NCBI RefSeq assembly: GCF_024138165.1
Contig: NZ_CP100000.1
Span: 3,658,001 to 3,722,000, forward strand
From: Halorussus vallis
GTDB lineage: Archaea; Halobacteriota; Halobacteria; Halobacteriales; Haladaptataceae
Direction of reading: 5' to 3'
DNA length: 64,000 nt
This document shows positions 1 through 64,000 of the stretch, one piece after another. Numbering within the stretch: the first letter of the stretch is position 1; each line of letters opens with the position of its first letter. Under the pieces are notes generated by a model, which had not been told where the DNA came from, did not search any database, and saw only the letters and a program-made list of their open reading frames with translations. The translations under genes were made by a program, and so were the position numbers.

Positions 1-96
1 CCGGCCCGCATCACCGCCGTACCGCCGGAGGAAGCACGACGGTACGAGTGTCTACGGTATCACCGAGACGGCCGCGGTTCGGCGGCGTCCGACCGG

Positions 97-1380
97 TCAG
101 GGTCGCCGCTCCGCGATTTCCTCCACCGCGCCGGCCAGCACGTCGACGCCGATAGCGATCGACGCCTCGTCCACGTCGAACGTGGCGGTGTGGTGGCCGC
201 CGGGGTGGTCGGTGCCGACGCCGACGTAGGCGGCGAGGCCGCCGTTCTCCTGGACCGCCCGCATCAGGTAGGTCGCGTCCTCGCTCCCCCCGAGGTCGTC
301 GCGCTCGACCACGTTCTCGACACCGTCGGTTTCGCCCGCGACCTCGCCCACCGCGTCGACGAGCGCCTGGTCGCTTTCGGCGCTCGGCGCCTCCCCGTTC
401 GTGGTCCGCTCGACCGTACAACCGTGCATCTCCGCGGCAGCGTCGAGCGCGCGCTCGGCGCGGTCTTTCATGTAGTCTTTGAGTTCGGTCGTCTCGCCCC
501 GGACCTCGCCCTCGATGAACGCCTGCTCCGGGACGATGTTGGTCGCGGTGCCGCCGCCGACCTGGCCCGCGTTGACGCGGGTCGCGCCGTCCTCGTGGCG
601 CGGGATGGCGTAGAGGTTCTGGACCGCGGTCGCCATCGCCTGGACGGCGTTCTCGCCCTCGTTGGGCTGACCGCCCGCGTGGGCCGGTTCGCCCGAGAAC
701 TCCGCCCGGAAGTGACTCACCGCGAGGAAGCCGTCGAGTCCCGCGACGATCTCGCCCGTCGGGTGGTCGAGGCCGACGTGCGCGGCGAGCAGGTAGTCGA
801 CGTCGGCGAGGTGGTCGCTCTCGGCCATCGACTTGCCGCCCGCGATCATCTCCTCGCCCGGCTGGAAGAACACCTTGAACGTCCCCTCGAAGTCGCTGTC
901 CTTCACCGCTTCGAGGACGCCGATACCGATGGTCGCGTGGGCGTCGTGGCCGCAAGCGTGCATCGCGCCCTCGTTCTCGGAGCGGAAGCCCTCCGCGGCG
1001 GGGACGTGGTCGTCGTCTTCCGACTCCTCGCGGAGCAGGCCGTCGATGTCCACCCGGAGGCCGACGGTCGGTCCCTCGCCGCGTTCGAGGACCGCGACCG
1101 CGCCGGTGTATCCGCCTTCGAGTCGCTCCAGCACCTCGGGGTCGGCGCCCGCCTCGCGGGCCCGTTCGAACCACTCGTCGAGTTCGCCGTCGTCCGGGAC
1201 GGCCATCCGCTCGTCGGCGGCGATGGCGTCCGGGCCGACGTACAGGTCGTCGACGCCCACGCGTTCGAGTTCCTCGACGATTCGCGCGGTCGTGTAGAAC
1301 TCGCGCCACGCCGGTTCGGGGTGTCGGTGCAGGTCGCGTCGCAGGTCCACTAGGCGGTCGCCCGCAGTCTGCTGGCTCAT
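97..1380 (-). CDS. M20-family amidohydrolase / aminoacylase-like metallopeptidase
   Basis: The 427-residue product is a cytoplasmic zinc amidohydrolase of the M20 peptidase family (aminoacylase, aminobenzoyl-glutamate hydrolase, IAA-amino-acid hydrolase group), which cleaves N-acyl or amide bonds of amino acids. Visible signatures are RRDLHRHPEP near the N-terminus, the metal-binding HACGHDAH at about residues 141-148, PGEE at about 174-177 (catalytic and metal Glu), a dimerisation-domain GGGTATNIVP, and a late GTDHPGGHH supplying another metal ligand. I chose the ATG giving MSQQTAGDR rather than an upstream in-frame start nine codons earlier, because similarity starts there. The exact substrate cannot be told. 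It is divergent from nhaC, with a 175-base gap. Confidence 0.9.
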   Translation of the reverse strand: MSQQTAGDRLVDLRRDLHRHPEPAWREFYTTARIVEELERVGVDDLYVGPDAIAADERMAVPDDGELDEWFERAREAGADPEVLERLEGGYTGAVAVLERGEGPTVGLRVDIDGLLREESEDDDHVPAAEGFRSENEGAMHACGHDAHATIGIGVLEAVKDSDFEGTFKVFFQPGEEMIAGGKSMAESDHLADVDYLLAAHVGLDHPTGEIVAGLDGFLAVSHFRAEFSGEPAHAGGQPNEGENAVQAMATAVQNLYAIPRHEDGATRVNAGQVGGGTATNIVPEQAFIEGEVRGETTELKDYMKDRAERALDAAAEMHGCTVERTTNGEAPSAESDQALVDAVGEVAGETDGVENVVERDDLGGSEDATYLMRAVQENGGLAAYVGVGTDHPGGHHTATFDVDEASIAIGVDVLAGAVEEIAERRP

Positions 1381-1509
1381 ACCCGTCCGGTGGCGCGCCG
1401 GCGACATAAGTGCTTGAGGCCCGGCAATCGCCTCGGTCCGCCACGACCGACCCCACAGGCGTGACAGACAGTCACGACAGTCAGTTCGAACGCCACCTTT
1501 AGCAGGTGA

Positions 1510-1519
1510 TTATTTATAC
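1510..1519 (+). promoter_or_regulatory. TATA box of the nhaC operon
   Basis: An AT-rich TATTTATA element lies in an otherwise GC-rich spacer, centred about 41 bases before the nhaC ATG. A start site about 26 bases downstream would give a leader of roughly 15 bases, which is normal for haloarchaea. Confidence 0.6.
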
Positions 1520-1555
1520 CGATTCTCGATACAGTTGTCGTACAGAGAGCCGAGT

Positions 1556-3133
1556 ATGGCAGACGACGATACACAGGAACGCGCAGTCGAGGCGGAACTG
1601 GCCGACGCCCAGCGGGCGCGCCGGGGGCGTCGAATCGAGTTCTACGGCGGGCCGGCCGCCAGCGCGATTCCCATCGCGCTGTTCATCGCGTGGGCCGTCT
1701 TCCAGAGCGGCCTGATGAGAATCGGCGACACCACCGGCCTGGTCGCGGGGATGCTGGTTTCGCTGATCGTCGGCATGTTCTTCGCGAAGGGCGACTGGAA
1801 GACCTACGCAAACACCATCTTCGAGGGGATGACCCAGCGAGTGGCCGCGACGGCCATCGTGGCCTGGCTCTGGGCGGGCATGTTCGCCGACACCATCCAG
1901 GCCGGCGGCTTCGTCGGCGGTCTGGTGTGGGCGGCCGAGGCGCTGAACGTCGGCGCCGACCTCTTTCCCGCCATCACCTTCCTGCTCGCGGCGCTGTTGG
2001 CGACCGGCATCGGCACCGGCTACGGGACCGCCATCGCGTTCACGGGCCTGTTCTTCCCCGCGGGCCTGCTCGTGGGTGCGAACCCGACCCTGCTGTTCGG
2101 GGCCATCCTCTCTGGCGCGGTGTTCGGCGACAACCTCGCGCCGGTTTCGGACACCACCATCGTGAGCGCGGTGACCCAGGACGCCGACATCGGCGGCGTG
2201 GTCGCCTCGCGGTTCAAGTACGCCATCGTGGCGGCGTCGCTGGCGTTCGTCGGCTACCTGATCGCCGGCAACGCGATGGAGGGCATCGAAATCGCGGGCG
2301 GGAGCGACGTGCTCGCCGGACAGGCCGAACCGCTCGGCCTGGTCCACCTCATCTCGATCGCGGTGGTCATCGGCACCGCGATTCAGGGTCGCCACATCGT
2401 CGAGGCGGTTTCGTGGGGACTTCTCTTCTCGTTCGTCATCAACGTCGCGCTCGGCCTGGCACCCGTCTCGGACATGCTGGTGTTCCGCGCGCCGGCGAAC
2501 GTCGCGCTGGCCAAAACCGCGGCCGACGTGCTCCCGTTCGTGACGACGGTGCCGGTGACCTCCGGGAACGTGGGCGTCGGCGGGTCCATCTACTCGGGGG
2601 CGGCCGGGTTCTTCCCGCTCATCGTGCTCACGCTGCTCATCGTCGCCGGCGCCCAGATAATGATCCGCGGCGGCGGCTTCGCGGCGGTCCAGAACTGGCT
2701 GTTGAACCGGGTCGCCACCGGCGTCCGGCGCGCCGAGACTACGATGGTGCTCGGCACCGCGATGGTCAACGCCATGATCACCATCAACACCGCCGCCGAA
2801 ATCGCCATCGCGCCCTACGTCGCGCGCATCGGCGAGCGGTTCAACGTCAACGGCTACCGCCGGGCGAACATCCTCGACGCCAACACCTCGGCGCTCGGCT
2901 ACATCTTCCCGTGGGCGGGCGGCGTCCTCGTGGGGTACGCCGAGATGCGCTCGCTGCTCGGCGCGGAGGGCTTCGACTGGTTCACCCGCGAGATGCTGGT
3001 CAACCCCGGTGACGTCTGGCCGTTCGTCTTCCACGGCTGGCTCCTGTTCTTCGTCTTCCTGCTGTCGGCGTGGACCGGGTTCGGCCTGGAGTACGTCTCC
3101 GACCGCGAGTCCGAGGAGGTGGCCCGCGTATGA
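1556..3133 (+). CDS. nhaC: NhaC-family Na+/H+ antiporter
   Basis: The 525-residue polytopic membrane protein belongs to the NhaC antiporter family, which exchanges cytoplasmic Na+ for external H+. It has a short charged N-terminal tail followed by about a dozen hydrophobic segments. NhaC-type features include a conserved GDNLAPVSDTT stretch and a later NAMITINTAAEIAIAPY helix. I chose the ATG encoding MADDDTQ over an upstream TTG because it fits the TATA box spacing. In a salt-in archaeon the role is probably Na+ extrusion and pH homeostasis. Its stop codon overlaps the start of the next small gene (ATGA), so the two are co-translated. Confidence 0.9.
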   Translation: MADDDTQERAVEAELADAQRARRGRRIEFYGGPAASAIPIALFIAWAVFQSGLMRIGDTTGLVAGMLVSLIVGMFFAKGDWKTYANTIFEGMTQRVAATAIVAWLWAGMFADTIQAGGFVGGLVWAAEALNVGADLFPAITFLLAALLATGIGTGYGTAIAFTGLFFPAGLLVGANPTLLFGAILSGAVFGDNLAPVSDTTIVSAVTQDADIGGVVASRFKYAIVAASLAFVGYLIAGNAMEGIEIAGGSDVLAGQAEPLGLVHLISIAVVIGTAIQGRHIVEAVSWGLLFSFVINVALGLAPVSDMLVFRAPANVALAKTAADVLPFVTTVPVTSGNVGVGGSIYSGAAGFFPLIVLTLLIVAGAQIMIRGGGFAAVQNWLLNRVATGVRRAETTMVLGTAMVNAMITINTAAEIAIAPYVARIGERFNVNGYRRANILDANTSALGYIFPWAGGVLVGYAEMRSLLGAEGFDWFTREMLVNPGDVWPFVFHGWLLFFVFLLSAWTGFGLEYVSDRESEEVARV

Positions 3134-3396
3134 GCCGCCACCGCAAGTTCTTCGCCGGATTCGGCTTCCGGACGAACAAACCCAGTTTCGACCCCGGCGA
3201 GGAGATCACGGCGTTCGTCACGGGCTACGACGGCGAGTCGCCCATCGCCAGAATCGGCGACACGATTCTGACCGTCGAGGGTGCGTCCGAGGACGTGGTC
3301 GACGCCCGGGTTCGACTGAAGGTGGAGTCGTTCGACGCGAACGCCCACCGCGGGACGGCCACCTTCCTGGAGAAGGTCGGCGAGTCGGCGTACTGA
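3130..3396 (+). CDS. Small TRAM-like haloarchaeal protein
   Basis: This is an 88-residue conserved haloarchaeal protein whose ATG overlaps the nhaC stop by four bases. After a short basic N-terminus (MSRHRKFFAGFGFRTNKP) it forms a compact beta-rich domain containing GYDGESPIARIGDTILTV and a later VRLKVESFD. This order resembles the OB-like TRAM fold (G-x-G-x-A-R-x-G/D-x-x-V). TRAM proteins bind RNA, but here the fold is inferred from pattern only. The coupling to the antiporter is conspicuous, but a functional link is not shown. Confidence 0.75.
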   Translation: MSRHRKFFAGFGFRTNKPSFDPGEEITAFVTGYDGESPIARIGDTILTVEGASEDVVDARVRLKVESFDANAHRGTATFLEKVGESAY

Positions 3397-3459
3397 GCCG
3401 GAAGAATCGATTTTCGAGGGTTCGAGGAAATCGGCGCGGAGAAAGGAGCGGTTCGGCGG

Positions 3460-3783
3460 TCAGGCCATCTCGACGTGTTCGAGTTCGACCTCGGCGCGAA
3501 CGCCGTCGGGGAACTCGGTTTCGGTCGCCTGCCGGGCCACCGCGTCGTGGCCGACGATCTCTAGCTGGCGGGTGTAGACCGTGTAGTCCCACGACCGGAA
3601 CTGTCGGGACTGGTCGCCGGACGTCGTCTTGTACTGGGGGACCGTCAGGCGCTCGGGCGGGTCCGAGTGGGGGCCGCGCAGTTCCGCGCCCTTTCGCTCG
3701 ACCGTGGTTCGAATCTCGTCTACCACTCGCTCCAGCGCGGGCCGGTTGCCGCTCTGAAGCCGGATTTTGGTTACGAAGGTCAT
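3460..3783 (-). CDS. uS10/mL48-family ribosomal S10 paralogue
   Basis: This 107-residue protein resembles ribosomal protein S10. It opens with an alternating beta strand (MTFVTKIRLQSGNR), then a helix, a GPHSDPPERLTVPQYK stretch that aligns with the S10 tRNA/nucleic-acid loop (GPIPLPT-type), and a C-terminal strand around YTRQLEIVGHDAVARQ. It is not the canonical S10, which in haloarchaea sits beside EF-1A. It is a second family member of unknown role, perhaps an accessory ribosome or RNA-binding factor. I took the internal ATG after the non-conserved upstream in-frame residues. Confidence 0.75.
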   Translation of the reverse strand: MTFVTKIRLQSGNRPALERVVDEIRTTVERKGAELRGPHSDPPERLTVPQYKTTSGDQSRQFRSWDYTVYTRQLEIVGHDAVARQATETEFPDGVRAEVELEHVEMA

Positions 3784-3984
3784 GGCTGGGGGTTCGTGTC
3801 CGTCACCTATTTCGCGGAGGTACGTAAATCGAGTGTTCTGTCTCCGCCGCGGCCGGCGGTGGGCAGAACCGGCGGTGGCGGGACCGGCGAGAGCGGGAAC
3901 CGGGACGACCCGGAAGTGAGACGTTGTCATCTCGCCGTGGTTCTCCGACATTCTCTTAACGTATCACCGTTTACACTCCAGTAA

Positions 3985-4422
3985 ATGACGGTTGAAGCCA
4001 CGAGCGCGGGTGCGATCCTGTTCAGGGATACCCGCGGTCGAAGAGAATACCTCCTCCTCAAGAGTCGCCCGGGCGACTGGGAGTTCCCCAAGGGCGGCGT
4101 GGAGGGCGACGAAGAGCTACAGCAAACCGCGATTCGCGAAGTCAAGGAGGAGTCGGGCATCGAGGACTTCCGACTCATCGACGGCTTCCGGGACGACTAC
4201 GACTACGTCTTCGAGGCGAACGGCAACACCATCCACAAGACGGTCCACCTGTTCATCGCCCAGTCCTACGAGGCCAGCGCCGAGCTGTCCCACGAACACC
4301 GCGACCACCAGTGGCGCGACTACGACCAGGCGATAAACACCATCACCCAGGACGGACCCCGCGACATCCTCGAAGACGCCCACGAGTTCCTCGACGAGAA
4401 GAAAGAGAACGGCGGTCTTTGA
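3985..4422 (+). CDS. NUDIX hydrolase, Ap4A-hydrolase type
   Basis: This 145-residue NUDIX protein resembles bis(5'-nucleosyl)-tetraphosphatases, which hydrolyse Ap4A and related dinucleoside polyphosphates. The Nudix box is complete at residues 37-59 (G37, E43, R51-E52, E55-E56, G58), preceded by DWEFPKGG. The N-terminal SAGAILFR strand and the C-terminal region match the family length. A CTTAACG element about 27 bases before the ATG is a plausible TATA box, which would make the transcript leaderless. A strong GC hairpin lies downstream. Confidence 0.88.
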   Translation: MTVEATSAGAILFRDTRGRREYLLLKSRPGDWEFPKGGVEGDEELQQTAIREVKEESGIEDFRLIDGFRDDYDYVFEANGNTIHKTVHLFIAQSYEASAELSHEHRDHQWRDYDQAINTITQDGPRDILEDAHEFLDEKKENGGL

Positions 4423-4516
4423 CCGACCGCCCGTTTCGTCCGCCCGCCCCGCCGAGCGACCGCTTCGGCGACTTTCGAGCGACCGCACCCGCGACTCTCG
4501 GAGCGACCGCTTCGGC

Positions 4517-4550
4517 GGCGCGGAGGTCCGTCGAGACGGACCTCCGCGCC
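4517..4550 (+). terminator. GC palindrome after the NUDIX gene
   Basis: A perfect inverted repeat with 16-bp arms (left arm GGCGCGGAGGTCCGTC) and a 2-base centre lies 95 bases after the NUDIX stop and 60 bases before the next gene. Position and strength suggest transcription termination. There is no T-run after it. Confidence 0.55.
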
Positions 4551-4609
4551 GAGGACTCCGCCGCCGCCCCACCAGAACGACTTAGGTAACACCGTCCGCA
4601 CCTCCGGGC

Positions 4610-5716
4610 GTGCCAGACGCCGACTCCGAGTTCGTCTTCGAGTTGCGAGCGTGCCGCTGGGCGGAACTCCACTGGCCGCCCGGCGACGACGGGCGAGGCG
4701 CGTCCGCCGCCGACGCCGATAGCGACGACGACCGGCCGCGGCCGGTCGTCGTCGCTCGGCAACTCGGGACGAAGCGCAGGCGGTGGGACACCATCGTCCT
4801 CGAAGTCGACCCCGAGGGCCTGCGCGAGCGCCGGAACTTCGGCCGGGAGCGACTCGACCCGGACCTCCTGCACGTCGTCCGCAACGCGCCCGCCGAGTGG
4901 GCGTGGTACCGCGACGCCCTCCCGCACCCGGACTACCCCTGGCGGTACGTCCGCGAGAGCATCCACGCGGCCGACGACCGCGGCATCCTGGACGTGCGCA
5001 AGCACGGCAACAAACTCCAGATTCGCCGCAAGTGGCGGTATCCCGACTGGGTCCGGCGCATCGTCGCCGTCGAGAACAAGCCCGACCTGGACGCCAGCGC
5101 GGCCCGCGCGTTGAAGCCACAACTGGAGTACGACGTGGCGCTCGGACTCGCCGACGAGGTGTGGGTCGCCACCCGGAAGACCGGCGAGCGCGTCGAACCG
5201 GCGCTGCTGGAGGCGGTTCCCGTGGAGGCCGGCATCCTCACCCTCGACGACGAATCCGAGGCGGCCGCCGGCGGCGTCGCGCGCGACGCCGCCAGCGTCG
5301 AGTGGTTCCCCCGGTCGCTCGCGGTCGACGACCCCGGCACGCGCATCCTCGACCGACCCTCCGGCGGGAAGTACGACCAGTCGGCGGCCACCTTCGAGTA
5401 CGCCGACCCGGAGCGGAAGGCGACGAAACGGCTCGAAATCGCCGAGCGCGCCTACGAGCGCGGCTGGCGAAACTACGCCGAGACGATGCGCCCGGACTGC
5501 CGGCACTTCCAGTTGCGCCGCGAGGGCCGGAGCCTCCTGCCGTACTGTGCCGCGAAGGGCCGCAACCAGACCGACCGCGAATGCGCCGGGTCGTGTCTGG
5601 AGTTCTCGCCCGAACCGCCGCAGTGGCGGATGGGGGCCTGGCCCATCGAGGGCGGGCCGGGCAAGGCGATTCGCCGACTCCTCGAAGACCGGCGCGAGCG
5701 GGCGCGACCCGACTGA
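4610..5716 (+). CDS. DUF5787-type protein, probable PD-(D/E)xK nuclease with Cys cluster
   Basis: The 368-residue conserved haloarchaeal protein has no assigned function. Residues about 146-190 read as a restriction-endonuclease-like core: a strand ending in VAVENKPDLD (E155-x-K157), a helix with QLEYDVALGLADEVW, and a following strand, with an acidic strand earlier (D60...E65, D67). Near the C-terminus are four cysteines at about 297, 313, 325 and 329 (C-x15-C-x11-C-x3-C), a spacing that could hold zinc or an iron-sulfur cluster, as in Cas4/AddB-like nucleases. The start is GTG, 25 bases after a CTTAGGTAA TATA-like box. Nuclease activity is inferred from motif order alone. Confidence 0.7.
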   Translation: MPDADSEFVFELRACRWAELHWPPGDDGRGASAADADSDDDRPRPVVVARQLGTKRRRWDTIVLEVDPEGLRERRNFGRERLDPDLLHVVRNAPAEWAWYRDALPHPDYPWRYVRESIHAADDRGILDVRKHGNKLQIRRKWRYPDWVRRIVAVENKPDLDASAARALKPQLEYDVALGLADEVWVATRKTGERVEPALLEAVPVEAGILTLDDESEAAAGGVARDAASVEWFPRSLAVDDPGTRILDRPSGGKYDQSAATFEYADPERKATKRLEIAERAYERGWRNYAETMRPDCRHFQLRREGRSLLPYCAAKGRNQTDRECAGSCLEFSPEPPQWRMGAWPIEGGPGKAIRRLLEDRRERARPD

Positions 5717-5789
5717 GTCGCCGAGCGCGACTCGTTTCCACCGTCACGAACCGTGAGAACTATTAGTTTCGTCAGAGTGTCATCTCGGC

Positions 5790-7100
5790 GTGAGCCCTCC
5801 ATCCGTCTCCAGACGCGCCGCCCTCGTCGGGGCGGGCGGTGTCTTCGCCGGGTTCGGCGCGTCGACGGCGAAACTCGGCCCCGACTCGATAGCGAATCCC
5901 GCCGACGGCGCCGACTGGCCGCTCGTCCACCGGGACGCGAGAAACGCCGGCTTCAACCCCGGCGCGTCCGGTCCCGCGAGCGACCCGCGAACGCGCTGGA
6001 CGCTCGACGCCTACGAACCCGGAGACCGATTTCGCGGCTACCTCAACGCGCCCGCGCCGGTCGTCGTCGGCGACCGCGTCTACGTCGGCGGTCCCGACCT
6101 CTCGGCCCACCGGGTCGGCGACGGGCGCGCGGTCTGGTCGGTCGGCGGCGAGCGCGAGGAGACGTTCCACGGCGCGGCCTACGCCGGCGGCCGCCTGTTC
6201 GTCTCGACGCGGCGAGGGACGTCCTCGACGCCCGGCGTCACGTCGTTCGACGCGGCCCCCGACGCCGAAGCGCGCTCGCGGCGGCGGTGGCGGACGAGAC
6301 TCGACCACAGGGGCGTCCAGGCCCCGCTGGTCGCCGGCGACGCCGTCTACGTCCCGACGCTCGACTACCTCTTCGCGCTCGACCGTGACTCGGGTCGGCG
6401 GCGGTGGCGACTCGAAGTGAGCCACCCACGCGCCCGCCCCGCGGTCACCGACGGTGCACTCTACGTGCCTCGGGGCTGGAAGGGCCTGTTCGCCTGCGAC
6501 CGCCGCCGGGATATGTTCACCGCGATGGTCGGCGACCCGCCGCGGACGCGCTGGCGCTTTCGACACCAGGAGGACGTCGCTCCCGCGCCGGCGGTCGGCG
6601 GTGGACTGGTCTTCGTCCCCGAAACCGAAGAGTGGTACCCCGGCGGCGACGACGACACCGGCAAACTCGCCGCGGTCGGGACCGACGGCGCAGTCCGGTG
6701 GCGCGAACCGGTCGGCTCGTTCGGCACCACCCCGGTCGTCGCCGGCGACGCGGTGTTCTACAAGGCCGGCGCGAACGTCGAGAAGATAGACCACGGCGAC
6801 TGGGTCGAACCCCGGTCGGACGCCCGCGTCGTCGCCTTCGACCCCGCCGACGGAACCCGGCGGTGGACCCGGGAGTTCCCGGACCTCGGAAGCTGGCGAA
6901 TCGCGCCCGTCTCGGACGGCGAGCGCCTCTACGTCCCGCTGTACGACAGCCAGTCCGGAAGCGAACTGGTCGCGCTCGACGCCGCCACCGGCGAAACCCG
7001 GTGGCGGCTGAAACTCGACGCGCCGGCGTACCACCTCGCGCTCGCGGGCGAGATGCTGTACGTCAGCACGTACGACGGGACGCTGCTGGCGCTCTCGTGA
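5790..7100 (+). CDS. Exported PQQ-like beta-propeller repeat protein
   Basis: The 436-residue protein opens with a Tat-like signal (SRRAALVGAGGVFAGFGAS) and continues with repeated blade motifs of the PQQ/quinoprotein type, such as VYVGGPDLSAHRVGDGRAVW, ALDRDSGRRRWRLEV and ALDAATGETRWRLKL. About seven blades are visible, so it forms a WD-like or BamB-like propeller outside the membrane. No enzymatic residues can be assigned. Its GTG start lies 26 bases after a TATTAG box, consistent with a leaderless transcript. Confidence 0.85.
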   Translation: MSPPSVSRRAALVGAGGVFAGFGASTAKLGPDSIANPADGADWPLVHRDARNAGFNPGASGPASDPRTRWTLDAYEPGDRFRGYLNAPAPVVVGDRVYVGGPDLSAHRVGDGRAVWSVGGEREETFHGAAYAGGRLFVSTRRGTSSTPGVTSFDAAPDAEARSRRRWRTRLDHRGVQAPLVAGDAVYVPTLDYLFALDRDSGRRRWRLEVSHPRARPAVTDGALYVPRGWKGLFACDRRRDMFTAMVGDPPRTRWRFRHQEDVAPAPAVGGGLVFVPETEEWYPGGDDDTGKLAAVGTDGAVRWREPVGSFGTTPVVAGDAVFYKAGANVEKIDHGDWVEPRSDARVVAFDPADGTRRWTREFPDLGSWRIAPVSDGERLYVPLYDSQSGSELVALDAATGETRWRLKLDAPAYHLALAGEMLYVSTYDGTLLALS

Positions 7101-7163
7101 GCGTCTTCGCGGAAGCGGGCCTCACGTCCGAACGTCGGGAGAGAAAAGTCGCGAGCAGACCGC

Positions 7164-7664
7164 TCAGTCCGAAACTTGCACTTCGACCTCGTCGCGCTCG
7201 ACCGCCAGTTTGAACGTCGGCACGGTCCGGTAGATCACCTCGATTACGCCCTTGCGCCGGAGGCTCTGGAGGGCCTTCCGGACGTCCTCGGCCTCGGGGT
7301 CGACGCCGAACTCCTCGCGGACCTTCTGGAGGACCGACACCACGCTCTCGGACTCCTCGTCCGGGCCGGCGACCACGTCGAACACCTGCTTCTGGAGTTC
7401 GGGCACGCGGATGACCTCCGGGATGCCATCGTCCTCGTCGGCGACGAGGCCGGGGTCGACGTCGACGAGCTCGGCCGCCTCCTTGTTCGCGCGGATGAGG
7501 CTGTTGTCGTCGCGGTAGTAGTACTCCTTGAGTTCGTTTTCGAGGTACTGGTGGACCTCGCTGCCGCTTTCGAGGCCCCACCGCTCCTGCAGTTCCGCGT
7601 TCTTGGTCGGCTGTAGCTCCACCAGATCCGCCAGCCGCTCGCGGGCCTCGTCGGAGAGAGTCAT
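7164..7664 (-). CDS. DUF5797-type winged-helix protein
   Basis: This 166-residue conserved haloarchaeal protein matches what I recall as the DUF5797 family. The N-terminus (LADLVELQPTKNAELQERWG) reads as a helix-turn-helix that recognises a sequence-specific target, followed by an acidic middle and a second helical unit (VRKALQSLRRKGVIEVIYRT) ending in a beta hairpin. It is probably a small DNA-binding regulator, but no target is known. A GAATATTTC box lies about 25 bases before the ATG, so the transcript should be leaderless. Confidence 0.75.
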   Translation of the reverse strand: MTLSDEARERLADLVELQPTKNAELQERWGLESGSEVHQYLENELKEYYYRDDNSLIRANKEAAELVDVDPGLVADEDDGIPEVIRVPELQKQVFDVVAGPDEESESVVSVLQKVREEFGVDPEAEDVRKALQSLRRKGVIEVIYRTVPTFKLAVERDEVEVQVSD

Positions 7665-7684
7665 CGCCCGAGGCTAGGCGCGGG

Positions 7685-7755
7685 GAATATTTCGGTTTTC
7701 CGGAAGGGGCGACGACTCCTCGGCGCGGGCGTTTCCCGGAAGGGAAGGACTATTC
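7685..7755. promoter_or_regulatory. Divergent promoters with TTCC/GGAA inverted repeats
   Basis: Two back-to-back promoters share a motif. On the minus strand, the TATA-like 7685-7693 is directly preceded by the palindrome TTCCGGAA (7698-7705). On the plus strand, ACTATTC near 7748-7754 is directly preceded by TTCCC-GGAA-GGGAA (7733-7746). Both repeats sit where the transcription factor B element and activator or repressor sites lie. Confidence 0.5.
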
Positions 7756-7778
7756 CGCAGGCCGTCGTCGTCGGAGGC

Positions 7779-8555
7779 ATGTCCGACTGGGAGACCATCC
7801 GACTCGACGTAGAGGACGCCGTGGCCACGCTCACCGTCGACCGACCGGACCGGCTCAACGCGGTGAACGTCGAGACGCTCGAGGCCATCGAGGAGGCCCT
7901 GGACGAGGCCGAGGCCGAGGACGTCCGGGCGCTCGTGCTCACCGGCGCGGGCGACGACGCCTTCGTCGCGGGCGCCGACATCAGCTACATGCAGGACCTC
8001 TCGACCCCCGAGGCGCTGGCCTACGCCGAACTGGGCCACCGGGTCGCCGACAGGCTGGAGCGGTTCCCTGCGCCCACCATCGCGGCGGTCAACGGCTACG
8101 CGTTCGGCGGCGGGTGCGAACTCGCGCTGGCCTGCGACCTCCGGGTCGCCAGCGAGGACGCCGTCATCGGCCAGACCGAGATCGACCTCGGCATCGTCCC
8201 CGGGTGGGGCGGCACCCAGCGCCTCTCGCGGCTCGTCGGCGACGAAATCGCCCGCCGGATGGTCTTCTTCGGCGAGCGCATCGACGCCCAGGACGCCCGC
8301 GAGTACGGACTCGTCGGAGAGGTCGTCGCCCACGACCAGCTAGACGACCACGTCGCCGAACTCGCGGCCGACCTCGCGGCCAAGCCCCGCTTCGCGCTCG
8401 CGGCCGCCAAGGAGGCGCTCAACCAGGCCCACGAGATGTCCCTCGAAGCGGGCCTGCAGTACGAGCGCCGGCTCTGGAGCGGGATGTTCGGCACGCACGA
8501 CCAGCGGGAAGGGATGGAAGCCTTCCTCGAAGACCGCGAACCCGACTGGGAGTGA
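7779..8555 (+). CDS. Enoyl-CoA hydratase/isomerase (crotonase) family protein
   Basis: The 258-residue protein is full length for the crotonase fold. Residues forming the CoA-thioester oxyanion hole are seen in FVAGADISYM and YAFGGGCELALACDL. The two catalytic glutamates of enoyl-CoA hydratases are present (GGGCE and QTEIDLGIVPGWGGTQRL). It therefore likely hydrates trans-2-enoyl-CoA in fatty-acid or hydroxybutyryl-CoA metabolism, although related isomerases cannot be excluded. The gene stands alone, with a hairpin downstream. Confidence 0.9.
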   Translation: MSDWETIRLDVEDAVATLTVDRPDRLNAVNVETLEAIEEALDEAEAEDVRALVLTGAGDDAFVAGADISYMQDLSTPEALAYAELGHRVADRLERFPAPTIAAVNGYAFGGGCELALACDLRVASEDAVIGQTEIDLGIVPGWGGTQRLSRLVGDEIARRMVFFGERIDAQDAREYGLVGEVVAHDQLDDHVAELAADLAAKPRFALAAAKEALNQAHEMSLEAGLQYERRLWSGMFGTHDQREGMEAFLEDREPDWE

Positions 8556-8591
8556 GGGCCGAGCGCGACCGGCGAGACGACCGTGACCGGT

Positions 8592-8623
8592 GGCGCGGAC
8601 GCCGACGAGTCGGCGTCCGCGCC
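8592..8623 (+). terminator. GC palindrome after the enoyl-CoA hydratase gene
   Basis: A perfect inverted repeat with 15-bp arms (GGCGCGGACGCCGAC) and a 2-base centre lies 37 bases past the stop codon. It is a likely terminator hairpin. Confidence 0.6.
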
Positions 8624-8679
8624 GCGTAAGCGACCCTTACTTTTCCGCCGGGCCACCGAAGCCTGCCTTCACGGAAGCG

Positions 8680-9626
8680 ATGACCGCCGGAGGCGACGGC
8701 ACGGAGCGGTCCGGAGACGACGGAGCACCCGGCGACTCCGGGGATTCGACGACGGAGAGTCTCTCCTGGAACGTCGGTCCGGGCGACTCCCGCACGATTC
8801 GGGTCTGTTACTACCTCTTCGAGGCGTTCGCGGGCGGCGCCGTGCTGGCGGGAGCGTTCGAGTACGGCCGGGCGTTCCTCCCGGCCGCGCTGGCGTCGAA
8901 TCCGTGGGCGCCCGCCGCCCTCTCGCTCGCGGCGCTCGCGCTCGCCTGGCGGTGCTGGCGGTGGCTCCTGGCGCGGGCCGGGCGACCCGCAAACCGGACC
9001 GCCCGCGAGTGGCTGGCCGTCCGCCGGTGGTGGCTGTCGCTCGCGGCGGCGACACCCGTCGCCGTCGCGCTGGTCGCCCTCGAACGCTCGCTCCCCCGTC
9101 CACACTGGTCCGGTCCGTATTCGACGTGGTTCGTCGCGCTGTTCGTCGCGGTGGCGTTCGCCTGGCTCACCGAACTGCTGAGCGCGGCGAGGGCGAACTC
9201 GACGCCGAGTCGCTGACCCTCTCCGCGCCTCGTTACGGCCGGGAGCGGGTGGTGGACCTCCGGACGCTCACGGGCGTCCGGCACGTCACCGTCGGGGAGT
9301 TCGCCGTGCTGTGGCTGTCGGCGTCGCCCGGCGTCGAGAAGCGTTCGGCGGTCCAGGGCCTCTACGCGATGCCGGCCGAGACGTTCGAGCGCGCGAAGCC
9401 GGCGTTCGAGGCGGGGGTGGCCGCGCCGGTCCCCCTCGACGCCGAAACCGTCGAGCGGGCGCGGTTCTTCCGGCGAGTCAACCGCGTCGTCCTTGCCGCG
9501 TTCGTCGCGGTCACGGTCGTCGCGTTCGGGGTCCTGTTCTGGATTCGAGCGCCCGCCTACCTCTACCTCCAGTGGCTCTGGGGATTCGTGCTGTTCGGCG
9601 CGCTCCTGTTCAAACTCGCGCTGTGA
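8680..9626 (+). pseudogene. Frameshifted four-helix membrane protein with PH-like middle domain
   Basis: Two reading frames together make one coherent protein. Positions 8680-9216 encode an N-terminal region with transmembrane segments and stop after AWLTELLSAAR. The continuation, GELDAESLTLSAPRYG and a beta-rich PH-like region ending in two more transmembrane helices, is read in the frame one base back and ends at 9626. Adding a single G to the GGG run at 9191-9193 would give an uninterrupted product of about 315 residues. No good start codon lies at the beginning of the second part. This is either a real one-base deletion or a sequencing error. The next gene overlaps its stop (GTGA), as in an intact operon. 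Confidence 0.75.
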
Positions 9627-9901
9627 GCGGGGTCGCTGAGGCTGTCGCGACTGTCGGGGACGCGGCCGACGGGACTATTGAAATCGACGCCCACGTGCCC
9701 GACGTGGCAGAGATAACCTACGAGGGACCTGACGGGGCCGAATCGATCGCGGTCGACGCCGAGCACGTCTCGGACTCCGGGCGAGTCCGCGGGGTCCGAA
9801 TCCAGCGCGACGACGGGAGCTACCTCCACATCCCCGACGGTCGCCTCTACGCGATAACGACGACCGAGGCGGAGGGCAAGGTCGACTACTCGACGCCGTA
9901 G
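9623..9901 (+). CDS. Small acidic hypothetical protein
   Basis: This 92-residue acidic protein is read from a GTG overlapping the stop codon of the preceding membrane protein. A strand-rich core contains EITYEGPDGAESIAVDAEHV and DDGSYLHIPDGRLYAI. It has no signal or membrane segment. I do not recognise the family. The overlap suggests co-translation with the upstream frameshifted gene. Confidence 0.6.
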   Translation: MSGVAEAVATVGDAADGTIEIDAHVPDVAEITYEGPDGAESIAVDAEHVSDSGRVRGVRIQRDDGSYLHIPDGRLYAITTTEAEGKVDYSTP

Positions 9902-9909
9902 CTCCGGGC

Positions 9910-9938
9910 GTGTCCGGCGGGTCCGACCCGCCGGACAC
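9910..9938. terminator. Bidirectional hairpin between convergent genes
   Basis: A perfect inverted repeat with 14-bp arms (GTGTCCGGCGGGTC) and one central base lies nine bases after one stop and about 75 bases from the stop of the convergent MFS gene. It could serve both. Confidence 0.6.
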
Positions 9939-10014
9939 CGCTGGGTTCAGTTCCGAGATTCCCTGGGTTCGACTTCGGGGCCTGCCAAGCGCGGCCGGTT
10001 CCGCGACCGGTCGG

Positions 10015-11292
10015 TCAGTCCTGGGGCGCGGGTCGGCCGGCCTCCCCGCCCGCCGGGACGGTTTCTTCGACCTGCGTGTAGACGAGCGCGAGTCCGACGG
10101 CCGCCAGCGCAGCGCCGAACGCGAACGGCCAGACGAAGCCGAACGTCACCAGAAAGCCCGAGGCCAGCGGACCGATGGCGGTACCGAGCCCGAACGCCAT
10201 CGTCAGCACCGAGAGCTTCGTGCCCGACTCGCCCTCCCGCGCCAGATCGCCGGCGAGCGCGAGCGCGGGCGCGAACACCATCGCCACCGCGACGCCCTGG
10301 ACCAGCCGAGCCAGTATCATCGTCGCCGGCGTGGTGACGAACCCCTGCGCGAGCAGCGAGGGGACCAGCACGACGAACCCGGCCACGACGAACGGCCGGC
10401 GGCCGTACCTGTCGCTCGCCCGGCCGACCGGCACCTGGAAGACCACGTTGGCGAGCACGACCGCCGCGAACTCGACGCTGAACAGCACCGGCCCCTGGTC
10501 GAGTCGCGCCAGCAGTTGCGGTTCGAGCGTGGCGAACAGGCCGATGCCGATGGCCATGAACAGCGTCGCCACGCCGAGCGCGAACACGGTGTCGAGTCCC
10601 CGGCCGTCGGGATCGCGGACCGCGATGGCCACGTCGTCGCCCGCGGATTCTGCGGTCCGCTCGGGGTCGGAGACGAACGCCGCGACCAGGCCGAAGCTGA
10701 CGACCGCCCCGAGCATGGCGACGGCGAACGCGGCGTGGAACCCCGACACCGTCCCGACCGGCGTCGCGTAGGGGCCGAACTCGAGGAGCGCGCCCGCCGC
10801 CAGCGGGCCGAACCCGAAGCCGATAAGTCGGAACGTGTTGAACACGCCGAAGTTGTTCCCCCGGTCGACGTCGGTCGCCAGTTCGTTGACCAGCGCGACG
10901 GTCGCGGGGATGGTCAGCGCCGCGCCGAGGCCCTGGACCATCCGGAGGACCACGACGCCGAGATAGCTGTCGACGAACGTGTACGCGCCGCTTGCCAGTC
11001 CCAGGAGCGCGAGTCCGGCGAGGATGAACGCCCGCCGCCTGCCGGTGCGGTCCGAGAGTCGCCCGGTGAACGGCTGGCCGAAGCTGTTGAGGAAGCCGAA
11101 CAGCGACAGCGCGACCCCGATGAGGATGGACTGGCGCACCCCCACCCCGAACAGGCTGGCGTGCCGGGAGCCGATGACCACTTCGTTCAAGAACCGCGGG
11201 AGCACCACGATGAGAAACGAGTTGCCCACCGAGTCTATCATCCGGGCGAACGCGAGCGTCAGCACTCGCCGGTCGGTTTCGAACGGTTCCAT
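10015..11292 (-). CDS. MFS transporter (multidrug-efflux type)
   Basis: This 425-residue major facilitator superfamily protein has twelve hydrophobic segments. The motif A loop is visible twice: GRLSDRTGRRRAFI after helix 2 and its echo GRASDRYGRRPFVVAG after helix 8. It starts MEPFETDRRVLTLAF and lacks a signal peptide. The closest architecture is drug/H+ antiporter efflux pumps, but the substrate is unknown. It has its own transcription unit between two hairpins. Confidence 0.85.
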   Translation of the reverse strand: MEPFETDRRVLTLAFARMIDSVGNSFLIVVLPRFLNEVVIGSRHASLFGVGVRQSILIGVALSLFGFLNSFGQPFTGRLSDRTGRRRAFILAGLALLGLASGAYTFVDSYLGVVVLRMVQGLGAALTIPATVALVNELATDVDRGNNFGVFNTFRLIGFGFGPLAAGALLEFGPYATPVGTVSGFHAAFAVAMLGAVVSFGLVAAFVSDPERTAESAGDDVAIAVRDPDGRGLDTVFALGVATLFMAIGIGLFATLEPQLLARLDQGPVLFSVEFAAVVLANVVFQVPVGRASDRYGRRPFVVAGFVVLVPSLLAQGFVTTPATMILARLVQGVAVAMVFAPALALAGDLAREGESGTKLSVLTMAFGLGTAIGPLASGFLVTFGFVWPFAFGAALAAVGLALVYTQVEETVPAGGEAGRPAPQD

Positions 11293-11357
11293 CCGGTCCG
11301 GCTAGGGCGCGGCGGGGTTTGACGGTTGTGGCGGGCGGCGTTCCGCGCAAATCCCGT

Positions 11358-11392
11358 GAGCGAGGCGCGACGCTCGGCGTCGCGCCTCGCTC
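11358..11392 (-). terminator. Hairpin downstream of the zinc-ribbon regulator
   Basis: 16-bp arms (GAGCGAGGCGCGACGC) enclose a TCG loop, 31 bases beyond the stop of the gene to its right on the minus strand and upstream of the MFS gene. It should separate the two units. Confidence 0.55.
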
Positions 11393-11422
11393 GCGGTCAC
11401 CCCTTCCGCACCTCGCTCGCAG

Positions 11423-12307
11423 TCACTCTTCCGGCGTCTCGACCGCGGTCACCTCGACGTCGTCGTCGAGGACGAACCGGAGTTCGTCGCCGTCGCACTC
11501 GACCGCCACCACGACCTCCCATGGGTCCTCCGAGCGGACCTCCCGGACGCCGTCGGCGACGAAGTCGAGTTCCCAGAGTGGCCGGGCGGTCACGTCGACG
11601 CCGCGGTCGTGGAAGAACGACACCGTCGCCGGGTGGTAGAGGACGGTTTCGCCCGGGGTCGTGTACATGAACCCGTTGCAGTTCCCGCAGGCGCGGGCGA
11701 CGTACACCGCCGACTCGCGGTCGCCGGTCAACCCCTCGCCGGAGACCCGCCGAAACTCCCCCGGCATCGGTCCGCCGCACCACTTGCAGACGCCCCGGTT
11801 GAACAGCAGGATGTTGTGTCTCCCCCACTGGTCGAACGCCGAGAGCAGTTCGTCGTCGTCCCACGCCTCGACGGCGCTCGGCGGGTAGGGGACGTCCTGG
11901 TACTCGCGGCCGCAGTCCTCGCAGGCGAGGCGAAGCCGGTTGTCCTCGTAGCGCGCCCGTAGAGTCGTGCCGCAGGTCGGACACGGGGCGTCGGCGTCGA
12001 AGTTCTCCAGGTCGGCGTCGTCGGTGAAGAACCCGGCGACGACGGTCCGGTACAGCAGTTCGCCCGCGTAGTTCAGGGTGTAGCCGTCCTCGCGCTCGCG
12101 GACGAACGGGCCGACCAATTTCCGGAGGTGGTAGTTGAACTTCCCGCTGTCCCGGACCGCGGCCCGCTCGCGGAGTTCGGAGAACCGAAGCGTCCCCTCG
12201 AACTCCTCGTACGGCGCGCTCCCGAGCGCCCGGAGGATGCGAAGTCGGGTTTCGTCGGCCACCAGGCCGAACGCGTCGGCCGGCGAAAGCGGTTGGTCGT
12301 CCGTCAC
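11423..12307 (-). CDS. ArsR-type winged-helix regulator with two zinc ribbons
   Basis: The 294-residue protein starts with a winged helix of the ArsR type (DAFGLVADETRLRILRAL, then KFNYHLRKLVG). A first zinc ribbon follows, with CPTC and CEDC about 20 residues apart. A second ribbon has CKWC and CGNC about 30 residues apart. The C-terminus is a beta-rich domain possibly binding a ligand. I chose the GTG giving MTDDQPLSP over an in-frame TTG nine codons upstream. The regulator is divergent from threonine synthase, but its target is unknown. Confidence 0.8.
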   Translation of the reverse strand: MTDDQPLSPADAFGLVADETRLRILRALGSAPYEEFEGTLRFSELRERAAVRDSGKFNYHLRKLVGPFVREREDGYTLNYAGELLYRTVVAGFFTDDADLENFDADAPCPTCGTTLRARYEDNRLRLACEDCGREYQDVPYPPSAVEAWDDDELLSAFDQWGRHNILLFNRGVCKWCGGPMPGEFRRVSGEGLTGDRESAVYVARACGNCNGFMYTTPGETVLYHPATVSFFHDRGVDVTARPLWELDFVADGVREVRSEDPWEVVVAVECDGDELRFVLDDDVEVTAVETPEE

Positions 12308-12402
12308 GTTCGCTCCGACTCCGGCGGCGGTCAAAAGCCTCCCGGTCGTGCGTTTCTCGGTGTCACGGTTGCTCGCACTCCGCTAACTCTCACCGCCTGA
12401 CC

Positions 12403-12498
12403 GCCCGGCGCGACGCCGGCGTCGCGCCGGGCGAGCGAAAGGGCAGGTCCGGGTGGTCGGCGGAAGCTAGGGGCCGAGCGGTCGGGCGAAAGGGCAGG
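12403..12498 (+). promoter_or_regulatory. Palindrome plus 13-bp direct repeat upstream of thrC
   Basis: The spacer between two divergent genes holds a zero-loop palindrome with 15-bp arms (12403-12432, arm GCCCGGCGCGACGCC). It also has an exact 13-bp direct repeat GCGAAAGGGCAGG at 12435-12447 and 12486-12498, 51 bases apart, the second copy ending 32 bases before the thrC ATG. No function is known. A leader structure or regulator sites are possible. Confidence 0.45.
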
Positions 12499-12529
12499 GG
12501 ATTTGTCCCTCGGCTTCGAACCCTCGCGC

Positions 12530-13723
12530 ATGGAGACTACCGAGGCGTTCGTCGGCCTGACGTGCGTCGACTGCGGCGAGCAGTTCGACGCCGCGGAGGC
12601 AACCCATCGCTGTCCCGACTGCGGAGGCATCCTGGACCCGACCTACGACTACGACGAGATCGACCTCTCGCGCGAGGACCTCGAATCGCGGCGCTTCGAC
12701 ACGATGTGGCGCTACGAGGAACTGCTGCCGTTCCCCCGCGAATCGGCGGTCACGATGGACGAGGGCGCGACCCCGCTCGTGGAGTGTCCGCGCCTCGCCG
12801 ACGAACTCGGCGTCGGCCGCGTGCTGCTGAAAGACGAGGGGCGCAACCCGACGGGGACGTTCAAGGACCGCGGCCAGACCGCCGCCGTGACGGCGGCGGT
12901 CCAGCACGGCGCGACCGACGTGGCGCTCAACTCCGCGGGCAACGCCGGCCAGGCCGCGGCGGCGTACGCCGCGCGCGCCGGTCTCGACTCGCACGTCTTC
13001 CTCCCTTCGCGGGCTGGGTTCACCAACAAGGCGATGGTGAACGTCCACGGCGGCGACATGACGGTCGTCGAGGGCCGTATCGGCGACGCCGGCGCGGCCT
13101 ACGAGGACGCGATGGCCGAGCACGACGACTGGTACTCGGTCAAGACGTTCGTCACGCCCTACCGCCACGAGGGCAAGAAGACGATGCTGTACGAGGTCGT
13201 CGAGCAGAACGACTGGGAGGTGCCCGACGCGGTGGTCTACCCGACCGGCGGCGGGGTCGGCCTCGTCGGGATGCACAAGGGCGCGACGGAACTCCGGGAC
13301 CTCGGGCTGATCGACGAGGTGCCGTCGATGTACGCGGCCCAGTCGGCTGGCTGTGCGCCCATCGTCGAAGCGTTCGAGGAGGGAAAGGACGCCCACGAGA
13401 CGTGGGACGTGCCGGACACCATCTGCGGCGGCATCGAGATTCCGGACCCCGGCGCGAGCCCCTGGATTCTGGACGCCCTGCGCGAGAGCGACGGCGGCGC
13501 GGTGGCCACCCCCGACGAGGACATCCTCGACAGCGCCGTCGCCGTGGCCACCAACGAGGGCATCGAGATGGGCGCGACCGCCGCGGCGGCCGCCAGCGGC
13601 GCGTGGGAACTCGCCCGGCGCGGCGAGTTCGGAGAAGACGACACCGTCGTCCTGCTGAACACCGGCGCGGGCAACAAGGACGACGACGTGCTCCGCAGCC
13701 ACCTGATGGGCAAAGGAATCTGA
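12530..13723 (+). CDS. thrC: Threonine synthase
   Basis: This 397-residue PLP enzyme converts O-phospho-L-homoserine to threonine. An N-terminal zinc-finger-like part has CVDC and CPDCGG, as in many archaeal threonine synthases. The PLP lysine lies in NPTGTFKDRGQ, the phosphate/PLP-binding Asn in NSAGNAGQA, and a glycine loop in YPTGGGVGLVGM. Length matches the family. The start is the ATG giving METTEAFVGL, since upstream residues look non-coding. It is the only thr gene here; homoserine genes are not seen nearby. Confidence 0.92.
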   Translation: METTEAFVGLTCVDCGEQFDAAEATHRCPDCGGILDPTYDYDEIDLSREDLESRRFDTMWRYEELLPFPRESAVTMDEGATPLVECPRLADELGVGRVLLKDEGRNPTGTFKDRGQTAAVTAAVQHGATDVALNSAGNAGQAAAAYAARAGLDSHVFLPSRAGFTNKAMVNVHGGDMTVVEGRIGDAGAAYEDAMAEHDDWYSVKTFVTPYRHEGKKTMLYEVVEQNDWEVPDAVVYPTGGGVGLVGMHKGATELRDLGLIDEVPSMYAAQSAGCAPIVEAFEEGKDAHETWDVPDTICGGIEIPDPGASPWILDALRESDGGAVATPDEDILDSAVAVATNEGIEMGATAAAAASGAWELARRGEFGEDDTVVLLNTGAGNKDDDVLRSHLMGKGI

Positions 13724-13728
13724 CTGGG

Positions 13729-13854
13729 CTACTGTTCGACGTCGACCGGGTCGTCGGCGATGATCCAGGCGTCGGGCGACGCCTTGGACCGCAGTTCGAG
13801 GCTTCCGTCGTGGAAGTGAGCGGTGATGCGACCGCGCGCTTCGGACTCTGACAT
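13729..13854 (-). CDS. 41-residue conserved small haloarchaeal protein
   Basis: This is a tiny acidic/basic protein, MSESEARGRITAHFHDGS at the start and ending in DDPVDVEQ, with no membrane segment. It has a proper ATG, a TATA-like ATTACTA about 32 bases upstream and lies convergent with thrC, only five bases apart. The mix of charged residues around a short strand (LELRSKASPDAWIIAD) fits small haloarchaeal proteins seen in many genomes. Function is unknown. Confidence 0.6.
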   Translation of the reverse strand: MSESEARGRITAHFHDGSLELRSKASPDAWIIADDPVDVEQ

Positions 13855-13949
13855 GGACGTATTCGGCTACGAGCTATCCGTCCATTACTATTGACCGGCT
13901 AGTCGAACGTTAGGGCGCGCGAACCCGCGAAAAACGGAGTGAAACGGAT

Positions 13950-14132
13950 TCAGTAGTAGTAGACCTCGAAGCGGTCGCCGCACTCGGCGCAGGCGACCGA
14001 CCGACCTTTCAGTCTGTCTCCGTCGCCGAAGGCCGCTCGCGGTTCTCCGCCGTCCGTACGCAGGTCGTCGCCGATGGTTACGCTCCGGGCGTCGCAGTGG
14101 GGACACCCGACCTGTACGCTTGCTTGCGGCAT
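13950..14132 (-). CDS. Small zinc-ribbon protein
   Basis: This 60-residue protein contains two CxxC pairs (GCPHC near residue 9-13 and CAECG near residue 50), typical of a single zinc ribbon, ending in FEVYYY. An AT-rich box at 14163-14169 lies about 34 bases upstream of the second ATG (MPQASVQ). This fits that start rather than the ATG six codons earlier. It is conserved in style with other haloarchaeal single-ribbon proteins. A regulatory or RNA-binding role is possible but unproven. Confidence 0.7.
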   Translation of the reverse strand: MPQASVQVGCPHCDARSVTIGDDLRTDGGEPRAAFGDGDRLKGRSVACAECGDRFEVYYY

Positions 14133-14436
14133 GCTCACCGAATATTCCATCCGGGACGTTAGTTATATTCCGTCTAATGGAGCTGACAATCGGTTCCTTC
14201 GACGCGCGAAAACGGCTTAGACCGGCGTTAATGCGCCTCCGGCCTGGCTTGACTCGACGGCGCTCGACCCGCATTCGGCGCTTGAATCGGGCCGGCGGGC
14301 CGCAAGCCGGGCCTGTTTCCCGCGGAACGACCGGAACCGTCGGAACGACCCGCCACGCCGATACGTCGCCGCCCGACGCGCCGCCGAAACGAGGGGACAA
14401 ATATATCCTTTAGACGCGTCTAATAACGGTCACACG
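14133..14436. other. Intergenic region upstream of the DtxR regulator
   Basis: A 304-base spacer between divergent genes. It holds the promoter and the palindrome listed separately. It also has two half-sites related to it: GTCTAA at 14172-14177 and TTAGAC at 14217-14222 (within TTAGACCGGCGTTAA). Nothing else coding is seen. Confidence 0.6.
14398..14423 (+). promoter_or_regulatory. TATA box and DtxR-type operator of the Mn cassette
   Basis: An AAATATAT box (14398-14406) is followed by the perfect 14-bp palindrome TTAGACGCGTCTAA (14410-14423), ahead of the regulator ATG at 14437. The palindrome covers the region between TATA box and expected start site, so binding there would block initiation. 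Its length and TTAG/CTAA ends match the operator style of archaeal DtxR-family metalloregulators. Confidence 0.7.
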
Positions 14437-15114
14437 ATGTTGAGCGACGTGATGGAGGACTACCTCAAGGCTATCTACGCGCTCCAGCGGGAGGGAGAGA
14501 GCCCCGTCTCGACCTCCGCCATCGCGGAGTACCTTGACGTGACGCCGCCCACGGTGACGAGCATGGTCGAGAAACTCGCCGACCGCGGACTGGTCGAGCG
14601 CGAGAAGTACAAGGGAGTCGAACTCACCGCCGAGGGCGAAACCGTCGCGCTCGAAGTGCTGCGCCACCACCGCCTGCTGGAGTCGTACCTCACCGAGCAC
14701 CTCGACTACTCGTGGAGCGAGGTCCACGAGGAGGCCGACACGCTCGAACACCACATCAGCGAGGAGTTCGAGCGCCGGGTCGCCGAGGCGCTGGGCGACC
14801 CCGAGGTCGACCCCCACGGCGACCCCATCCCGGGCGCCGACCTCACGCCGCCCGAGGAAACCGGCGTGACGCCGCTGTCGGACCACGAGCCGGGCGACCG
14901 CCTCGTCGTCGCCCGCGTCAGCGACCGCGACGAGGAGGAACTGCGCTACCTCGCCGACGCCGGCATCGCGCCGGGCACAGAACTCGAAGTCGTCGACGTG
15001 GCGCCGTTCGGCATGGTGACCGTCTCGCTGGTCGACGACGACGCCGAGCAGAGCCTCCCCGAGAACGTCGCCCGGTCGATCCGGGTCCGCAGCGCCGAGG
15101 AGGTCCGGGCGTGA
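14437..15114 (+). CDS. DtxR/MntR-family metal-dependent regulator with FeoA-like domain
   Basis: The 225-residue regulator has an N-terminal winged helix (EDYLKAIYALQREGESPVSTSAIAEYLDVTPPTVTSMVE is the region at residues 5-43). A dimerisation and metal domain follows with HHRLLESYL, and EVHEEADTLEHHISEEFERR supplies the metal-binding Glu and His. A C-terminal SH3/FeoA-like domain starts near residue 155. The start overlaps no other gene, and a palindromic operator precedes it. Its stop overlaps the start of a GDT1-type transporter (GTGA), so the regulator and the exporters are one operon, suggesting Mn2+ sensing. The metal is inferred from the neighbours, not shown. Confidence 0.88.
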   Translation: MLSDVMEDYLKAIYALQREGESPVSTSAIAEYLDVTPPTVTSMVEKLADRGLVEREKYKGVELTAEGETVALEVLRHHRLLESYLTEHLDYSWSEVHEEADTLEHHISEEFERRVAEALGDPEVDPHGDPIPGADLTPPEETGVTPLSDHEPGDRLVVARVSDRDEEELRYLADAGIAPGTELEVVDVAPFGMVTVSLVDDDAEQSLPENVARSIRVRSAEEVRA

Positions 15115-15902
15115 CCGCGGCGGTACCGTCGCCGGTACCGCTCGCGGCCGGACTCGACTCGGTGGTCGAACGCTACGACGCCTACGGCCCGCTGGTCGCG
15201 GCGTTCCTCGCCAACACGCTGGCGACGTTCGGCGACAAGGGCCAACTCGTCGTGGTGACCCTCGCCTCGCGCTACGACGCCGAGAAGGTGTTCGTCGGCG
15301 CGATGGGCGCGTTCGTCGCCTGGAGCGCGATCGAGGTGACCGTCGGCCAGATGGTCGTGAGCGCCGTCTCCGACACGGCGATGACGCTGGCGACCGGCGG
15401 ACTGTTCGTCGCGTTCGGCCTCTGGACGCTGTGGACCGCGGTCGGCCGCTTCCGCCGGCGCGTCGGCGACCCCGACGGACCGCTCCTGACCGGCGGCGGC
15501 GTCGACGTGGGGCTGACGGGGCGACTCCTGCCCGACGTGGTCCTCGACCGCGTGGGGACCCACGGCGGCGTCCTGACGAGTTTCGTCTTCATCGCGTTCG
15601 CCGAGTTCGGCGACAAGACCCAACTGCTGACCATCACGCTCGCCGGGACGTTCCCCGACCGGCCGCTGTCGGTGTTCGTCGGCGTGGTGGCCGCGCTCGG
15701 CCTCCGGACCGGCGTCGACGCCGTCATCGGCGAGAAGTTCGAGCGCTGGATTCCGACCCGGTGGCTGGAACTGGTCGCGGCGGTCGTCTTCGTGACGTTC
15801 GGCCTGGTCGTCCTCGGCGTCGTCCCGACGACCCTCCTGCTCGGCCTGCTCGCCGGCCTCCTCGCGCTCGGTGCGGCGCGGGCGGTCCGGTCACTGCGGT
15901 AG
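15111..15902 (+). CDS. TMEM165/GDT1-family cation transporter, first copy
   Basis: The 263-residue integral membrane protein belongs to the UPF0016/GDT1 family (MneA, TMEM165), which exports Mn2+ (and Ca2+) in exchange for H+. It has two homologous halves. The second half carries the full signature AEFGDKTQLLTI, and the first the altered ATFGDKGQL, lacking the first Glu. The C-terminus is hydrophobic. It begins with a GTG overlapping the regulator's stop (GTGA), and it is followed 79 bases later by a paralogue. The pair probably protects the cell from Mn overload. Confidence 0.85.
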   Translation: MTAAVPSPVPLAAGLDSVVERYDAYGPLVAAFLANTLATFGDKGQLVVVTLASRYDAEKVFVGAMGAFVAWSAIEVTVGQMVVSAVSDTAMTLATGGLFVAFGLWTLWTAVGRFRRRVGDPDGPLLTGGGVDVGLTGRLLPDVVLDRVGTHGGVLTSFVFIAFAEFGDKTQLLTITLAGTFPDRPLSVFVGVVAALGLRTGVDAVIGEKFERWIPTRWLELVAAVVFVTFGLVVLGVVPTTLLLGLLAGLLALGAARAVRSLR

Positions 15903-15981
15903 GTCGGGGGAAACCCGCGAGGCTCGCTTCTCCTGGCCGTAACCCTTCTCGACGTCGGGTTCCTAGCGGGGTCGACCCCCG

Positions 15982-16656
15982 ATGGCCGCCCAGACGATGA
16001 CGACGCCGCTGGTCGCACAGAACGTCGGTTCGCTCGTCCAACGGTACGCCGTCTACGGCCCGCTGGTCGCGGCGTTCGTCGCCAACCTCGTCGGTACGTT
16101 CGGCGACAAGGGGCAGGTCGCCGTCGTGACTCTGGCCTCCGAGAAGTCCTGGGCTGGCGTGTTCGCCGGCGCGATGGCCGCGTTCGCCGCCTGGAGCGCG
16201 CTCGAAGTGGCGCTCGGCGGCTGGCTCGTCGCCGCGATTCCCCGGAGCCTGCTGACCGTCGCGACCGCGGGTCTGTTCGCCGCCTTCGGCGCGTGGACGC
16301 TGTGGAACGCAGTCGAGCGATTTCGCGAGAGCGAGGACGGCGGCGCCGACGAGGCGTCCTCGTCGCTCCTCGACCGGTTCGACGACCGCCGCGGCGCCGT
16401 GGCGGGGTTCGCCCTCGTCGCGGTCGCGGAGTTCGGCGACAAGACCCAATTGCTGACCATCGCGCTCGCGGCGGCGTTTCCCGACCGACCGCTGTCGGTG
16501 TTCGTCGGCGTGATGGCCGCGATCGCCCTCCGAACAGGCGTCGACGCCGTCGTCGGCGAGGCCCTCGGCAACCGCCTGCCGCTCCGCTGGGTCGAACTGG
16601 CCGCGGGCGTCGCGTTCGTGGGGTTGGCCGCGCTCGCCGTGCGCGCACCGCTGTAA
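15982..16656 (+). CDS. TMEM165/GDT1-family cation transporter, second copy
   Basis: This 224-residue paralogue of the preceding gene shares both motif versions, GTFGDKGQVAVV and AEFGDKTQLLTI, and the same YGPLVAAFVANLVG opening helix. About six transmembrane segments are predicted. The first-half Glu of the family motif is again missing, so the asymmetry is shared. The gene lies downstream without a strong terminator, so it could be transcribed with the regulator. A tandem duplication is likely, though the two proteins are clearly diverged. Confidence 0.85.
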   Translation: MAAQTMTTPLVAQNVGSLVQRYAVYGPLVAAFVANLVGTFGDKGQVAVVTLASEKSWAGVFAGAMAAFAAWSALEVALGGWLVAAIPRSLLTVATAGLFAAFGAWTLWNAVERFRESEDGGADEASSSLLDRFDDRRGAVAGFALVAVAEFGDKTQLLTIALAAAFPDRPLSVFVGVMAAIALRTGVDAVVGEALGNRLPLRWVELAAGVAFVGLAALAVRAPL

Positions 16657-16765
16657 ACCGAGCGACTCGCGGCGGCCCGGGCGACCTCGGTGGCACTCCG
16701 CTCTCGCGGAACCCGCGTCGTCGACGCGACAGGCTTTTCTCGGGCGCGGAACCTACCTCGGAGCG

Positions 16766-17425
16766 ATGATAGACGCCGCCGCGTCGGCGCTGGCCGGCAT
16801 CGCGCTGGGACTGTCGCTGGCGGCCCCGCCGGGCCCGATGAACGCCGTCATCGCCGAGGAGAGCGTGCTCCGGGGCTGGAGCGCGGGCTTCCGGGCGGGA
16901 CTCGGGGCGATGACCGCCGACGCCTGCTTCTTCGTGCTGGCGCTGTTGGGCGTCGTCGCGGTGGTCCAGGAGATGCCGACGCTCCGTGCGGCGCTGTTCG
17001 GCGTCGGCGGCCTGCTGATGCTCTACTTCGCCTACGGCGCGGCCACCGACGCAAGTGCGGCGTTCACCGCAGACGAGGACGACGCCAGCGCCGACGAGGA
17101 CTCGAAGGGCTTCCGGAAGGCGTTCGCGCTCGCGCTGACCAACCCCTACCAGATTCTGTGGTGGCTCACCGCCGGCGTCGGACTGCTCGACCCCGGGACG
17201 CTCGCGCTCGACGCGCTGGGGCTCACGGTCCGTACCGGCGGGCCGGTCATCCTCGTGGCGTTCTTCGCCGGCATCGGACTCTGGATCACGGGTTTTCCGG
17301 CGGCGCTGACCGCGGCCGGCCGCCGAGTCGACGCCTTTGCGCCGGTCGTCGCGGTGCTGAGCGCGGCGGTGCTGGCGCTGGCCGGACTCTCCTTCCTCTC
17401 GCGGTCGGTGTCGCTTTTGGGGTGA
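16766..17425 (+). CDS. LysE/RhtB-family translocator
   Basis: This 219-residue membrane protein has the LysE signature (LAAPPGPMNAVIAEE near residues 14-29, then a later TNPYQILWWLTAG). It has six hydrophobic segments and typical family length. LysE proteins export amino acids such as lysine, arginine or threonine. A DEDDASADED acidic loop sits in the middle. No neighbour indicates which amino acid is exported. Confidence 0.82.
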   Translation: MIDAAASALAGIALGLSLAAPPGPMNAVIAEESVLRGWSAGFRAGLGAMTADACFFVLALLGVVAVVQEMPTLRAALFGVGGLLMLYFAYGAATDASAAFTADEDDASADEDSKGFRKAFALALTNPYQILWWLTAGVGLLDPGTLALDALGLTVRTGGPVILVAFFAGIGLWITGFPAALTAAGRRVDAFAPVVAVLSAAVLALAGLSFLSRSVSLLG

Positions 17426-17437
17426 CCGCGAGCACGT

Positions 17438-17471
17438 CCCGGTCGGCGGCGCGGCCGCGCCGCCGACCGGG
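17438..17471. terminator. 34-bp perfect palindrome between convergent genes
   Basis: Zero-loop palindrome with 17-bp arms (CCCGGTCGGCGGCGCGG) beginning 13 bases after the LysE stop and about 135 bases from the convergent HD gene. It is a likely bidirectional terminator. Confidence 0.6.
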
Positions 17472-17605
17472 GCGGACACGGAGCAATCGAGAGCGCAGTC
17501 GCTCAAGGCGCCTGACTTCTCGTGACGTCTTCGGAACTCTCGCTCGCTGGCGCTCGCTTCAGAATCTCGTTAGCCGCAGGTCGTCGCGTCGCTCCTCCTC
17601 GCTCG

Positions 17606-18316
17606 CTACGGCCGCCGGTGGCCGCGCGGCGACGACGTCTTCTCGCTGTCCATCTCCGGCACCTCCATCTCCAGCCACTCCCGGAACCACTTCACGCGCT
17701 TGAGCCGGCGGTGGGCGATGCTCTCGGCGGTGTCGCTCCGGACGCGGTCGGCGGCGTCCTTGCCGCGTTCGAGCACGCGCTCGACCATCTCCGCCGAGTC
17801 CATGTGGGTGCGAGCCTCGTAGCCCATCCGCAGCAGCATCAGCGCCGTCCCGTTCGCGCCCACCTTGTCGAGCAGGTCGGCCTCGATGAGACACCGAGTC
17901 TCCAGCGAGAGGTTGTCGAGGTCGCCCTGGTAGGAGTGGTTCTCGACGGCCTTGGCGACCTCGTCGATGAACGACTCGGGGAAGTCGCCGTGGGTTTCGA
18001 GGTACTTCCGGGCGATGCGCGCGCCCTCCTCGGCGTGGACCTCCTGGTCGGCGTCGAGTTTCGCGATGTCGTGGAACAGCGCGGCGACCCGCGTCACGTC
18101 GACGTTCGCGCCCTCGGCCTCGGCGATGGTTTGGGCAAGGTCGACCACGTTGAGGATGTGGTTGAAGCGGTACTCCGCCGAGTGCCAGGGGTACCACCGC
18201 ATCCGACCCCCGCCGTCCTCGTTCTCGACGCTGGCCGAGAGATACTCGTAGACGAACTCCTTCATCTCATCGAGTTCCGACTCGGTGACGGGCGATTCTT
18301 TAATCTCGACGCCCAC
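17606..18316 (-). CDS. HD-domain phosphohydrolase
   Basis: The 236-residue cytoplasmic protein is an HD-domain metal phosphohydrolase. The signature residues are His45/His53 (HSAEYRFNHILN), His82-Asp83 (LFHDIAKLD), His94 in EVHAEEGARI, and a conserved D near residue 150 in LIEADLLDKVGANG. The substrate is unknown, as HD proteins act on nucleotides, nucleic acids or cyclic nucleotides. It has an unusually long C-terminal helical region. It lies alone, and the start ATG is well separated from other genes. Confidence 0.85.
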   Translation of the reverse strand: MGVEIKESPVTESELDEMKEFVYEYLSASVENEDGGGRMRWYPWHSAEYRFNHILNVVDLAQTIAEAEGANVDVTRVAALFHDIAKLDADQEVHAEEGARIARKYLETHGDFPESFIDEVAKAVENHSYQGDLDNLSLETRCLIEADLLDKVGANGTALMLLRMGYEARTHMDSAEMVERVLERGKDAADRVRSDTAESIAHRRLKRVKWFREWLEMEVPEMDSEKTSSPRGHRRP

Positions 18317-18441
18317 GAAACCACCTCGATTGTCCGACGTTCGCGTTCATTGTTACTCGCATAAACGTATGATTGACTCTTTAGAGTTACGACGAGCGAA
18401 TCGAGTAGCATTCGCCCCTTCGCGCGGGTACGACCGAGCGT

Positions 18442-18591
18442 ATGACCGAAACTCCCTCCGTCGATTCCTCCGGCGAGCGTGTTTTCGAGACGACAGTCGA
18501 GGGGGCCGACGGTGACCGCACGACGTACTACCCAGGCGGGCCGAGAGACGGGGGAGGAGCGACGAAGAGCGGTCGGAGGTGGTTCAGGTGA
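18442..18591 (+). CDS. Putative 49-residue small protein
   Basis: An ATG-led reading frame encodes 49 residues, starting MTETPSVDSSGERVFETTV and ending GGGATKSGRRWFR. It is rich in Gly, Ser and Thr, with a YYPGG stretch in the middle. The length and codon use fit haloarchaeal small proteins, but there is no recognisable family. Its end overlaps the 3' end of the convergent membrane protein by eight bases. Confidence 0.4.
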   Translation: MTETPSVDSSGERVFETTVEGADGDRTTYYPGGPRDGGGATKSGRRWFR

Positions 18592-18874
18592 GCCACCGGC
18601 CGACGCGGCGGAGCAGTCGAGCCGTGAGCGTCGGACGCTCTCGGACGTTCCCGGCGTCACGCCGGACGTTCCTCTCGGGTTCCTCGGATTCGCGCGGTGG
18701 CATTCCGGCGCGGTGGCGGTCCCGGGACCGCAACAGGTCGCGCGTCGAAAGGACGACCAGCGCGGCGCCGATGAGCGCCCAGACGACCAGCGGGGACTGC
18801 TGGACGCGCTGGAAGAACGCGTATCCGACGCCGACGGTCAGCACCGACGCGGCGGCGACCCACGTCAGTTCCAT
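18584..18874 (-). CDS. Small two-helix membrane protein
   Basis: A 96-residue protein with two hydrophobic segments, ELTWVAAASVLTVGVGYAF and LVVWALIGAALVVLS, followed by a basic cytoplasmic tail (RDLLRSRDRHRAG). The start is the ATG giving MELTWVA, 20 codons inside a longer frame with an unsuitable upstream part. Function is unknown. Confidence 0.6.
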   Translation of the reverse strand: MELTWVAAASVLTVGVGYAFFQRVQQSPLVVWALIGAALVVLSTRDLLRSRDRHRAGMPPRESEEPERNVRRDAGNVRERPTLTARLLRRVGRWLT

Positions 18875-18979
18875 CGCTCTCTGTTTTTGAGTCGGTCGAC
18901 GAGTCTGTACAGGGGCGGGGCCATGCGTGTGCACGGACGGTTCCTACGCTTTTTGTTATGTGTGCGCTGGATAACTATT

Positions 18980-19000
18980 AGGCGGTGTCAAAGACCGCCT
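18980..19000 (-). terminator. Short hairpin downstream of small membrane gene
   Basis: Inverted repeat AGGCGGT/ACCGCCT with a 7-base loop (GTCAAAG), about 100 bases beyond the stop of the minus-strand gene at 19100-19309. Possible terminator. Confidence 0.35.
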
Positions 19001-19099
19001 GAATCGGGGTCCCCTGCCCGGTAGGGTGCGTTTACCGCCGGCGCAGGCGGGACGGTAGGTCGAACCTTCGGAGCGCGAGGTCGGCGGTCGGCCGAGAAC

Positions 19100-19309
19100 T
19101 CAACCCAGCGCGTGGGCGACCGTGACTACGCCGACGAGCAGACAGACCAGCCCCATCCGGCGCTTGGCGCGCGCGAGCGCGTCGGTGACCGTCGGCGGGA
19201 AACTGAACAGGCGGGACTGCGCTCTGAGTACGGTCGAGGGGAACAGGTAGTCGGCGAACCCCCACAGGACGAGGACCGCGCCGAGTCCGAGTTCGACGGG
19301 GTGGGACAT
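19100..19309 (-). CDS. Small membrane protein
   Basis: A 69-residue protein with two hydrophobic segments (VELGLGAVLVLWGFADYLFP and GLVCLLVGVVTVAHALG) joined by a basic loop containing LFSFPPTVTDALARAKRRM. It begins with a standard ATG. No family is recognised, and its only neighbour is the gene-poor stretch leading to the methylase. Confidence 0.6.
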   Translation of the reverse strand: MSHPVELGLGAVLVLWGFADYLFPSTVLRAQSRLFSFPPTVTDALARAKRRMGLVCLLVGVVTVAHALG

Positions 19310-19743
19310 GGGGAGTGCTAGTCAACGTGAAGCACGAAATAGGTACTCCCTGGAGGCTGCCGGTCACGAAACCGTTACGAAACCGCTTCGAGAGCCGTCT
19401 GACGGCGACACACGACCTACTTCGAGCAAGTCGGTGCGACCTGCGAAGGCTACTTCCGTGACAGCTTCGGAGCACCGTCGGCAGTACGATTCTCGACCGT
19501 ACAGATACCGTAGTACGGACGCGGTGGTTCTCCCCGTCGAATATTGTGCCGCCCGAAATGAATGGACGCTCTTATCTGCCGGGTCGAGTGATTTCTCCGC
19601 AACGAGTACGCGGACGCTCCCGAAGTCTGTCGACGAAGCCGAACGAGTCACGGTCGTCCGGATGCCATGAAGGAAAACGACGACGATAGACCCAAGTGTC
19701 GGTCCCTCCGAGTCAGTAGCAACTGGAAGTCGCGTCGATAAAC
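19310..19743. other. 434-base gene-poor stretch before the methylase
   Basis: The G+C is visibly lower than in the surroundings. One 95-residue open frame exists on the minus strand (19364-19651) but has no recognisable family, no TATA box and lies opposite another frame, so I do not call it. A decayed gene or the border of an acquired segment is possible. Confidence 0.5.
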
Positions 19744-22026
19744 ATGTCCGACAACTCTTATTACTGGTTGACCGCCCCGCTGCTCCTTTCGGAGAAATCG
19801 GAGTTAGAGGCGAATCTCCCCGACGAGTTCTACGCCGAGAACGAGTCCGTCGAGTATCGACATCGCCGCCACCAGAAGGACGCCGGAGCGTACTACACCG
19901 ACGAACATCTGGCGGAGGTACTGGCTGATATCGCCATCGAGCGGCGCGTAGAGCCGATAGCAGAGAAGGTGGAAAACGCGGCGAGGAACGATGCCGAAGA
20001 GGAGGCGCGGGACCTCGCCGACGGACTTCTCGATTTGAAAATCTGCGACCCCACTGTCGGTGGCGGTGTCTTCCTGAGCAAACTCGCCCCTCGACTCGAA
20101 GACGTCCTCAACCGAGTCCGCGAGGTCGTTTCGGCGGAAGGACTCGAACTCGACCACGAGGCGCTCGACGGGGAACGGGACGTGGCCGAACACGTTTACT
20201 CGCGGATGCTGTACGGCGTCGACCTCGACGAGCGCGCGCTGGCGGACGCGTGTTCGCACATCGCCGAGGACTCTTCGCTCTCGGAATCGGAAGTCCGGAA
20301 CCTCATCGCACCGAATCTGAAGCAAGGAAACGCACTGCTCGACCCCGTCCCGCCCGAAGCGTGGCCGAACAGGAACACGCTACATTTCCCCGCGAAACTC
20401 GGTCAGTTGGTCGGCTATCGAAAACGGCTCCGAGAGGGTCAACGCGATGCGGAGACGCTTCGAGAGTGCCTGGACCTGAAAGAGCAGATCGTCTCGCGGA
20501 CGGCCGGCCGGGTTCTCGACCGGTTCCCCGACTGGTATCTCGAAGACGACCAGCCCTTTTGCTGGCCCCTCGAATTCCCGGAGGCGTTCTACGACGAGAA
20601 CGGGCGCCTCCTCGATTCACCGGGGTTCGACGTGATAATCGGTAATCCACCGTGGGACGTCGTGAAGTGCAACGACCGGGAGTTCTTCGATACCGTCGAA
20701 CCGGACTTCTCGCAACGAAGCAGAGCGAAACGGGACGAACTCAAAGCGGACCTGCTCGAAGACGACGAGGTGCGGGCCGACTACGACCGGTACGTCGAAC
20801 GTATCGAGCACTTTCTGGACTTCGTCAAGTCCGACACCTACTACCGGCATCAGACCAGCGGGCGATACGGACACAGTTACAACAAGTACAAACTCGCCAC
20901 GGAACTCGCGTACAACGTCGCGAGCGAAGGAGGAGACGTCCTCCTCATCACGCCTTCGGGCATTCTCGGTGAGGCGGGGTCCACCGCACTCCGAGAACTG
21001 CTCTTCGACGGAGGGACCGTCGATAGTTTCTGGTCGTTCAAGGCACGGTCGGACGTGTTCGAAGGCGTCGACCAGAATCCCGCGATCCAGATCTACACGA
21101 AGGGCGGGAGGACCGAGAACCTCCGCTACGTCGACGGTATCGAGTCGGCGGACGAGTTCGGTCGACTGTATCACTCGGACGAAGTACCGCAGATCTCCGG
21201 GGAACTGGTCCGCGAGGCGGCCCCGGAGACGTTCTCGCTGATTCCTGTCCGCGACGAAACCGGCCTCAACGTCCTCGACACCCTCACGTCGCACCCCCTC
21301 GCCGGTGACGACTCGGGCGAGTACTGGAGCGTAACCCCATCACGAGAGATAGACGAGACGAACGATAGACACCACATCGTGGAGGAGGAAACCGCGTACC
21401 CGTTCGTCAAGGGTCGGTGCGTCTTCCCGTACGACCTCCAGCCGGAGGTCATCGACAAGTGGGTGGAGGCGGACTTCCTCGAAACGGAGTGTGAACACGC
21501 GAACGAGTCGCGGGTCGTGTGGCGCGACGTCGCCCGTCCGAGTCTGCGACGGCGGATGTTCGTGACCGTCGTTCCGCCGGAACACGGCATCGGGAACTCG
21601 TTGAACTACGTCGTGCCCGACCAGTCCGAGGACGAGAAACTGTATCTCGCGGCCGTGATGCAGAGTTGGGCGTTCGAGTATCGCGCTCGGCAGATCAGCA
21701 CGAACAGCCACCTGAACATGTACGTGATTCGCCAGGTACCCGTCCCGAGGCTCGACGCCGATACGGAACTGTTCGAGAGCATCGTCTCTCGAACCCGCGA
21801 AATCCTGAATCGAGACGTCGAGGACGGCCGTCGCGAGAGCGTGATGAACGAGATCGACGCCCTCGTCGCTCACGCGTACGGCCTCGACGACGACGAACTC
21901 GAATTCGTCCTCGACTCGTACGAGAAACTGGAAACCGAAACGAAGCAGTCGATACTAAATGCGTACGCTAACTACCGGGGGACGATGACGCAGGTGATGG
22001 GCGATCCACCTCCTCCGAAAAGATAG
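19744..22026 (+). CDS. Eco57I-type N6-adenine DNA methylase, without nuclease domain
   Basis: The 760-residue protein is a class I methyltransferase of the Eco57I/type IIG kind. Motif X is AYYTDEHL (residues 49-56). Motif I is DPTVGGGVFL (102-111), binding S-adenosylmethionine. Motif IV is NPPW at 301-304, the catalytic signature for N6-adenine methylation. The C-terminal part (about 460-760) is the target-recognition region. Unlike true type IIG enzymes there is no PD-(D/E)xK nuclease before motif X, so the protein looks methylation-only. No restriction partner is visible nearby. It sits between a gene-poor stretch and tRNA-Gln, suggesting acquisition. BREX PglX is longer and differs in neighbours. 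Confidence 0.85.
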   Translation: MSDNSYYWLTAPLLLSEKSELEANLPDEFYAENESVEYRHRRHQKDAGAYYTDEHLAEVLADIAIERRVEPIAEKVENAARNDAEEEARDLADGLLDLKICDPTVGGGVFLSKLAPRLEDVLNRVREVVSAEGLELDHEALDGERDVAEHVYSRMLYGVDLDERALADACSHIAEDSSLSESEVRNLIAPNLKQGNALLDPVPPEAWPNRNTLHFPAKLGQLVGYRKRLREGQRDAETLRECLDLKEQIVSRTAGRVLDRFPDWYLEDDQPFCWPLEFPEAFYDENGRLLDSPGFDVIIGNPPWDVVKCNDREFFDTVEPDFSQRSRAKRDELKADLLEDDEVRADYDRYVERIEHFLDFVKSDTYYRHQTSGRYGHSYNKYKLATELAYNVASEGGDVLLITPSGILGEAGSTALRELLFDGGTVDSFWSFKARSDVFEGVDQNPAIQIYTKGGRTENLRYVDGIESADEFGRLYHSDEVPQISGELVREAAPETFSLIPVRDETGLNVLDTLTSHPLAGDDSGEYWSVTPSREIDETNDRHHIVEEETAYPFVKGRCVFPYDLQPEVIDKWVEADFLETECEHANESRVVWRDVARPSLRRRMFVTVVPPEHGIGNSLNYVVPDQSEDEKLYLAAVMQSWAFEYRARQISTNSHLNMYVIRQVPVPRLDADTELFESIVSRTREILNRDVEDGRRESVMNEIDALVAHAYGLDDDELEFVLDSYEKLETETKQSILNAYANYRGTMTQVMGDPPPPKR

Positions 22027-22133
22027 AATTTGGTATCTATTCGTCACGGGCGCGCGCCACGGACCCCATCGTTCGACGCGGGAAGTCGCGGCGAGTATCA
22101 CCGTGAAAAGGTGGATTCGTACCGTTTTGGATA

Positions 22134-22206
22134 TAGTCCCGGGCGGATTCGAACCGCCGTCAATGGCTCCAAAGGCCATTATGATTGGCCACTACACCAC
22201 GGGACT
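22134..22206 (-). tRNA. tRNA-Gln (anticodon UUG)
   Basis: The 73-base minus-strand gene folds as a cloverleaf. Acceptor AGTCCCG pairs with CGGGACT and the discriminator is A. Anticodon stem ATGGC/GCCAT encloses the loop CTTTGGA, giving anticodon TTG. T-stem GGCGG/CCGCC encloses TTCGAAT, after a 4-base variable loop TGAC. The CCA end is not encoded. Its 3' end faces the methylase gene, a common integration point for mobile DNA, but no second copy of the 3' end was found in the window. Confidence 0.92.
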
Positions 22207-22357
22207 TCGATCGCTTCGTTCGCTCATCCTGCGAGTTTCGCGTTTCCTCCGGAAACGCTCACCACCATGGGACTGCGCTGTCGACCGCAACGAAAACTAA
22301 CGCGATAACGCACTTGAACGTATCGCAATCGGAAGACCGAGGACGGACTGTCCCGGT

Positions 22358-22783
22358 CTAATCCGCCTCGCTATCCAACAACTCCGCGCACATATCCGCT
22401 TCCGCGCTGAAGCAGTCAGGACACTGGGGTTCGCGGTCGATGATGGTGTCCAACCGCTCGGCCACCGTCTCGTCGATGACGCTCTCCAAGGCCTTGGCCT
22501 CGCTCGGGAACTCCTCGACTTCGAGGACGTTCTTGAGGAAGCGCTCGATGATGCAGTAGGTCTGCAGGGCTTCCCGGGCGCGCTCGATTCCCTCGTCGGT
22601 GAGCCGAACGCCCTTGTACTTCTCGTGGTCGGCGAGTTCGCGCTCCTGGAGTTTGCCGATCATCTCGTTGACGCTGGCCGGACTGACGTCGAGTCGCTCG
22701 GCGAGCGCGCCGGTGGAGGCCGGGCCGTTCTCCATCCGCTGGACGAGGTAGATAGCCTTGAGATACTGGTCTGCCGTATTCAT
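22358..22783 (-). CDS. Short DtxR-family iron-type regulator
   Basis: This 141-residue regulator has the DtxR winged helix (DQYLKAIYLVQRM, then RLDVSPASVNEMIGKLQ), the dimerisation and metal region (YCIIERFLKNVLEVEEFPSEAKALE), and no C-terminal SH3/FeoA domain. It therefore resembles the short archaeal SirR/Idr group. A CPDCFSAEADMC cysteine cluster near the end may bind metal. Its ATG overlaps the stop of the ferritin-like gene upstream (ATGA), so the two are one operon. The context with ferritin-like and SUF genes points to iron sensing. Confidence 0.85.
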   Translation of the reverse strand: MNTADQYLKAIYLVQRMENGPASTGALAERLDVSPASVNEMIGKLQERELADHEKYKGVRLTDEGIERAREALQTYCIIERFLKNVLEVEEFPSEAKALESVIDETVAERLDTIIDREPQCPDCFSAEADMCAELLDSEAD

Positions 22784-23271
22784 GCTCGAGTCTCCATCAC
22801 TTCGGTCACTTCCTCGACGCCCTCGGCCTCCTCCTCGCGGATCGCTCGGAGCGTGGCGAGCAGTCGCTCGCGGTCGAGGCCGAAGGTCACGTCGCTGGCT
22901 TCGACGGCCTGGATGAGGTCGTCGTAGAACTTGTAGGCCGTCTCCTCGCCGTGCAACTGGTCGTAGAGCACACCGTCGAAGTCGTCGGGTCCGGTCTGGG
23001 CGTACTGGGCTTCGACCAGCGTCTCGATCTCTTCGAGGGGAACCGGGTCGGCGTCGAGTTCGTCGATGAGCGATTCCAGTCGGCGTCGGTGGTCGGCCGA
23101 CTCCTCGCGGGCCTCCGCGAGGAGCTCTTCGATCACCTCGTCGCGCTCGTCGGGCGACAGCGTGTCGTAGTGGCGCGCCGCGCGGACCTCGACGACCTCC
23201 TCTAACACGACTCCAATCTGGAGCAGCCGGGCGAGCTGGCGGTCGGTCGAGACTCGGTGGCCGACGCTCAC
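22780..23271 (-). CDS. Ferritin-like domain protein (rubrerythrin-like)
   Basis: The 163-residue helical protein resembles haloarchaeal ferritin-like proteins. The four-helix pattern shows candidate diiron ligands in LEEVVEVRAARHY, REESADHRRRL, LHGEETAYKFYDD and REEEAEGVEEV. The final helix lacks an obvious His at the usual EExxH place. I chose the GTG encoding MSVGHRVST; a GTG three codons upstream is an alternative. It is followed by a DtxR regulator whose start overlaps its stop, so the two likely act in iron storage or handling and its regulation. Enzymatic activity is not shown. Confidence 0.75.
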   Translation of the reverse strand: MSVGHRVSTDRQLARLLQIGVVLEEVVEVRAARHYDTLSPDERDEVIEELLAEAREESADHRRRLESLIDELDADPVPLEEIETLVEAQYAQTGPDDFDGVLYDQLHGEETAYKFYDDLIQAVEASDVTFGLDRERLLATLRAIREEEAEGVEEVTEVMETRA

Positions 23272-23474
23272 GTCGACCACCTGGGTTCGGACGACGATAC
23301 GGCGGTCATCGTGGTTAGTTCGGTGGGTCGGGAACTTAACAGATGTGATTGGGCGAAGTACGGTTCGACCGGCCGGCAGTCGGTCCCGTCCGGAGAACGA
23401 GCGAGAGCAGATGCGCGAAAGAGAAGAAGAAAGCGAGACGGCGAGTCGAGGCGCCTGCGCCTACGGAAGGTCGC

Positions 23475-24686
23475 TCACTTGAGGCGCTGGCGGATTCGCG
23501 AGTCGAGGTCCTCGCGGAGTTCCTCGACCTCGACCTCGTCGAGGACGGGGACGAAGAAGCCCTCGACCAGCATGTTCCGCGTCGACTCCTCGTCGAGGCC
23601 GCGGGAGGTCATGTAGAAGAGGTCCTCCTCGTCGATCTGACCGACGGTCGCCGAGTGGCTCGCCTCGGTGTCGTGGTTGTTGATGATGAGCTTCGGGGAG
23701 GCGTCGGCCTCGCTCTCGTCCGAGAGCATCAGCGTGTTCTCGCGCTGGTAGGAGTTGGTGTCCCACGCGTCGCGGCCGACGTCCTGGACGCCCTCGTATA
23801 CCGAGCGCGCCGCGTCGTCGAGCACGCCGCGGGTCACCAGGTCGGCGGTCGTGTGGGCCGCGTTGTGCCAGACGCGGGCGGCGACGTCGAAGTGCTGGTC
23901 GTCGTGGCCGAAGAACGCGCCGACGGTCTTGGTCTCCGAGCCCTCGCCGTCGAGTTCCGTCTCGACCGAGGACTTCGTGAGTCGGGAGCCGAGGTTCCCC
24001 TCGACCCAGTTGACCGTCGAGTAGTCGTCGGTGACGCCGCGCTTGAGCGTGTAGTTGTACGTCTCCTCGTCGAGGTCCTGAAGCGAGCCGTACTGGACGT
24101 GGCTGTTCTCGCCCGCGGCGATCTCCACGAGGCCGCTGTAGTACTGGTCGCCCTCGACGGACTCGCCGGTGTCCTGGCGCTCCAGGATGGTCACCGAACT
24201 CGACTGTTCGGTGACGACCAGCGTGTAGTTGAACAGCGACTGGGAGTTCTGAGTCGTCCGGATGGTCACGTCTTCGGCGTCGACGTTCTTCGGGACGTAG
24301 ACGACCGTGCCCGTGCTGAACAGCGCGGTCGAGAGCGCGGTGAGGTAGTTCTCCTCGGGGTCGATGACGGAGCCGAAGTGCTCCTTCAGGAGTTCCTCGC
24401 GCTCGTCGACGGCCTCGGCGAACGGCAGGACCTCGACCGAGTCGGGGCCGACCTGGTCCTTCTCCTCGGCGGCGTTCAGCGGGTCGACGAAGCCCTCGTA
24501 GTCGAGCGCGTCGAGGTTGGTCCAGTCGCGGCCGGGCGTCCGGATGACGTCGGGCATGTCCAGTTCGGCGAGCGCCGAGAGCGCGTCGAGGCGCGTCTCG
24601 AGCAGCCACTCGGGTTCGCCGAGGTCCTCGGAAATCTCGCGGACGGTCTCCTCCGAGATTGTCTCGTGGACTTGCGTGGCGGTCAT
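23475..24686 (-). CDS. sufD: Fe-S cluster assembly scaffold protein SufD
   Basis: The 403-residue protein is the SufD-type subunit of the SUF complex, paralogous to SufB. The N-terminal helix region contains GEPEWLLETRLDAL, and a right-handed beta-helix core runs to a C-terminal helical part ending DSRIRQRLK. Its ATG (MTATQVHE) overlaps the SufB stop (ATGA), so the two are co-translated. With SufB and SufC it forms the scaffold that builds iron-sulfur clusters. Similarity to SufB also makes a second SufB possible, but the shorter length and gene order favour SufD. Confidence 0.88.
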   Translation of the reverse strand: MTATQVHETISEETVREISEDLGEPEWLLETRLDALSALAELDMPDVIRTPGRDWTNLDALDYEGFVDPLNAAEEKDQVGPDSVEVLPFAEAVDEREELLKEHFGSVIDPEENYLTALSTALFSTGTVVYVPKNVDAEDVTIRTTQNSQSLFNYTLVVTEQSSSVTILERQDTGESVEGDQYYSGLVEIAAGENSHVQYGSLQDLDEETYNYTLKRGVTDDYSTVNWVEGNLGSRLTKSSVETELDGEGSETKTVGAFFGHDDQHFDVAARVWHNAAHTTADLVTRGVLDDAARSVYEGVQDVGRDAWDTNSYQRENTLMLSDESEADASPKLIINNHDTEASHSATVGQIDEEDLFYMTSRGLDEESTRNMLVEGFFVPVLDEVEVEELREDLDSRIRQRLK

Positions 24687-26113
24687 CCGAGGCTCCCCTC
24701 CATCTCGAGTTCGATGAGTCGGTTGAGTTCGACGGCGTACTCGATGGGCAGTTCCTCGGTGATGGGCTCGATGAACCCGGAGACGATCATCTGCTTGGCG
24801 TCGTCGTCGTCGAGTCCGCGACTCTGGAGGTAGAAGACGTCCTCGTCGCCGATCTTGCCGACGGTGGCTTCGTGGGCGACGTCGACGCGGCTCTCGTCGA
24901 TCTCCATGTACGGCATGGTGTCGGAGGTCGACTCGTTGTCGAACATCAGCGCGTCGCACTCGACGCTCGTGCTCGAATGCTCGGCACCTTCGGCGATGTG
25001 GACAAGGCCGCGGTAGTTAGTGCGGCCGCCGTCCTTGCTGATGGACTTCGACTCGATGGTCGAATTCGTCCGAGGCGCGTTGTGGTAGACCTTCGCGCCG
25101 GTGTCGATGTCTTGGCCTTCGCCCGCGAACGCGATACTGATGTGGTTCGCAGATGCGCCGCGACCCTTCAGAATCGAGCAGGGGTAGAGCATGGTGGCCT
25201 TCGAGCCCATCGAGCCCGAAACCCACTCCATGCGACCGCCCGAATCGACCAAGGCGCGCTTGGTGTTGAGGTTGAACGTGTTCTTCGACCAGTTCTGCAC
25301 CGTCGAGTACTGGACGTGAGCGTCCTCTTTCACGAACACCTCGACGCCACCCGAGTGCAGGTTGTGGGTGCCGTACTTGGGCGCGGAACAGCCCTCGATG
25401 TAGTGAACCTCGCTACCGGGTTCGGCGATGATGAGGGTGTGCTCGAACTGGCCCATACCCTCGGAGTTCATTCGGAAGTACGCCTGGACGGGCATCTCGA
25501 CCGTGACGTCCTCGGGGACGTAGACGAACGAGCCACCGCTCCAGACGGCACCGTGGAGCGCGGCGAACTTGTTGTCGCTCGGCGGGACGCACGAGGTCAT
25601 GAAGTGCTCTTTGACGAGCTCGGGGTGCTCCTGGACGGCCTCGTCCATGTTCATGAAGACGACGCCCTTCTCCTCCCACTGCTCCTGCATGTTCTGGTAG
25701 ACGACCTCGGACTCGTACTGAGCGCCCACGCCCGATAGCGCCTTGCGCTCTGCCTCGGGGATGCCGAGTTTCTCGAAGGTGTCCTGAATCTCCTCGGGGA
25801 GGTCGTCCCAGCTATCGGCGCCCTCGCGCTTGTCGACGTCGGGGCGGATGTACGGGACGATTTCCTCGACGTCCAACTGGGTGAGGTCGGGCTGACCCGG
25901 CCAGTCGGTCGGCATCGGCATGTTCTGGTAGTGCTCGAGTGCGCGGAGACGCCGCTGGAGCATCCACTCCGGTTCGTCCTTGTCCTCGCTGATGAGGCGG
26001 ACGACCTCTTCGGTCAGGCCCTTGCCGGACTTGACCGCGGAACGCTCTTCCTTCTTGAAGGAGAAACGCTCCTCGGTGTCGGTTTGCTTGAGATGGTCTT
26101 GGTCGGAACTCAT
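24683..26113 (-). CDS. sufB: Fe-S cluster assembly protein SufB
   Basis: The 476-residue scaffold protein of the SUF system assembles iron-sulfur clusters. A KGLTEEVVRLISEDKDEPEWML region is followed by a DLTQLDVEEIVPYIRP segment typical of SufB. The core beta-helix contains TSCVPPSDNKFAALHGAVWS and EGCSAPKYGTHNLH with conserved Cys, and the C-terminal region ends VELNRLIELEMEGSLG. It lies eight bases after sufC and overlaps sufD by four bases, so sufCBD is one operon under the promoter and operator near 27030-27077. Length and motifs are full. Confidence 0.93.
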   Translation of the reverse strand: MSSDQDHLKQTDTEERFSFKKEERSAVKSGKGLTEEVVRLISEDKDEPEWMLQRRLRALEHYQNMPMPTDWPGQPDLTQLDVEEIVPYIRPDVDKREGADSWDDLPEEIQDTFEKLGIPEAERKALSGVGAQYESEVVYQNMQEQWEEKGVVFMNMDEAVQEHPELVKEHFMTSCVPPSDNKFAALHGAVWSGGSFVYVPEDVTVEMPVQAYFRMNSEGMGQFEHTLIIAEPGSEVHYIEGCSAPKYGTHNLHSGGVEVFVKEDAHVQYSTVQNWSKNTFNLNTKRALVDSGGRMEWVSGSMGSKATMLYPCSILKGRGASANHISIAFAGEGQDIDTGAKVYHNAPRTNSTIESKSISKDGGRTNYRGLVHIAEGAEHSSTSVECDALMFDNESTSDTMPYMEIDESRVDVAHEATVGKIGDEDVFYLQSRGLDDDDAKQMIVSGFIEPITEELPIEYAVELNRLIELEMEGSLG

Positions 26114-26121
26114 GGTATCAC

Positions 26122-27027
26122 TTATGCGGTTTCGTAGGCTTCCTCGCGGACCCAGTCGTAGCCCTTGTCCTCGAGCTTCTCGGCGAGCGACGCGTCACCG
26201 CTCATCGCGATTTCGCCGTCGAGCATGACGTGGACGTGGTCGGGCTCGACGTAGTCGAGGATGCGCTGGTAGTGGGTGATCTGGAGGATGCCGGTGCCCT
26301 GCTCGTCGCGGAGGGCGTTGATGCCCTTCGAGACGTCCTGCAGGCGGTCGATGTCGAGGCCCGAGTCGATCTCGTCGAGCACGGCGACCGAGGGCTCCAG
26401 AATCGCGGCCTGGAGCACCTCGTTCTGCTTCTTCTCACCGCCGGAGAAGCCGGCGTTGAGGTAGCGCTGGGCGAACTTCTCGTCCATGTCGAGCTGTTCC
26501 ATCTTCTCGGAGAGGAGCTGCTGGAACTCGGCGACGCCGACCTCGCCCTCGTCGGCGGGGCCTTCCATCGGGCTGGTTTCGTAGCCCGACTCCTCCTCTT
26601 CCTCCTCGCCGTCCTCGTCCTCGAAGAGCTCTTCGCGCTCTTCGAGCTTGGCGTTGAGCGCCTGGCGGAGGAAGTTCGTCATCGTGACGCCCTCGATCTC
26701 GGCGGGGTACTGGAAGCCGAGGAAGATGCCGAGCGCCGCGCGCTCGTTCGGTTCGAGGTCGAGGAGGTTCCAGGTTCGCTTGTCCTCGGGAATCTCGAAG
26801 CCCTCGCCGAATTCGTCGTCCTCGAGGTGGATGAGCACCTCGCCGTCGGTCACTTCGTAGGCGGGGTGGCCGGCGATGATCTTCGCCGTCGTCGACTTCC
26901 CGCTTCCGTTCGGTCCCATCAGTGCGTGAATTTCGCCGGACTCCACTTCGAGGTCGACGCCGTTGAGAATCTTCTCGTCGGCTTCGACGACCTCCGCGTG
27001 GAGATTTTTGAGTTCGAGCGTTGCCAT
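26122..27027 (-). CDS. sufC: Fe-S cluster assembly ATPase SufC
   Basis: The 301-residue ABC-type ATPase drives the SufBD scaffold. Walker A is GPNGSGKST. The SufC-type signature is FSGGEKKQNEVLQAAI, followed by Walker B VAVLDEIDSGLD and a later conserved His in ITHYQRIL. An acidic insertion of about 30 residues, rich in Glu (DEDGEEEEEES), lies in the middle, typical of haloarchaeal variants. The start is ATG giving MATLELKN; an in-frame GTG four codons upstream would fall inside the operator and is rejected. It is the first gene of the suf operon. Confidence 0.93.
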   Translation of the reverse strand: MATLELKNLHAEVVEADEKILNGVDLEVESGEIHALMGPNGSGKSTTAKIIAGHPAYEVTDGEVLIHLEDDEFGEGFEIPEDKRTWNLLDLEPNERAALGIFLGFQYPAEIEGVTMTNFLRQALNAKLEEREELFEDEDGEEEEEESGYETSPMEGPADEGEVGVAEFQQLLSEKMEQLDMDEKFAQRYLNAGFSGGEKKQNEVLQAAILEPSVAVLDEIDSGLDIDRLQDVSKGINALRDEQGTGILQITHYQRILDYVEPDHVHVMLDGEIAMSGDASLAEKLEDKGYDWVREEAYETA

Positions 27028-27029
27028 TG

Positions 27030-27043
27030 TTAGGTTCACCTAA
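27030..27043 (-). promoter_or_regulatory. TTAGGT/ACCTAA operator at the suf operon start
   Basis: The inverted repeat TTAGGT-TC-ACCTAA lies only three bases upstream of the sufC ATG. It matches the TTAGG/CCTAA style of haloarchaeal DtxR-family iron regulators (Idr/SirR). Given the short DtxR regulator 4 kb away, iron control of suf is likely. Confidence 0.65.
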
Positions 27044-27370
27044 GTCGTTCGGAGAAAGGGGTGTCCGACCCATAATGCTTTCGCATTCCCGCGTAATTGC
27101 TTTCCCCGGACGGAAAATAAATTTCCCGAATGGGAAACTCTCTCGGGGGAGACGCCCTCGTCGAGACGGCGACGGTCCGGTCCTCGAAAGGCGCGTATTC
27201 GGGTCGCCGAGCGAACTACGCCGTCATTTTCCGCCCGCGTTCGCGGCGGCCGCGGCCGCCGCGAACGCGGGCCGACGACGAGGCAGGTCCAGCCTCTCCG
27301 CCGTCTTCGATTTCGATTCCGAGTCGACGTCTCCGACCCGGGCCGAACCCGGCGCCACCCCGGCCGACGC
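27044..27370. other. Intergenic region between sufC and polB
   Basis: A 327-base spacer. It holds a TATA-like CATTATG at 27071-27077 for suf. It also holds two TTTCC-type inverted repeats (27101-27116 TTTCC-CCGGAC-GGAAA; 27122-27137 TTTCCC-GAAT-GGGAAA), and the 40-bp palindrome listed separately. The rest shows no coding signal. Confidence 0.6.
27233..27272 (-). terminator. 40-bp perfect palindrome, probable polB terminator
   Basis: Zero-loop palindrome with 20-bp arms, running 27233-27272, left arm starting GCCCGCGTTCGCGGC. It lies about 98 bases beyond the polB stop on the minus strand, and also upstream of suf. It is among the longest perfect palindromes in the window. Confidence 0.55.
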
Positions 27371-30106
27371 TCAGACGAAGCTACCGAGTCCGGTCTGCTC
27401 CTGTCCGGACTTCACCTCGTCCCACGAGATGTCGAGCGCTTCGAGGATGCGCTCGATGGGGCCCTGGAGCGTCTTGTCGAGCATCTTGTCCCAGTCGACT
27501 TCGAACTCCTCGGGCACCTGGTCGGCGAACTCGAAGCAGATGACGTCGGGTTCTTTCTTGAACTCGCGGTAGAGCCGGTCGGCGGTGGAGTTGCCGCTCG
27601 GGTCGAACCCCTCCTCGGTCTCCATGCGCTGCCAGAAGTCCGGGTGAACGGTGTCGAGGTAGAGACGCTTGGGCTTGCTCCCGCGCTGGAAGTTCGTCCC
27701 GAGCATGAGGTTGGCGTACTTCGCGCCCCGGACCTGCGCGGTCGCGGTGTCGTAGGCGTCGAGTCGCTTGCCGATGCCGCCGGGGATGCCCACGTCGTCG
27801 AGGTCGACGTTCCCCGCCTGGAAGTCCTCGATGATGTCGTGGACGTAGTCTTTCACGTCGTCCAGGTCTTCACCGTGGACGATCATGTCGATAACCTGCT
27901 TCTGGACCTTCTTCGTGATGGGCGCGATGTCGCTTCGCTTGTACTCGAAGCCGGTGATGTCGATGTCGTCGACGTCCTTGCCCTCCTTCCAGACGATGTG
28001 GCCGGCGTAGCGCTTCTTGGTGCCGGCCTGGAAGAACCGTCTGTATAGCTTCTCGAACTCGATCTGGAAGCGGTGGTTCTCGGCGTTGAGTTCCGAGAGC
28101 GCGAACTCGTCGTAGGCGTCGTTGATGCCCGCTTCGATCTCGAACGACTGCTCGATGGCCTCCTCCTTCGAGACGTCAGCGCCGAGTTCGAGCATGACCG
28201 AGTCGGTGTCCCCGTAGGCCACCTCGTAGCCGAGTCCGCTCGCAGTTTCGTCGGTGTACTCGATGACCTCGCGCCCCGTCGCCGTGATGGCGGCGCCCAT
28301 CTCCTTGTCGTAGAGGCGGAACCGCTCCCAGCCCAGCACGCCGTACAGCGAGTTCATGATGACCTTCACCGCCGCCTGCTGGCGGTCGAACCGCTCGTAC
28401 TCGGTGGTTCCGGGGTCGCGCTCGTTCCGGAGCGCCTTCTTCTGTTCGCGCTCCTCCAGCGTCTCGTCGATGATCTTCCGGATGATGCCGTCGGGCTGTT
28501 TGCGGAAGTGGGTGCCGTTGGGCGCGACGTAGGCCTCGCCGTCGTACTCGTCGGGGTCGACCTTCGTCTCGGGCGAGGCGTTGATGGTCGTCATCGACAT
28601 CGGGTAGAGGCTCTTGAGGTCGAGCACCGTGACGTTCTCCCGGACGCCCGTGATGGGTTCGAACACCGCGCCGCCCTCGTAGTCCTCGCTCTCCTGTTGC
28701 CCTTTCGAGGGGAGCGCGAACCGGCCGTGGGCCTTGTGGAGGACGTAGACGTCCACCGCGTCGCCGGGCGTGGTCGCATCTTCGAGTTTACAACCGACGA
28801 ACGAGGCGACCTCCTTCCAGAAGGAGACGATGTCCTGCTTTCGGTCGAGAACGACGCAGAGTTCGACGTCCCGGAGGTTGTACTCCAGCAGGCGCTCGGG
28901 GTCGTCCTCCCAGAGGTCGCCGATGTCGCCGGCGTAGCGCTCTTTGCCGACGCCGAGTTCGACCTCGCCCACCGCGTCGAGACGGTAGGAGTCGAGTTCG
29001 CTGAACTGCGTCCGCTTGTAGGCGTACAGCAAGTCGAAGACGACCCGGCCCTTCACCGTCGGGCCGCCCCAATCGGAGCGCCAGACCTCGTTCACGCGCG
29101 AGAGCCGGTCCGAGTCGAGGTCGTACTCGTGGGGGCCGGCGAGTTCGTCGAGTCGGTCGAGGAAGTACGGCGCGTCGAAGTCCTCGAAGTTCCACCCGGT
29201 CAAGATGTCCGGGTCGGTCTCCTCGATGTAATCGAGGAACGCCGCGAGCATCTCGCGCTCGTCGCCGAACGCCCGGACGTCGACCTCGATGTCCTCGATG
29301 GGGTCGTAACCCGGCAGCGACGACGGAATCTCGCCCTCGCCGTCGGGCGCCTCGTAGAGCCAGGCAACGTACTCGTCGCGGTAGGAGTCGAAGCTGGTGA
29401 GACAGATGATGGGCTCCTCGCCGTCCTCGGGGAAGCCCGACCGGTCGTCGACCTCGATGTCGAAGTAGTTGACCCGGGGGCTGGCGTCGACGTCGACGGT
29501 CGCAAGTTCGTCGGTTTCGTCGTGGAAGTGGAGGACGCCCTCGTCGTCGCGGCGCTCGGGGATGCGGATGCCGCTCTTTACGTCCTTGTCGATGAGGAAG
29601 CGGTTGGGGAAGAGGATGTCGGCCTCGTAGTGGTCGAAGTTCTCGCGGACGTTCCCGACGTCCCGCGGAGTCCGGCCGAATATCTTCGTGAGCTTCTCGC
29701 CCCGGATGCTCTCATAGGGCTCGCCGTTCTCGTCGGTCGTCCGGCTTCCGGTGAGCGAGTCGAACTGCTCTTCGGGCGGGCCGTCCAGCGAGGCCGTCGG
29801 CGCGTAGAAGTACGGCTTGAAGCCGTGCACCTTGACGTGTTCGAGTTCGTTCTCGGGCGTGCGACCGAACACGTGGACGACTGGTCGCTCGTCGTCGCCC
29901 GACCCTTCGACGGTGTAGTCGACCTGGATGACCGCGAGTTCGACCGTCCCGTCGGCTTCGGGGAGCCAGTCGGCGTCGTCGACGACTGCGTCCGCGCGCT
30001 GGGGGTCGCTCCCGGCGACGGCGCGAGCCTCGGCCGCGACGTCGCGGTCGCTGTCACCCCCGCCGGAGAAATCGGTCAGTTTGGCGTCTGACCCCGTGTT
30101 ACTCAT
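27371..30106 (-). CDS. polB: B-family DNA polymerase, replicative
   Basis: The 911-residue enzyme is the archaeal family-B replicative DNA polymerase. The 3'-5' exonuclease motifs appear in order as NYFDIEVDD (Exo I), GWNFEDFDAPY (Exo II) and YNLRDV (Exo III). The polymerase motifs are DLKSLYPM (A), KVIMNSLYGVLG (B) and YGDTDSVMLEL (C). The C-terminus ends QTGLGSFV, a PCNA-interaction (PIP) box. No intein interrupts any motif. A possible upstream extension of the frame is not conserved coding sequence; the ATG giving MSNTGSD is chosen. No neighbour in the same operon; the hairpin downstream suits a terminator. Confidence 0.95.
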   Translation of the reverse strand: MSNTGSDAKLTDFSGGGDSDRDVAAEARAVAGSDPQRADAVVDDADWLPEADGTVELAVIQVDYTVEGSGDDERPVVHVFGRTPENELEHVKVHGFKPYFYAPTASLDGPPEEQFDSLTGSRTTDENGEPYESIRGEKLTKIFGRTPRDVGNVRENFDHYEADILFPNRFLIDKDVKSGIRIPERRDDEGVLHFHDETDELATVDVDASPRVNYFDIEVDDRSGFPEDGEEPIICLTSFDSYRDEYVAWLYEAPDGEGEIPSSLPGYDPIEDIEVDVRAFGDEREMLAAFLDYIEETDPDILTGWNFEDFDAPYFLDRLDELAGPHEYDLDSDRLSRVNEVWRSDWGGPTVKGRVVFDLLYAYKRTQFSELDSYRLDAVGEVELGVGKERYAGDIGDLWEDDPERLLEYNLRDVELCVVLDRKQDIVSFWKEVASFVGCKLEDATTPGDAVDVYVLHKAHGRFALPSKGQQESEDYEGGAVFEPITGVRENVTVLDLKSLYPMSMTTINASPETKVDPDEYDGEAYVAPNGTHFRKQPDGIIRKIIDETLEEREQKKALRNERDPGTTEYERFDRQQAAVKVIMNSLYGVLGWERFRLYDKEMGAAITATGREVIEYTDETASGLGYEVAYGDTDSVMLELGADVSKEEAIEQSFEIEAGINDAYDEFALSELNAENHRFQIEFEKLYRRFFQAGTKKRYAGHIVWKEGKDVDDIDITGFEYKRSDIAPITKKVQKQVIDMIVHGEDLDDVKDYVHDIIEDFQAGNVDLDDVGIPGGIGKRLDAYDTATAQVRGAKYANLMLGTNFQRGSKPKRLYLDTVHPDFWQRMETEEGFDPSGNSTADRLYREFKKEPDVICFEFADQVPEEFEVDWDKMLDKTLQGPIERILEALDISWDEVKSGQEQTGLGSFV

Positions 30107-30165
30107 GTAATCGAGCTTTGGCGCTTTGGGGTAAAAACCCTCCCCTTCGCCGACCCGACCCCGGG

Positions 30166-30175
30166 TTTCCGGAAA
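30166..30175. promoter_or_regulatory. TTTCCGGAAA palindrome between polB and the small gene
   Basis: A perfect 10-bp palindrome sits 60-69 bases upstream of the polB start on one side and about 20 bases upstream of the TATA box of the next gene on the other. It matches motifs at 7698, 7733, 27101 and 27122. Confidence 0.4.
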
Positions 30176-30194
30176 GGTTTGCCGCATGGAAAGA

Positions 30195-30202
30195 CATATA
30201 AT
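30195..30202 (+). promoter_or_regulatory. TATA box before the 65-residue gene
   Basis: CATATAAT element about 38 bases upstream of the ATG at 30236, with a GAGGTGA ribosome-binding sequence at 30225-30231 between them. This Shine-Dalgarno makes 30236 the likely start over an ATG at 30218. Confidence 0.6.
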
Positions 30203-30235
30203 GTGATAACACATACCATGGTCCGAGGTGACGCA

Positions 30236-30430
30236 ATGTCCGACCACGCCAACCCCGGTGACGAGCTTGACAGTGCGGAAGCGGCGCTTCCCGAAGCGGA
30301 CGAGGAGGCGGAGACGGAGAACGCCGTCGAGGCGTACGAGACGGAGGACGGGGTCGTATTCTACGACGCCCAGAATCCGCTGGCGTGGGTGAAGGCGACG
30401 AGCGCGCTCACGCTGAAAGAGCAGGCGTAA
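30236..30430 (+). CDS. Small acidic haloarchaeal protein, DUF7331-like
   Basis: The 64-residue protein starts MSDHANPGDE after a GAGGTGA ribosome-binding site. It is acidic, with the conserved core VEAYETEDGVVFYDAQNPLA, which I recall as the DUF7331 family, and an alpha-helical end. No membrane segment is present. Many haloarchaea have a copy near polB or elsewhere. Function is unknown, and no motif suggests enzymatic activity. Confidence 0.7.
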   Translation: MSDHANPGDELDSAEAALPEADEEAETENAVEAYETEDGVVFYDAQNPLAWVKATSALTLKEQA

Positions 30431-30539
30431 CTCGCCGCGCGCCGGCCCGCGAGCGCGACCGTCGCGCCGGACGACCGACTTCGAACGGACGTCACGAACA
30501 TCGAACGCTTTTTTCCCGTGCCTCGCGGAGGACTCGACA

Positions 30540-30884
30540 GTGCTGCCCGACGACCGAGCGCCCGAGGAGGCCGAGGCCGAACAGCGCGGGACCGACCTCA
30601 TCCCGGACGACCCGGGCGAGCGGTTTCGGGAGAGCGACGACGAGACGCTCGGCCTCGAAGTGCCGAGCGTGCCGGAGTTCTCGGCCGACGACGCCGACCC
30701 CGAACTCCGCCGGCAGTTCTGGTCGCTCGTGTTGCTGTTCAACGTCGCGCTGTTCGGAATGAGCCTCGGACTGATGCTCGTGGGCTTCGAGGGCCGCCTG
30801 AAAGTCGGCGGGGCCATCTTTCTGGTCGGCCTCGTCGCCTTCCTCCGCGGGCTACGAGGCTACCGCAAAGTGAACGAGGACTGA
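30540..30884 (+). CDS. Small two-helix membrane protein with acidic N-terminus
   Basis: This 114-residue protein starts with a GTG and has an acidic soluble N-terminus (about residues 1-57). A hydrophobic segment FWSLVLLFNVALFGMSLGL follows, then a second one (VGGAIFLVGLVAFLRGL). A basic C-terminus ends in RKVNED. It resembles a haloarchaeal family of small membrane proteins of unknown function. The neighbour 66 bases downstream may be in the same unit. Confidence 0.65.
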   Translation: MLPDDRAPEEAEAEQRGTDLIPDDPGERFRESDDETLGLEVPSVPEFSADDADPELRRQFWSLVLLFNVALFGMSLGLMLVGFEGRLKVGGAIFLVGLVAFLRGLRGYRKVNED

Positions 30885-30950
30885 CGGTGCGCGGCACGCC
30901 GTCGGCCACCGGTCGCAAGGGCTAACCGCCAACGGCCTCAACGCCCGACC

Positions 30951-31454
30951 ATGCGCACCGTCCGGGACGAAGACGGCACCGTCTACCTGCTCGTGAAGCG
31001 GTCGGGCGACTCCAGCAGGGTCCGGAACCCCGAAACCGGCGAGGAGACGTACCGCGACAACGCCGACCTCGAACCGGCGGAAGGCGTCTCGGCGCTCGAG
31101 ACGGCCGCGACGGCCGTCCCGGATTCCGTCCGTCGACTCCTCACCGCCGTTCGCGACGAGCGCGGCCTCGGACTGCTCCTCGAACTCGACGGCCGCGGCC
31201 CGCTCTCCGTCCGATACCTGCTCGACGCGACCGACCTCTGCGAGAGCGACTTGCTCGGGACGCTCACCGAGTTCCGGGCGGCGGGGTTGATCGAAGAAGC
31301 GGACGTCGCCGGCGAACGCGGTTACGCGACGACCGACAGCGCCGCCTCGGCACTGTCGGTCGTTCGTGGGTCGGTCGCGTCGCCCGCATCGCCTGCGTCT
31401 GCAGACCCAGGCGATGCGGGTGACGCGGCCAGCGAAAACGACGAAGGCGACTGA
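30951..31454 (+). CDS. Winged-helix-like haloarchaeal regulator
   Basis: The 167-residue protein opens with a strand-rich part (MRTVRDEDGTVYLLVKRSGD) containing a PETGEETYRDN stretch. A helix-turn-helix-like region follows (LLELDGRGPLSVRYLLDATDL, then LLGTLTEFRAAGLIEEADV). The tail is Ala/Ser/Pro/Asp-rich. A winged-helix fold is inferred from pattern. A 38-bp near-perfect palindrome falls inside the tail coding sequence (31383-31420). Target and ligand are unknown. Confidence 0.6.
   Translation: MRTVRDEDGTVYLLVKRSGDSSRVRNPETGEETYRDNADLEPAEGVSALETAATAVPDSVRRLLTAVRDERGLGLLLELDGRGPLSVRYLLDATDLCESDLLGTLTEFRAAGLIEEADVAGERGYATTDSAASALSVVRGSVASPASPASADPGDAGDAASENDEGD
31383..31420. repeat. 38-bp near-perfect palindrome inside a coding sequence
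   Basis: CCCGCATCGCCTG and its complement CAGGCGATGCGGG flank a central GTCTGCAGAC palindrome, with a single mismatch pair overall. It encodes the Ala/Ser/Pro/Asp-rich tail of the 30951-31454 gene. Long inverted repeats inside genes are rare; it may be a terminator lying within the 3' end of the gene. Confidence 0.7.
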
Positions 31455-31503
31455 TTCCGACTGGCGACGTACCGCGACGACGGTAACGTACTACAACGAC
31501 GGG

Positions 31504-34170
31504 TCAGTCGGCCGCTTCGAGGAGCGCGTCCCGGCGCTCGACCTGCGAGCGGTTCGTCACCGAGTTCTTCTCGACCCACACCACGTCGTCGGCCGCCCCG
31601 ACCAGTTCGTCGTCGTGGCTCACGACCACGATCTGTTCGACGCCCAACTCGCGCATCGACTCGACGAGTTCGACCAACTGGGAGACGTGGCCCGAATCGA
31701 GGAACACCGTCGGCTCGTCCAGTATCAGCGGCGGCATCGGCGCCGACCCGTCGATGCCCTCCGCGAGGAGCCGGTAGATGGCACACCGCAGACTGAGGTT
31801 GAACAGCGCGCGCTCGCCGCCCGAGAGCTGTTCGGGGTCGAGCGGTTCGCCGTCCTTCTGGTAGACGGTGAGTTCGTACTCGCCGTCGAGTTCGATGCGC
31901 GCGTACGAGTCGTTCTGGTAGACGAGGTCGAACACCTCGTTCAGCATCTCTTCTAAGCTCTCGACGTTGCGCTGGCGGAGCTCCGCCCGGAGGTCGCCGT
32001 ACATCCCCTCCAGTGACTCGGTTTCCTCGTGGAGTGATTCGAGGGCGTCGACCTTCTCGCAGATTCCGTCGCGACGGTCTCGGAGATCTTCGAGTTCCTG
32101 AATCTCGGACTTCACCCCGCCGATTCGGTCGATGAGTTCGTCGCGGTTCTCCCGGAGTTGCTCCAGTTTCGCGTCGACCCGCTCGATGTAGTTCTCGGCG
32201 CGCTCCCTGTCCTCGCGGGCGGTCTGGACCTTCTGTTCGTCGTAGGACTCGCGCAGTTCGGCCCGCCGGTCGCGCTTCTCGGCGAGGCGCTCGCGGCGCT
32301 GGTCGTTCATCTCTTCGAGGTGAGCGCGCTTCTCGCGGTGGCGCTCGACCTCGTCCTCGGCGTCTTCGACCTTCCGCCGGAGGGTCCGAATCGATTCGAC
32401 GCGTTCGCGCTCGTCGGCCACCGCCTCGCGCTCGGCCTCCAGTTCTTTGACACGCTCGCGGTGGTCGTCGGCCTTCTCTCTGAGTTCCTCGGCGGCCTCG
32501 CGCTTATCGTCGACCTCCGATTGAAGTTCGTCTGCTTCGGCACGGAGTTCCTCGGCCTCCTCGCGCTTCTCGACGACGGTCGCTTCCCTGTCCTCGACCG
32601 ACTCCTCGGCCAGTTCCCGGTTCTCGCACAAGCGCGCGACCTCGCTCTCGGCGTCGGCGAGCGCCTGGGCCCGCTCGACCGCCTCGGCGGCGGCGTCCCG
32701 CTCCTCGCGGAGGTCGTCGAGTTCCGCCTCCAGTTCCGCGACGCGCTCGCGGTCGTCGGCCAGCGTGTCGACGTGCGGGGAGTCCTCGACCGACTGACCG
32801 CACTCGGGGCACTTGCCCTCTTCGAGCAGTCGCTCGGCCTCGGCCACACTATCGCGGGCGCTCTGGAGGTCGGCCTTCACGTCCTGGATACGGGTTCGCA
32901 ACTCCTCGCGCTTCTCGCGGCGGTCTTCGAGGGCCGCCTCGGCCTCGCCGAACTCGACCGAGGCGTCGGCGAACTTCTCGCGCTCGACCTCGATGTCCTC
33001 GTCCAGTCGCTCCAGTTTCTCGCGTCGGTTTCGGAGGTCGGCTTCGACCTCGTCGGCCTCGGTTTCGAGTTTCTCGGCGCGCTCGCGCTTCTCGGTCGCC
33101 TGCCGCTCGAAGTCGTCGGCCCGCTGGCTCAGGTTGTCGGCCTGATTGCCGAACATCTGGGCCTTCGTCTTCGCGTCGCTCAGTTCCCCTTCGAGTTCGT
33201 CGTCGGCCTCGCTCAGTTCGGCCAGCCTGTCTTCGACGGCCGACTCGGTCGCCGAATCGACGTCGGTGTCGGCGAGCAGCGCGTCGATTTCCGCCTCCAG
33301 TTCGTCGGTTCGCTCGCGGAGTTCCTTGATTCGCTCGCGGTGTTCGGTCCGCTCTTGTTCGGTTTCGCCGATTTCGGCCTGAAGCTCCTCGACGTCCTCG
33401 TCCAGGGAATCGAGTTCCTCGCGCTTAGCCTCGTAGGAGTCGAGCACGTCGACAGCCTGGTCGCGGGTCTGTTCGGCGGTCGCGCGCTGTTCCTCGAAGT
33501 GCTCGATCTCCTCCTCGGCCTGGCTCCGCTTCGATTCGAGGTCGTTGAGCCGCCCGTGGAGGTTCTGGGCCTCCTTGTCCGCTATCTGGTTCTCGATGTT
33601 CGAGAGGCCCCCGCGTTTGTCGTCCAGCACGCTCTTGACCCCGAGGCGGGCGTCGCTGGCGCGCTCGCGGTACTCCTCCAGTTTACCGAGTTGGAGGAGG
33701 TCGTCGATCATGTCCTGGCGCTGGGCCGGGGTCGCGTTGATGAGTTTGTTAACCTCGCCCTGCCGGACGTAGGCACAGTTGACGAACGCCTCCGAGTCCA
33801 TTCGGAGGAGTTTCGCGATCTCTCGGCGGACGTCTCGGGCACCCTCGACGGTGTCCTCGGGCGTTTCGAGGACGCATTTGGCGGTGACCGCGCGTTCGCC
33901 GGTCGCGCGAATCCTGCGGTGGACGCGGTAGGAGCCGCCACCGTGGGCGAACCAGAGTTCGACCTCGGCGTCCTCCGCACCGATGGTCACCACGTCGTCG
34001 AGCGTCTTGTCGAGGGCTTTCGCGCCGTAGAGCGCGAAGAAGCACGCCTCTAACAGCGAGGACTTCCCGCTGCCGTTGAGGCCGTGGATGACCGTCACGC
34101 CGGCGTCGAGTTCCAGGTCGGCGTCGGCGTAGCACTTGAAGTTCTGCAGGCGGATGCGCTCGAACCTCAC
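31504..34170 (-). CDS. rad50: DNA double-strand break repair ATPase Rad50
   Basis: The 888-residue SMC-like ATPase has Walker [14 protein letters not shown] at its N-terminus, a long antiparallel coiled coil rich in Glu/Arg, and the zinc hook CPECGQ at about residues 451-456. The coiled coil returns to a C-terminal half with the signature [14 protein letters not shown] and Walker [14 protein letters not shown]. It works with Mre11 in processing double-strand breaks. Its GTG start overlaps the mre11 stop (GTGA). Length is typical for archaeal Rad50. Confidence 0.93.
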
Positions 34171-35699
34171 AGGTACTCCTCCATCGAGGACTGACCGTCA
34201 CCGCCGGCGCTTTTTGCGCTTTCGGCGTTCTTGGCGCTTTCTGCATCCGACGCCGTCTCGTCATCGCCTGCATCGGCGCCCGATACCTCTTCTCCGTCGG
34301 ACCCGGTCGCGTTCCCGTCGCCGTCCGCGGTCGGGGTATCTCCGGTTCCGGTGTCGACGGTCACCGTCTCTCCGTCACCGACGTCGGTCGCCGAGGTCGC
34401 GCCGCCGTCCTGGGATTCCGAATTCGACGCGTCGGTCGAGTCCACCGGTTCGGCGGCCGCAGTCGCGGTCGCCTCGGCATCGTTGGCGGCGTCGGCCGCG
34501 TCGTCGGTCACGTCGGCGGAACTACTGCTCTCGGGTGCGTCGGTCGCGTCCCCCGTTTCCTCGTCGTCGGGCGCCGACTCGAACGCCGAGAGGTCGCCGT
34601 CCTCGACCAGTTCGTCGACCCGCTTCTCGACCGACTCGCGGACGTTCGCGTCGGCGAGTTTGCTCGCCCGAACCGTCTCGTCGATGCCGCGGGCCGCCTC
34701 GCTCAGACCGAGGTCGCGCACGCGGTCGCGGACCGCCTCGTCGGGGTCGGCGAACGATACGTCGAGGGCCTCGCGCTCGTCGGACCGCTCGCGGCGGTCC
34801 ATCACCCGGGCGACCAGCGCGCCCCGCTCCAGCGCGAACTCCTCGACGCCTGCGGGGGTCACGTCGGTGCCCTCGCCCTCGATTTCGACCACAGCCACGG
34901 CGTCTTCGAGGTCGTACTCCCGAATCGCCTCGCGGACGCGCTCGATGCCTTCGTCTTCGCCGAGGTCCACCTCGACGAACTCGAAGTTCCGGGTACTGTC
35001 GAGGCCCCGGCGGGTGATGGTGACCGTCTCGCCGTCATCCTCGAAGGTGACGATGTTGTAGCCGCGCTCCTCGCGCTCGGCGGTGCTGGTCCGCTCGGTC
35101 GACCCGCAGTAAGTGACCCAGGTGTCGGCGACCTCCTTGGTGTCCGGGATGTGGTTGTCGCCCAGCAGGAAGGCGTCGAAGTCGACGTTCGACTCGATCA
35201 GGACCTCCTCGGCGTCCCAGTCGCCGGGTTCGAACGGTTTGAACAGGCCGTGACCGACCAGCGCGGCGTGCGACCGGTCGTGGTCGGCGAACTCGTAGTC
35301 GAGCGCGTCGCGCTTGGATTTCGGGACGTGGTCGAGTCCGTAGAAGGCGGTGTCGCCGACGACCTTGGGTTCGTCGCCGAGCCTGGTCGCGAGGCCGAGC
35401 ATCTCGAAGAGGTCGAGCCACTGTCGGCCACGGGTCCCCTCGTGGTTGCCGACGATGGCGAGGAACGGAACCCCGGCGTCCCTGAGTTTCCGGAGTATCG
35501 AGATGGTTCCGTGGAGGTCCCGGAGGTCGGGTCGCCGGTCGTGGAAGAGGTCGCCGGCGTGGACGACCGCGTCCACGTCGTCGGCGACGGCGTCGTCTAC
35601 GACCTGTTCGAACGCCGCGAGGAAGTCGGCGCGTCGCTCGGGGGAGTGGTACTGCTGGTACCCGAGGTGGGTGTCCCCCGTGTGTATCACCCGTGTCAT
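34167..35699 (-). CDS. mre11: DNA double-strand break repair nuclease Mre11
   Basis: The 510-residue protein is a metallophosphoesterase nuclease that acts with Rad50. Signatures are [23 protein letters not shown], and GDNHIP, matching the Mn-binding motifs of Mre11 (residues about 7-150). The N-terminal 370 residues form the conserved core. The last 130 residues are a low-complexity tail of Ala, Asp, Ser, Thr and Glu, common in haloarchaea and probably disordered. Its ATG overlaps the stop of the gene before it, and its stop overlaps the rad50 start, so all three are one operon. Confidence 0.93.
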
Positions 35700-36202
35700 T
35701 CGTCCGTCCTTTGCATCCGGACCCTAAAGGCGTTCCGCGACGGGTTTCCGACCGGACTCGTCCGGTCGGACGACGCTCGCTCGTCCGGGTTCACCGACCG
35801 GGAGGCCGTTCCCTCGGCAAGTCGACGCGCTTCGTTCGTCTTGCTTCCCCGCCCCGATTCGCTCGTCTCGTTCGTCTCGCACGCCGCCCGGAACCGCTCG
35901 AAGGCGGCCAACGCGCGCTCGCCCGCACGGGCGAGTGTGCAATGGTTATCTGACCCCCGTTCCTCGCTTTCGCTCTCCCCTCGTTCTTCGGATTCTTCCT
36001 TCATCCTCCCCTCTTCGGCTCGCCGCGTCATCGTCTCGACGGCGCGTTCGAGCCGCGGCGTGCCGACTTCGTCGGCGAACGCCGCGGCGAGTTCCACGTC
36101 CTCGACGGCGCGGGTCGCCGCTTCGACCACGGCTCGCGGGCGATGGTCCCGGCCCTCCGCGAGGTGTGTCAGCTCTCGTTTGACCGCCGCTACGTCGGGC
36201 AT
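35696..36202 (-). CDS. First gene of the mre11-rad50 operon, unknown function
   Basis: The 168-residue protein starts MPDVAAVKRELTHLAEGRD with a short helical domain (VVEAATRAVEDVELAAAFAD) and a Lys/Glu/Ser-rich linker. A second helix (ARAGERALAAFERFRAACE) follows, then a basic, Ser/Arg-rich disordered tail. It overlaps the mre11 start by four bases, so it should be translated with Mre11-Rad50. I do not recognise the family. Its position suggests a role in DNA repair or break processing, but this is inference from context only. Confidence 0.6.
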   Translation of the reverse strand: MPDVAAVKRELTHLAEGRDHRPRAVVEAATRAVEDVELAAAFADEVGTPRLERAVETMTRRAEEGRMKEESEERGESESEERGSDNHCTLARAGERALAAFERFRAACETNETSESGRGSKTNEARRLAEGTASRSVNPDERASSDRTSPVGNPSRNAFRVRMQRTDE

Positions 36203-36272
36203 GGCACGGAGTTGCTCCGGCTTCGGATAAAAAGGTTCGTCCGGAAGACGGTCCGATGGTCGCGGGTCGACG

Positions 36273-36305
36273 GTCGAGTGACGGTGCGTCGGCCCGTCAC
36301 TCGAC
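36273..36305 (-). terminator. Hairpin downstream of the small winged-helix gene
   Basis: 12-bp arms (GTCGAGTGACGG) with a 9-base loop begin 11 bases beyond the stop of the minus-strand gene at 36317. Confidence 0.5.
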
Positions 36306-36316
36306 TTCGGGCAGTT

Positions 36317-36592
36317 TCACTCGAAGTCGAGCGTGTAGATGCGCTTGCGGGCGTCCGAAAAGGAGAATCGGGAGTCGACGAGCCCTTCGTCGTCGAGACG
36401 GGTCAGCGCGTATCGCACCGTGCGGTCGGGCAGCAGCGTCTCTTCGGCGATCTGACTCTGGGTCAGCGTGTCGTTGTACTCCAGGACCTTCGCGACCAGC
36501 TTGGCGCTCGGGGGCAGTTCGCGGATGGCTTCGGTGGCGTTCTCGCCCGTCAGGCGGCGTTCCTCGGTTCGGGCGGACTCGGATGCACTCAT
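36317..36592 (-). CDS. Small MarR/TrmB-type winged-helix regulator
   Basis: The 91-residue protein carries a single winged helix with the core SAKLVAKVLEYNDTLTQSQI and RTVRYALTRLDDEGLV, ending SDARKRIYTLDFE. This is a small haloarchaeal HTH regulator of the MarR/TrmB kind. The promoter region at 36618-36646 has a perfect inverted repeat overlapping the TATA box, which would fit autoregulation. Its gene is divergent from pan, so the same spacer might influence the PAN gene. The ligand is unknown. Confidence 0.7.
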   Translation of the reverse strand: MSASESARTEERRLTGENATEAIRELPPSAKLVAKVLEYNDTLTQSQIAEETLLPDRTVRYALTRLDDEGLVDSRFSFSDARKRIYTLDFE

Positions 36593-36621
36593 CGTACCTC
36601 ACAGTACCGAATACAGACTAA

Positions 36622-36646
36622 TAATATTTCCTCTTTAGAAATATTA
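36622..36646 (-). promoter_or_regulatory. TAATATTTC-N7-GAAATATTA inverted repeat at TATA box
   Basis: A perfect 9-bp-arm inverted repeat, about 30-54 bases upstream of the small winged-helix gene, covering its TATA region (36618-36626). It is AT-rich in a GC-rich genome and in the right place for a repressor site. Confidence 0.55.
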
Positions 36647-36764
36647 CCATCGAGAATCTTATCGGTCGCCGCGTCGTCGGATCCCGCCGCCGTACCGTGC
36701 GATAGTCTGACACTCGTCACACCCACCCGAAGCCTCTTATGAGGCTGGCACCTAGTCGGGCCTG

Positions 36765-37979
36765 ATGACCGATACTGTGGAAGACGTCGATCTCCCCTAC
36801 GACGAGGAGAGTGCGTCCCAGCAGGAGAAAATCGAGGCATTGCAGGAACGCCTCGAAGTTCTCGAATCGCAGAACGAGGAGATGCGCGACAAGCTTCTGG
36901 ATGCGAACGCCGAGAACAACAAGTACCAGCAGAAACTCGAGCGACTGACCCACGAGAACAAGAAGCTCAAGCAGTCCCCGCTGTTCGTGGCGACCGTCCA
37001 GGAGATCACCGACGACGGCGTCATCATCAAGCAGCACGGCAATAACCAGGAGGCGGTCACCGAAGTGACCGACGAGATGCGCGAGGACCTCGACCCCGAC
37101 GCGCGCGTTGCCGTGAACAACTCCCTGTCCATCGTCAAGACCCTCGACAACGAAACCGACGTGCGGGCCCGGGTCATGCAGGTCGAAGAGAGCCCGGAGG
37201 TTTCCTACGAGGACATCGGCGGCCTCGAAGAGCAGATGAACGAGGTCCGCGAGACGGTCGAGATGCCCCTCGAAAGCCCCGAGATGTTCGGCGAGGTCGG
37301 CATCGAACCGCCGAGCGGCGTGTTGCTCTACGGCCCGCCGGGCACCGGTAAGACGATGCTCGCGAAGGCCGTCGCCAACCAGACCGACGCCACCTTCATC
37401 AAGATGGCCGGCTCCGAACTGGTCCACAAGTTCATCGGCGAGGGGGCGAAACTCGTCCGCGACCTCTTCGAGGTCGCCCGCCAGCACGAACCCGCCGTGC
37501 TGTTCATCGACGAGATCGACGCCATCGCGGCCAAGCGGACCGACTCGAAGACGTCGGGCGACGCGGAGGTCCAGCGGACGATGATGCAGTTGCTCTCGGA
37601 GATGGACGGCTTCGAGGACCGCGGCGAGATTCGCATCATCGCGGCGACCAACCGCTTCGACATGCTCGACCGCGCCATCCTCCGGCCCGGTCGCTTCGAC
37701 CGCCTCATCGAGGTTCCCAAGCCGAACCTCGAAGGCCGCGAGAAGATCTTCCGCATCCACACCCGCGACATGAACGTCTCCGACGACGTCGACTTCGACA
37801 AACTGGCCAAGGAGGCCGAGGACGCCTCCGGCGCCGACATCAAGGCCATCTGCACGGAGGCCGGCATGTTCGCCATCCGCGACGACCGCACCGAGATCAC
37901 GATGGACGACTTCGAGAACGCCAAGTCCAAGATCGAGGCCGAGGACGAGGACGAAGAGATCTCGAAGACGTTCGCGTAA
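36765..37979 (+). CDS. pan: Proteasome-activating nucleotidase (PAN)
   Basis: The 404-residue AAA+ ATPase unfolds substrates for the 20S proteasome. A coiled-coil N-terminus covers about residues 15-70, followed by an OB domain. Walker A GPPGTGKT lies at residues 190-197, Walker [11 protein letters not shown] after it, and RPGRFDR provides the arginine finger. The C-terminus ends EISKTFA, not the clear HbYX motif (hydrophobic-Tyr-any) of most archaeal PANs. A CTTATG element lies about 27 bases upstream of the ATG, giving a leaderless transcript. Confidence 0.93.
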
Positions 37980-38122
37980 TCGCCGCTGGGACGGCACCTC
38001 GTCGTACCTCTTTACTTTCCGTTTTCTCATCGCGTAGCCGTCGGCTCGTCCGTTCGTCGGTTTCGACGTAGCCCCGAACGGCTAAGCACCTCGGCGTCGC
38101 CCCCGAGGTAGGTGGGGAAACC

Positions 38123-38938
38123 ATGGCCGAGCAACGTCCCTGGACGACGAAGACGACGACCGACCACGACACCGTCCGCGAGTGGGTCGAGGCCCGCGAC
38201 GCCGTCCCGGCGCGCGCGACGCCCGGCGACGAGGACGACCGCGATGTCCTCCGCATCGACTCCCCTGAGCGCGACTCGGAGTCGGACGCGAACCTCGAAG
38301 CGGTTTCGTGGGACGAGTTCTTCGAGCGGTTCGAGTCGGCCGGCCTCGCGTTCCGCTATCGGGACGAAGAGCCGACCGGCGAGCGGAGCCACTTCCACCG
38401 GTTCGTTCGGCGCGAGGAGACCGGCGTCGCCGACGCGCCCGAGGCCGACGTGTCGGTCGTCGCGGTCGCGGCGACGGCGACGCCGAGCGACCGGCAGACC
38501 GACCCGGAGGACCCCGACCGCCCCGAGATGGAGTCGGCATCCGAGATGAACGTGGAGTCGCCGTCCGAGGGAGCCGACGCCGAGGCCGAGCGACGACCTG
38601 CGCTGACGGCCGGCCTCGTCGTGGACGAGATTCACGAGGACGCCGGGGGGTACGACCACTGGAACAAGAACGACGAGTACCTCGTCCTCCGCAACGACGG
38701 CGAGGAACCCCTCGACCTCGCGGGGTGGACCGTCGAGAACGACGACGGGAAGACCTACGAGTTCCGCGAGGAGTTCGGCCTCGACCCCGGCCGGACGGTC
38801 ACGCTCCACAGCGGGTCGGGTGAGGACACCGACACCGACCGCTACTGGGGTTCGGAGCGTGCCGTCTGGAAGAACACCGGCGACGTGCTGACCGTCCGGG
38901 ACGCCGACGGACGGCAGGTGATTCGCGTCTCGTACTGA
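38123..38938 (+). CDS. Lamin-tail-domain protein
   Basis: The 271-residue protein has an N-terminal region of unknown fold (residues 1-105, WTTKTTTDHDTVREWVEARD). An acidic linker rich in Asp/Glu follows, then a C-terminal LTD (lamin tail domain, about 155-271) with EYLVLRNDGEEPLDLAGWTV, TVTLHSGSGEDT and WKNTGDVLTVRDADG. LTD is an immunoglobulin-like fold in nucleases, extracellular proteins and nuclear lamins. No signal is visible, so the protein may act in the cytoplasm. Function is unknown. Confidence 0.78.
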   Translation: MAEQRPWTTKTTTDHDTVREWVEARDAVPARATPGDEDDRDVLRIDSPERDSESDANLEAVSWDEFFERFESAGLAFRYRDEEPTGERSHFHRFVRREETGVADAPEADVSVVAVAATATPSDRQTDPEDPDRPEMESASEMNVESPSEGADAEAERRPALTAGLVVDEIHEDAGGYDHWNKNDEYLVLRNDGEEPLDLAGWTVENDDGKTYEFREEFGLDPGRTVTLHSGSGEDTDTDRYWGSERAVWKNTGDVLTVRDADGRQVIRVSY

Positions 38939-38969
38939 GGAATCGGTCCGGTCGGTGCCGGGGCCTCGC

Positions 38970-39010
38970 CGGGTAGTCAGGTCGCGCGCCGCGCGCGACC
39001 TGACTACCCG
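38970..39010. terminator. 41-bp palindrome between convergent genes
   Basis: Arms of 20 bp around one central base (left arm starts CGGGTAGTCAGGTCGCGCG), between the stop of the lamin-tail gene and the stop of a small membrane protein. A strong candidate for a bidirectional terminator. Confidence 0.65.
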
Positions 39011-39020
39011 ACGAGCCTCC

Positions 39021-39158
39021 TCACCCGAGCGCGAGGAAGACGGCGTACGGAACCAGAAAGAGCAGGACGAACATCGCCAGCAGAATCGCGCCGTAGCCGG
39101 CGAGCGTCCCGAGCGCGGTCAGCCACGAGGGGTGTTCGAAGTCGGCGGAGAGGTTCAT
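39021..39158 (-). CDS. 45-residue small membrane protein
   Basis: This gene, too short for ordinary gene calling, encodes 45 residues, starting MNLSADFEHPSWLTALGTLA and ending with a hydrophobic stretch VLLFLVPYAVFLALG. It has one or two membrane segments, and its start and stop are proper. I recognise similar sequences as a conserved small haloarchaeal membrane protein. Function unknown. Strong palindromes flank it. Confidence 0.65.
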   Translation of the reverse strand: MNLSADFEHPSWLTALGTLAGYGAILLAMFVLLFLVPYAVFLALG

Positions 39159-39194
39159 ACTCGCATCGACGGAGCGCCCGGACTTAAATCCCTC

Positions 39195-39234
39195 TCCGAC
39201 GGGGTGCCGTCCGGCCGGGCGGCACCCCGTCGGA
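39195..39234 (-). terminator. 40-bp palindrome downstream of the DUF5800 gene
   Basis: A near-perfect inverted repeat (one G.T pair) with 20-bp arms starting TCCGACGGGGTGCCG. It lies 65 bases beyond the stop of the minus-strand gene at 39299 and upstream of the 45-residue gene. Confidence 0.6.
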
Positions 39235-39298
39235 ATCGCGCACTCCGGTCGTCCCGCCGCGGCTATCTGCTCGTCTCGGTTGCCGAACTACCGCGACG

Positions 39299-39496
39299 TC
39301 ATCGCACGATGTCGCCTATCTGACGGGCCTGGCCCTTCGTCTGCGGGTTCTCCTCGACGATGCGCAGCACCTCGTGGTCGGTCACGTCGAAGTACGACTT
39401 GCCGGTCGCGCCCTCGATGAGGTCCTTCGAGAGGCGGAACTCCGTCCCCTGGTACACCACGTCCACGCCGTCCTCGTCGAACGCGAGCGTCGTCAT
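39299..39496 (-). CDS. DUF5800-family small protein
   Basis: The 65-residue protein starts MTTLAFDEDGVDVVYQGTEF and contains KDLIEGATGKSYFDVTDHEV and ENPQTKGQARQIGDIV. I recognise it as the DUF5800 family, a small conserved haloarchaeal protein without known function. The gene has its own promoter region opposite the bactofilin-like gene, with only about 96 bases between starts. Confidence 0.7.
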   Translation of the reverse strand: MTTLAFDEDGVDVVYQGTEFRLSKDLIEGATGKSYFDVTDHEVLRIVEENPQTKGQARQIGDIVR

Positions 39497-39561
39497 ACGA
39501 CCGGGTATGGCCCTGCCGTTTAAAAACCCACAGAACGCGACCGACGAGCGTCTGACGGAGA

Positions 39562-39569
39562 TTTATATA
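39562..39569 (+). promoter_or_regulatory. TATA box of the bactofilin-like gene
   Basis: TTTATATA, a nearly ideal archaeal TATA box, centred about 27 bases upstream of the GTG at 39593, so the transcript is leaderless. CGGAG/CTCCG arms follow it. Confidence 0.75.
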
Positions 39570-39592
39570 CTCGGAGCGGAAGTACTCCGCCT

Positions 39593-40984
39593 GTGCCGCT
39601 TCGCTCCGACCCACTCGACGAACTCGCCATCCCCGACGGGACGACCGTCGAGGAGCACGACCTGGTGACCGACGGCGACGTAATCGTCGGCGGCCAGAGC
39701 ACCGTGGAGTTCGGGGTCCGGGGCCACAACGTCATCGCGGGCGAGCGCGTCACCTTCGGCGGCCACATCGAAGCCGAGTCGGACTGCCGACTCGACATGT
39801 GGTCCGAAGTCGACGGCGAGGTGCTGGTCGGCCGCGACGCCTACCTCGGCGAGCGGGTCCACATCGCCGGCCAACTGATGGTCAGCGGCGACCTCGACAT
39901 CGGCGACGACGTCGACATCGACGAGGGGTTCGAGGCCAACGGCTGGATCGTCATCCGGAACCCGATGCCGACCATCGTCTTCCTGTTCGCGTACCTCTCG
40001 CAACTCCTGCGCATCGGCGAGGAGGAGGCCGCCGAGGAGGTCGTCTCTGAACTCTTAGAGAGCGACGCCGACGCCGACCCCGCGGTCATCCCGCGGAGCG
40101 CCCACGTCAGCGACGACTCCTGGCGGGTTTCGACGCCCGCGACCATCGGCGACGACTGCCGACTCCACGGCAACATCCGCGCCGAGTCCATCGCGGTCGG
40201 CGCGCGCAACGACGTGTTCGGGAGCCTGCGCGCCCGCGGCGACATCACCATCGAGGAGGACACGGTCATCCATGGCGACGTGACCACCCGAAGCGGGACG
40301 GTGGAACTCGCCGACGACGTCGAGATTCGCGGCGACGTCTCCTGCGAGGACCTCCAGTTCCACGAGGGCGCGGTCGTCGACGGGACGATGCGCGCCGGCG
40401 GGGAGATGACGATGGTCCAGGCCGGGACCGCCCACCGCATCGCCGCCGACGGCGACGGCGGGCGCAACCGGGAGGACCACGCGAGCGACGCCGAGACGGG
40501 AGCCGACGCCGAAGAAGACGCCGACGCCGAGACGGAGGCCGCCCCCGAAGAAGAAGACGCCGATGCGTCGGACGAATCGGAAACCGCGAGCGACCGGTCC
40601 GACGCCGACAGTGCCGACGCGCCGGACGACGACGAATCGACGGAAGCGAACGACGGGGACGCCGAAGCCGTCGAGGACGACACCCACCTCGAAGACGACA
40701 CCGACCTCGAAATCGAGGACATCGAGTCCGAACTCGCGGGCGACGAAGACGAGGACGAGGAAGACGAGGTCGAAATCGTCGAAGCTGACGCCGACGCCGA
40801 GGACGACCCGGCCGTCGAAGCCGACGCCGACGACGCTGACCCCGTCGACCCCGCCGACGAGGACGCCGAGATTCTGACCGACGGCCCCGAAGACGCCGCC
40901 GACGCCGCCGACGAGAGCGACGAGGCTCACGCGGAGTCGTTCGAGTTCGAAGGCGAGCGCGGAACCGTCGAGAGCGAGGACTGA
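39593..40984 (+). CDS. Bactofilin-like polymer-forming protein with acidic tail
   Basis: The 463-residue protein starts with a GTG and consists of a repetitive beta-helix-like region in two parts (residues about 15-110 and 165-280), reading as a bactofilin-type polymer-forming domain. Examples are VTFGGHIEAESDCRLDMWSE, LVSGDLDIGDD-like blocks and RGDITIEEDTVIHGDVTTRS. A hydrophobic segment (IVFLFAYLSQLL) separates the parts. Residues 300-463 are a highly acidic Asp/Glu-rich tail. Bactofilins assemble filaments near membranes; a role in cell shape is possible. The long acidic tail is unusual. Confidence 0.75.
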   Translation: MPLRSDPLDELAIPDGTTVEEHDLVTDGDVIVGGQSTVEFGVRGHNVIAGERVTFGGHIEAESDCRLDMWSEVDGEVLVGRDAYLGERVHIAGQLMVSGDLDIGDDVDIDEGFEANGWIVIRNPMPTIVFLFAYLSQLLRIGEEEAAEEVVSELLESDADADPAVIPRSAHVSDDSWRVSTPATIGDDCRLHGNIRAESIAVGARNDVFGSLRARGDITIEEDTVIHGDVTTRSGTVELADDVEIRGDVSCEDLQFHEGAVVDGTMRAGGEMTMVQAGTAHRIAADGDGGRNREDHASDAETGADAEEDADAETEAAPEEEDADASDESETASDRSDADSADAPDDDESTEANDGDAEAVEDDTHLEDDTDLEIEDIESELAGDEDEDEEDEVEIVEADADAEDDPAVEADADDADPVDPADEDAEILTDGPEDAADAADESDEAHAESFEFEGERGTVESED

Positions 40985-41225
40985 GTCCGGCCTCGAACGC
41001 CCGAAACCGTTCTTCTACCGTCGTACCCCCCGCGGTTACGCCGTTTGTCTGTCGAGTCGCAGGTCCGCGACGCGAAGTGTCGATTCGCCGAGGGCACCCC
41101 GAAAGTTCGACGTTCGAAGTTCTCGCCCGCCGGAAGCCGTTACGGTCGGGGTTAATGTAATAAAGATTGGGCGTGATGTACCGTACGAGCATGGGAGAGA
41201 GACTCATTCGTGTCAGGTGGTGCCA

Positions 41226-42074
41226 ATGCACTCGGTAGTGCTGACGAAGGGCGTCCCGGACTTCCGGGAAGGGCAGGTTTCGTTCGACGAGGACGGCCAC
41301 CTCGAACGCGGCAAAACGCCCACCGTGATGAACCCCAACGACGCCTTCGCGCTGGAGGCGGCGCTCCAGACCAAGGTCAAGCGCGGCGGGCGGGTGAGCG
41401 TGATGAGCATGGGACCGCCGGGCTACGAGGGCGTGCTGGAGGAGGCGATGGGCGTCTACGCCGACGACCTCTACCTGCTGTCGGACCGGGAGATGGCGGC
41501 GGCCGACACCTGGTCGACCTCTATCACGCTGTCGGCGGGCATCGAAAAGCTCGGCGACCCGGACCTCGTCGTCGCGGGGTTCAAGACCGCCGACGGCGAG
41601 ACGGGCCAGACCGGCCCGCAGACGTGCTGGTGTCTCGACCGCCCCATCGTCACCCACGTCATCTCGATGACCGTCGACGAGGACGAGGGGCGACTCCGGG
41701 CGAAGCGACTCGTCGAGGGCGACGTCGACGAGATAGAGACGGTCGAGTGTCCCCTCCCGGCGTTCGTGGTCACCGACCCCGAGTTCGAACCGTCCTACCG
41801 GCGGGCCGAACACCGACTCCGCCACAAGCGCCTCAAGGAGGAGACCGAGGAGCGCGTCGAGAACTACGAGGACCACCTCACCACGTGGAGCGCCGAGGAA
41901 CTCGACCTCGACCCCGATTTCATCGGCCTCGACGGGTCGCCGACCATCGTCTCGTCGGTCGACCCCATCCCGAAGGCGCCCTCCGAGCGCGAGGCCACGA
42001 TGATCGAACCCGGCGACGACGAGGGGATGTCGGCGCTGGTCGACGAGATGACGCCGCTGGCGGGGGGTGACTGA
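41226..42074 (+). CDS. etfB: Electron transfer flavoprotein beta subunit (FixA type)
   Basis: The 282-residue protein is the beta subunit of an ETF, starting MHSVVLTKGVPDFREGQ. It contains the AMP/FAD-binding pattern NPNDAFALEAALQTK and VVAGFKTADGETGQTGPQTCW. The order etfB, etfA, fixC-X matches the bifurcating FixABCX complexes that transfer electrons to a quinone and a low-potential carrier. The ATG is preferred to an upstream alternative three codons earlier. The start of etfA is two bases after the stop. Confidence 0.88.
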   Translation: MHSVVLTKGVPDFREGQVSFDEDGHLERGKTPTVMNPNDAFALEAALQTKVKRGGRVSVMSMGPPGYEGVLEEAMGVYADDLYLLSDREMAAADTWSTSITLSAGIEKLGDPDLVVAGFKTADGETGQTGPQTCWCLDRPIVTHVISMTVDEDEGRLRAKRLVEGDVDEIETVECPLPAFVVTDPEFEPSYRRAEHRLRHKRLKEETEERVENYEDHLTTWSAEELDLDPDFIGLDGSPTIVSSVDPIPKAPSEREATMIEPGDDEGMSALVDEMTPLAGGD

Positions 42075-42076
42075 GC

Positions 42077-43657
42077 GTGGCCGACGAGAACCCCGACTCG
42101 GACGTCGACCTCGACCCCAGCGAGTACACGGTCGACGAACTCGAGGACAAACTGGTCGCGGTCGACGACCCCGCGGAACTCGACGCGACGCTCGCCGCCG
42201 AGGAGTCGGGCCAGGACCGAACCACCGCCAAAGAGGCCATCCGGGCCCGCATCGACGAGGTGCAGGCCGACGCCGAGGGCGAGGCCGGCGAGGCGACCGA
42301 CGACGACCACGAAGAGGAGTACGCCGACGAGGGCGGAACCGACGCGCCGGCCGAAGCGGGCGAGTCGGAAGCCGAGGGCGAGTCGGACGAGGCCGAATCT
42401 GTCGACCGCACCACCCGCGACAAGAAGCACGTTCGGGCGCTCGAAGACGGCGTCTACGGGGACATGTGGGTCTACTGCGAAACCCAGGGCGGGCAACTGC
42501 TCGACGTCTCGAAAGAGATGCTCGGCAAGGCCCGCGAACTGATGGACGCCTACAACGACGACTACGATTCGAACGAGCGCGTCGTCGGCGTCCTCGTCGG
42601 CGACGACATGGAATCGCTCGCCGAGGAGGTCGTCGCCTACGGCGCCGACGTGGCCGTCTACCACGAGGACCCGCGACTGGAGCGGTTCCGACACAAGCCC
42701 TACACCGAAATCGTCGCCGACATGGCTCGGGGCGGCGCCGACCCCCCGAACTGGGCGACCGGCGACTCTGGGACAGAACCCACTGCCGAGTGGCGCGACT
42801 ACGACAAGCCGCGGTACTTCCTCTTCCCGGCGACCAACAACGGCCGGGACCTCTCGGCGCAGGTCCAGGGCGAACTCGACTCCGGCCTCGCTTCGGACTG
42901 TTCGGGGCTGTCCATCGAGGAGGAACTCGTCAGCAACCCGGTCAAGACCGGCGAACCCGGCGAGAAGGTGGAGTTCGAGCGCGTTCTCCACATGAAGCGA
43001 CCGGACTTCTCGGGCTTCGAGTACTCGACCATCCTCTGTCTCGACAACCCCGGCCGGGAGTTCCACCCGCAGGGCTGTTCGGTCATCCCGGGCAGTTTCG
43101 ACGCGCTCGACCCCGACTTCGACCGCGAGGGCGAACTGGTCGAACACGACCTCGACCTGGACGACGACTGGTTCCGCGTGGACGTCTCCGAGTGGGACCG
43201 CCTCGACGAGGGCGTCGACCTCACCGGTCACGAAGTCGTGGTGGCGCTCGGCCGGGGCATCGGCGACGACCCCACGGAGGGCATCGAACTCGGCCTCGAC
43301 CTCGTGGAGGCGTTCGACGACGCGGCGCTCGGCCTCTCTCGGGGGGTGGTCACCGCCTCCTACGACGTGGCCGGCCACGTCGCCGACTACGTCGCCGAGG
43401 AGCGCCAGATCGGTGAAACCGGCCAGGTCGTCCAGCCGACCCTCTACATCGCCGCGGGCATCTCCGGGGCGGTCCAGCACAAGGTCGGCATGGACGAGTC
43501 CGACACCATCGTCGCGATCAACACCGACCCGGAGGCGCGCATCCGGGACTTCAGCGACTACTTCGTGGAAGGCGACCTCTTCGACGTGCTCCCCCGTCTC
43601 ACCGAGTCGTTGCAGGCGGGCGAACTGACCATCAGCGCGGAGGCGACCGATGACTGA
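42077..43657 (+). CDS. etfA: Electron transfer flavoprotein alpha subunit (FixB type), acidic N-terminus
   Basis: The 526-residue alpha subunit starts with a GTG right after etfB. Its first 110 residues are an acidic Asp/Glu/Ala-rich extension (EAGEATDDDHEEEYADEGG and others) not found in typical FixB. The core then follows: VYCETQGGQLLDVSKEMLG for the N-terminal domain and, near the C-terminus, the FAD-binding QPTLYIAAGISGAVQHKVGM and IVAINTDPEA. It overlaps fixC by eight bases. Together with EtfB it transfers electrons to the FixC-FixX quinone oxidoreductase. Confidence 0.9.
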   Translation: MADENPDSDVDLDPSEYTVDELEDKLVAVDDPAELDATLAAEESGQDRTTAKEAIRARIDEVQADAEGEAGEATDDDHEEEYADEGGTDAPAEAGESEAEGESDEAESVDRTTRDKKHVRALEDGVYGDMWVYCETQGGQLLDVSKEMLGKARELMDAYNDDYDSNERVVGVLVGDDMESLAEEVVAYGADVAVYHEDPRLERFRHKPYTEIVADMARGGADPPNWATGDSGTEPTAEWRDYDKPRYFLFPATNNGRDLSAQVQGELDSGLASDCSGLSIEEELVSNPVKTGEPGEKVEFERVLHMKRPDFSGFEYSTILCLDNPGREFHPQGCSVIPGSFDALDPDFDREGELVEHDLDLDDDWFRVDVSEWDRLDEGVDLTGHEVVVALGRGIGDDPTEGIELGLDLVEAFDDAALGLSRGVVTASYDVAGHVADYVAEERQIGETGQVVQPTLYIAAGISGAVQHKVGMDESDTIVAINTDPEARIRDFSDYFVEGDLFDVLPRLTESLQAGELTISAEATDD

Positions 43658-45365
43658 GACAGACCAGAACGTACGGACCGTCGAAGACGGCGGCGTGGCG
43701 AGCGAAGAGCACGAACACTACGAGGCGGTCGTCGTCGGGGCGGGACCCGCCGGGGCCGCGGCGGCGGCGACGCTCGCCAGGAACGGCGTCGAGACGCTCG
43801 TCCTCGAACGCGGCGTCGAGGCCGGGTCGAAGAACGTCACCGGCGGCCTCATCTACGCCGAAGAGTCGGCACCGTACACGATAGACGCGCTGTTCCCCGA
43901 CTTCCGCGCCGAGGCCACCGAGCGACCGGTCACCGACTACTACCTCCACAACGTGGCGGGGAGCAAGGTCAAGACGTTCGACATCACCGACCTCCACGAC
44001 CACGACACCGAGTGGGCCGACGCGGTGCTCCGCCGGAAGATGGACTCGTGGCTCGCCGACCGCGTCCACGAACTTGCCAGCGAAACCGGCGGCGGCCTGC
44101 TGACCGAGGTCAGGGTCAACGGTCTGTTGCGGGAGGACGGCGAGATAGTCGGCGTGACGTGCGACGAACTCGACCCCATCCGGGCCGACCTGGTTGTCGC
44201 GGCCGACGGCGTCAACTCCGAACTCGCCCGCGACGCCGGCCTGATGGACTGGGAGGACCCCGAGGAGTGGTTCCAGGGCGTCAAGGCGGTCGTCGACGTG
44301 CCCGAGGAGGTCGTCGCCGAGCGGTTCGGCGTCGGCGACGAGGAGGGCGAGGCCCACCTGTTCTCGGGCGACCTCTTCGAGGACGTCCGCGGCGGCGGCT
44401 TCCTCTACACCAACCGCGACTCGCTGTCCATCGGCACCGTCTTCCACCTCGACAGCCTGGTCGCCGAGGACGCCGAACCCCACGCCCTGCTCGACGCCCT
44501 GCTCACCCACCCGCTGATGGCCGACTGGCTGGAGGGCCACTACGACGAGGTGGAGTACAGCGCCAAACTGGTGCCCGACTCGAAGAAGGTGGCCCACCCC
44601 TCGCCCCACCGGGGTCGCCTGCTGGTCGTCGGCGACGCCGCGGGTCAAATGCAGGCCCAGGGTCCCATCATCAAGGGGATGAACCACGCCGTCTCGGCGG
44701 GCGCGCTCGCCGGCGAGGCGTTCGCCGAGGCGAAACTCCGCGGGAACCCCGAGCGGGCGGGCGACCTCTACGAGCGAAAGCTCCGCGAGGAGGGCGTGAT
44801 GGACAAACTCCGGCCCTCGGGCTACCGGGTTGCCAGCGCGTTCGGCGAGCACGACGCGGTGACGAACCTCGCCGACTCGGTGCTCACCTCGGGCGTCGGC
44901 CGGACGGCCGTCTCGCTGCTCGGGAGCCAACTCGAATCGCTGTACTCCTCGCCGACGCTCTCCCAGATAGTGCCCGACACCCGGACGCCGTACGTCACCC
45001 TGCCGACGGTCATCGCCGAGGAACTCGGCGAGCGCGTCTCGGGCGAGGCGAGCTACGAACCGAAGAGCCTGCTCGACCGCATCGGTGACCTGACCTACGA
45101 CACCGACGTGGGCAACCCCCACATTCGGCTGGTGGACGACTCCGCCGAAGCCAGCGGTGCGGCGGTGTCGGCGTGTCCGGTCAGCGCCAGAGACTTCGGC
45201 GGCGGCTGTTACCGCGAGGAGACGGTCGAGACCAACGGGACCGAGGAGAAGCGCGTGAGCCTCGACACCCAGCCGTGCGTCGAGTGCGGAACCTGCGCCA
45301 TCGTCGCCGACACCGAGTGGGAACACCCCCGCGGCGGCAAGGGCGTCGAGTTCAAGCAGGGGTGA
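43650..45365 (+). CDS. FixC-type ETF:quinone oxidoreductase fused to FixX ferredoxin
   Basis: The 571-residue flavoprotein has the FAD dinucleotide-binding GAGPAGAAAAATLARNG near residue 30 and a GDAAGQMQAQGPIIKGMNH site, as in FixC/ETF-QO. Its last 65 residues match FixX: SACPVSARDF with Cys509, then CVECGTC with Cys543, 546 and 549, and WEHPRGGKGVEF, giving the four ligands of one 4Fe-4S cluster. FixC and FixX are usually two genes, so this is a fusion. It should pass electrons from the ETF to menaquinone. It overlaps etfA and is followed by a 119-residue partner. Confidence 0.9.
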   Translation: MTETDQNVRTVEDGGVASEEHEHYEAVVVGAGPAGAAAAATLARNGVETLVLERGVEAGSKNVTGGLIYAEESAPYTIDALFPDFRAEATERPVTDYYLHNVAGSKVKTFDITDLHDHDTEWADAVLRRKMDSWLADRVHELASETGGGLLTEVRVNGLLREDGEIVGVTCDELDPIRADLVVAADGVNSELARDAGLMDWEDPEEWFQGVKAVVDVPEEVVAERFGVGDEEGEAHLFSGDLFEDVRGGGFLYTNRDSLSIGTVFHLDSLVAEDAEPHALLDALLTHPLMADWLEGHYDEVEYSAKLVPDSKKVAHPSPHRGRLLVVGDAAGQMQAQGPIIKGMNHAVSAGALAGEAFAEAKLRGNPERAGDLYERKLREEGVMDKLRPSGYRVASAFGEHDAVTNLADSVLTSGVGRTAVSLLGSQLESLYSSPTLSQIVPDTRTPYVTLPTVIAEELGERVSGEASYEPKSLLDRIGDLTYDTDVGNPHIRLVDDSAEASGAAVSACPVSARDFGGGCYREETVETNGTEEKRVSLDTQPCVECGTCAIVADTEWEHPRGGKGVEFKQG

Positions 45366-45367
45366 CG

Positions 45368-45727
45368 ATGAGCGACTACCGCGAGCAGGCCGAGGCGCTG
45401 GCCGCTCGCGCCCGCCGGGACCGCCGGGCGTTCGACCCGCCGGCCGACCCGCCCGACGAGGCCCGGGGCCTGCGCTACCTCCGGGAGGGCGTCGGCGACG
45501 TGGTCGCGACCTACGTCGACGCCCGGACGGGGGAGTTCGCGCCCATCGACGCCGAGGAGATGGCGCTGCTCGAACGCGCGATGAACGACTGGCTCGAACT
45601 GTACGCCCGGTGTCACGGCCGCGACATTGACGCCGAGTTCACGGTGCGCGAGGCGGCCGAGATGGTGATGAAGACCTACGACGTGGCCGACACCGCCCAG
45701 TTGCTGACCGGCGTGCCGGAACGGTAG
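45368..45727 (+). CDS. Small conserved partner in the ETF operon
   Basis: The 119-residue acidic-basic helical protein starts two bases after the fixC-X stop. It contains YLREGVGDVVATYVDARTGE and MNDWLELYARCHGRD with one Cys. No domain is recognised. Position suggests a helper of the EtfAB-FixCX complex, perhaps a maturation or regulatory factor. A near-perfect hairpin follows at 45761-45799. Confidence 0.7.
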   Translation: MSDYREQAEALAARARRDRRAFDPPADPPDEARGLRYLREGVGDVVATYVDARTGEFAPIDAEEMALLERAMNDWLELYARCHGRDIDAEFTVREAAEMVMKTYDVADTAQLLTGVPER

Positions 45728-45760
45728 CCCGTCGTACGTGCGGCGAGAACAGAGTGCCCG

Positions 45761-45799
45761 GGCCGGCGGGCGGCGACCGTCGGTCGCTGCCCGCCGGCC
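45761..45799. terminator. 39-bp hairpin closing the ETF operon
   Basis: 18-bp arms (GGCCGGCGGGCGGCGACC) with one G.T pair and a 3-base loop, followed by a TTTCT stretch. It separates two convergent units. Confidence 0.65.
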
Positions 45800-45834
45800 G
45801 TTTCTACCGCGAACTCCGCCCCTCTCACCGCCGG

Positions 45835-46254
45835 TCAGTCGAACGCGCCCTCGACGCCGACGAGTTCGAACAGTTCGTCCCAGTTCTCGTCGTTCGGCAG
45901 TTGGTCGCGGACCTGCCGGAGTTCGCTCTCGGGAACGACGTCGGCGACGAGCGCCACGACCGCCTGCCCGTAGTAGGAGGCGTCCGACCGGTCGTCGCGG
46001 TCCTCGGGGTTCATGTTCGCGCGCTCGGCGACCCGGGTGACGAACTCGTCGTAGTCGAAGCGCTGGCCCGACTCGGCCGATTCGAGGTAGTAGTCTATCT
46101 CCATCGGGAGCGACCCCGCGAGGTCTGTGGCCTCGCCTTCCTGGAGTCGCTCGCCGAGTGTCGACAGCACGGCTCTGGCCGCCCGGACGGCCGTTCCGCG
46201 CGTGCCGAGTTCGAGTCGGTGCTGTATCTCGCCGGTGAAGTCGTCGTAGTTCAC
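45835..46254 (-). CDS. DUF2267-family protein
   Basis: The 139-residue protein starts with a GTG giving MNYDDFTGEIQHRLELG, the usual DUF2267 opening. It has two similar halves (RAARAVLSTLGERLQEGEAT and AVVALVADVVPESELRQV), which form the four-helix DUF2267 fold. It is cytoplasmic with no motif for enzymatic activity. DUF2267 proteins are linked with stress and envelope functions in other organisms, without clear evidence for haloarchaea. Confidence 0.8.
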   Translation of the reverse strand: MNYDDFTGEIQHRLELGTRGTAVRAARAVLSTLGERLQEGEATDLAGSLPMEIDYYLESAESGQRFDYDEFVTRVAERANMNPEDRDDRSDASYYGQAVVALVADVVPESELRQVRDQLPNDENWDELFELVGVEGAFD

Positions 46255-46400
46255 GGTCTCCCCCCGCGAGTCGTACACGACGAGCGCGTCCTAAAAGTCG
46301 TCGGGAACCGCTCGGCGCGTCGAGAGGTGTCCGACGCGGTCGGCCGGCGATTCGGGGACGAGAAAGGATTAAGTCTCTTCGACGTGTGTTATCATTGACC

Positions 46401-47132
46401 ATGAAGCTCTCGGAGACGCTGGAGTTCGGCCACGAGGACCGCAAGCGAATCTACGAGTACGTCGAGCGCCGCGGCGAAGTCGACGCCGAGGAGGCTCGGG
46501 ACGCGCTGCGCGTCGACCCTGGCGGCTTCCGTCACCACGTCGCCATCCTCAAGCGCGACGGCTACCTCGAAGAACGCGAGGGGCGACTCCGGGCGGCCTT
46601 CGAGGAGGGCACCGCCGAGGAGTACCAGGAGGGCGACGTCGAGTTCACCATTCGACCCGCCCGCCAGGAGGACCTCTCGGGCATCGTCGGCGCGATTCGC
46701 CGGGTCGCCGAGCAGGGCAGTTACATCGTCGCCGAGTCGGTGGCCGACGAGGTAGACCACGACGAGGCGCTGCTCCGGCACAACGAGATCGAGTCCCGGA
46801 TGTTCTTCGTCGCCACCGTGGGCGAGGAGGTGGTCGGCTGGGTTCACCTCCACGCGCCCGAACTCGAGAAGTTGGCCCACACCGCCGAACTCACCGTGGG
46901 CGTCCTCGAGGACTACCGCGGCCACGGCATCGGCAGCCACCTGCTGGCCCGCGGACTGGAGTGGGCCGCCTCGAACGGTCTCGAGAAGGTGTACCAGAGC
47001 GTCCCCTCGACCAACCAGGACGCCATCGACTTCCTGACGGCCCACGGCTGGGAAACCGAGGCGGTCCGCGAGAACCACTACAAGATCGACGGCGAGTACG
47101 TCGACGAGGTGATGATGGCGGTCGAACTGTAG
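46401..47132 (+). CDS. GNAT acetyltransferase with N-terminal winged helix
   Basis: The 243-residue protein joins two domains. Residues 1-75 form a winged helix (KRIYEYVERRGEVDAEEARD, FRHHVAILKRDGYLEEREGR). Residues about 80-243 form a GNAT acetyltransferase with FTIRPARQEDL, the acetyl-CoA-binding VLEDYRGHGIGSHLL, and NGLEKVYQSVPSTNQDAIDF. Target and substrate are unknown; it might sense metabolites. A GATTAAG box sits about 31 bases before the ATG. Confidence 0.85.
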   Translation: MKLSETLEFGHEDRKRIYEYVERRGEVDAEEARDALRVDPGGFRHHVAILKRDGYLEEREGRLRAAFEEGTAEEYQEGDVEFTIRPARQEDLSGIVGAIRRVAEQGSYIVAESVADEVDHDEALLRHNEIESRMFFVATVGEEVVGWVHLHAPELEKLAHTAELTVGVLEDYRGHGIGSHLLARGLEWAASNGLEKVYQSVPSTNQDAIDFLTAHGWETEAVRENHYKIDGEYVDEVMMAVEL

Positions 47133-47141
47133 CGACGAACC

Positions 47142-47597
47142 ATGGCAGAGTCCGAGCGACCGAACGGACCGGACGAAGCGGGTGAACCGGACGAAGCGGG
47201 CGAAGCGGAGTCGGTGCACAGGGAGTACGTTCTGGGCGTCCGCATCGCGGAAGTCCCCCGACCGGGCGACGACGGGTCGAGGTACCGATTCGAGGCGCCC
47301 CAACACGTCGGTACCACCTTCGACGACGCCGAAACCGCCGAACTGTACGCCGACGTCTACTTCGACGTCAACGGGTTCCAGGAGGAAGGCACGGGAGAGC
47401 GCGGCGTTCCACCGGAGATCATCCAGGCCGGCAAGGACACGCTCGCGGCGTACTTCCTCACGCAACCCGGCGTCGACCGGAACTGGATGGCTTCGTTCTA
47501 CGGGGTCGAACCGACGAAGATCGACCGATACGTCTCGTGGGTTCGAGAGCGAGCGACGGAGATACGCGCGGGCGTCGCCGAACGCGATCCGGAGTGA
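47142..47597 (+). CDS. Conserved haloarchaeal hypothetical protein
   Basis: The 151-residue acidic protein starts nine bases after the acetyltransferase stop, so they may be co-transcribed. The body has REYVLGVRIAEVPRPGDD, FDDAETAELYADVYFD and a helical end with KIDRYVSWVRERATEIRA. No membrane segments or catalytic motif are seen. I do not recognise the family. Confidence 0.6.
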   Translation: MAESERPNGPDEAGEPDEAGEAESVHREYVLGVRIAEVPRPGDDGSRYRFEAPQHVGTTFDDAETAELYADVYFDVNGFQEEGTGERGVPPEIIQAGKDTLAAYFLTQPGVDRNWMASFYGVEPTKIDRYVSWVRERATEIRAGVAERDPE

Positions 47598-47719
47598 TGA
47601 CGCCTCGGCCGTCGCCACCGACCCCGACGGTGAGGGAGACGAAACGCCCGTCGCAGACGCGCATCTATCAGTCCTTACTAGAAAATAATTAGGTTTTCCC
47701 CGTCGAGCGTTGACGGGCC

Positions 47720-49930
47720 ATGGTCGAGTTCACTCGACGAAAGCTGATGGCCACGTCGGTCGCGGCGACGTTAGGAGCCAGCGTATCGGGTGCGTCCGGC
47801 GTCGCGCAGGACGACGAGGACGCCGACACGCCGAAGGCTCCGCACGTGAAGGGGGAGATAAAACGATTCGCGACGACGGCGCTCGGCGCGGAGGTCACCG
47901 GACCGGAGGTCACCCGGGACGGGACGCTGTGGTTCAGTCTCCAGCACCCGAGTCGCAGGAACCCGCCGCCGTACAACAAGGCCGGTATCGGGTACGTGAA
48001 GGGGTACGGCTTCGGCGACGACGGCGGCGGCTTCGACGAACTGGGGATTCCGAACACCAACGAGAAGCAGGGACGAGTACGGGTCGCCGGCGGCGAGTAC
48101 GAACTCGTCGCGCGCGAGGGGGACAACGTCGGCGACGACGCCGACCTCGGGATGCCGGTTACGCCGGACGGACTGGCGCTCCACGAGTACCCCGGTTCCC
48201 GGTACGGTAACTTCGGGTACAATCCCGACTGCAACCGGTTCGTTCCGACGAACGAGGCCGAAACCCGGGGATACCTCTTCACGAACTGGGAGGAGAGCCC
48301 CGGCAACGTCACCCGCATACCCGTCCAGCGGAGGGACGGAAGCTGGGAGGCCGACCTGGAGAACGCCGTCAACCTCGCGAACACCGAGGCGCTCCGGAGT
48401 CAGGGCGGCACGCGAATCAACTGCTACGGCGATATCAGCCCGTGGGGGACCTACCTCTCGGCCGAGGAGGAGTACTCGCACTGTCGAGTTTCGGGGAACG
48501 CGACGGTCGGCGAACTGATGGGGAACTCCCCGGGACCCGCTCCCCGCGGCGCGGCGCAGTTCTACAACCGACCGGACCCGGACGGCATCCAGGAGGCGGT
48601 CGGGAGGTACTACGGCGACGACGCCCCGTCCATCCAGGGCTACTGGGCGCTCGGGGGACTCGAACTCCAGGCGTACTACCTCGGGTCCGAAGCGCGAGAC
48701 GAGTCCGACGACCTCTCGGCCGACGTGGAACCGGAAACCAGCCTTCGGCCGCTCAAGGGGCCGTATCCGAACCCCTACCGGTACGGCCACATCGTCGACT
48801 TCCGCGAACCCGCTTCCGAGACGCCACGGCCGGTGAAGTACCACGTGATGGGCCGGGCCGCCTTCGAGTGCCCCGACGTCCAGGCCGACCGGAAGACGGT
48901 GTACCTCACCTCCGACGGCGACAGCAAGGGACTCTACAAGTTCGTCGCCGACCGGCCGATACCGAGCTACGACGACCCGATGGCCGTCGCGGGGACCCTC
49001 TCGGCCGCGAAGGTGACCAACCAGCGGGCGGCCGCCAACCGGCCGCCCGCCGAAGTCGACCTCGAAATCGAGTGGCTGGAGATGGGCCGCGCGACAAACG
49101 AGGAGGTCGAGTCCTGGATCGCCGAGTACGACGGGGTTACGCAGGTCGACTACTTGGAGACTCACGCCGACGTCGACTGGCAGCAGAACCTCCAGCAGGC
49201 GCTGGAGCAGGCAGACAAGACCGTCGTCCGGAACGGGAACCGGAACTACGTCACCGACCGGGAGATCGTCGAGTGGGCGAAACAGTGGACACAGAACGGT
49301 CCCGAATCCGTCGACGAGGAACTCCGGAAGGTTCCGTTCCTCGAGACGCGCGCCGCCGCGAAGGAGATCGGCGCGACCGTCGAGTTCCGCAAGAGCGAGG
49401 GCATCGACAGCAAGGACGGCGCCCGGCCCGGCGATTACGTCTACGTCGGCATCTCGGAGGTCAACGACGGGATGTCGGACGACGCGGGCGACGTGAACCT
49501 CGACCGCGTCGACGGCGGCCTCGTCTACCGGGCCGAACTGGAAGACGACTTCGACGTTTCGACGCTCGAACCGGTCATCGTCGGCGCGGACGCCACGGAC
49601 CCGGCCGACGTCGCCAACGACGCCCTCCTCAACATCGACAACGTGTTCGTGCTGAACGACGGGCGGGTCCTCTGCTGCGAAGACGCCGACACGTACGGGC
49701 GGTCGTACCCCAACGACTGCCTCTACGTCTACACGCCCGAGGAGATGGTCGACGCCCCCGAGGAACCCGACCCGGGGAAGGACCGCTACGAGATTACGGA
49801 ACTCCTGGAGGTCGCGCTCCGGTGGTTGCTGGAAGGCGTAGAATCCGGCGGACAGCCGCCGACCGGCGACGAACCCGAAACCGGCAACCGGACGAGCGGC
49901 GATACGACGACTCCGACGACGACCGACTAG
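47720..49930 (+). CDS. phoX: PhoX-type alkaline phosphatase (DUF839), Tat-exported
   Basis: The 736-residue protein begins with a Tat-like signal (TRRKLMATSVAATLGASVSG) and continues as a PhoX beta-propeller-like phosphatase. It has NWEESPGNVTRIPVQ, INCYGDISPWGTYLSAEEEY with the metal-binding Glu cluster, and VYLTSDGDSKGLYKFVAD. PhoX enzymes hydrolyse phosphate monoesters outside the cell using Fe and Ca. The C-terminal 40 residues are Thr/Gly-rich and look disordered. An AAATAATTA box lies about 33 bases upstream. No Pho regulon neighbours are seen. Confidence 0.85.
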   Translation: MVEFTRRKLMATSVAATLGASVSGASGVAQDDEDADTPKAPHVKGEIKRFATTALGAEVTGPEVTRDGTLWFSLQHPSRRNPPPYNKAGIGYVKGYGFGDDGGGFDELGIPNTNEKQGRVRVAGGEYELVAREGDNVGDDADLGMPVTPDGLALHEYPGSRYGNFGYNPDCNRFVPTNEAETRGYLFTNWEESPGNVTRIPVQRRDGSWEADLENAVNLANTEALRSQGGTRINCYGDISPWGTYLSAEEEYSHCRVSGNATVGELMGNSPGPAPRGAAQFYNRPDPDGIQEAVGRYYGDDAPSIQGYWALGGLELQAYYLGSEARDESDDLSADVEPETSLRPLKGPYPNPYRYGHIVDFREPASETPRPVKYHVMGRAAFECPDVQADRKTVYLTSDGDSKGLYKFVADRPIPSYDDPMAVAGTLSAAKVTNQRAAANRPPAEVDLEIEWLEMGRATNEEVESWIAEYDGVTQVDYLETHADVDWQQNLQQALEQADKTVVRNGNRNYVTDREIVEWAKQWTQNGPESVDEELRKVPFLETRAAAKEIGATVEFRKSEGIDSKDGARPGDYVYVGISEVNDGMSDDAGDVNLDRVDGGLVYRAELEDDFDVSTLEPVIVGADATDPADVANDALLNIDNVFVLNDGRVLCCEDADTYGRSYPNDCLYVYTPEEMVDAPEEPDPGKDRYEITELLEVALRWLLEGVESGGQPPTGDEPETGNRTSGDTTTPTTTD

Positions 49931-50076
49931 CGGCGACCACTCCGCTCTCCGGCCGGCTTTCCGGGCCGGCCACGCTACTCTCGGATTCCTGTAAATACCG
50001 TCGGCTCGGCGTCGAAATCCGGCCTGCGTCGGTTCGGCGGCGACGCCCGCGGCCCAAAAAGGAGAACGCTCGACGA

Positions 50077-50283
50077 CTACTCGCTGTGGACCGGGAACGC
50101 CACCTCGACCGTGGCGCGGTACTGGCTTATCTCGCCGTCCTGTACGTCCGCGGTCCAGTCTTCGACCTCGACGCCGCTGATGTCGTCGATGGTCTTGCTC
50201 GCCTCTCGGAACGCCTCCTCGGCGGCGTCCTGCCACGAATTCTCCGACGACCCCGTTATCTTGACGATTTTTACTGCCGTCAT
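50077..50283 (-). CDS. Dodecin family flavin-binding protein
   Basis: The 68-residue protein matches dodecin in length and order: KIVKITGSSENSWQDAAEEA, EASKTIDDISGVEVEDWTAD and RATVEVAFPV. The conserved Trp in the middle (VEDWTA) stacks on flavin, as in haloarchaeal dodecin. It likely stores or buffers riboflavin/lumichrome as a hollow dodecamer. Isolated gene on the minus strand. Confidence 0.9.
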   Translation of the reverse strand: MTAVKIVKITGSSENSWQDAAEEAFREASKTIDDISGVEVEDWTADVQDGEISQYRATVEVAFPVHSE

Positions 50284-50411
50284 GGCACAAGCGGTACGAC
50301 GCCTTTCGAGTAGCGTCTTGTGGCCGATGCCGTGGAGGCGCGAGCGACGCTTGAACCGGGGCGACCCGGAGAATCGAAAGGCAATTCCCCGCCACGCCGG
50401 TAGTCACTCGC

Positions 50412-51593
50412 ATGATTTCCATCGCGCTCGCGGGCAAGCCCAACGCGGGCAAGTCCACCTTCTACAAGGCCGCGACGATGGCCGACGTCGACGTGGCGAA
50501 CTACCCCTTCACGACCATCGACGCCAACCGCGGGGTGAGCCACGTCCGCACGGAGTGTCCCTGCCTCGAACGCGACGAGCGGTGCGACGACGACAACTGC
50601 CGGGCGGGCAAGCGCTACGTCCCCATCGAACTGCTCGACGTGGCCGGCCTCGTCCCCGGCGCCCACGAGGGCCGCGGCCTGGGCAACCAATTCCTCGACG
50701 AACTCACCAACGCCGACGCGATAATCAACGTCGTCGACGCCTCTGGCGGCACCGACGAGGAGGGCCAACCCGTCGAGGTCGGGAGCTACGACCCCGTCGA
50801 AGAGGTCGACTTCATCGAGGAGGAGATGGACCAGTGGCTCACGGGCATCATCGACCGCAACTGGGAGTCGGTCGAGCGCAAGTCCCGGTCGCCCGACTTC
50901 GACATCGACGACGCCCTCGCGGAGATGCTGACCGGGTTCGGCGCGACCGAGGCCGACGTGGCCGCCGCGCTCCGCGAACTCGACTACCCTGCCGACCCCA
51001 TCCAGTGGACCGACGACCACCGCGAGGCGCTCGCCCGGGACATCCGCGCCCGGACCAAGCCCATCATCCTCGTGGCGAACAAGGCCGACGTCGCTCCCCC
51101 CGAAAACGTCGAACGCCTGCGCGAAACTGGCAAGCCCGTCATCCCCGCGACCGCCGAGGGCGAACTCGCGCTCCGCCAGGCCGCCGAGGCGGGCGCCGTC
51201 GACTACGACCCCGGCGACGAGGACTTCGAGATACTCGGCGACCTCTCGGACGAGCAGCGGGCGGGCCTCGACAAGATTCGGGAAGTCATGGCCGAGTTCG
51301 GCGGCACGGGCGTCCAGGAGGCCCTTGACGAGGCGGTGTACGGCCTGCTCGACCGCATCACCGCCTACCCGGTCCAGAACGAGACGAAGTGGACCGACGC
51401 GAAGGGTAACGTCCTCCCCGACGCGTTCCTCCTGGCCCGCGGGTCGACACCGAAGGACCTCGCCTACGCGGTCCACAGCGACATCGGCGACGGCTACCTC
51501 CACGCGGTCAACGGCAAGACGAACCGCGACATCAGCGACGACTACGAACTGGAAGAGGGCGATGTCGTCAAAATCGTGAGCACCGCGAAGTGA
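50412..51593 (+). CDS. ychF: YchF/OLA1-family GTP-binding ATPase
   Basis: The 393-residue protein is a TRAFAC P-loop ATPase of the Obg/YchF group. G1 is GKPNAGKST, with conserved [12 protein letters not shown] and [23 protein letters not shown] (G3). An archaeal Cys-rich insertion TECPC and the following CDDDNC sit between. NKAD (G4) follows, and a C-terminal TGS domain (last 80 residues) ends [13 protein letters not shown]. YchF affects translation and redox stress. Full length. Confidence 0.93.
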
Positions 51594-51685
51594 GGGAACC
51601 GGAGTTCGCTCGCGCCGGACGGTACATTTTCCACGCTCCTCGACCGATAAACTCTTTCTCTCACGAACTGAACGAATGACATCGC

Positions 51686-52213
51686 ATGACGTTGACGAGG
51701 CGGAAACTACTCGCTCGCTCTGCCCTCCCCGGCGTCCTCCTCTCGACCTCCGGGTGTCTCTCCCGGGGCGGGCCGACGGTCGGGTTCGGTTGGTTCGACC
51801 GGGCGCCGAACGTGAACCTCTCGGGAAACGTCAGCACCGACGAACCGCTGATCGAAGGCGCGTCTCTCTCGACGGAAACCGAGTATCCGCACCACTACTC
51901 CGCGGTCGTCAGTTCGGGCGCCGACGCCGAGCGAATCCGGTGGGAGTACGTCCGGCGGGAGCTTCCGCCGCTCGTCGACGAACTCGAAGCGACTGACTTC
52001 GCGTCCGAGTACCTGCTGTTCTTCGGAATGCGGCTTCCACGGACCCAGCAACTGCGCTCCGGCCCGTCATCCCTGAACGACGGGACGCTGTACTCCGAGT
52101 ACCGAATCGAGGGGCCGGGCGGCGCTTCCTCGGTGCTGACCATCAACACCAACGTACAGCGAGTCGAGGGCGAGTCGCCGCCCGACGACGTGGAGTTCAA
52201 AGTTCGCTTCTGA
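51686..52213 (+). CDS. Tat lipoprotein, unknown function
   Basis: The 175-residue protein starts with the Tat and lipobox pattern TRRKLLARSALPGVLLSTSG and then Cys (STSGCLSRG), so it is probably anchored outside the cytoplasmic membrane. The body is beta-rich (YSEYRIEGPGGASSVLTIN). No family is recognised. It ends just before the convergent Kelch gene, six bases apart. Confidence 0.75.
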   Translation: MTLTRRKLLARSALPGVLLSTSGCLSRGGPTVGFGWFDRAPNVNLSGNVSTDEPLIEGASLSTETEYPHHYSAVVSSGADAERIRWEYVRRELPPLVDELEATDFASEYLLFFGMRLPRTQQLRSGPSSLNDGTLYSEYRIEGPGGASSVLTINTNVQRVEGESPPDDVEFKVRF

Positions 52214-52219
52214 GCGCCC

Positions 52220-53878
52220 TCACTCCGGCGGCGCGAACGATTCGCTGGCGGTCACGCAGTCGTGGTAGCCGTTTCGGTCGTACCGCTTGACGTGCCCGCC
52301 GACCACGTAGAGAGTGTCGTCGACGACGGCGTCGACGGACCCACCGCGCAACCGACGGGGTCGCGCGAGGTCAGTTCGGAACTCGTCGGTCGCCGGGTCG
52401 TACGCGTGACAGGCCGCGGTGTAGGAGTCGACCGACGGGCTATCCTCCCAGAAGAGGCCGTGGGTGAGGTAGACCGTCCCGTCGATTACGGGGTCGCTCG
52501 TCGTGGCGTAGCTTCCCGCTCGCGGAGCGGGGGTCATCGTCTCCCACTCGCCGGACGAGAGGCGGAGGCGCAGGTTCTGGTTCGTCGGTCCGGTGACGCC
52601 GAACAGGCCGCAGATGGCGTGCAGACAGAGTTCGCCGCCGACCTCGACCAGCGCGACGGTCGGCCAGCGGCGCGCTTCGGGAAGTCGCGCGAGGTCGGGG
52701 TCGACCACCTCCTCGGCGGCGGGGTCGAACGTCCAGACGCGGCTCTCGTCGTAGGTGCCCGGCCGCTCCCCGCCGACGCCGTGGTCGCTCGCGCTCTCAC
52801 GGTCTGTGACGTCGGTGCCGCCGCCGACCAGGTAGACCAGCCCCGAATCGGGGTCGTAGACGCCGCCCATCGCCCAGTTGGGGTACGGACACCGGACGCC
52901 GGTTTCGGCGGTGAGGTCGCGCCAGCCCTCCCCGGGTTCGTAGACGAATATCTCGTCCGACGGCGGTTCGCCGGTCCCGTACGGGGCGTCCCGTGGCGCG
53001 CCGCCGAAGCTGAACACTTTCCCCTCGGCGGCGACCCCACACGGCGCCCACAGCGCCCGCGGCATGTCTTCGAGTCGCTCCCACGCTCCACCGTCCGTCT
53101 CGCCGCCGGCGGTCGGGTCGAAGCGGTATGTTCGCGCCACCGCCGGGAGGTTCTCGCCCGACTCGATGCCGCCGAAGTAGTAGATATTTCCGTCGACGAC
53201 ACCGCCGCCGGCGTCGCTCTGGGGTGCCGGAAGGCTCGCTTCCGCCGACCACGCGCCGTCTCCGTCGGGCGGTCGTTCGGTCGTGGTCGGGGTGGGCGTG
53301 GTCGTTTCGGTCGTAGTCGGAGTGAGCGTGGTGGTCGCGGGGGGCGTAGTGGAAGTCTCGGGAGTCGTGGTAGGGGTCGGAGTCGGCGTCGTCGATGTCG
53401 TCGGGTCGGCGGTCGTGGTGGTCGTCGTACTCGTCGGTGGCCGTCCGGACGTCGTTCCGGGGGTGGTCGACGTCGTCGGGTCGGCCGTCGTCTCGGTCGT
53501 AGTGGTCGTCGGTTCCGGGTCGCGGAACGACCCGGAACCGCCCGACTGGCCGCCCGACCCGCCGTTCGCACCGTCTCGAACCGCGCGTTCGTCCGTCGTC
53601 GCGGTCGCCGCGGTCGTCGTTGGCGTTTCGGTCGTCGCGGTCGCGTCGGTCGCTCGCGCGGCACTCGTCCCGCTCGTCGGCGTCTCGGTCGTCGTGAGCG
53701 ACGGCATGACGGTCGTCTCCTCGTACGCCACGGTCGTCGGCGGTTCGAGGGTGGTCCGGGTTTCGGTCGTCCCGCGCTCGGCCGGGTCGCCGGCGGGGAA
53801 CTCGGAACCGGAACAGCCGGCCGCCGAAGCGAGGAGACTCGCGCCGAGCGCGCGGAGGAGGATTCTCCTGGAGGGCAT
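52220..53878 (-). CDS. Kelch-repeat lipoprotein with Thr-rich linker
   Basis: The 552-residue protein starts with the Tat lipobox SRRILLRALGASLLASAAGC. Residues about 30-205 form a Thr/Pro-rich mucin-like linker with dozens of TTT repeats, likely O-glycosylated. The remaining 340 residues hold Kelch repeats such as DAGGGVVDGNIYYFGGIESG, VFSFGGAPRD and LYVVGGHVKRYD, building a beta propeller. No enzymatic residues are seen. I prefer the start MPSRRIL over an in-frame ATG three codons upstream. It may act as a surface adhesin. Confidence 0.82.
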   Translation of the reverse strand: MPSRRILLRALGASLLASAAGCSGSEFPAGDPAERGTTETRTTLEPPTTVAYEETTVMPSLTTTETPTSGTSAARATDATATTETPTTTAATATTDERAVRDGANGGSGGQSGGSGSFRDPEPTTTTTETTADPTTSTTPGTTSGRPPTSTTTTTTADPTTSTTPTPTPTTTPETSTTPPATTTLTPTTTETTTPTPTTTERPPDGDGAWSAEASLPAPQSDAGGGVVDGNIYYFGGIESGENLPAVARTYRFDPTAGGETDGGAWERLEDMPRALWAPCGVAAEGKVFSFGGAPRDAPYGTGEPPSDEIFVYEPGEGWRDLTAETGVRCPYPNWAMGGVYDPDSGLVYLVGGGTDVTDRESASDHGVGGERPGTYDESRVWTFDPAAEEVVDPDLARLPEARRWPTVALVEVGGELCLHAICGLFGVTGPTNQNLRLRLSSGEWETMTPAPRAGSYATTSDPVIDGTVYLTHGLFWEDSPSVDSYTAACHAYDPATDEFRTDLARPRRLRGGSVDAVVDDTLYVVGGHVKRYDRNGYHDCVTASESFAPPE

Positions 53879-54051
53879 CCGTCGCACATCGTGTGCGTCG
53901 GCTGTTAAGTATGGGTCGCCACATCGGGCGGAACATCCGGCTTAACGGGGCTTTCGGTCGCCCCAGACGGCCGCCTTCGCCGGTCTTCTGCGGCGAAGCG
54001 ACCCGCCGACCGAGAGGAACGCTTTTCCGCCCGGCGTTCGCGCCACCCGCC

Positions 54052-54987
54052 ATGAAGCCCTCCCTGCGAACCCGCGTCTGGGCCGTCACTGCGGGCCTCT
54101 CCTTCGCGGCGGTGCTCGCGGCGCTCCTCGTCGCCGCAACCGGCGCGTCCCGCGTCTACGTGGGTTCCGGGTCGCTGGCCGTCGCCTGGATATCGTTCCA
54201 GGCGTACCGGTCGGGCGGTCGCTTCCAGTTCGAGTCCGAAACCCGACTCGCCGAGGCCCAGAGCGCCGCCGGCCGCGGACTGGCGAGCGCGCCCGAGATC
54301 CAGGCCGCGCTGCTCGACGTCTGCGAGCGCGCCGGCAAGTCGGTGCCGGCGACCGTCCTCGTCGCGATGGACGCGCCGGGAGCGAAGATCGGCTACGACG
54401 ACGGCGACCCCCTGCTCGCGGTGGACCCGCGGCTCGCGACCGTCGTCGGTCCGGCCGGACTCCGGGCCGTCTTCGCCCACGAACTCGGCCACCTCGGCCG
54501 CGATTTGCACACCGACGCGATTCGACTCCACCTCCCGACAGTGCTCGGCTTCGGGGCGTTCTGGCTGGTCGCGCTCGCCGGGCGCGGCCGCGCCGTCGCC
54601 GGCCTCGGAAGCGCGCTCTTCCTCGCGCTCGCGCTCTCGTCCGACCGCCGGACCGCGCTCGTCCGGTACGCGCTCGGTCTAGGTGCCGAACCGCTGGCAC
54701 TCGCGGCGAGTCGCTACGCGAACCGACTGGAGGAGTTCCGCGCCGACGCCTACGCCGCCCGGGTCGTCTCGCCGCCCGAACTCGCCGAGGCGCTCTACCG
54801 GATGGCGGCGGTCGCGACCGGCGACAACGACGAGGACGTGGCCGGGCCGATTCCCTGGACGGCCGACCGGTCGCTCCGGTTCGGACTGTTCGCCACCCAC
54901 CCGTCCGTCGAGCGCCGGGTCGAGAGACTGGGCTGTGACCTCCCGGCGTGGGTCAGGCCGTACCGGCCGCACCTCGACGGGGACTGA
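54052..54987 (+). CDS. M48-family zinc metalloprotease
   Basis: The 311-residue protein has an N-terminal region with two membrane helices (VWAVTAGLSFAAVLAALLVA and following). The zinc motif FAHELGHLGRD lies near residue 145, and the downstream third ligand is in EEFRADAYAA. The catalytic architecture matches HtpX/M48 peptidases. An interior hydrophobic region (residues about 160-205) is a further membrane segment. It is likely involved in membrane protein quality control. The start was chosen because upstream in-frame residues are not conserved coding. Confidence 0.85.
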   Translation: MKPSLRTRVWAVTAGLSFAAVLAALLVAATGASRVYVGSGSLAVAWISFQAYRSGGRFQFESETRLAEAQSAAGRGLASAPEIQAALLDVCERAGKSVPATVLVAMDAPGAKIGYDDGDPLLAVDPRLATVVGPAGLRAVFAHELGHLGRDLHTDAIRLHLPTVLGFGAFWLVALAGRGRAVAGLGSALFLALALSSDRRTALVRYALGLGAEPLALAASRYANRLEEFRADAYAARVVSPPELAEALYRMAAVATGDNDEDVAGPIPWTADRSLRFGLFATHPSVERRVERLGCDLPAWVRPYRPHLDGD

Positions 54988-55006
54988 GCAGGGACCGACG
55001 TCGACG

Positions 55007-55645
55007 CTACTTGGAGGTCGCCAGTCGCTCGAAGTTCCGGAACGTCTCCTCGACGTTCACGTCCGAGAAGGAGAGGTCGTTGTCATCCCAGCCGAAGTCC
55101 TCCCGGACGCGCCCGAGCAGGCGTTCCGTGAACTCCGGGTGGTACTGGACCGTCCAGAGGGGCGCCTCGCGGTGGCGGGTGGCGAAGTTCGAGTAGTAAT
55201 CGGCGGTCGCGATGGGTTCCATCTCCCGGCCGCGGGCGACCACGTGGTCGCCGTGGACGGCCGGAATCACCTCCGAGACGCCCTCCAACAGCGGGTCGTC
55301 GCCGAGGTTGGCCCGGACCAGTCGGGTCGTCGGCCCGCGGTGCTGGACGATGCCGCCGAGCGCGGCGTTGACGAGTTGGTGGCCGAAACAGATGCCGAGC
55401 GTCGGAATCTCGCGGTCGACCAGGTCCCGGACCAGCGCCATCTCCTCGTCCATCCACGGATGCTCGTCGCTGTCGTACACGCCCGCCGTGCTGCCGCTGA
55501 CGACCACGCCGTCCACGCCCGACAGCGAGGGTTGGCCGCCCTCCTCGGCGTAGTCGTACACCTCGCAGTCGTCGAGGTGGTCGACGATTTCGGGCACGAA
55601 GTACCGCGCGTCGGGGTCCACCTCGTTTTCGAGGACGAGTAACAT
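55007..55645 (-). CDS. Class I glutamine amidotransferase-like protein
   Basis: The 212-residue protein has the GATase class I triad: the nucleophile Cys in GICFGHQLVNAAL at about residue 86, and His and Glu in YHPEF. It starts MLLVLENEVDPDARY and resembles GuaA small-subunit-like or carbamoyl-phosphate-type amidotransferases acting alone. No synthetase partner is nearby, so it might act on ammonia delivery or as a stand-alone hydrolase. The gene ends close to the M48 gene on the other strand. Confidence 0.8.
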   Translation of the reverse strand: MLLVLENEVDPDARYFVPEIVDHLDDCEVYDYAEEGGQPSLSGVDGVVVSGSTAGVYDSDEHPWMDEEMALVRDLVDREIPTLGICFGHQLVNAALGGIVQHRGPTTRLVRANLGDDPLLEGVSEVIPAVHGDHVVARGREMEPIATADYYSNFATRHREAPLWTVQYHPEFTERLLGRVREDFGWDDNDLSFSDVNVEETFRNFERLATSK

Positions 55646-55685
55646 TCGGTAGTAGACAGAGGGTGTCGAGAGGCGAAAAATGTGT

Positions 55686-55722
55686 TCGCCGAACCGGCGC
55701 GGCGGCCGCGCCGGTTCGGCGA
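55686..55722 (-). terminator. Hairpin downstream of the small membrane gene
   Basis: 17-bp arms (left arm TCGCCGAACCGGCGCGG) and a 3-base loop, 30 bases beyond the stop of the minus-strand gene at 55753. Confidence 0.6.
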
Positions 55723-55752
55723 GACGGAGCAGATGAGACGAGCGGACGAAAC

Positions 55753-56211
55753 TCAGAGTCGGTCTCGGCCGCCCGAGGAGAACCGGTCGCCGGAGGGGCG
55801 CACGTCTCGAAGGAGACGGGCCACGCGCGTCCGGACGTCGCCGGCGACGTCCGGACGCGCGTCGCGGAGGTTTCGGGCGGCCGCGACGGACCGCCGACGC
55901 AGGCCCGGCGTCCGCGAGGCGACGAGCAGACCAGCGCCGGCGACCAGCAGGCCGACGACGGCGGAGAAGCCGACGGTCTCCAGCAGCGTGTCCGAGAAGA
56001 ACGCCAGCCAGACGCCGCCGAGCGCGAGGAAGACGCCGGCGGCGGCGAGTCCGCCGTGGAGGGTGGTTCTCTCGTCGGGGGTTTCGGCGCGGTTTCGGGT
56101 CCGGGTCGACCGCCCGCGGGCGGTTCGATTCGAGGCGGCGGTCCGGGTCCGCCGGGAGGTTCGATCGCGAGTTCGATTAGAGTAGGTACTCTTCAGACTG
56201 CGTTGGCTCAT
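55753..56211 (-). CDS. Arg-rich small membrane protein
   Basis: The 152-residue protein starts MSQRSLKSTYSNRTRDR with a long Arg/Thr-rich cytoplasmic N-terminus (about 45 residues). Two hydrophobic segments follow (HGGLAAAGVFLALGGVWLAF and LLETVGFSAVVGLLVAGAGL), then a basic C-terminus. No family is recognised. It is alone between two minus-strand genes. Confidence 0.6.
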   Translation of the reverse strand: MSQRSLKSTYSNRTRDRTSRRTRTAASNRTARGRSTRTRNRAETPDERTTLHGGLAAAGVFLALGGVWLAFFSDTLLETVGFSAVVGLLVAGAGLLVASRTPGLRRRSVAAARNLRDARPDVAGDVRTRVARLLRDVRPSGDRFSSGGRDRL

Positions 56212-56313
56212 CGTCCGGAGAGTACTACGGAGGCCAGCCAAAAGAAATTTAGTCAGACACGTGTCGAGCCTTCGTTCTATCGAGAACCAAATTGGAATTT
56301 GGTGGAACGTCCG

Positions 56314-57336
56314 TCACGCCAGGAACTCCGCGAGCGCCCGGTTCACTCGCGCCGGCGCGTCGTTCTGCACCCAGTGGCTCGCGTCGGGGAACCGCTCGAC
56401 CCGGAGGTCCGGGACCCACGCGTCGAGGCCCTCGGTGAGTTCGACGCCGAGCGCGGGGTCGCGTTCGCCCCAGAGCAACAGCGTCGGGGCTCGAACGTCG
56501 AACGACCGCCGCTCGCCGCCGACGAGCGCGCGGAGTTCCCGCGCGGCGTTCTCGCGGAACGCCGCGCGGTAGTAGTTGACCGCCGACGTCAGCGCGCCCG
56601 GCGTGCAGGCCGCCTCGCGGTAGCGCCGGAGGTCGGTTTCGGAGAAGGCGTCGGGGTCCTCGGCGATGTCCCGGAACATCCCGACGACGGCTTCGCAGTC
56701 GCGAGCGCCGAGGACCGCCTCCGGAACTTGCGGCAACTGGAAGGCCATCGCGTACCACGACCGCCGCCACTGGTCGGGGTTGCGCCGGAGCGCCCGCCGG
56801 TACCGGCCCGGATGGGGCGCGTTCAGCACCGCGAGTTTCTCGACGACCCCGGGCTGACGAATTGCGGTTTCCCACGCAACCAGGCCGCCCCAGTCGTGGC
56901 CTACCACGTGGGCGCGCTCGGCCCCCAAGTGGTCTATCAGCCCCGCCACGTCGCCGACCAGTTCGTCGGTCCGATAGGCGTCGACCCCGCGGGGCTTCTC
57001 GGAGTCGTTGTACCCGCGCATGTCGGGCGCGACGACCCGGTGGCCGGCGTCGGCGAGCGCCGGAAGCTGACGCCGCCAGGAGTACCAGAACTCCGGGAAG
57101 CCGTGGAGGAGCACGACCGGCGGCGACGCCTCTTCGTCACCCTCCTCCCCTCTGCCGGCGGGCGACGACGCCTCGGCGTCGCCGCCCGCCTCGACGTAGT
57201 GGAGGCGCACCCCGTTCACGACCGCCTGTTCGTGGGACCAGGGACCTTCGATGCGCTCGCGACCCGTCCCCTTCCCGGAACTGTCGCTTCCGCCCGCGCT
57301 TCCGTCCTCGTTCGCGCTCGCACTCGGGCGCTCCAT
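56314..57336 (-). CDS. Epoxide-hydrolase-like alpha/beta hydrolase
   Basis: The 340-residue alpha/beta hydrolase has LLHGFPEFWYSWRRQLP near residue 75 and the nucleophile elbow VGHDWGGLVAWE, where Asp replaces the usual Ser, as in epoxide hydrolases and dehalogenases. Later acid and His are in LLLWGERDPALG and DASHWVQNDAPARV. It probably opens epoxides or removes halogens. It begins with a Ser/Gly-rich N-terminal 25-residue extension. Confidence 0.82.
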   Translation of the reverse strand: MERPSASANEDGSAGGSDSSGKGTGRERIEGPWSHEQAVVNGVRLHYVEAGGDAEASSPAGRGEEGDEEASPPVVLLHGFPEFWYSWRRQLPALADAGHRVVAPDMRGYNDSEKPRGVDAYRTDELVGDVAGLIDHLGAERAHVVGHDWGGLVAWETAIRQPGVVEKLAVLNAPHPGRYRRALRRNPDQWRRSWYAMAFQLPQVPEAVLGARDCEAVVGMFRDIAEDPDAFSETDLRRYREAACTPGALTSAVNYYRAAFRENAARELRALVGGERRSFDVRAPTLLLWGERDPALGVELTEGLDAWVPDLRVERFPDASHWVQNDAPARVNRALAEFLA

Positions 57337-57477
57337 GGTCGGGCGCTCGGCGGCCGGGCGATTAAGCCTTGAGGCTCCGCGTCGCGGGTGGCGAGCGGAC
57401 CGCCGGCCGAGAGCGCCGAGTCGAAGAAAAGGAGTTCAACCGTCCCGACCGCTTCGGCGTCGGCCGATTCGATACCG

Positions 57478-58176
57478 TTACGCTTCCGTGGTCGTTTCGT
57501 TCTCGCCCGTGGTCGTCTCGATTGTCGTCTCTCCCGCGGCGGTCTGGTTGCCGCCCAGCGGTTGGCCGTCGGGGCCGGTGACGATGACGTAGCCCGACTC
57601 GACGACCGGCGCACCGTCGACCGTGTACGGGTCGTCGGCCTGCGGGAAGTCGTACTCCTGGTTGTCGTTGGTGTCCCGGTGGGGCATCGCCACCAGCGTC
57701 TGGCTCTCGTTCAGCGGCCGGTCGAGTTGGACGACTACGTTCGAGTGGACGCCGGGTCCGAGGTACGTCGAGTTGCCGAGGACCGGCCCGACCGTGACGT
57801 CCTCGGCGGTCACGTACGCCCCGGTCGCGTTCTCCGCGGCGTGGACCACCAGGAAGCCGCCCTCGGGGACGACGACCCGCTCTATCATCACGGTCGTGTC
57901 GTTGGGCGTCCCGTCCTGGAAGGTGATGCCCGCGGTCTGGTTGAGGAAGATGACGCTCGCGTTCCGGTCGGCCGCGCCCACGGTTTCCGTTTCCCCGACC
58001 GCGCCGCCCTCGGTCGTCGTCTCGTTACCTGTCGCGGTCTCCGTCTCCTGTGCCAGCGGCGCGTCGCTCGCCGCCTGCGGCCCGGTCGTCTGGGTCGCGG
58101 CGCCGACCGCCAGCGTCGCGGTCGCCCCGACCACCACCGTCGCTACCAGCGCTACGATAACTGTCTTTCGTGTCAT
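57478..58176 (-). CDS. DUF7282-domain exported protein, copy 1
   Basis: The 232-residue protein starts with MTRKTVIVALVATVVVGATA, a Sec-type signal. A Thr/Glu-rich linker follows, then a beta-rich DUF7282-like domain with VVVPEGGFLVVHAAENATGA, LGNSTYLGPGVHSNVVVQLD and MPHRDTNDNQEYDFPQADDP, a C-terminal Thr/Glu-rich tail and no enzymatic motif. A very similar paralogue lies 337 bases upstream in the same direction. It may be a surface domain, function unknown. Confidence 0.75.
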   Translation of the reverse strand: MTRKTVIVALVATVVVGATATLAVGAATQTTGPQAASDAPLAQETETATGNETTTEGGAVGETETVGAADRNASVIFLNQTAGITFQDGTPNDTTVMIERVVVPEGGFLVVHAAENATGAYVTAEDVTVGPVLGNSTYLGPGVHSNVVVQLDRPLNESQTLVAMPHRDTNDNQEYDFPQADDPYTVDGAPVVESGYVIVTGPDGQPLGGNQTAAGETTIETTTGENETTTEA

Positions 58177-58513
58177 GGAAACCCCGCCGACGGTACGCCG
58201 AGCGCGTGGAAGAAACGCCCTAATCGTTCAGCCGACGAGCTGTCGGATAGCGAAAGCAAAACGGCCGGCGGCCCGCTGAAAACCTCGATTACGACCGTGA
58301 AATCGGCGGTTTCGGTCGCCGGGGACCGCCGCACACGGCGGTCCCCGGCGGACCCTCTACAGGTCGCACCGATTCGTTGCAGTTCTCCGCGATTCTCCGT
58401 GATTCGCCGGAACGTCGCCGAACTCTCGTCGTCGCCGAACGCACGTCGTCGCCGCTACCGCTCGGGCGTCGGCGATAGAAAGGCGGGGTCGGTTCCGATA
58501 CGCTCCGTGCGTC
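58177..58513 (-). other. Spacer between the two DUF7282 genes
   Basis: A 337-base spacer containing the promoter of copy 1. AAGAAACG..CTAATCGTTCAGC sits 34-57 bases upstream of the start; the same block with small changes lies at the same distance upstream of copy 2 (59210-59233). It also holds the hairpin at 58317-58350. Nothing else coding is seen. Confidence 0.6.
58317..58350 (-). terminator. Hairpin between the DUF7282 genes
   Basis: 15-bp arms (CGCCGGGGACCGCCG) with a CACA loop, about 165 bases beyond the stop of the second DUF7282 gene. It probably ends its transcript. Confidence 0.55.
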
Positions 58514-59176
58514 TCAGGCCGTGGTCGTCTCGCCGGCGGGGGTCGCGGTCGCGTTACCCGCGCCGGTGGCCTGGACGGTGATGGACGCCCAGTCGGTCAC
58601 CGGTTGACCGTCCTGGACGTACGGGTCGTCGGCCTGCGGGAAGTCGTACTGCTGGTTGTCGTTGGTGTCGCGGTGCGGCATCGCGATGAGCACCTGGCTC
58701 TCCTCCAGCGACTGGTTCAGCGTGACCGTCACGTTCCGGTGGACGCCGGGAGTGAGGTAGGTCGAGTTGCCGAGAACCGCCCCGGCCGCGTACTGCTGGG
58801 TCTGGGCTTCGCCGGGGGCGGTGGTGGTCGTCTCGACGGCGGGCACGGTCGTCGTCTGTGCCCCGGTCGCCGTCGCGGCCCCGGGTGTCGTCTCGCCGGC
58901 CGACTGCTGGGCCTCGTGGATCACGACGAAGCCACCCTCGGGGACGACGACCCGCTGCACTACGACGGCGGTGCCGTTCGAGGTCTGGTCCTGGAAGGTG
59001 ACGTTCGCGGTCTGGCCGCCCGCCGCGGTGGTCGTCTCCTGGCCCGGTTCGGTTGTCGTCTCCTGTGCCATCGGCGCGCCGTTCGTCGCGTTCGGGGCGG
59101 TGCCGAGCGCGAACGCGGCCGGCGTTCCGAGCGCGAGCATCGCTACGACTGCTACGAGTACTGTCTTTCGTGTCAT
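58514..59176 (-). CDS. DUF7282-domain exported protein, copy 2
   Basis: The 220-residue paralogue starts MTRKTVLVAVVAMLALGTPA, a Sec-type signal, and shares VVVPEGGFVVIHEAQQSAGE, LGNSTYLTPGVHRNVTVTLN and MPHRDTNDNQQYDFPQADDP with copy 1. The Thr/Ala-rich linker is shorter and different. The tandem arrangement, the same start region and the same promoter block show a tandem duplication. Unknown function. Confidence 0.75.
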   Translation of the reverse strand: MTRKTVLVAVVAMLALGTPAAFALGTAPNATNGAPMAQETTTEPGQETTTAAGGQTANVTFQDQTSNGTAVVVQRVVVPEGGFVVIHEAQQSAGETTPGAATATGAQTTTVPAVETTTTAPGEAQTQQYAAGAVLGNSTYLTPGVHRNVTVTLNQSLEESQVLIAMPHRDTNDNQQYDFPQADDPYVQDGQPVTDWASITVQATGAGNATATPAGETTTA

Positions 59177-59335
59177 CTTCGACCTCGTCGGAGCCACCAC
59201 CGAGTTCGGCAAGAAACGGTCCTATCGTTCAGCGCGGAACGAGCGACTTCTCTGGAGTCGGGTCGGCCGACCGCCGGGTAATCGGGATTGCGGCCCGTAA
59301 TGCGGGCGTTCACGGCCGGCGAATTCGAGTTACGA

Positions 59336-60187
59336 TTACGACAGCGGTCGGAACCAGACCGCGACCAGCAACAGTGCGAGGAAGACGTACGACCCCCGGA
59401 CCAGCAGCATCGTCGCCAGTTCGGGTTCGGCGCGGCGCGCGAACAGCGCGACCGCCCCGAATCCGGCGACCGCGGCCGCGCTACTCGGCGGGAACACCGC
59501 CAGCGCCGCGAACCCGACCACGAGCGCGAGCGCGCAGGCCATGAGCGCGTAGGCCGCGGTGCGGGCGCGCTCGCGGCCGAGCGCGACCGCGACGGTTCGC
59601 TTCTCGATGGAGCGGTCGTACTCGAAGTCCTGGGCGTCGTCTATCACCTTCACGCCCGACAGCAACACGAGGAACACCGCCGCGAACGCCACCGGCGTCG
59701 CGGCGAGCGTCCCGGCCTGGACGTAGTAGCCGCCCAGAATCGCCAGCGCGATGCCGAGCGGGTAGCCCGTGGTCGTGGTGACGGGGTTCGTGTCGAGTTG
59801 GGGCGCGTGGTGGTAGCCGATGAGCCACGTCGGCACGGTCACCAGCGCCGCCCCGACCCCGACCGTCAGCCACAGTCCGGCCGTACAGGCGGCGAACAGC
59901 GCGGTCGACCCGGCGAGCGCGCGCTCGCACCCGGACTTCGTCAGCGGGTGGTCGTCGTCCTCGCCGCGGATGTAGAAGTCGACGTAGCCGTCTTTGACGT
60001 GCGCGGTGTACACCGCGGCGAAGATGGCGGTCGCGTGGAGCAGTCCCGACAGCGGCGAGAACGTCCCCGCGAGCACGCCGCCGAACAGCGAACTGGCGAC
60101 CGGCGGGAGCATGAACACCGGGTGAACCTGCGAGGCGAGCGCCCGCGTCGCGGGGACGATGCCACTGCCGCGGCGCGAGAGGGACAT
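59336..60187 (-). CDS. UbiA-family prenyltransferase
   Basis: The 283-residue membrane protein has the two Asp-rich motifs of UbiA enzymes: HVKDGYVDFYIRGEDDDHPL (first) and KVIDDAQDFEYDRSIEK (second), separated by several transmembrane helices. Such enzymes transfer isoprenoid chains, for example to glycerol phosphate, menaquinone or carotenoid precursors. The first motif has DGYVD where typical members have NDxxD. The acceptor is unknown. The TATA box TTTTATG lies about 27 bases upstream, opposite the next gene. Confidence 0.82.
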   Translation of the reverse strand: MSLSRRGSGIVPATRALASQVHPVFMLPPVASSLFGGVLAGTFSPLSGLLHATAIFAAVYTAHVKDGYVDFYIRGEDDDHPLTKSGCERALAGSTALFAACTAGLWLTVGVGAALVTVPTWLIGYHHAPQLDTNPVTTTTGYPLGIALAILGGYYVQAGTLAATPVAFAAVFLVLLSGVKVIDDAQDFEYDRSIEKRTVAVALGRERARTAAYALMACALALVVGFAALAVFPPSSAAAVAGFGAVALFARRAEPELATMLLVRGSYVFLALLLVAVWFRPLS

Positions 60188-60268
60188 GGAGCGTCAAACG
60201 ACAGCGTGACGCATAAAATCTCAGGCCGGCTGAGAAGTTATAGGTCGCCGGGGCGAGAACCCCCGCGA

Positions 60269-61159
60269 GTGACCGCCAGCATCTACCGCACCGACGACGG
60301 ACGCCGCGAGATTCGCGCCCGCTACCGCCGCATGCGAGACGACCTCGACGCCGAGTTCGACGAGGAATGGGTCGAGACGCGTTTCGGCCGGACCCACGTC
60401 CTCGCGACCGGTCCAGAGGATGCCCCGCCGCTGGTGGTCTTCCACGGCGGGAACGTCGTCAACCCCGTCAGCCTGGAGTGGTTCCTCCCGCTGGCCGATG
60501 ACTACCGACTGTACGCCCCCGACACCGTCGGCCACCCCGGGCTGAGCGCCGAAACCCGGGTTTCGCCCGCGGGCGACGACTACGGGAAGTGGGTCGTCGA
60601 CGTGCTCGACGGCCTCGACCTCGACCGCGTCCCGATGGTCGGACCTTCCTACGGCGCGGGCATCGTCGTCCGAACGGCGGCCTACGCGCCCGAGCGAATC
60701 GAGGCGGCGTCGCTGGTCGTCCCGTCGGGAATCGCCTCTGGGTCGGTGCTTCGGATGGTCCGGGCGGTCGTGGTGCCGATGCTCGTCTACCGGGCGTTCC
60801 CGACCCGCGAGCGTCTGCTTCGTGCGCTACAGCCGATGTTCAGCGAACCCGCCGACGAACTCGACCCGGAACTGGTCGACCTCGTCGGCGCCGTCTTCCG
60901 GCACGTGAAGATAGAGCGGGTGATGCCCGCGGAGGCGACCGCGGCGGAACTCGCGGACTTTCGCGCCCCGACCCAGGTCGTCGCCGCCGAGAACGACGTG
61001 TTCTTCCCGGCCGAGAAGGTGATTCCGCGGGCCAGGGAGGTCTTCCCGAACGTCGCCGACGTGGGACTGCTCGCCGATAGCGGTCACTTCCCCGCGCCGG
61101 CAACCCGCGTGGAGATGGTCGAACGAATCGCGGCGTTCCTCGGCGAGCGGGCGCGGTGA
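60269..61159 (+). CDS. Serine alpha/beta hydrolase
   Basis: The 296-residue protein starts with a GTG giving MTASIYRTDDG. The alpha/beta hydrolase core contains VVFHGGNVVNPVSLEWF, a Ser nucleophile in VGPSYGAGIVVRTAAY, an acid in AENDVFFPAEK and the His in DSGHFP. Its substrate is unknown, perhaps an ester. The GTTATAGG box about 30 bases upstream suits a leaderless start. It lies divergent from the UbiA gene. Confidence 0.8.
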   Translation: MTASIYRTDDGRREIRARYRRMRDDLDAEFDEEWVETRFGRTHVLATGPEDAPPLVVFHGGNVVNPVSLEWFLPLADDYRLYAPDTVGHPGLSAETRVSPAGDDYGKWVVDVLDGLDLDRVPMVGPSYGAGIVVRTAAYAPERIEAASLVVPSGIASGSVLRMVRAVVVPMLVYRAFPTRERLLRALQPMFSEPADELDPELVDLVGAVFRHVKIERVMPAEATAAELADFRAPTQVVAAENDVFFPAEKVIPRAREVFPNVADVGLLADSGHFPAPATRVEMVERIAAFLGERAR

Positions 61160-61166
61160 ATCGGAA

Positions 61167-62288
61167 TCAGCGCACCGCCTCGTACGCCTCGCGCATGATT
61201 TCGAGCGCCTCCTCTATCTGGGCCATGTCGGTGGCGTAGGAGATGCGGGCGTAGCCCTCGCCGTGCTCGCCGAACGCCTCGCCGGGGACCACGATGACCC
61301 CTCGCTCCAAGACCTCCTCGACCCAACCCTCGGGCACCTTCGGCATGGCGTAGAACGCGCCAGAGGGCTTCGGCGTCTCCAGGCCGATGTCGTCGAGACC
61401 GTCGAGCAGCACGTCGCGGCGTTCCTCGAAGGCGGCGACCATCTCGTCGACGCAGTCCTGGGGTCCCGAGAGCGCGGCCTCGGCGGCGTACTGGGCCGGC
61501 GCGCTCGCGCAAGCCTGGGCGTACTGGTGGACCCGGAGCATCCGCTCGATGCGACGCTCGCTCGCGGCGACCCAGCCGAGTCGCCACCCGGTCATCGAGT
61601 AGGACTTCGAGCAGGCGTTGACGACGACCACGTTGTCCGACTCGGCGAACGCCATCGGCGAGCGGTGGTCGCCCTCGAAGACGATGTGTTCGTACACCTC
61701 GTCGGAGATACAGAGTACGTCGTGCTCGTCGGCGATACGCGCGAACTCCCGCATGTCCGCTTCGGACTGGACCGCGCCGGTCGGGTTCGCTGGGCTGTTG
61801 ACCACGAACGCCGCGGTGTCGTCGGTGATGGCGTCCTCGACGGCGGCGGGGTCGAGGGTGAGGTCGTCGCGGAGCGCCACCGGTCGGGGTTCGCCGCCCG
61901 CGATGTGGGTCAGCGCCTCGTAGGAGACGAAGCCGGGGTCGGGGTAGACGACCTCCTCGCCCGGGTCGACGTGGGCCTCGATGGCGATGTGGAGCGCCTC
62001 GCTCCCGCCGGCGGTGGCGATGAGGTTCTCGGGCGGCACCGAGTAGTCGTTGTCCCGGTCGTGCTTCGCGCTGATGGCCTCCCGGAGTCCGAGCGTCCCT
62101 TTGTTCGAGGTGTAGGCGTCGGACTCGCCCGACTCGATGGCGTCGACGGCCGCCCGCTTGGCGTGGTCGGGCGTGGGGAAGTCGGGTTGGCCGATGCCGA
62201 GGTTGATGGCGTCCTCGCCGGCCGCCTCGAACACTTCGCGGATGCCGCTGATGGAGACCTGCTCGACTCGCTCGGAGAAGTCCGTCAT
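61167..62288 (-). CDS. Class I PLP-dependent aminotransferase
   Basis: The 373-residue class I/II aminotransferase starts MTDFSERVEQVSISGIRE. The PLP lysine lies in NACSKSYSMTGWRLGW, with NSPANPTGAVQSEAD and ISDEVYEHIVFEG providing cofactor contacts. The class includes aspartate, alanine and kynurenine aminotransferases, and the substrate cannot be told. I chose ATG after an eight-codon upstream stretch. Its 3' end lies 7 bases from the hydrolase stop. Confidence 0.9.
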   Translation of the reverse strand: MTDFSERVEQVSISGIREVFEAAGEDAINLGIGQPDFPTPDHAKRAAVDAIESGESDAYTSNKGTLGLREAISAKHDRDNDYSVPPENLIATAGGSEALHIAIEAHVDPGEEVVYPDPGFVSYEALTHIAGGEPRPVALRDDLTLDPAAVEDAITDDTAAFVVNSPANPTGAVQSEADMREFARIADEHDVLCISDEVYEHIVFEGDHRSPMAFAESDNVVVVNACSKSYSMTGWRLGWVAASERRIERMLRVHQYAQACASAPAQYAAEAALSGPQDCVDEMVAAFEERRDVLLDGLDDIGLETPKPSGAFYAMPKVPEGWVEEVLERGVIVVPGEAFGEHGEGYARISYATDMAQIEEALEIMREAYEAVR

Positions 62289-62365
62289 GTGTTCGTCTGT
62301 GCCACCCGGCACGATAATTCTTGATACTCTTCGGGCCGCCGGACCCGGTCGGTGTCTCGACGGGT

Positions 62366-62396
62366 GTTACTACGTTCGAAGTAACGCGCGCGTTAC
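62366..62396. promoter_or_regulatory. Alternating GTTAC/GTAAC sites upstream of a Bat-type regulator
   Basis: GTTAC at 62366, GTAAC at 62381 and GTTAC at 62392 make two overlapping palindromes. GTTACTACGTTCGAAGTAAC is near-perfect (62366-62385), and GTAACGCGCGCGTTAC is perfect (62381-62396). The array lies 78-103 bases upstream of one gene and 104-134 bases from the other gene on either side, in the spacer of two divergent genes, suggesting an operator. Confidence 0.5.
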
Positions 62397-62499
62397 CACC
62401 GGAGGGATACGACCGAGACTATGGTCCCTGAATCGAGACGGGGATACTGTCCGACGAACGACCTCGCGAAACGATTCGTGCGACGACGGGAGCCTCCGA

Positions 62500-63141
62500 A
62501 TGCCGATAGCTGAACTCCAACTCGACTCGTGCATCCTCCGAACCGCGATGACGTCCGCGCCCGACGCGGTCCTCAGATACGAACAGTGCCACCGCTCGGC
62601 GGACGGCGTCCGACTGTACGCCTGGGTGGAAACCGACGACTTCGGCGCGTTCGCCGAGGCGCTTGCGGCCGACGACACCGTCGCGAACCCGGCCGTCCTC
62701 GCGGTGGACGCCGGCCGTCGCCTCTACCGGGTCGAGTTCACCGAGGCGGGACGCGCCGCCTCGCTCTCGCCCGTTCGGGCCGAACTCGACATCGTCGTCC
62801 TCGACGCGCGGGCGACGGCGGAGGGGTGGACGGTTCGGCTGTTCACCCCGGACAACGAAGCGCTCTCGGCGTTCACCGACGAGTGCGACGAGCGAAACCT
62901 CTCGTTCACCGTCGAGACGCTCCAGCAGGCGCCGCCGCGGTCCGGGCAGACCGCGGCGGAGTTGACGTCTCCCCAGCGGGAGGCCCTGGAGGTCGCGCTG
63001 GAGGAGGGGTACTTCGAAGTTCCGCGCCGGGCGGCGCTGCGGGACGTCGCGGAAAAACTCGGCATCTCGGCGCAGGCGGCGTCCGAGCGCCTGCGCCGGG
63101 GCGTGGCGTCGTTCCTCCGGACCAGACTCCGCGAGGAGTGA
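62500..63141 (+). CDS. Bacterioopsin-activator (HTH_10) type regulator
   Basis: The 213-residue protein starts MPIAELQLDSCILRTAM. Its N-terminal 150 residues form the Bat-type domain (YEQCHRSADGVRLYAWVETD), and the C-terminus is the HTH_10 DNA-binding domain with LTSPQREALEVALEEGYFEV and RRAALRDVAEKLGISAQAAS. Members regulate bacteriorhodopsin, stress and other genes. No ligand domain such as PAS or GAF is present. Operators may be the GTTAC sites upstream. Confidence 0.85.
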   Translation: MPIAELQLDSCILRTAMTSAPDAVLRYEQCHRSADGVRLYAWVETDDFGAFAEALAADDTVANPAVLAVDAGRRLYRVEFTEAGRAASLSPVRAELDIVVLDARATAEGWTVRLFTPDNEALSAFTDECDERNLSFTVETLQQAPPRSGQTAAELTSPQREALEVALEEGYFEVPRRAALRDVAEKLGISAQAASERLRRGVASFLRTRLREE

Positions 63142-63153
63142 CGCCCGCCGCTC

Positions 63154-63693
63154 TCAGGACAACCGCGCCGCGATGTCGGCCTCGGTGATGATGCCGACGG
63201 TGTTACCGCGCTCGGTGACGATGACCGCCTTGTTGTGGCCGAGGTCGGTGCTGATCTCGTCGAGCGTGGCGTTGGGCGACTTGGTGGGGAAGCTCTCGCC
63301 CATGAACTCCTCGACTGGCTGGTCGCGGGCGTCCTCGTCGACGCTCATCAGGTCTTCGAAGCTGATGGACCCGACCGGGACGCCGTCCTCGATGACCGGC
63401 AATTGCGAGAACCCCGCGTCCTGCATCCGGGTGACGGCCCGGCTCACCGGGTCGTCGGGGGCCACGCTGACGACTTCCTCGTGCATCAGGTCGCCCGCCC
63501 GGACGATGTCGCCCTCCGACTCCTCGAGGGCTTCGACGATTCGCCGGAGCGTCGAGAGCCGGGGGTCGACGTCGCCGCCCTCGATTCGGGCGATGAGCGG
63601 CTGGGAGACGCCCGCGCGGTCGGCCAACTCGCTCTGGGTGAGCCCGAGGTCGGTCCGACGCTCGCGGACGTCCTGTGGCGTCGGTAATTCCAT
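63154..63693 (-). CDS. XRE-type HTH plus CBS-pair regulator
   Basis: The 179-residue protein has an N-terminal XRE/Cro-type helix-turn-helix ([20 protein letters not shown]). Two CBS domains follow (residues about 65-115, [20 protein letters not shown], and about 125-179, [20 protein letters not shown]) that bind adenine nucleotides. Such proteins likely regulate transcription in response to energy state. The TATA-like box at 63717-63723 lies about 27 bases upstream of the ATG, so the transcript is leaderless. Confidence 0.88.
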
Positions 63694-63716
63694 ACCTCCG
63701 GATTACCATGGGTTAT

Positions 63717-63723
63717 GGATAAA
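63717..63723 (-). promoter_or_regulatory. TATA box of the HTH-CBS gene
   Basis: TTTATCC on the minus strand, centred about 27 bases upstream of the ATG at 63693. It fits leaderless initiation. Confidence 0.6.
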
Positions 63724-63806
63724 GCTTCGGACTGTCGACGCCCGAGAATCGTTCGCCCCGTCACGCTCCGATTACGCGGAGAAATCGCCCGATTCGGTCG
63801 CCGAAC

Positions 63807-64000
63807 TCACTCCTCGCTGCCGAACTCGATCTCCTCGTCCTCGGCGTACTCGAGGGTTTCCACCACGTCGAGCGGAACGTCGCGGAGCGCGCCGCCGATT
63901 TCGCTCTTGGCGATGCGCTGGGCATGTTCCTCGCCCTCGGCGTTGAACACCTTCATCTCCAGCAGCAGGCCGACCAGCGCGGTGCCGGCGGCGATGAACG
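63807..64000 (-). CDS. DUF555/UPF0212-family protein, partial
   Basis: Only the C-terminal 63 residues are in the window; the start lies beyond the right edge. The sequence includes [20 protein letters not shown] and [20 protein letters not shown], and ends in an acidic tail with FGSEE. This matches the C-terminus of the archaeal DUF555 (UPF0212) family of unknown function. The open frame continues without interruption to position 64000. Confidence 0.75.

Follow-up and report, generated by a model that had tools for sequence, protein, structure and literature searches.

A predicted solitary adenine methylase of CamA build, probably acquired, in a variable slot beside tRNA-Gln of Halorussus vallis

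Introduction

The locus described here raises the question of what a lone DNA methylase gene does, and how it came to lie, next to the 3′ end of a tRNA-Gln gene in the genome of Halorussus vallis. In Halobacteria, restriction-modification (R-M) genes are patchily distributed and orphan methylases are conserved, according to passages of PMC6471742, in which work by others is also cited as suggesting that orphans come more often via large mobile elements than by decay of R-M systems. A preliminary description of the locus had proposed a solitary adenine methylase at a possible integration site that could be an epigenetic regulator, an anti-restriction enzyme or the remnant of a defence island. 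Below, “the window” is the whole 64,000-nucleotide stretch of DNA analysed (contig NZ_CP100000.1, positions 3,658,001 to 3,722,000), and all coordinates are window positions.

Results

The methylase gene and its surroundings

The methylase gene is located between conserved anchors, in a slot that is bordered by a small conserved open reading frame (ORF) on the left and by the tRNA-Gln gene on the right. The features of this region are as follows:

17606–18316, minus strand: HD-domain protein gene, conserved anchor left of the slot
18584–18934, minus strand: small ORF of 116 aa, conserved in the genus
19100–19309, minus strand: small ORF of 69 aa, conserved in the genus, left border of the slot
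19356–19743, no strand assigned: left portion of the inserted DNA, 58% GC, with no credible gene; conservation with relatives ends at about 19355
19744–22026, plus strand: predicted solitary gamma-class adenine-N6 DNA methyltransferase of 760 aa, with a methylase domain and a target-recognition domain and no nuclease
19885–19899, plus strand: GAYYT, residues 48–52, upstream end of the methylase domain, conserved in comparison with relatives
20047–20073, plus strand: DPTVGGGVF, residues 102–110, motif I, conserved in comparison with relatives
20644–20655, plus strand: NPPW, residues 301–304, motif IV, conserved in comparison with relatives
22106–22155, minus strand: tRNA-Gln 3′ end and trailer, matching a recurrent att-like core
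22134–22206, minus strand: tRNA-Gln (TTG), 73 nt, intronless, 107 bp from the end of the methylase gene
22358–22783, minus strand: gene of a DtxR-type iron-dependent repressor, conserved anchor right of the slot

The methylase ORF starts with ATG and has no internal stops. DPTVGGGVF, which we take to be the SAM-binding motif I, and NPPW, presumably the catalytic motif IV, are both intact, as in the Eco57I superfamily, and the Pfam Eco57I model (PF07669) scores 44.5 bits on the protein, against a gathering cut-off of 25.3. No nuclease domain was found in it by Pfam, in an AlphaFold2 model or by fold matching; with 47 residues preceding GAYYT, it does not have the fused N-terminal nuclease of a type IIG enzyme. 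The product is thus an Eco57I-type adenine methylase of 760 residues with no nuclease domain, as the preliminary description had it.

Nine neighbouring genes were scanned with Pfam and matched iron-dependent repressors, GDT1, LysE, HD and SufBD families, or nothing. With PADLOC, ten neighbours returned nothing or weak helix-turn-helix matches, and no restriction or defence gene. No helicase gene, restriction gene or cognate nuclease was therefore detected among these neighbours, and the gene is locally an orphan, which agrees with the earlier view of it as solitary. The best whole-length family model, NCBIfam TIGR02987 (Alw26I/Eco31I/Esp3I adenine methylases), reaches 192.6 bits, a score far below the curated cut-off of 353.5 and thus short of membership, and the partners of that family, C5-methylase and nuclease genes, were not found adjacent to the methylase gene. 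BREX models scored 13.8–20.5 bits against cut-offs of 500–900, the DISARM DrmMI model gave only partial and discontinuous matches, and no BREX or DISARM partner gene is present among the ten neighbours.

The GC content is 61–62% at 19–23 kb, as compared with up to 74% elsewhere in the window, and the GC3 of the methylase gene is 0.78, versus 0.87–0.94 in seven other window genes. The lower-GC flank that had been noted is thus real but modest, as 36–37 kb also has 62% GC. The same flank had been called gene-poor; this holds only for about 19356–19743, since the two small ORFs at 18584–18934 and 19100–19309 are conserved in the genus. A 120-aa ORF at 19308–19670 was considered as a gene or partner and rejected: it is not acidic, overlaps an antisense frame and has no Pfam match above cut-off.

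The predicted fold resembles CamA

An AlphaFold2 model of the methylase was obtained with an alignment of 25 sequences (mean pLDDT 82.2, pTM 0.82; residues 1–49 are unreliable). Foldseek ranked CamA (C. difficile adenine methyltransferase A; PDB 7LT5, 7RFK) first, followed by M.BseCI and PglX/BrxX. In the VIA-align comparison, in which only the presence of a fold in the list is informative and its absence is no evidence, residues 30–714 of the model were superimposed on residues 14–577 of CamA (Z 27.3, rmsd 6.1, 483 residues). CamA belongs to the same gamma class, has a methylase domain followed by a recognition domain and has no nuclease; the fold match spans nearly the whole protein, but identity in the structural alignment is 16%. 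Passages of PMC8187626 describe CamA as an orphan m6A methylase, built of a catalytic and a C-terminal recognition domain, that is required for normal sporulation in C. difficile and is rare outside that species. PglX/BrxX of BREX (PDB 8C45, 9EWZ) has the methylase fold in common with the window protein (Z 22–23), but is 12–13% identical to it, is about 1200 aa long and belongs to a multi-gene defence system.

Because the match to CamA covers model residues 30–714, the methylase, as modelled, would be a complete unit of CamA build, and thus not evidently a fragment. It is from this fold and from the motifs that we infer its function.

Relatives of the methylase are distant

Outside the own genome, the best match in 59 genomes of relatives is 29% identical over methylase residues 246–578; in 391 Halobacteria, the corresponding figure is 33% over residues 258–602. 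Ten of the 391 genomes, the own included, match the methylase at E ≤ 1e-30, no other sampled member of the genus being among them, and a match to TIGR02987 at E ≤ 1e-25 was obtained in the source genome only (1 of 391). On plasmids, 131 records match the methylase, all at less than 60% identity, and the best full-length matches, from Lactobacillales plasmids, have 24–26% identity. Genome contigs yielded no close relative when searched with the single protein and at least 80 loci when searched with a methylase alignment, with 20–32% identity among the matches listed. In viral contigs, no match was found with the single protein and three distant ones with the alignment; phages gave one distant match, and the PDB gave none by sequence. 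In a tree of 61 sequences, the methylase is placed on a long branch (2.03) with no supported sister. Given these low identities and the long branch without a supported sister, the methylase appears to be a divergent lineage of its own.

The source genome also has a pair of other Eco57I-type methylases that occurs twice on one smaller contig (G000:C4, at about 18–24 kb and 139–145 kb), likely a duplicated locus.

A census of relatives covered 104 loci with 112 ORFs, some of which are cut by contig or locus ends. More than 200 extra residues are found N-terminal to the part matched by the window methylase in 87 of the 112, and in 18 of the best 20 relatives a helicase-type ORF, similar to a reference helicase, lies on the same stretch. 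Methylases of 1100–1300 aa located by helicase-type genes (in Lactobacillales plasmids and cyanobacteria; DrmMI/PglX-like) resemble the window protein over the full length of the methylase and recognition parts (24–26% identity), but have 290–400 more N-terminal residues and the helicase-type neighbour, both of which are missing here. One could therefore suppose that the window gene is a degenerate remnant of such a larger restriction system, minus its N-terminal part and its partner. We consider this distinctly unlikely. When 92 N-terminal regions of relatives were compared with positions 18300–19800, the best match to a lost N-terminal nuclease had an E-value of 0.006 in a tiny database, which is unconvincing; what remains of the protein would itself form an entire unit of CamA type, with intact motifs and a start of its own; and short members of the group exist. 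Likewise, the defence-island remnant that had been suggested was found neither among the neighbours by Pfam and PADLOC nor in this upstream search.

Short members are exemplified by two true TIGR02987 proteins, obtained from 291 genomes that belong to the same class as G422 (an Anabaena). They are 557 aa long, lack the N-terminal domain, as does the window methylase, and are 26% identical to it over about 450 residues. Both adjoin a C5-methylase-like ORF and one also adjoins an ORF with an HNH-like motif (labels assigned by eye), whereas the window methylase stands alone. This clustering, and the fact that TIGR02987 is the best whole-length model of the window protein, albeit below the cut-off, would be in line with an R-M system of two or three genes, the nuclease of which has escaped recognition or is encoded at another place in the genome. 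A partner of this kind may be present, unlinked or unrecognised, in the 5-Mb genome, since the sequences of type II nucleases make them difficult to recognise, as stated in a section of PMC10609329. However, the slot offers no candidate partner gene, all frames in 19356–19743 being non-acidic, and we regard such a system as highly improbable.

The methylase gene lies in a variable slot

All 18 genomes of the genus, the own included, have the DtxR-type repressor gene beside tRNA-Gln, and 17 of the 18, again with the own, have the HD protein anchor. Slot length, counted from the last conserved small ORF up to the 3′ end of the tRNA, was measured in 15 of the 18 genomes; in G001, G003 and G012, the left anchor and the tRNA are on separate contigs or beyond the stretch fetched. 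The slot is 2824 bp long in the window and 172, 242, 269, 454, 457, 647, 673, 937, 1023, 1024, 1070, 2194, 2680 and 7831 bp long in 14 same-genus relatives. Short ends aside, slot DNA is common to three pairs of genomes only (G006/G011, G008/G005 and G014/G004). Protease-like, dehalogenase-like and oxidoreductase-like ORFs were recognised by eye in the slots of relatives; these slots hold unrelated contents or none, and no ortholog of the methylase was found in the genus. With a slot so variable, contents so unrelated and conservation on the left that ends at about 19355, the comparison places the methylase gene within a predicted lineage-specific insertion of roughly 2.75 kb, and the gene itself appears to be a lineage-specific acquisition. 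Comparison between relatives, which the preliminary description had put forward as a check, thus reveals that the gene and its flank are not conserved in all relatives.

Several other differences between relatives were observed around the slot. In 16 of 17 relatives, the HD gene is separated from the small ORF by a gene of ~240 aa, putatively AlaX-like to judge by a motif, which is missing in the window (18317–18583). Six of the 17 (L054, L056, L062, L065, L066 and L067) carry an HNH-endonuclease-like gene, matching PF01844 in L056, between tRNA-Gln and the DtxR gene; all six have an intron-containing tRNA-Gln, and the gene is absent in the window. In five relatives (L054, L060, L061, L063 and L064), extra 12–13-nt copies of the tRNA-Gln 5′ end are found upstream of the tRNA, in the stretch that separates it from the DtxR gene.

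The distribution of the methylase bears on the possibility that it is an epigenetic regulator, i.e., a stand-alone methylase kept, like CamA in C. difficile, for marks that tune host expression. The gene is intact, and its product has the architecture of CamA, the orphan needed for normal sporulation (PMC8187626, in part). On the other hand, persistent orphan methylases of Halobacteria are widely conserved in their clades, according to portions of PMC6471742 and PMC10609329, and the window methylase has no ortholog in its genus or among the 391 Halobacteria. CamA is likewise rare outside its species, so rarity alone is no bar to a regulatory role; CamA is, however, conserved within that species, whereas the window methylase was found in one genome of those searched. 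We therefore view a regulator as unlikely; most likely, the gene is an accessory one that was acquired, and not a conserved regulator.

The tRNA-Gln 3′ end carries a recurrent core

Since tRNA-Gln is encoded on the minus strand (22134–22206), the methylase gene lies on its 3′ side, 107 bp away, and its reported position at the tRNA 3′ end is correct. An 18-mer that follows the tRNA was found, with one mismatch, in four other Halobacteria among 391. A search of the same 391 genomes with a 33-letter core (tRNA 3′ end plus trailer) and up to 3 mismatches retrieved 11 places in 9 genomes, and the reversed control retrieved none. Four of these places are at a full tRNA-Gln, which is intronless in the source genome and G070 and contains an intron in G053 and G237; the other seven (in G318, G070, G278, G210 and G360, and two in G405) are without a full tRNA-Gln. 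Beyond this sample, the core is present at the intron-containing tRNA-Gln of G013 and, without a full tRNA, on plasmids of Natrinema gelatinilyticum (twice) and N. salinisoli (once). An alignment of nine core sites has only ~45 bp common to all, with flanks that mostly differ; besides 22106–22155 of the window, the core loci are L195, L197, L200, L202, L234, L236, L237 and L241.

Integrase candidates in the fetched stretches were selected with a motif pattern and for their resemblance to the L195 integrase. In G405, two core copies, 11.3 kb apart and in one orientation, enclose a tyrosine integrase gene (PF00589, 1.9e-16). In G210, a GmrSD restriction gene is located between two core copies, and a close relative of the G405 integrase is encoded 4.2 kb outside. 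Such a recurrent tRNA-Gln core has the appearance expected of an att core from a mobile family.

In the window, no second tRNA 3′ end was found over 64 kb with a 22-mer and up to 3 mismatches, and prefixes of the tRNA 3′ end of 14–40 nt gave no repeat at up to 20% mismatches. The repeated tRNA end that had been looked for to the left is thus absent from these 64 kb. A degenerate core seen by eye at the left junction, in the window and in G013, was dropped because its local alignment score is at background: among 4251 control windows, a share of 0.51 (window) and 0.83 (G013) reached the score of the junction. The window ORFs include no relative of the L195 integrase. Viral contigs contained no match to an 18-mer and a 23-mer of the core, and phages none to a 71-nt stretch. 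As the trailer also stands at the intron-containing tRNA-Gln genes of G013, G053 and G237, which are of different families, the window trailer could be an old trailer and not an att core. Integration at tRNA-Gln, as proposed earlier, is therefore partly supported: the core occurs on plasmids and around or near a tyrosine integrase gene, but neither a second copy of it nor a relative of the L195 integrase was found in the window.

The tRNA-Gln intron is missing

A 31–32-nt intron interrupts the anticodon loop of tRNA-Gln in 14 of 17 same-genus relatives (loci L053–L070); the Haloferax volcanii tRNA-Gln intron is given as 31 nt in an excerpt of PMC7714728. Within the genus, intronless tRNA-Gln was found in the window, G001, G009 and G012, so the loss is patchy. 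A tree of three flanking genes unites the window with G017 (support 0.97) and then with G006 (0.86). Both of these nearest relatives have kept the intron, and their exons are identical to the window tRNA-Gln. In another family, G070 has an intronless tRNA-Gln identical to that of the window, with the core. In G318 (L234, about 15087–15140), an intronless tRNA-Gln 3′ half is followed by the core, with no 5′ half, near an MCM helicase gene.

Integration of an intronless 3′ half would rebuild tRNA-Gln without the intron, and mobile elements would in this way erase haloarchaeal tRNA introns. The process would mirror the gain of introns from an intron-containing attP that is proposed in part of PMC3293823, where attP-attB mismatches are described as inherited by the rebuilt tRNA. 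It is thus conceivable, and we advance it only tentatively, that the methylase gene is cargo left stranded by a plasmid- or virus-like element, the core of which carried an intronless tRNA-Gln 3′ half with its trailer and the integration of which rebuilt the tRNA in intronless form. G001, G009 and G012 lack both the intron and the core, which points to other routes of loss there, and the window tRNA-Gln may also have lost its intron precisely by another route.

Discussion

Taken as a whole, we think it probable that the gene encodes an intact, horizontally acquired orphan methylase, CamA-like and probably mobile-borne, with a protective or anti-restriction function as its likeliest role. By analogy with CamA, the enzyme would most likely work alone. 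Judging from fold and motifs, its methylase domain and C-terminal recognition domain would clamp DNA, flip out one adenine within a short asymmetric site and methylate it at N6. The comparison of relatives suggests that the lineage gained the gene, an accessory one, in the slot that extends from the conserved small ORF to the 3′ side of tRNA-Gln; it was probably brought by, or is a leftover of, a mobile element. At present, it may modify host and element DNA with no cognate nuclease involved; this protective or anti-restriction role is the weakest step of the scheme. An orphan with a patchy pattern fits acquisition from a mobile source.

As an orphan adenine methylase, the enzyme is of a known kind. 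It adds a divergent orphan of CamA build to the archaea, within a group in which orphans are usually conserved and R-M genes are patchily distributed. Of broader interest is the site: a tRNA-Gln slot that is filled and emptied inside a single genus, an intron that is intermittent and a recombination-like core in common with haloarchaeal plasmids make the removal of tRNA introns by mobile elements a testable proposition.
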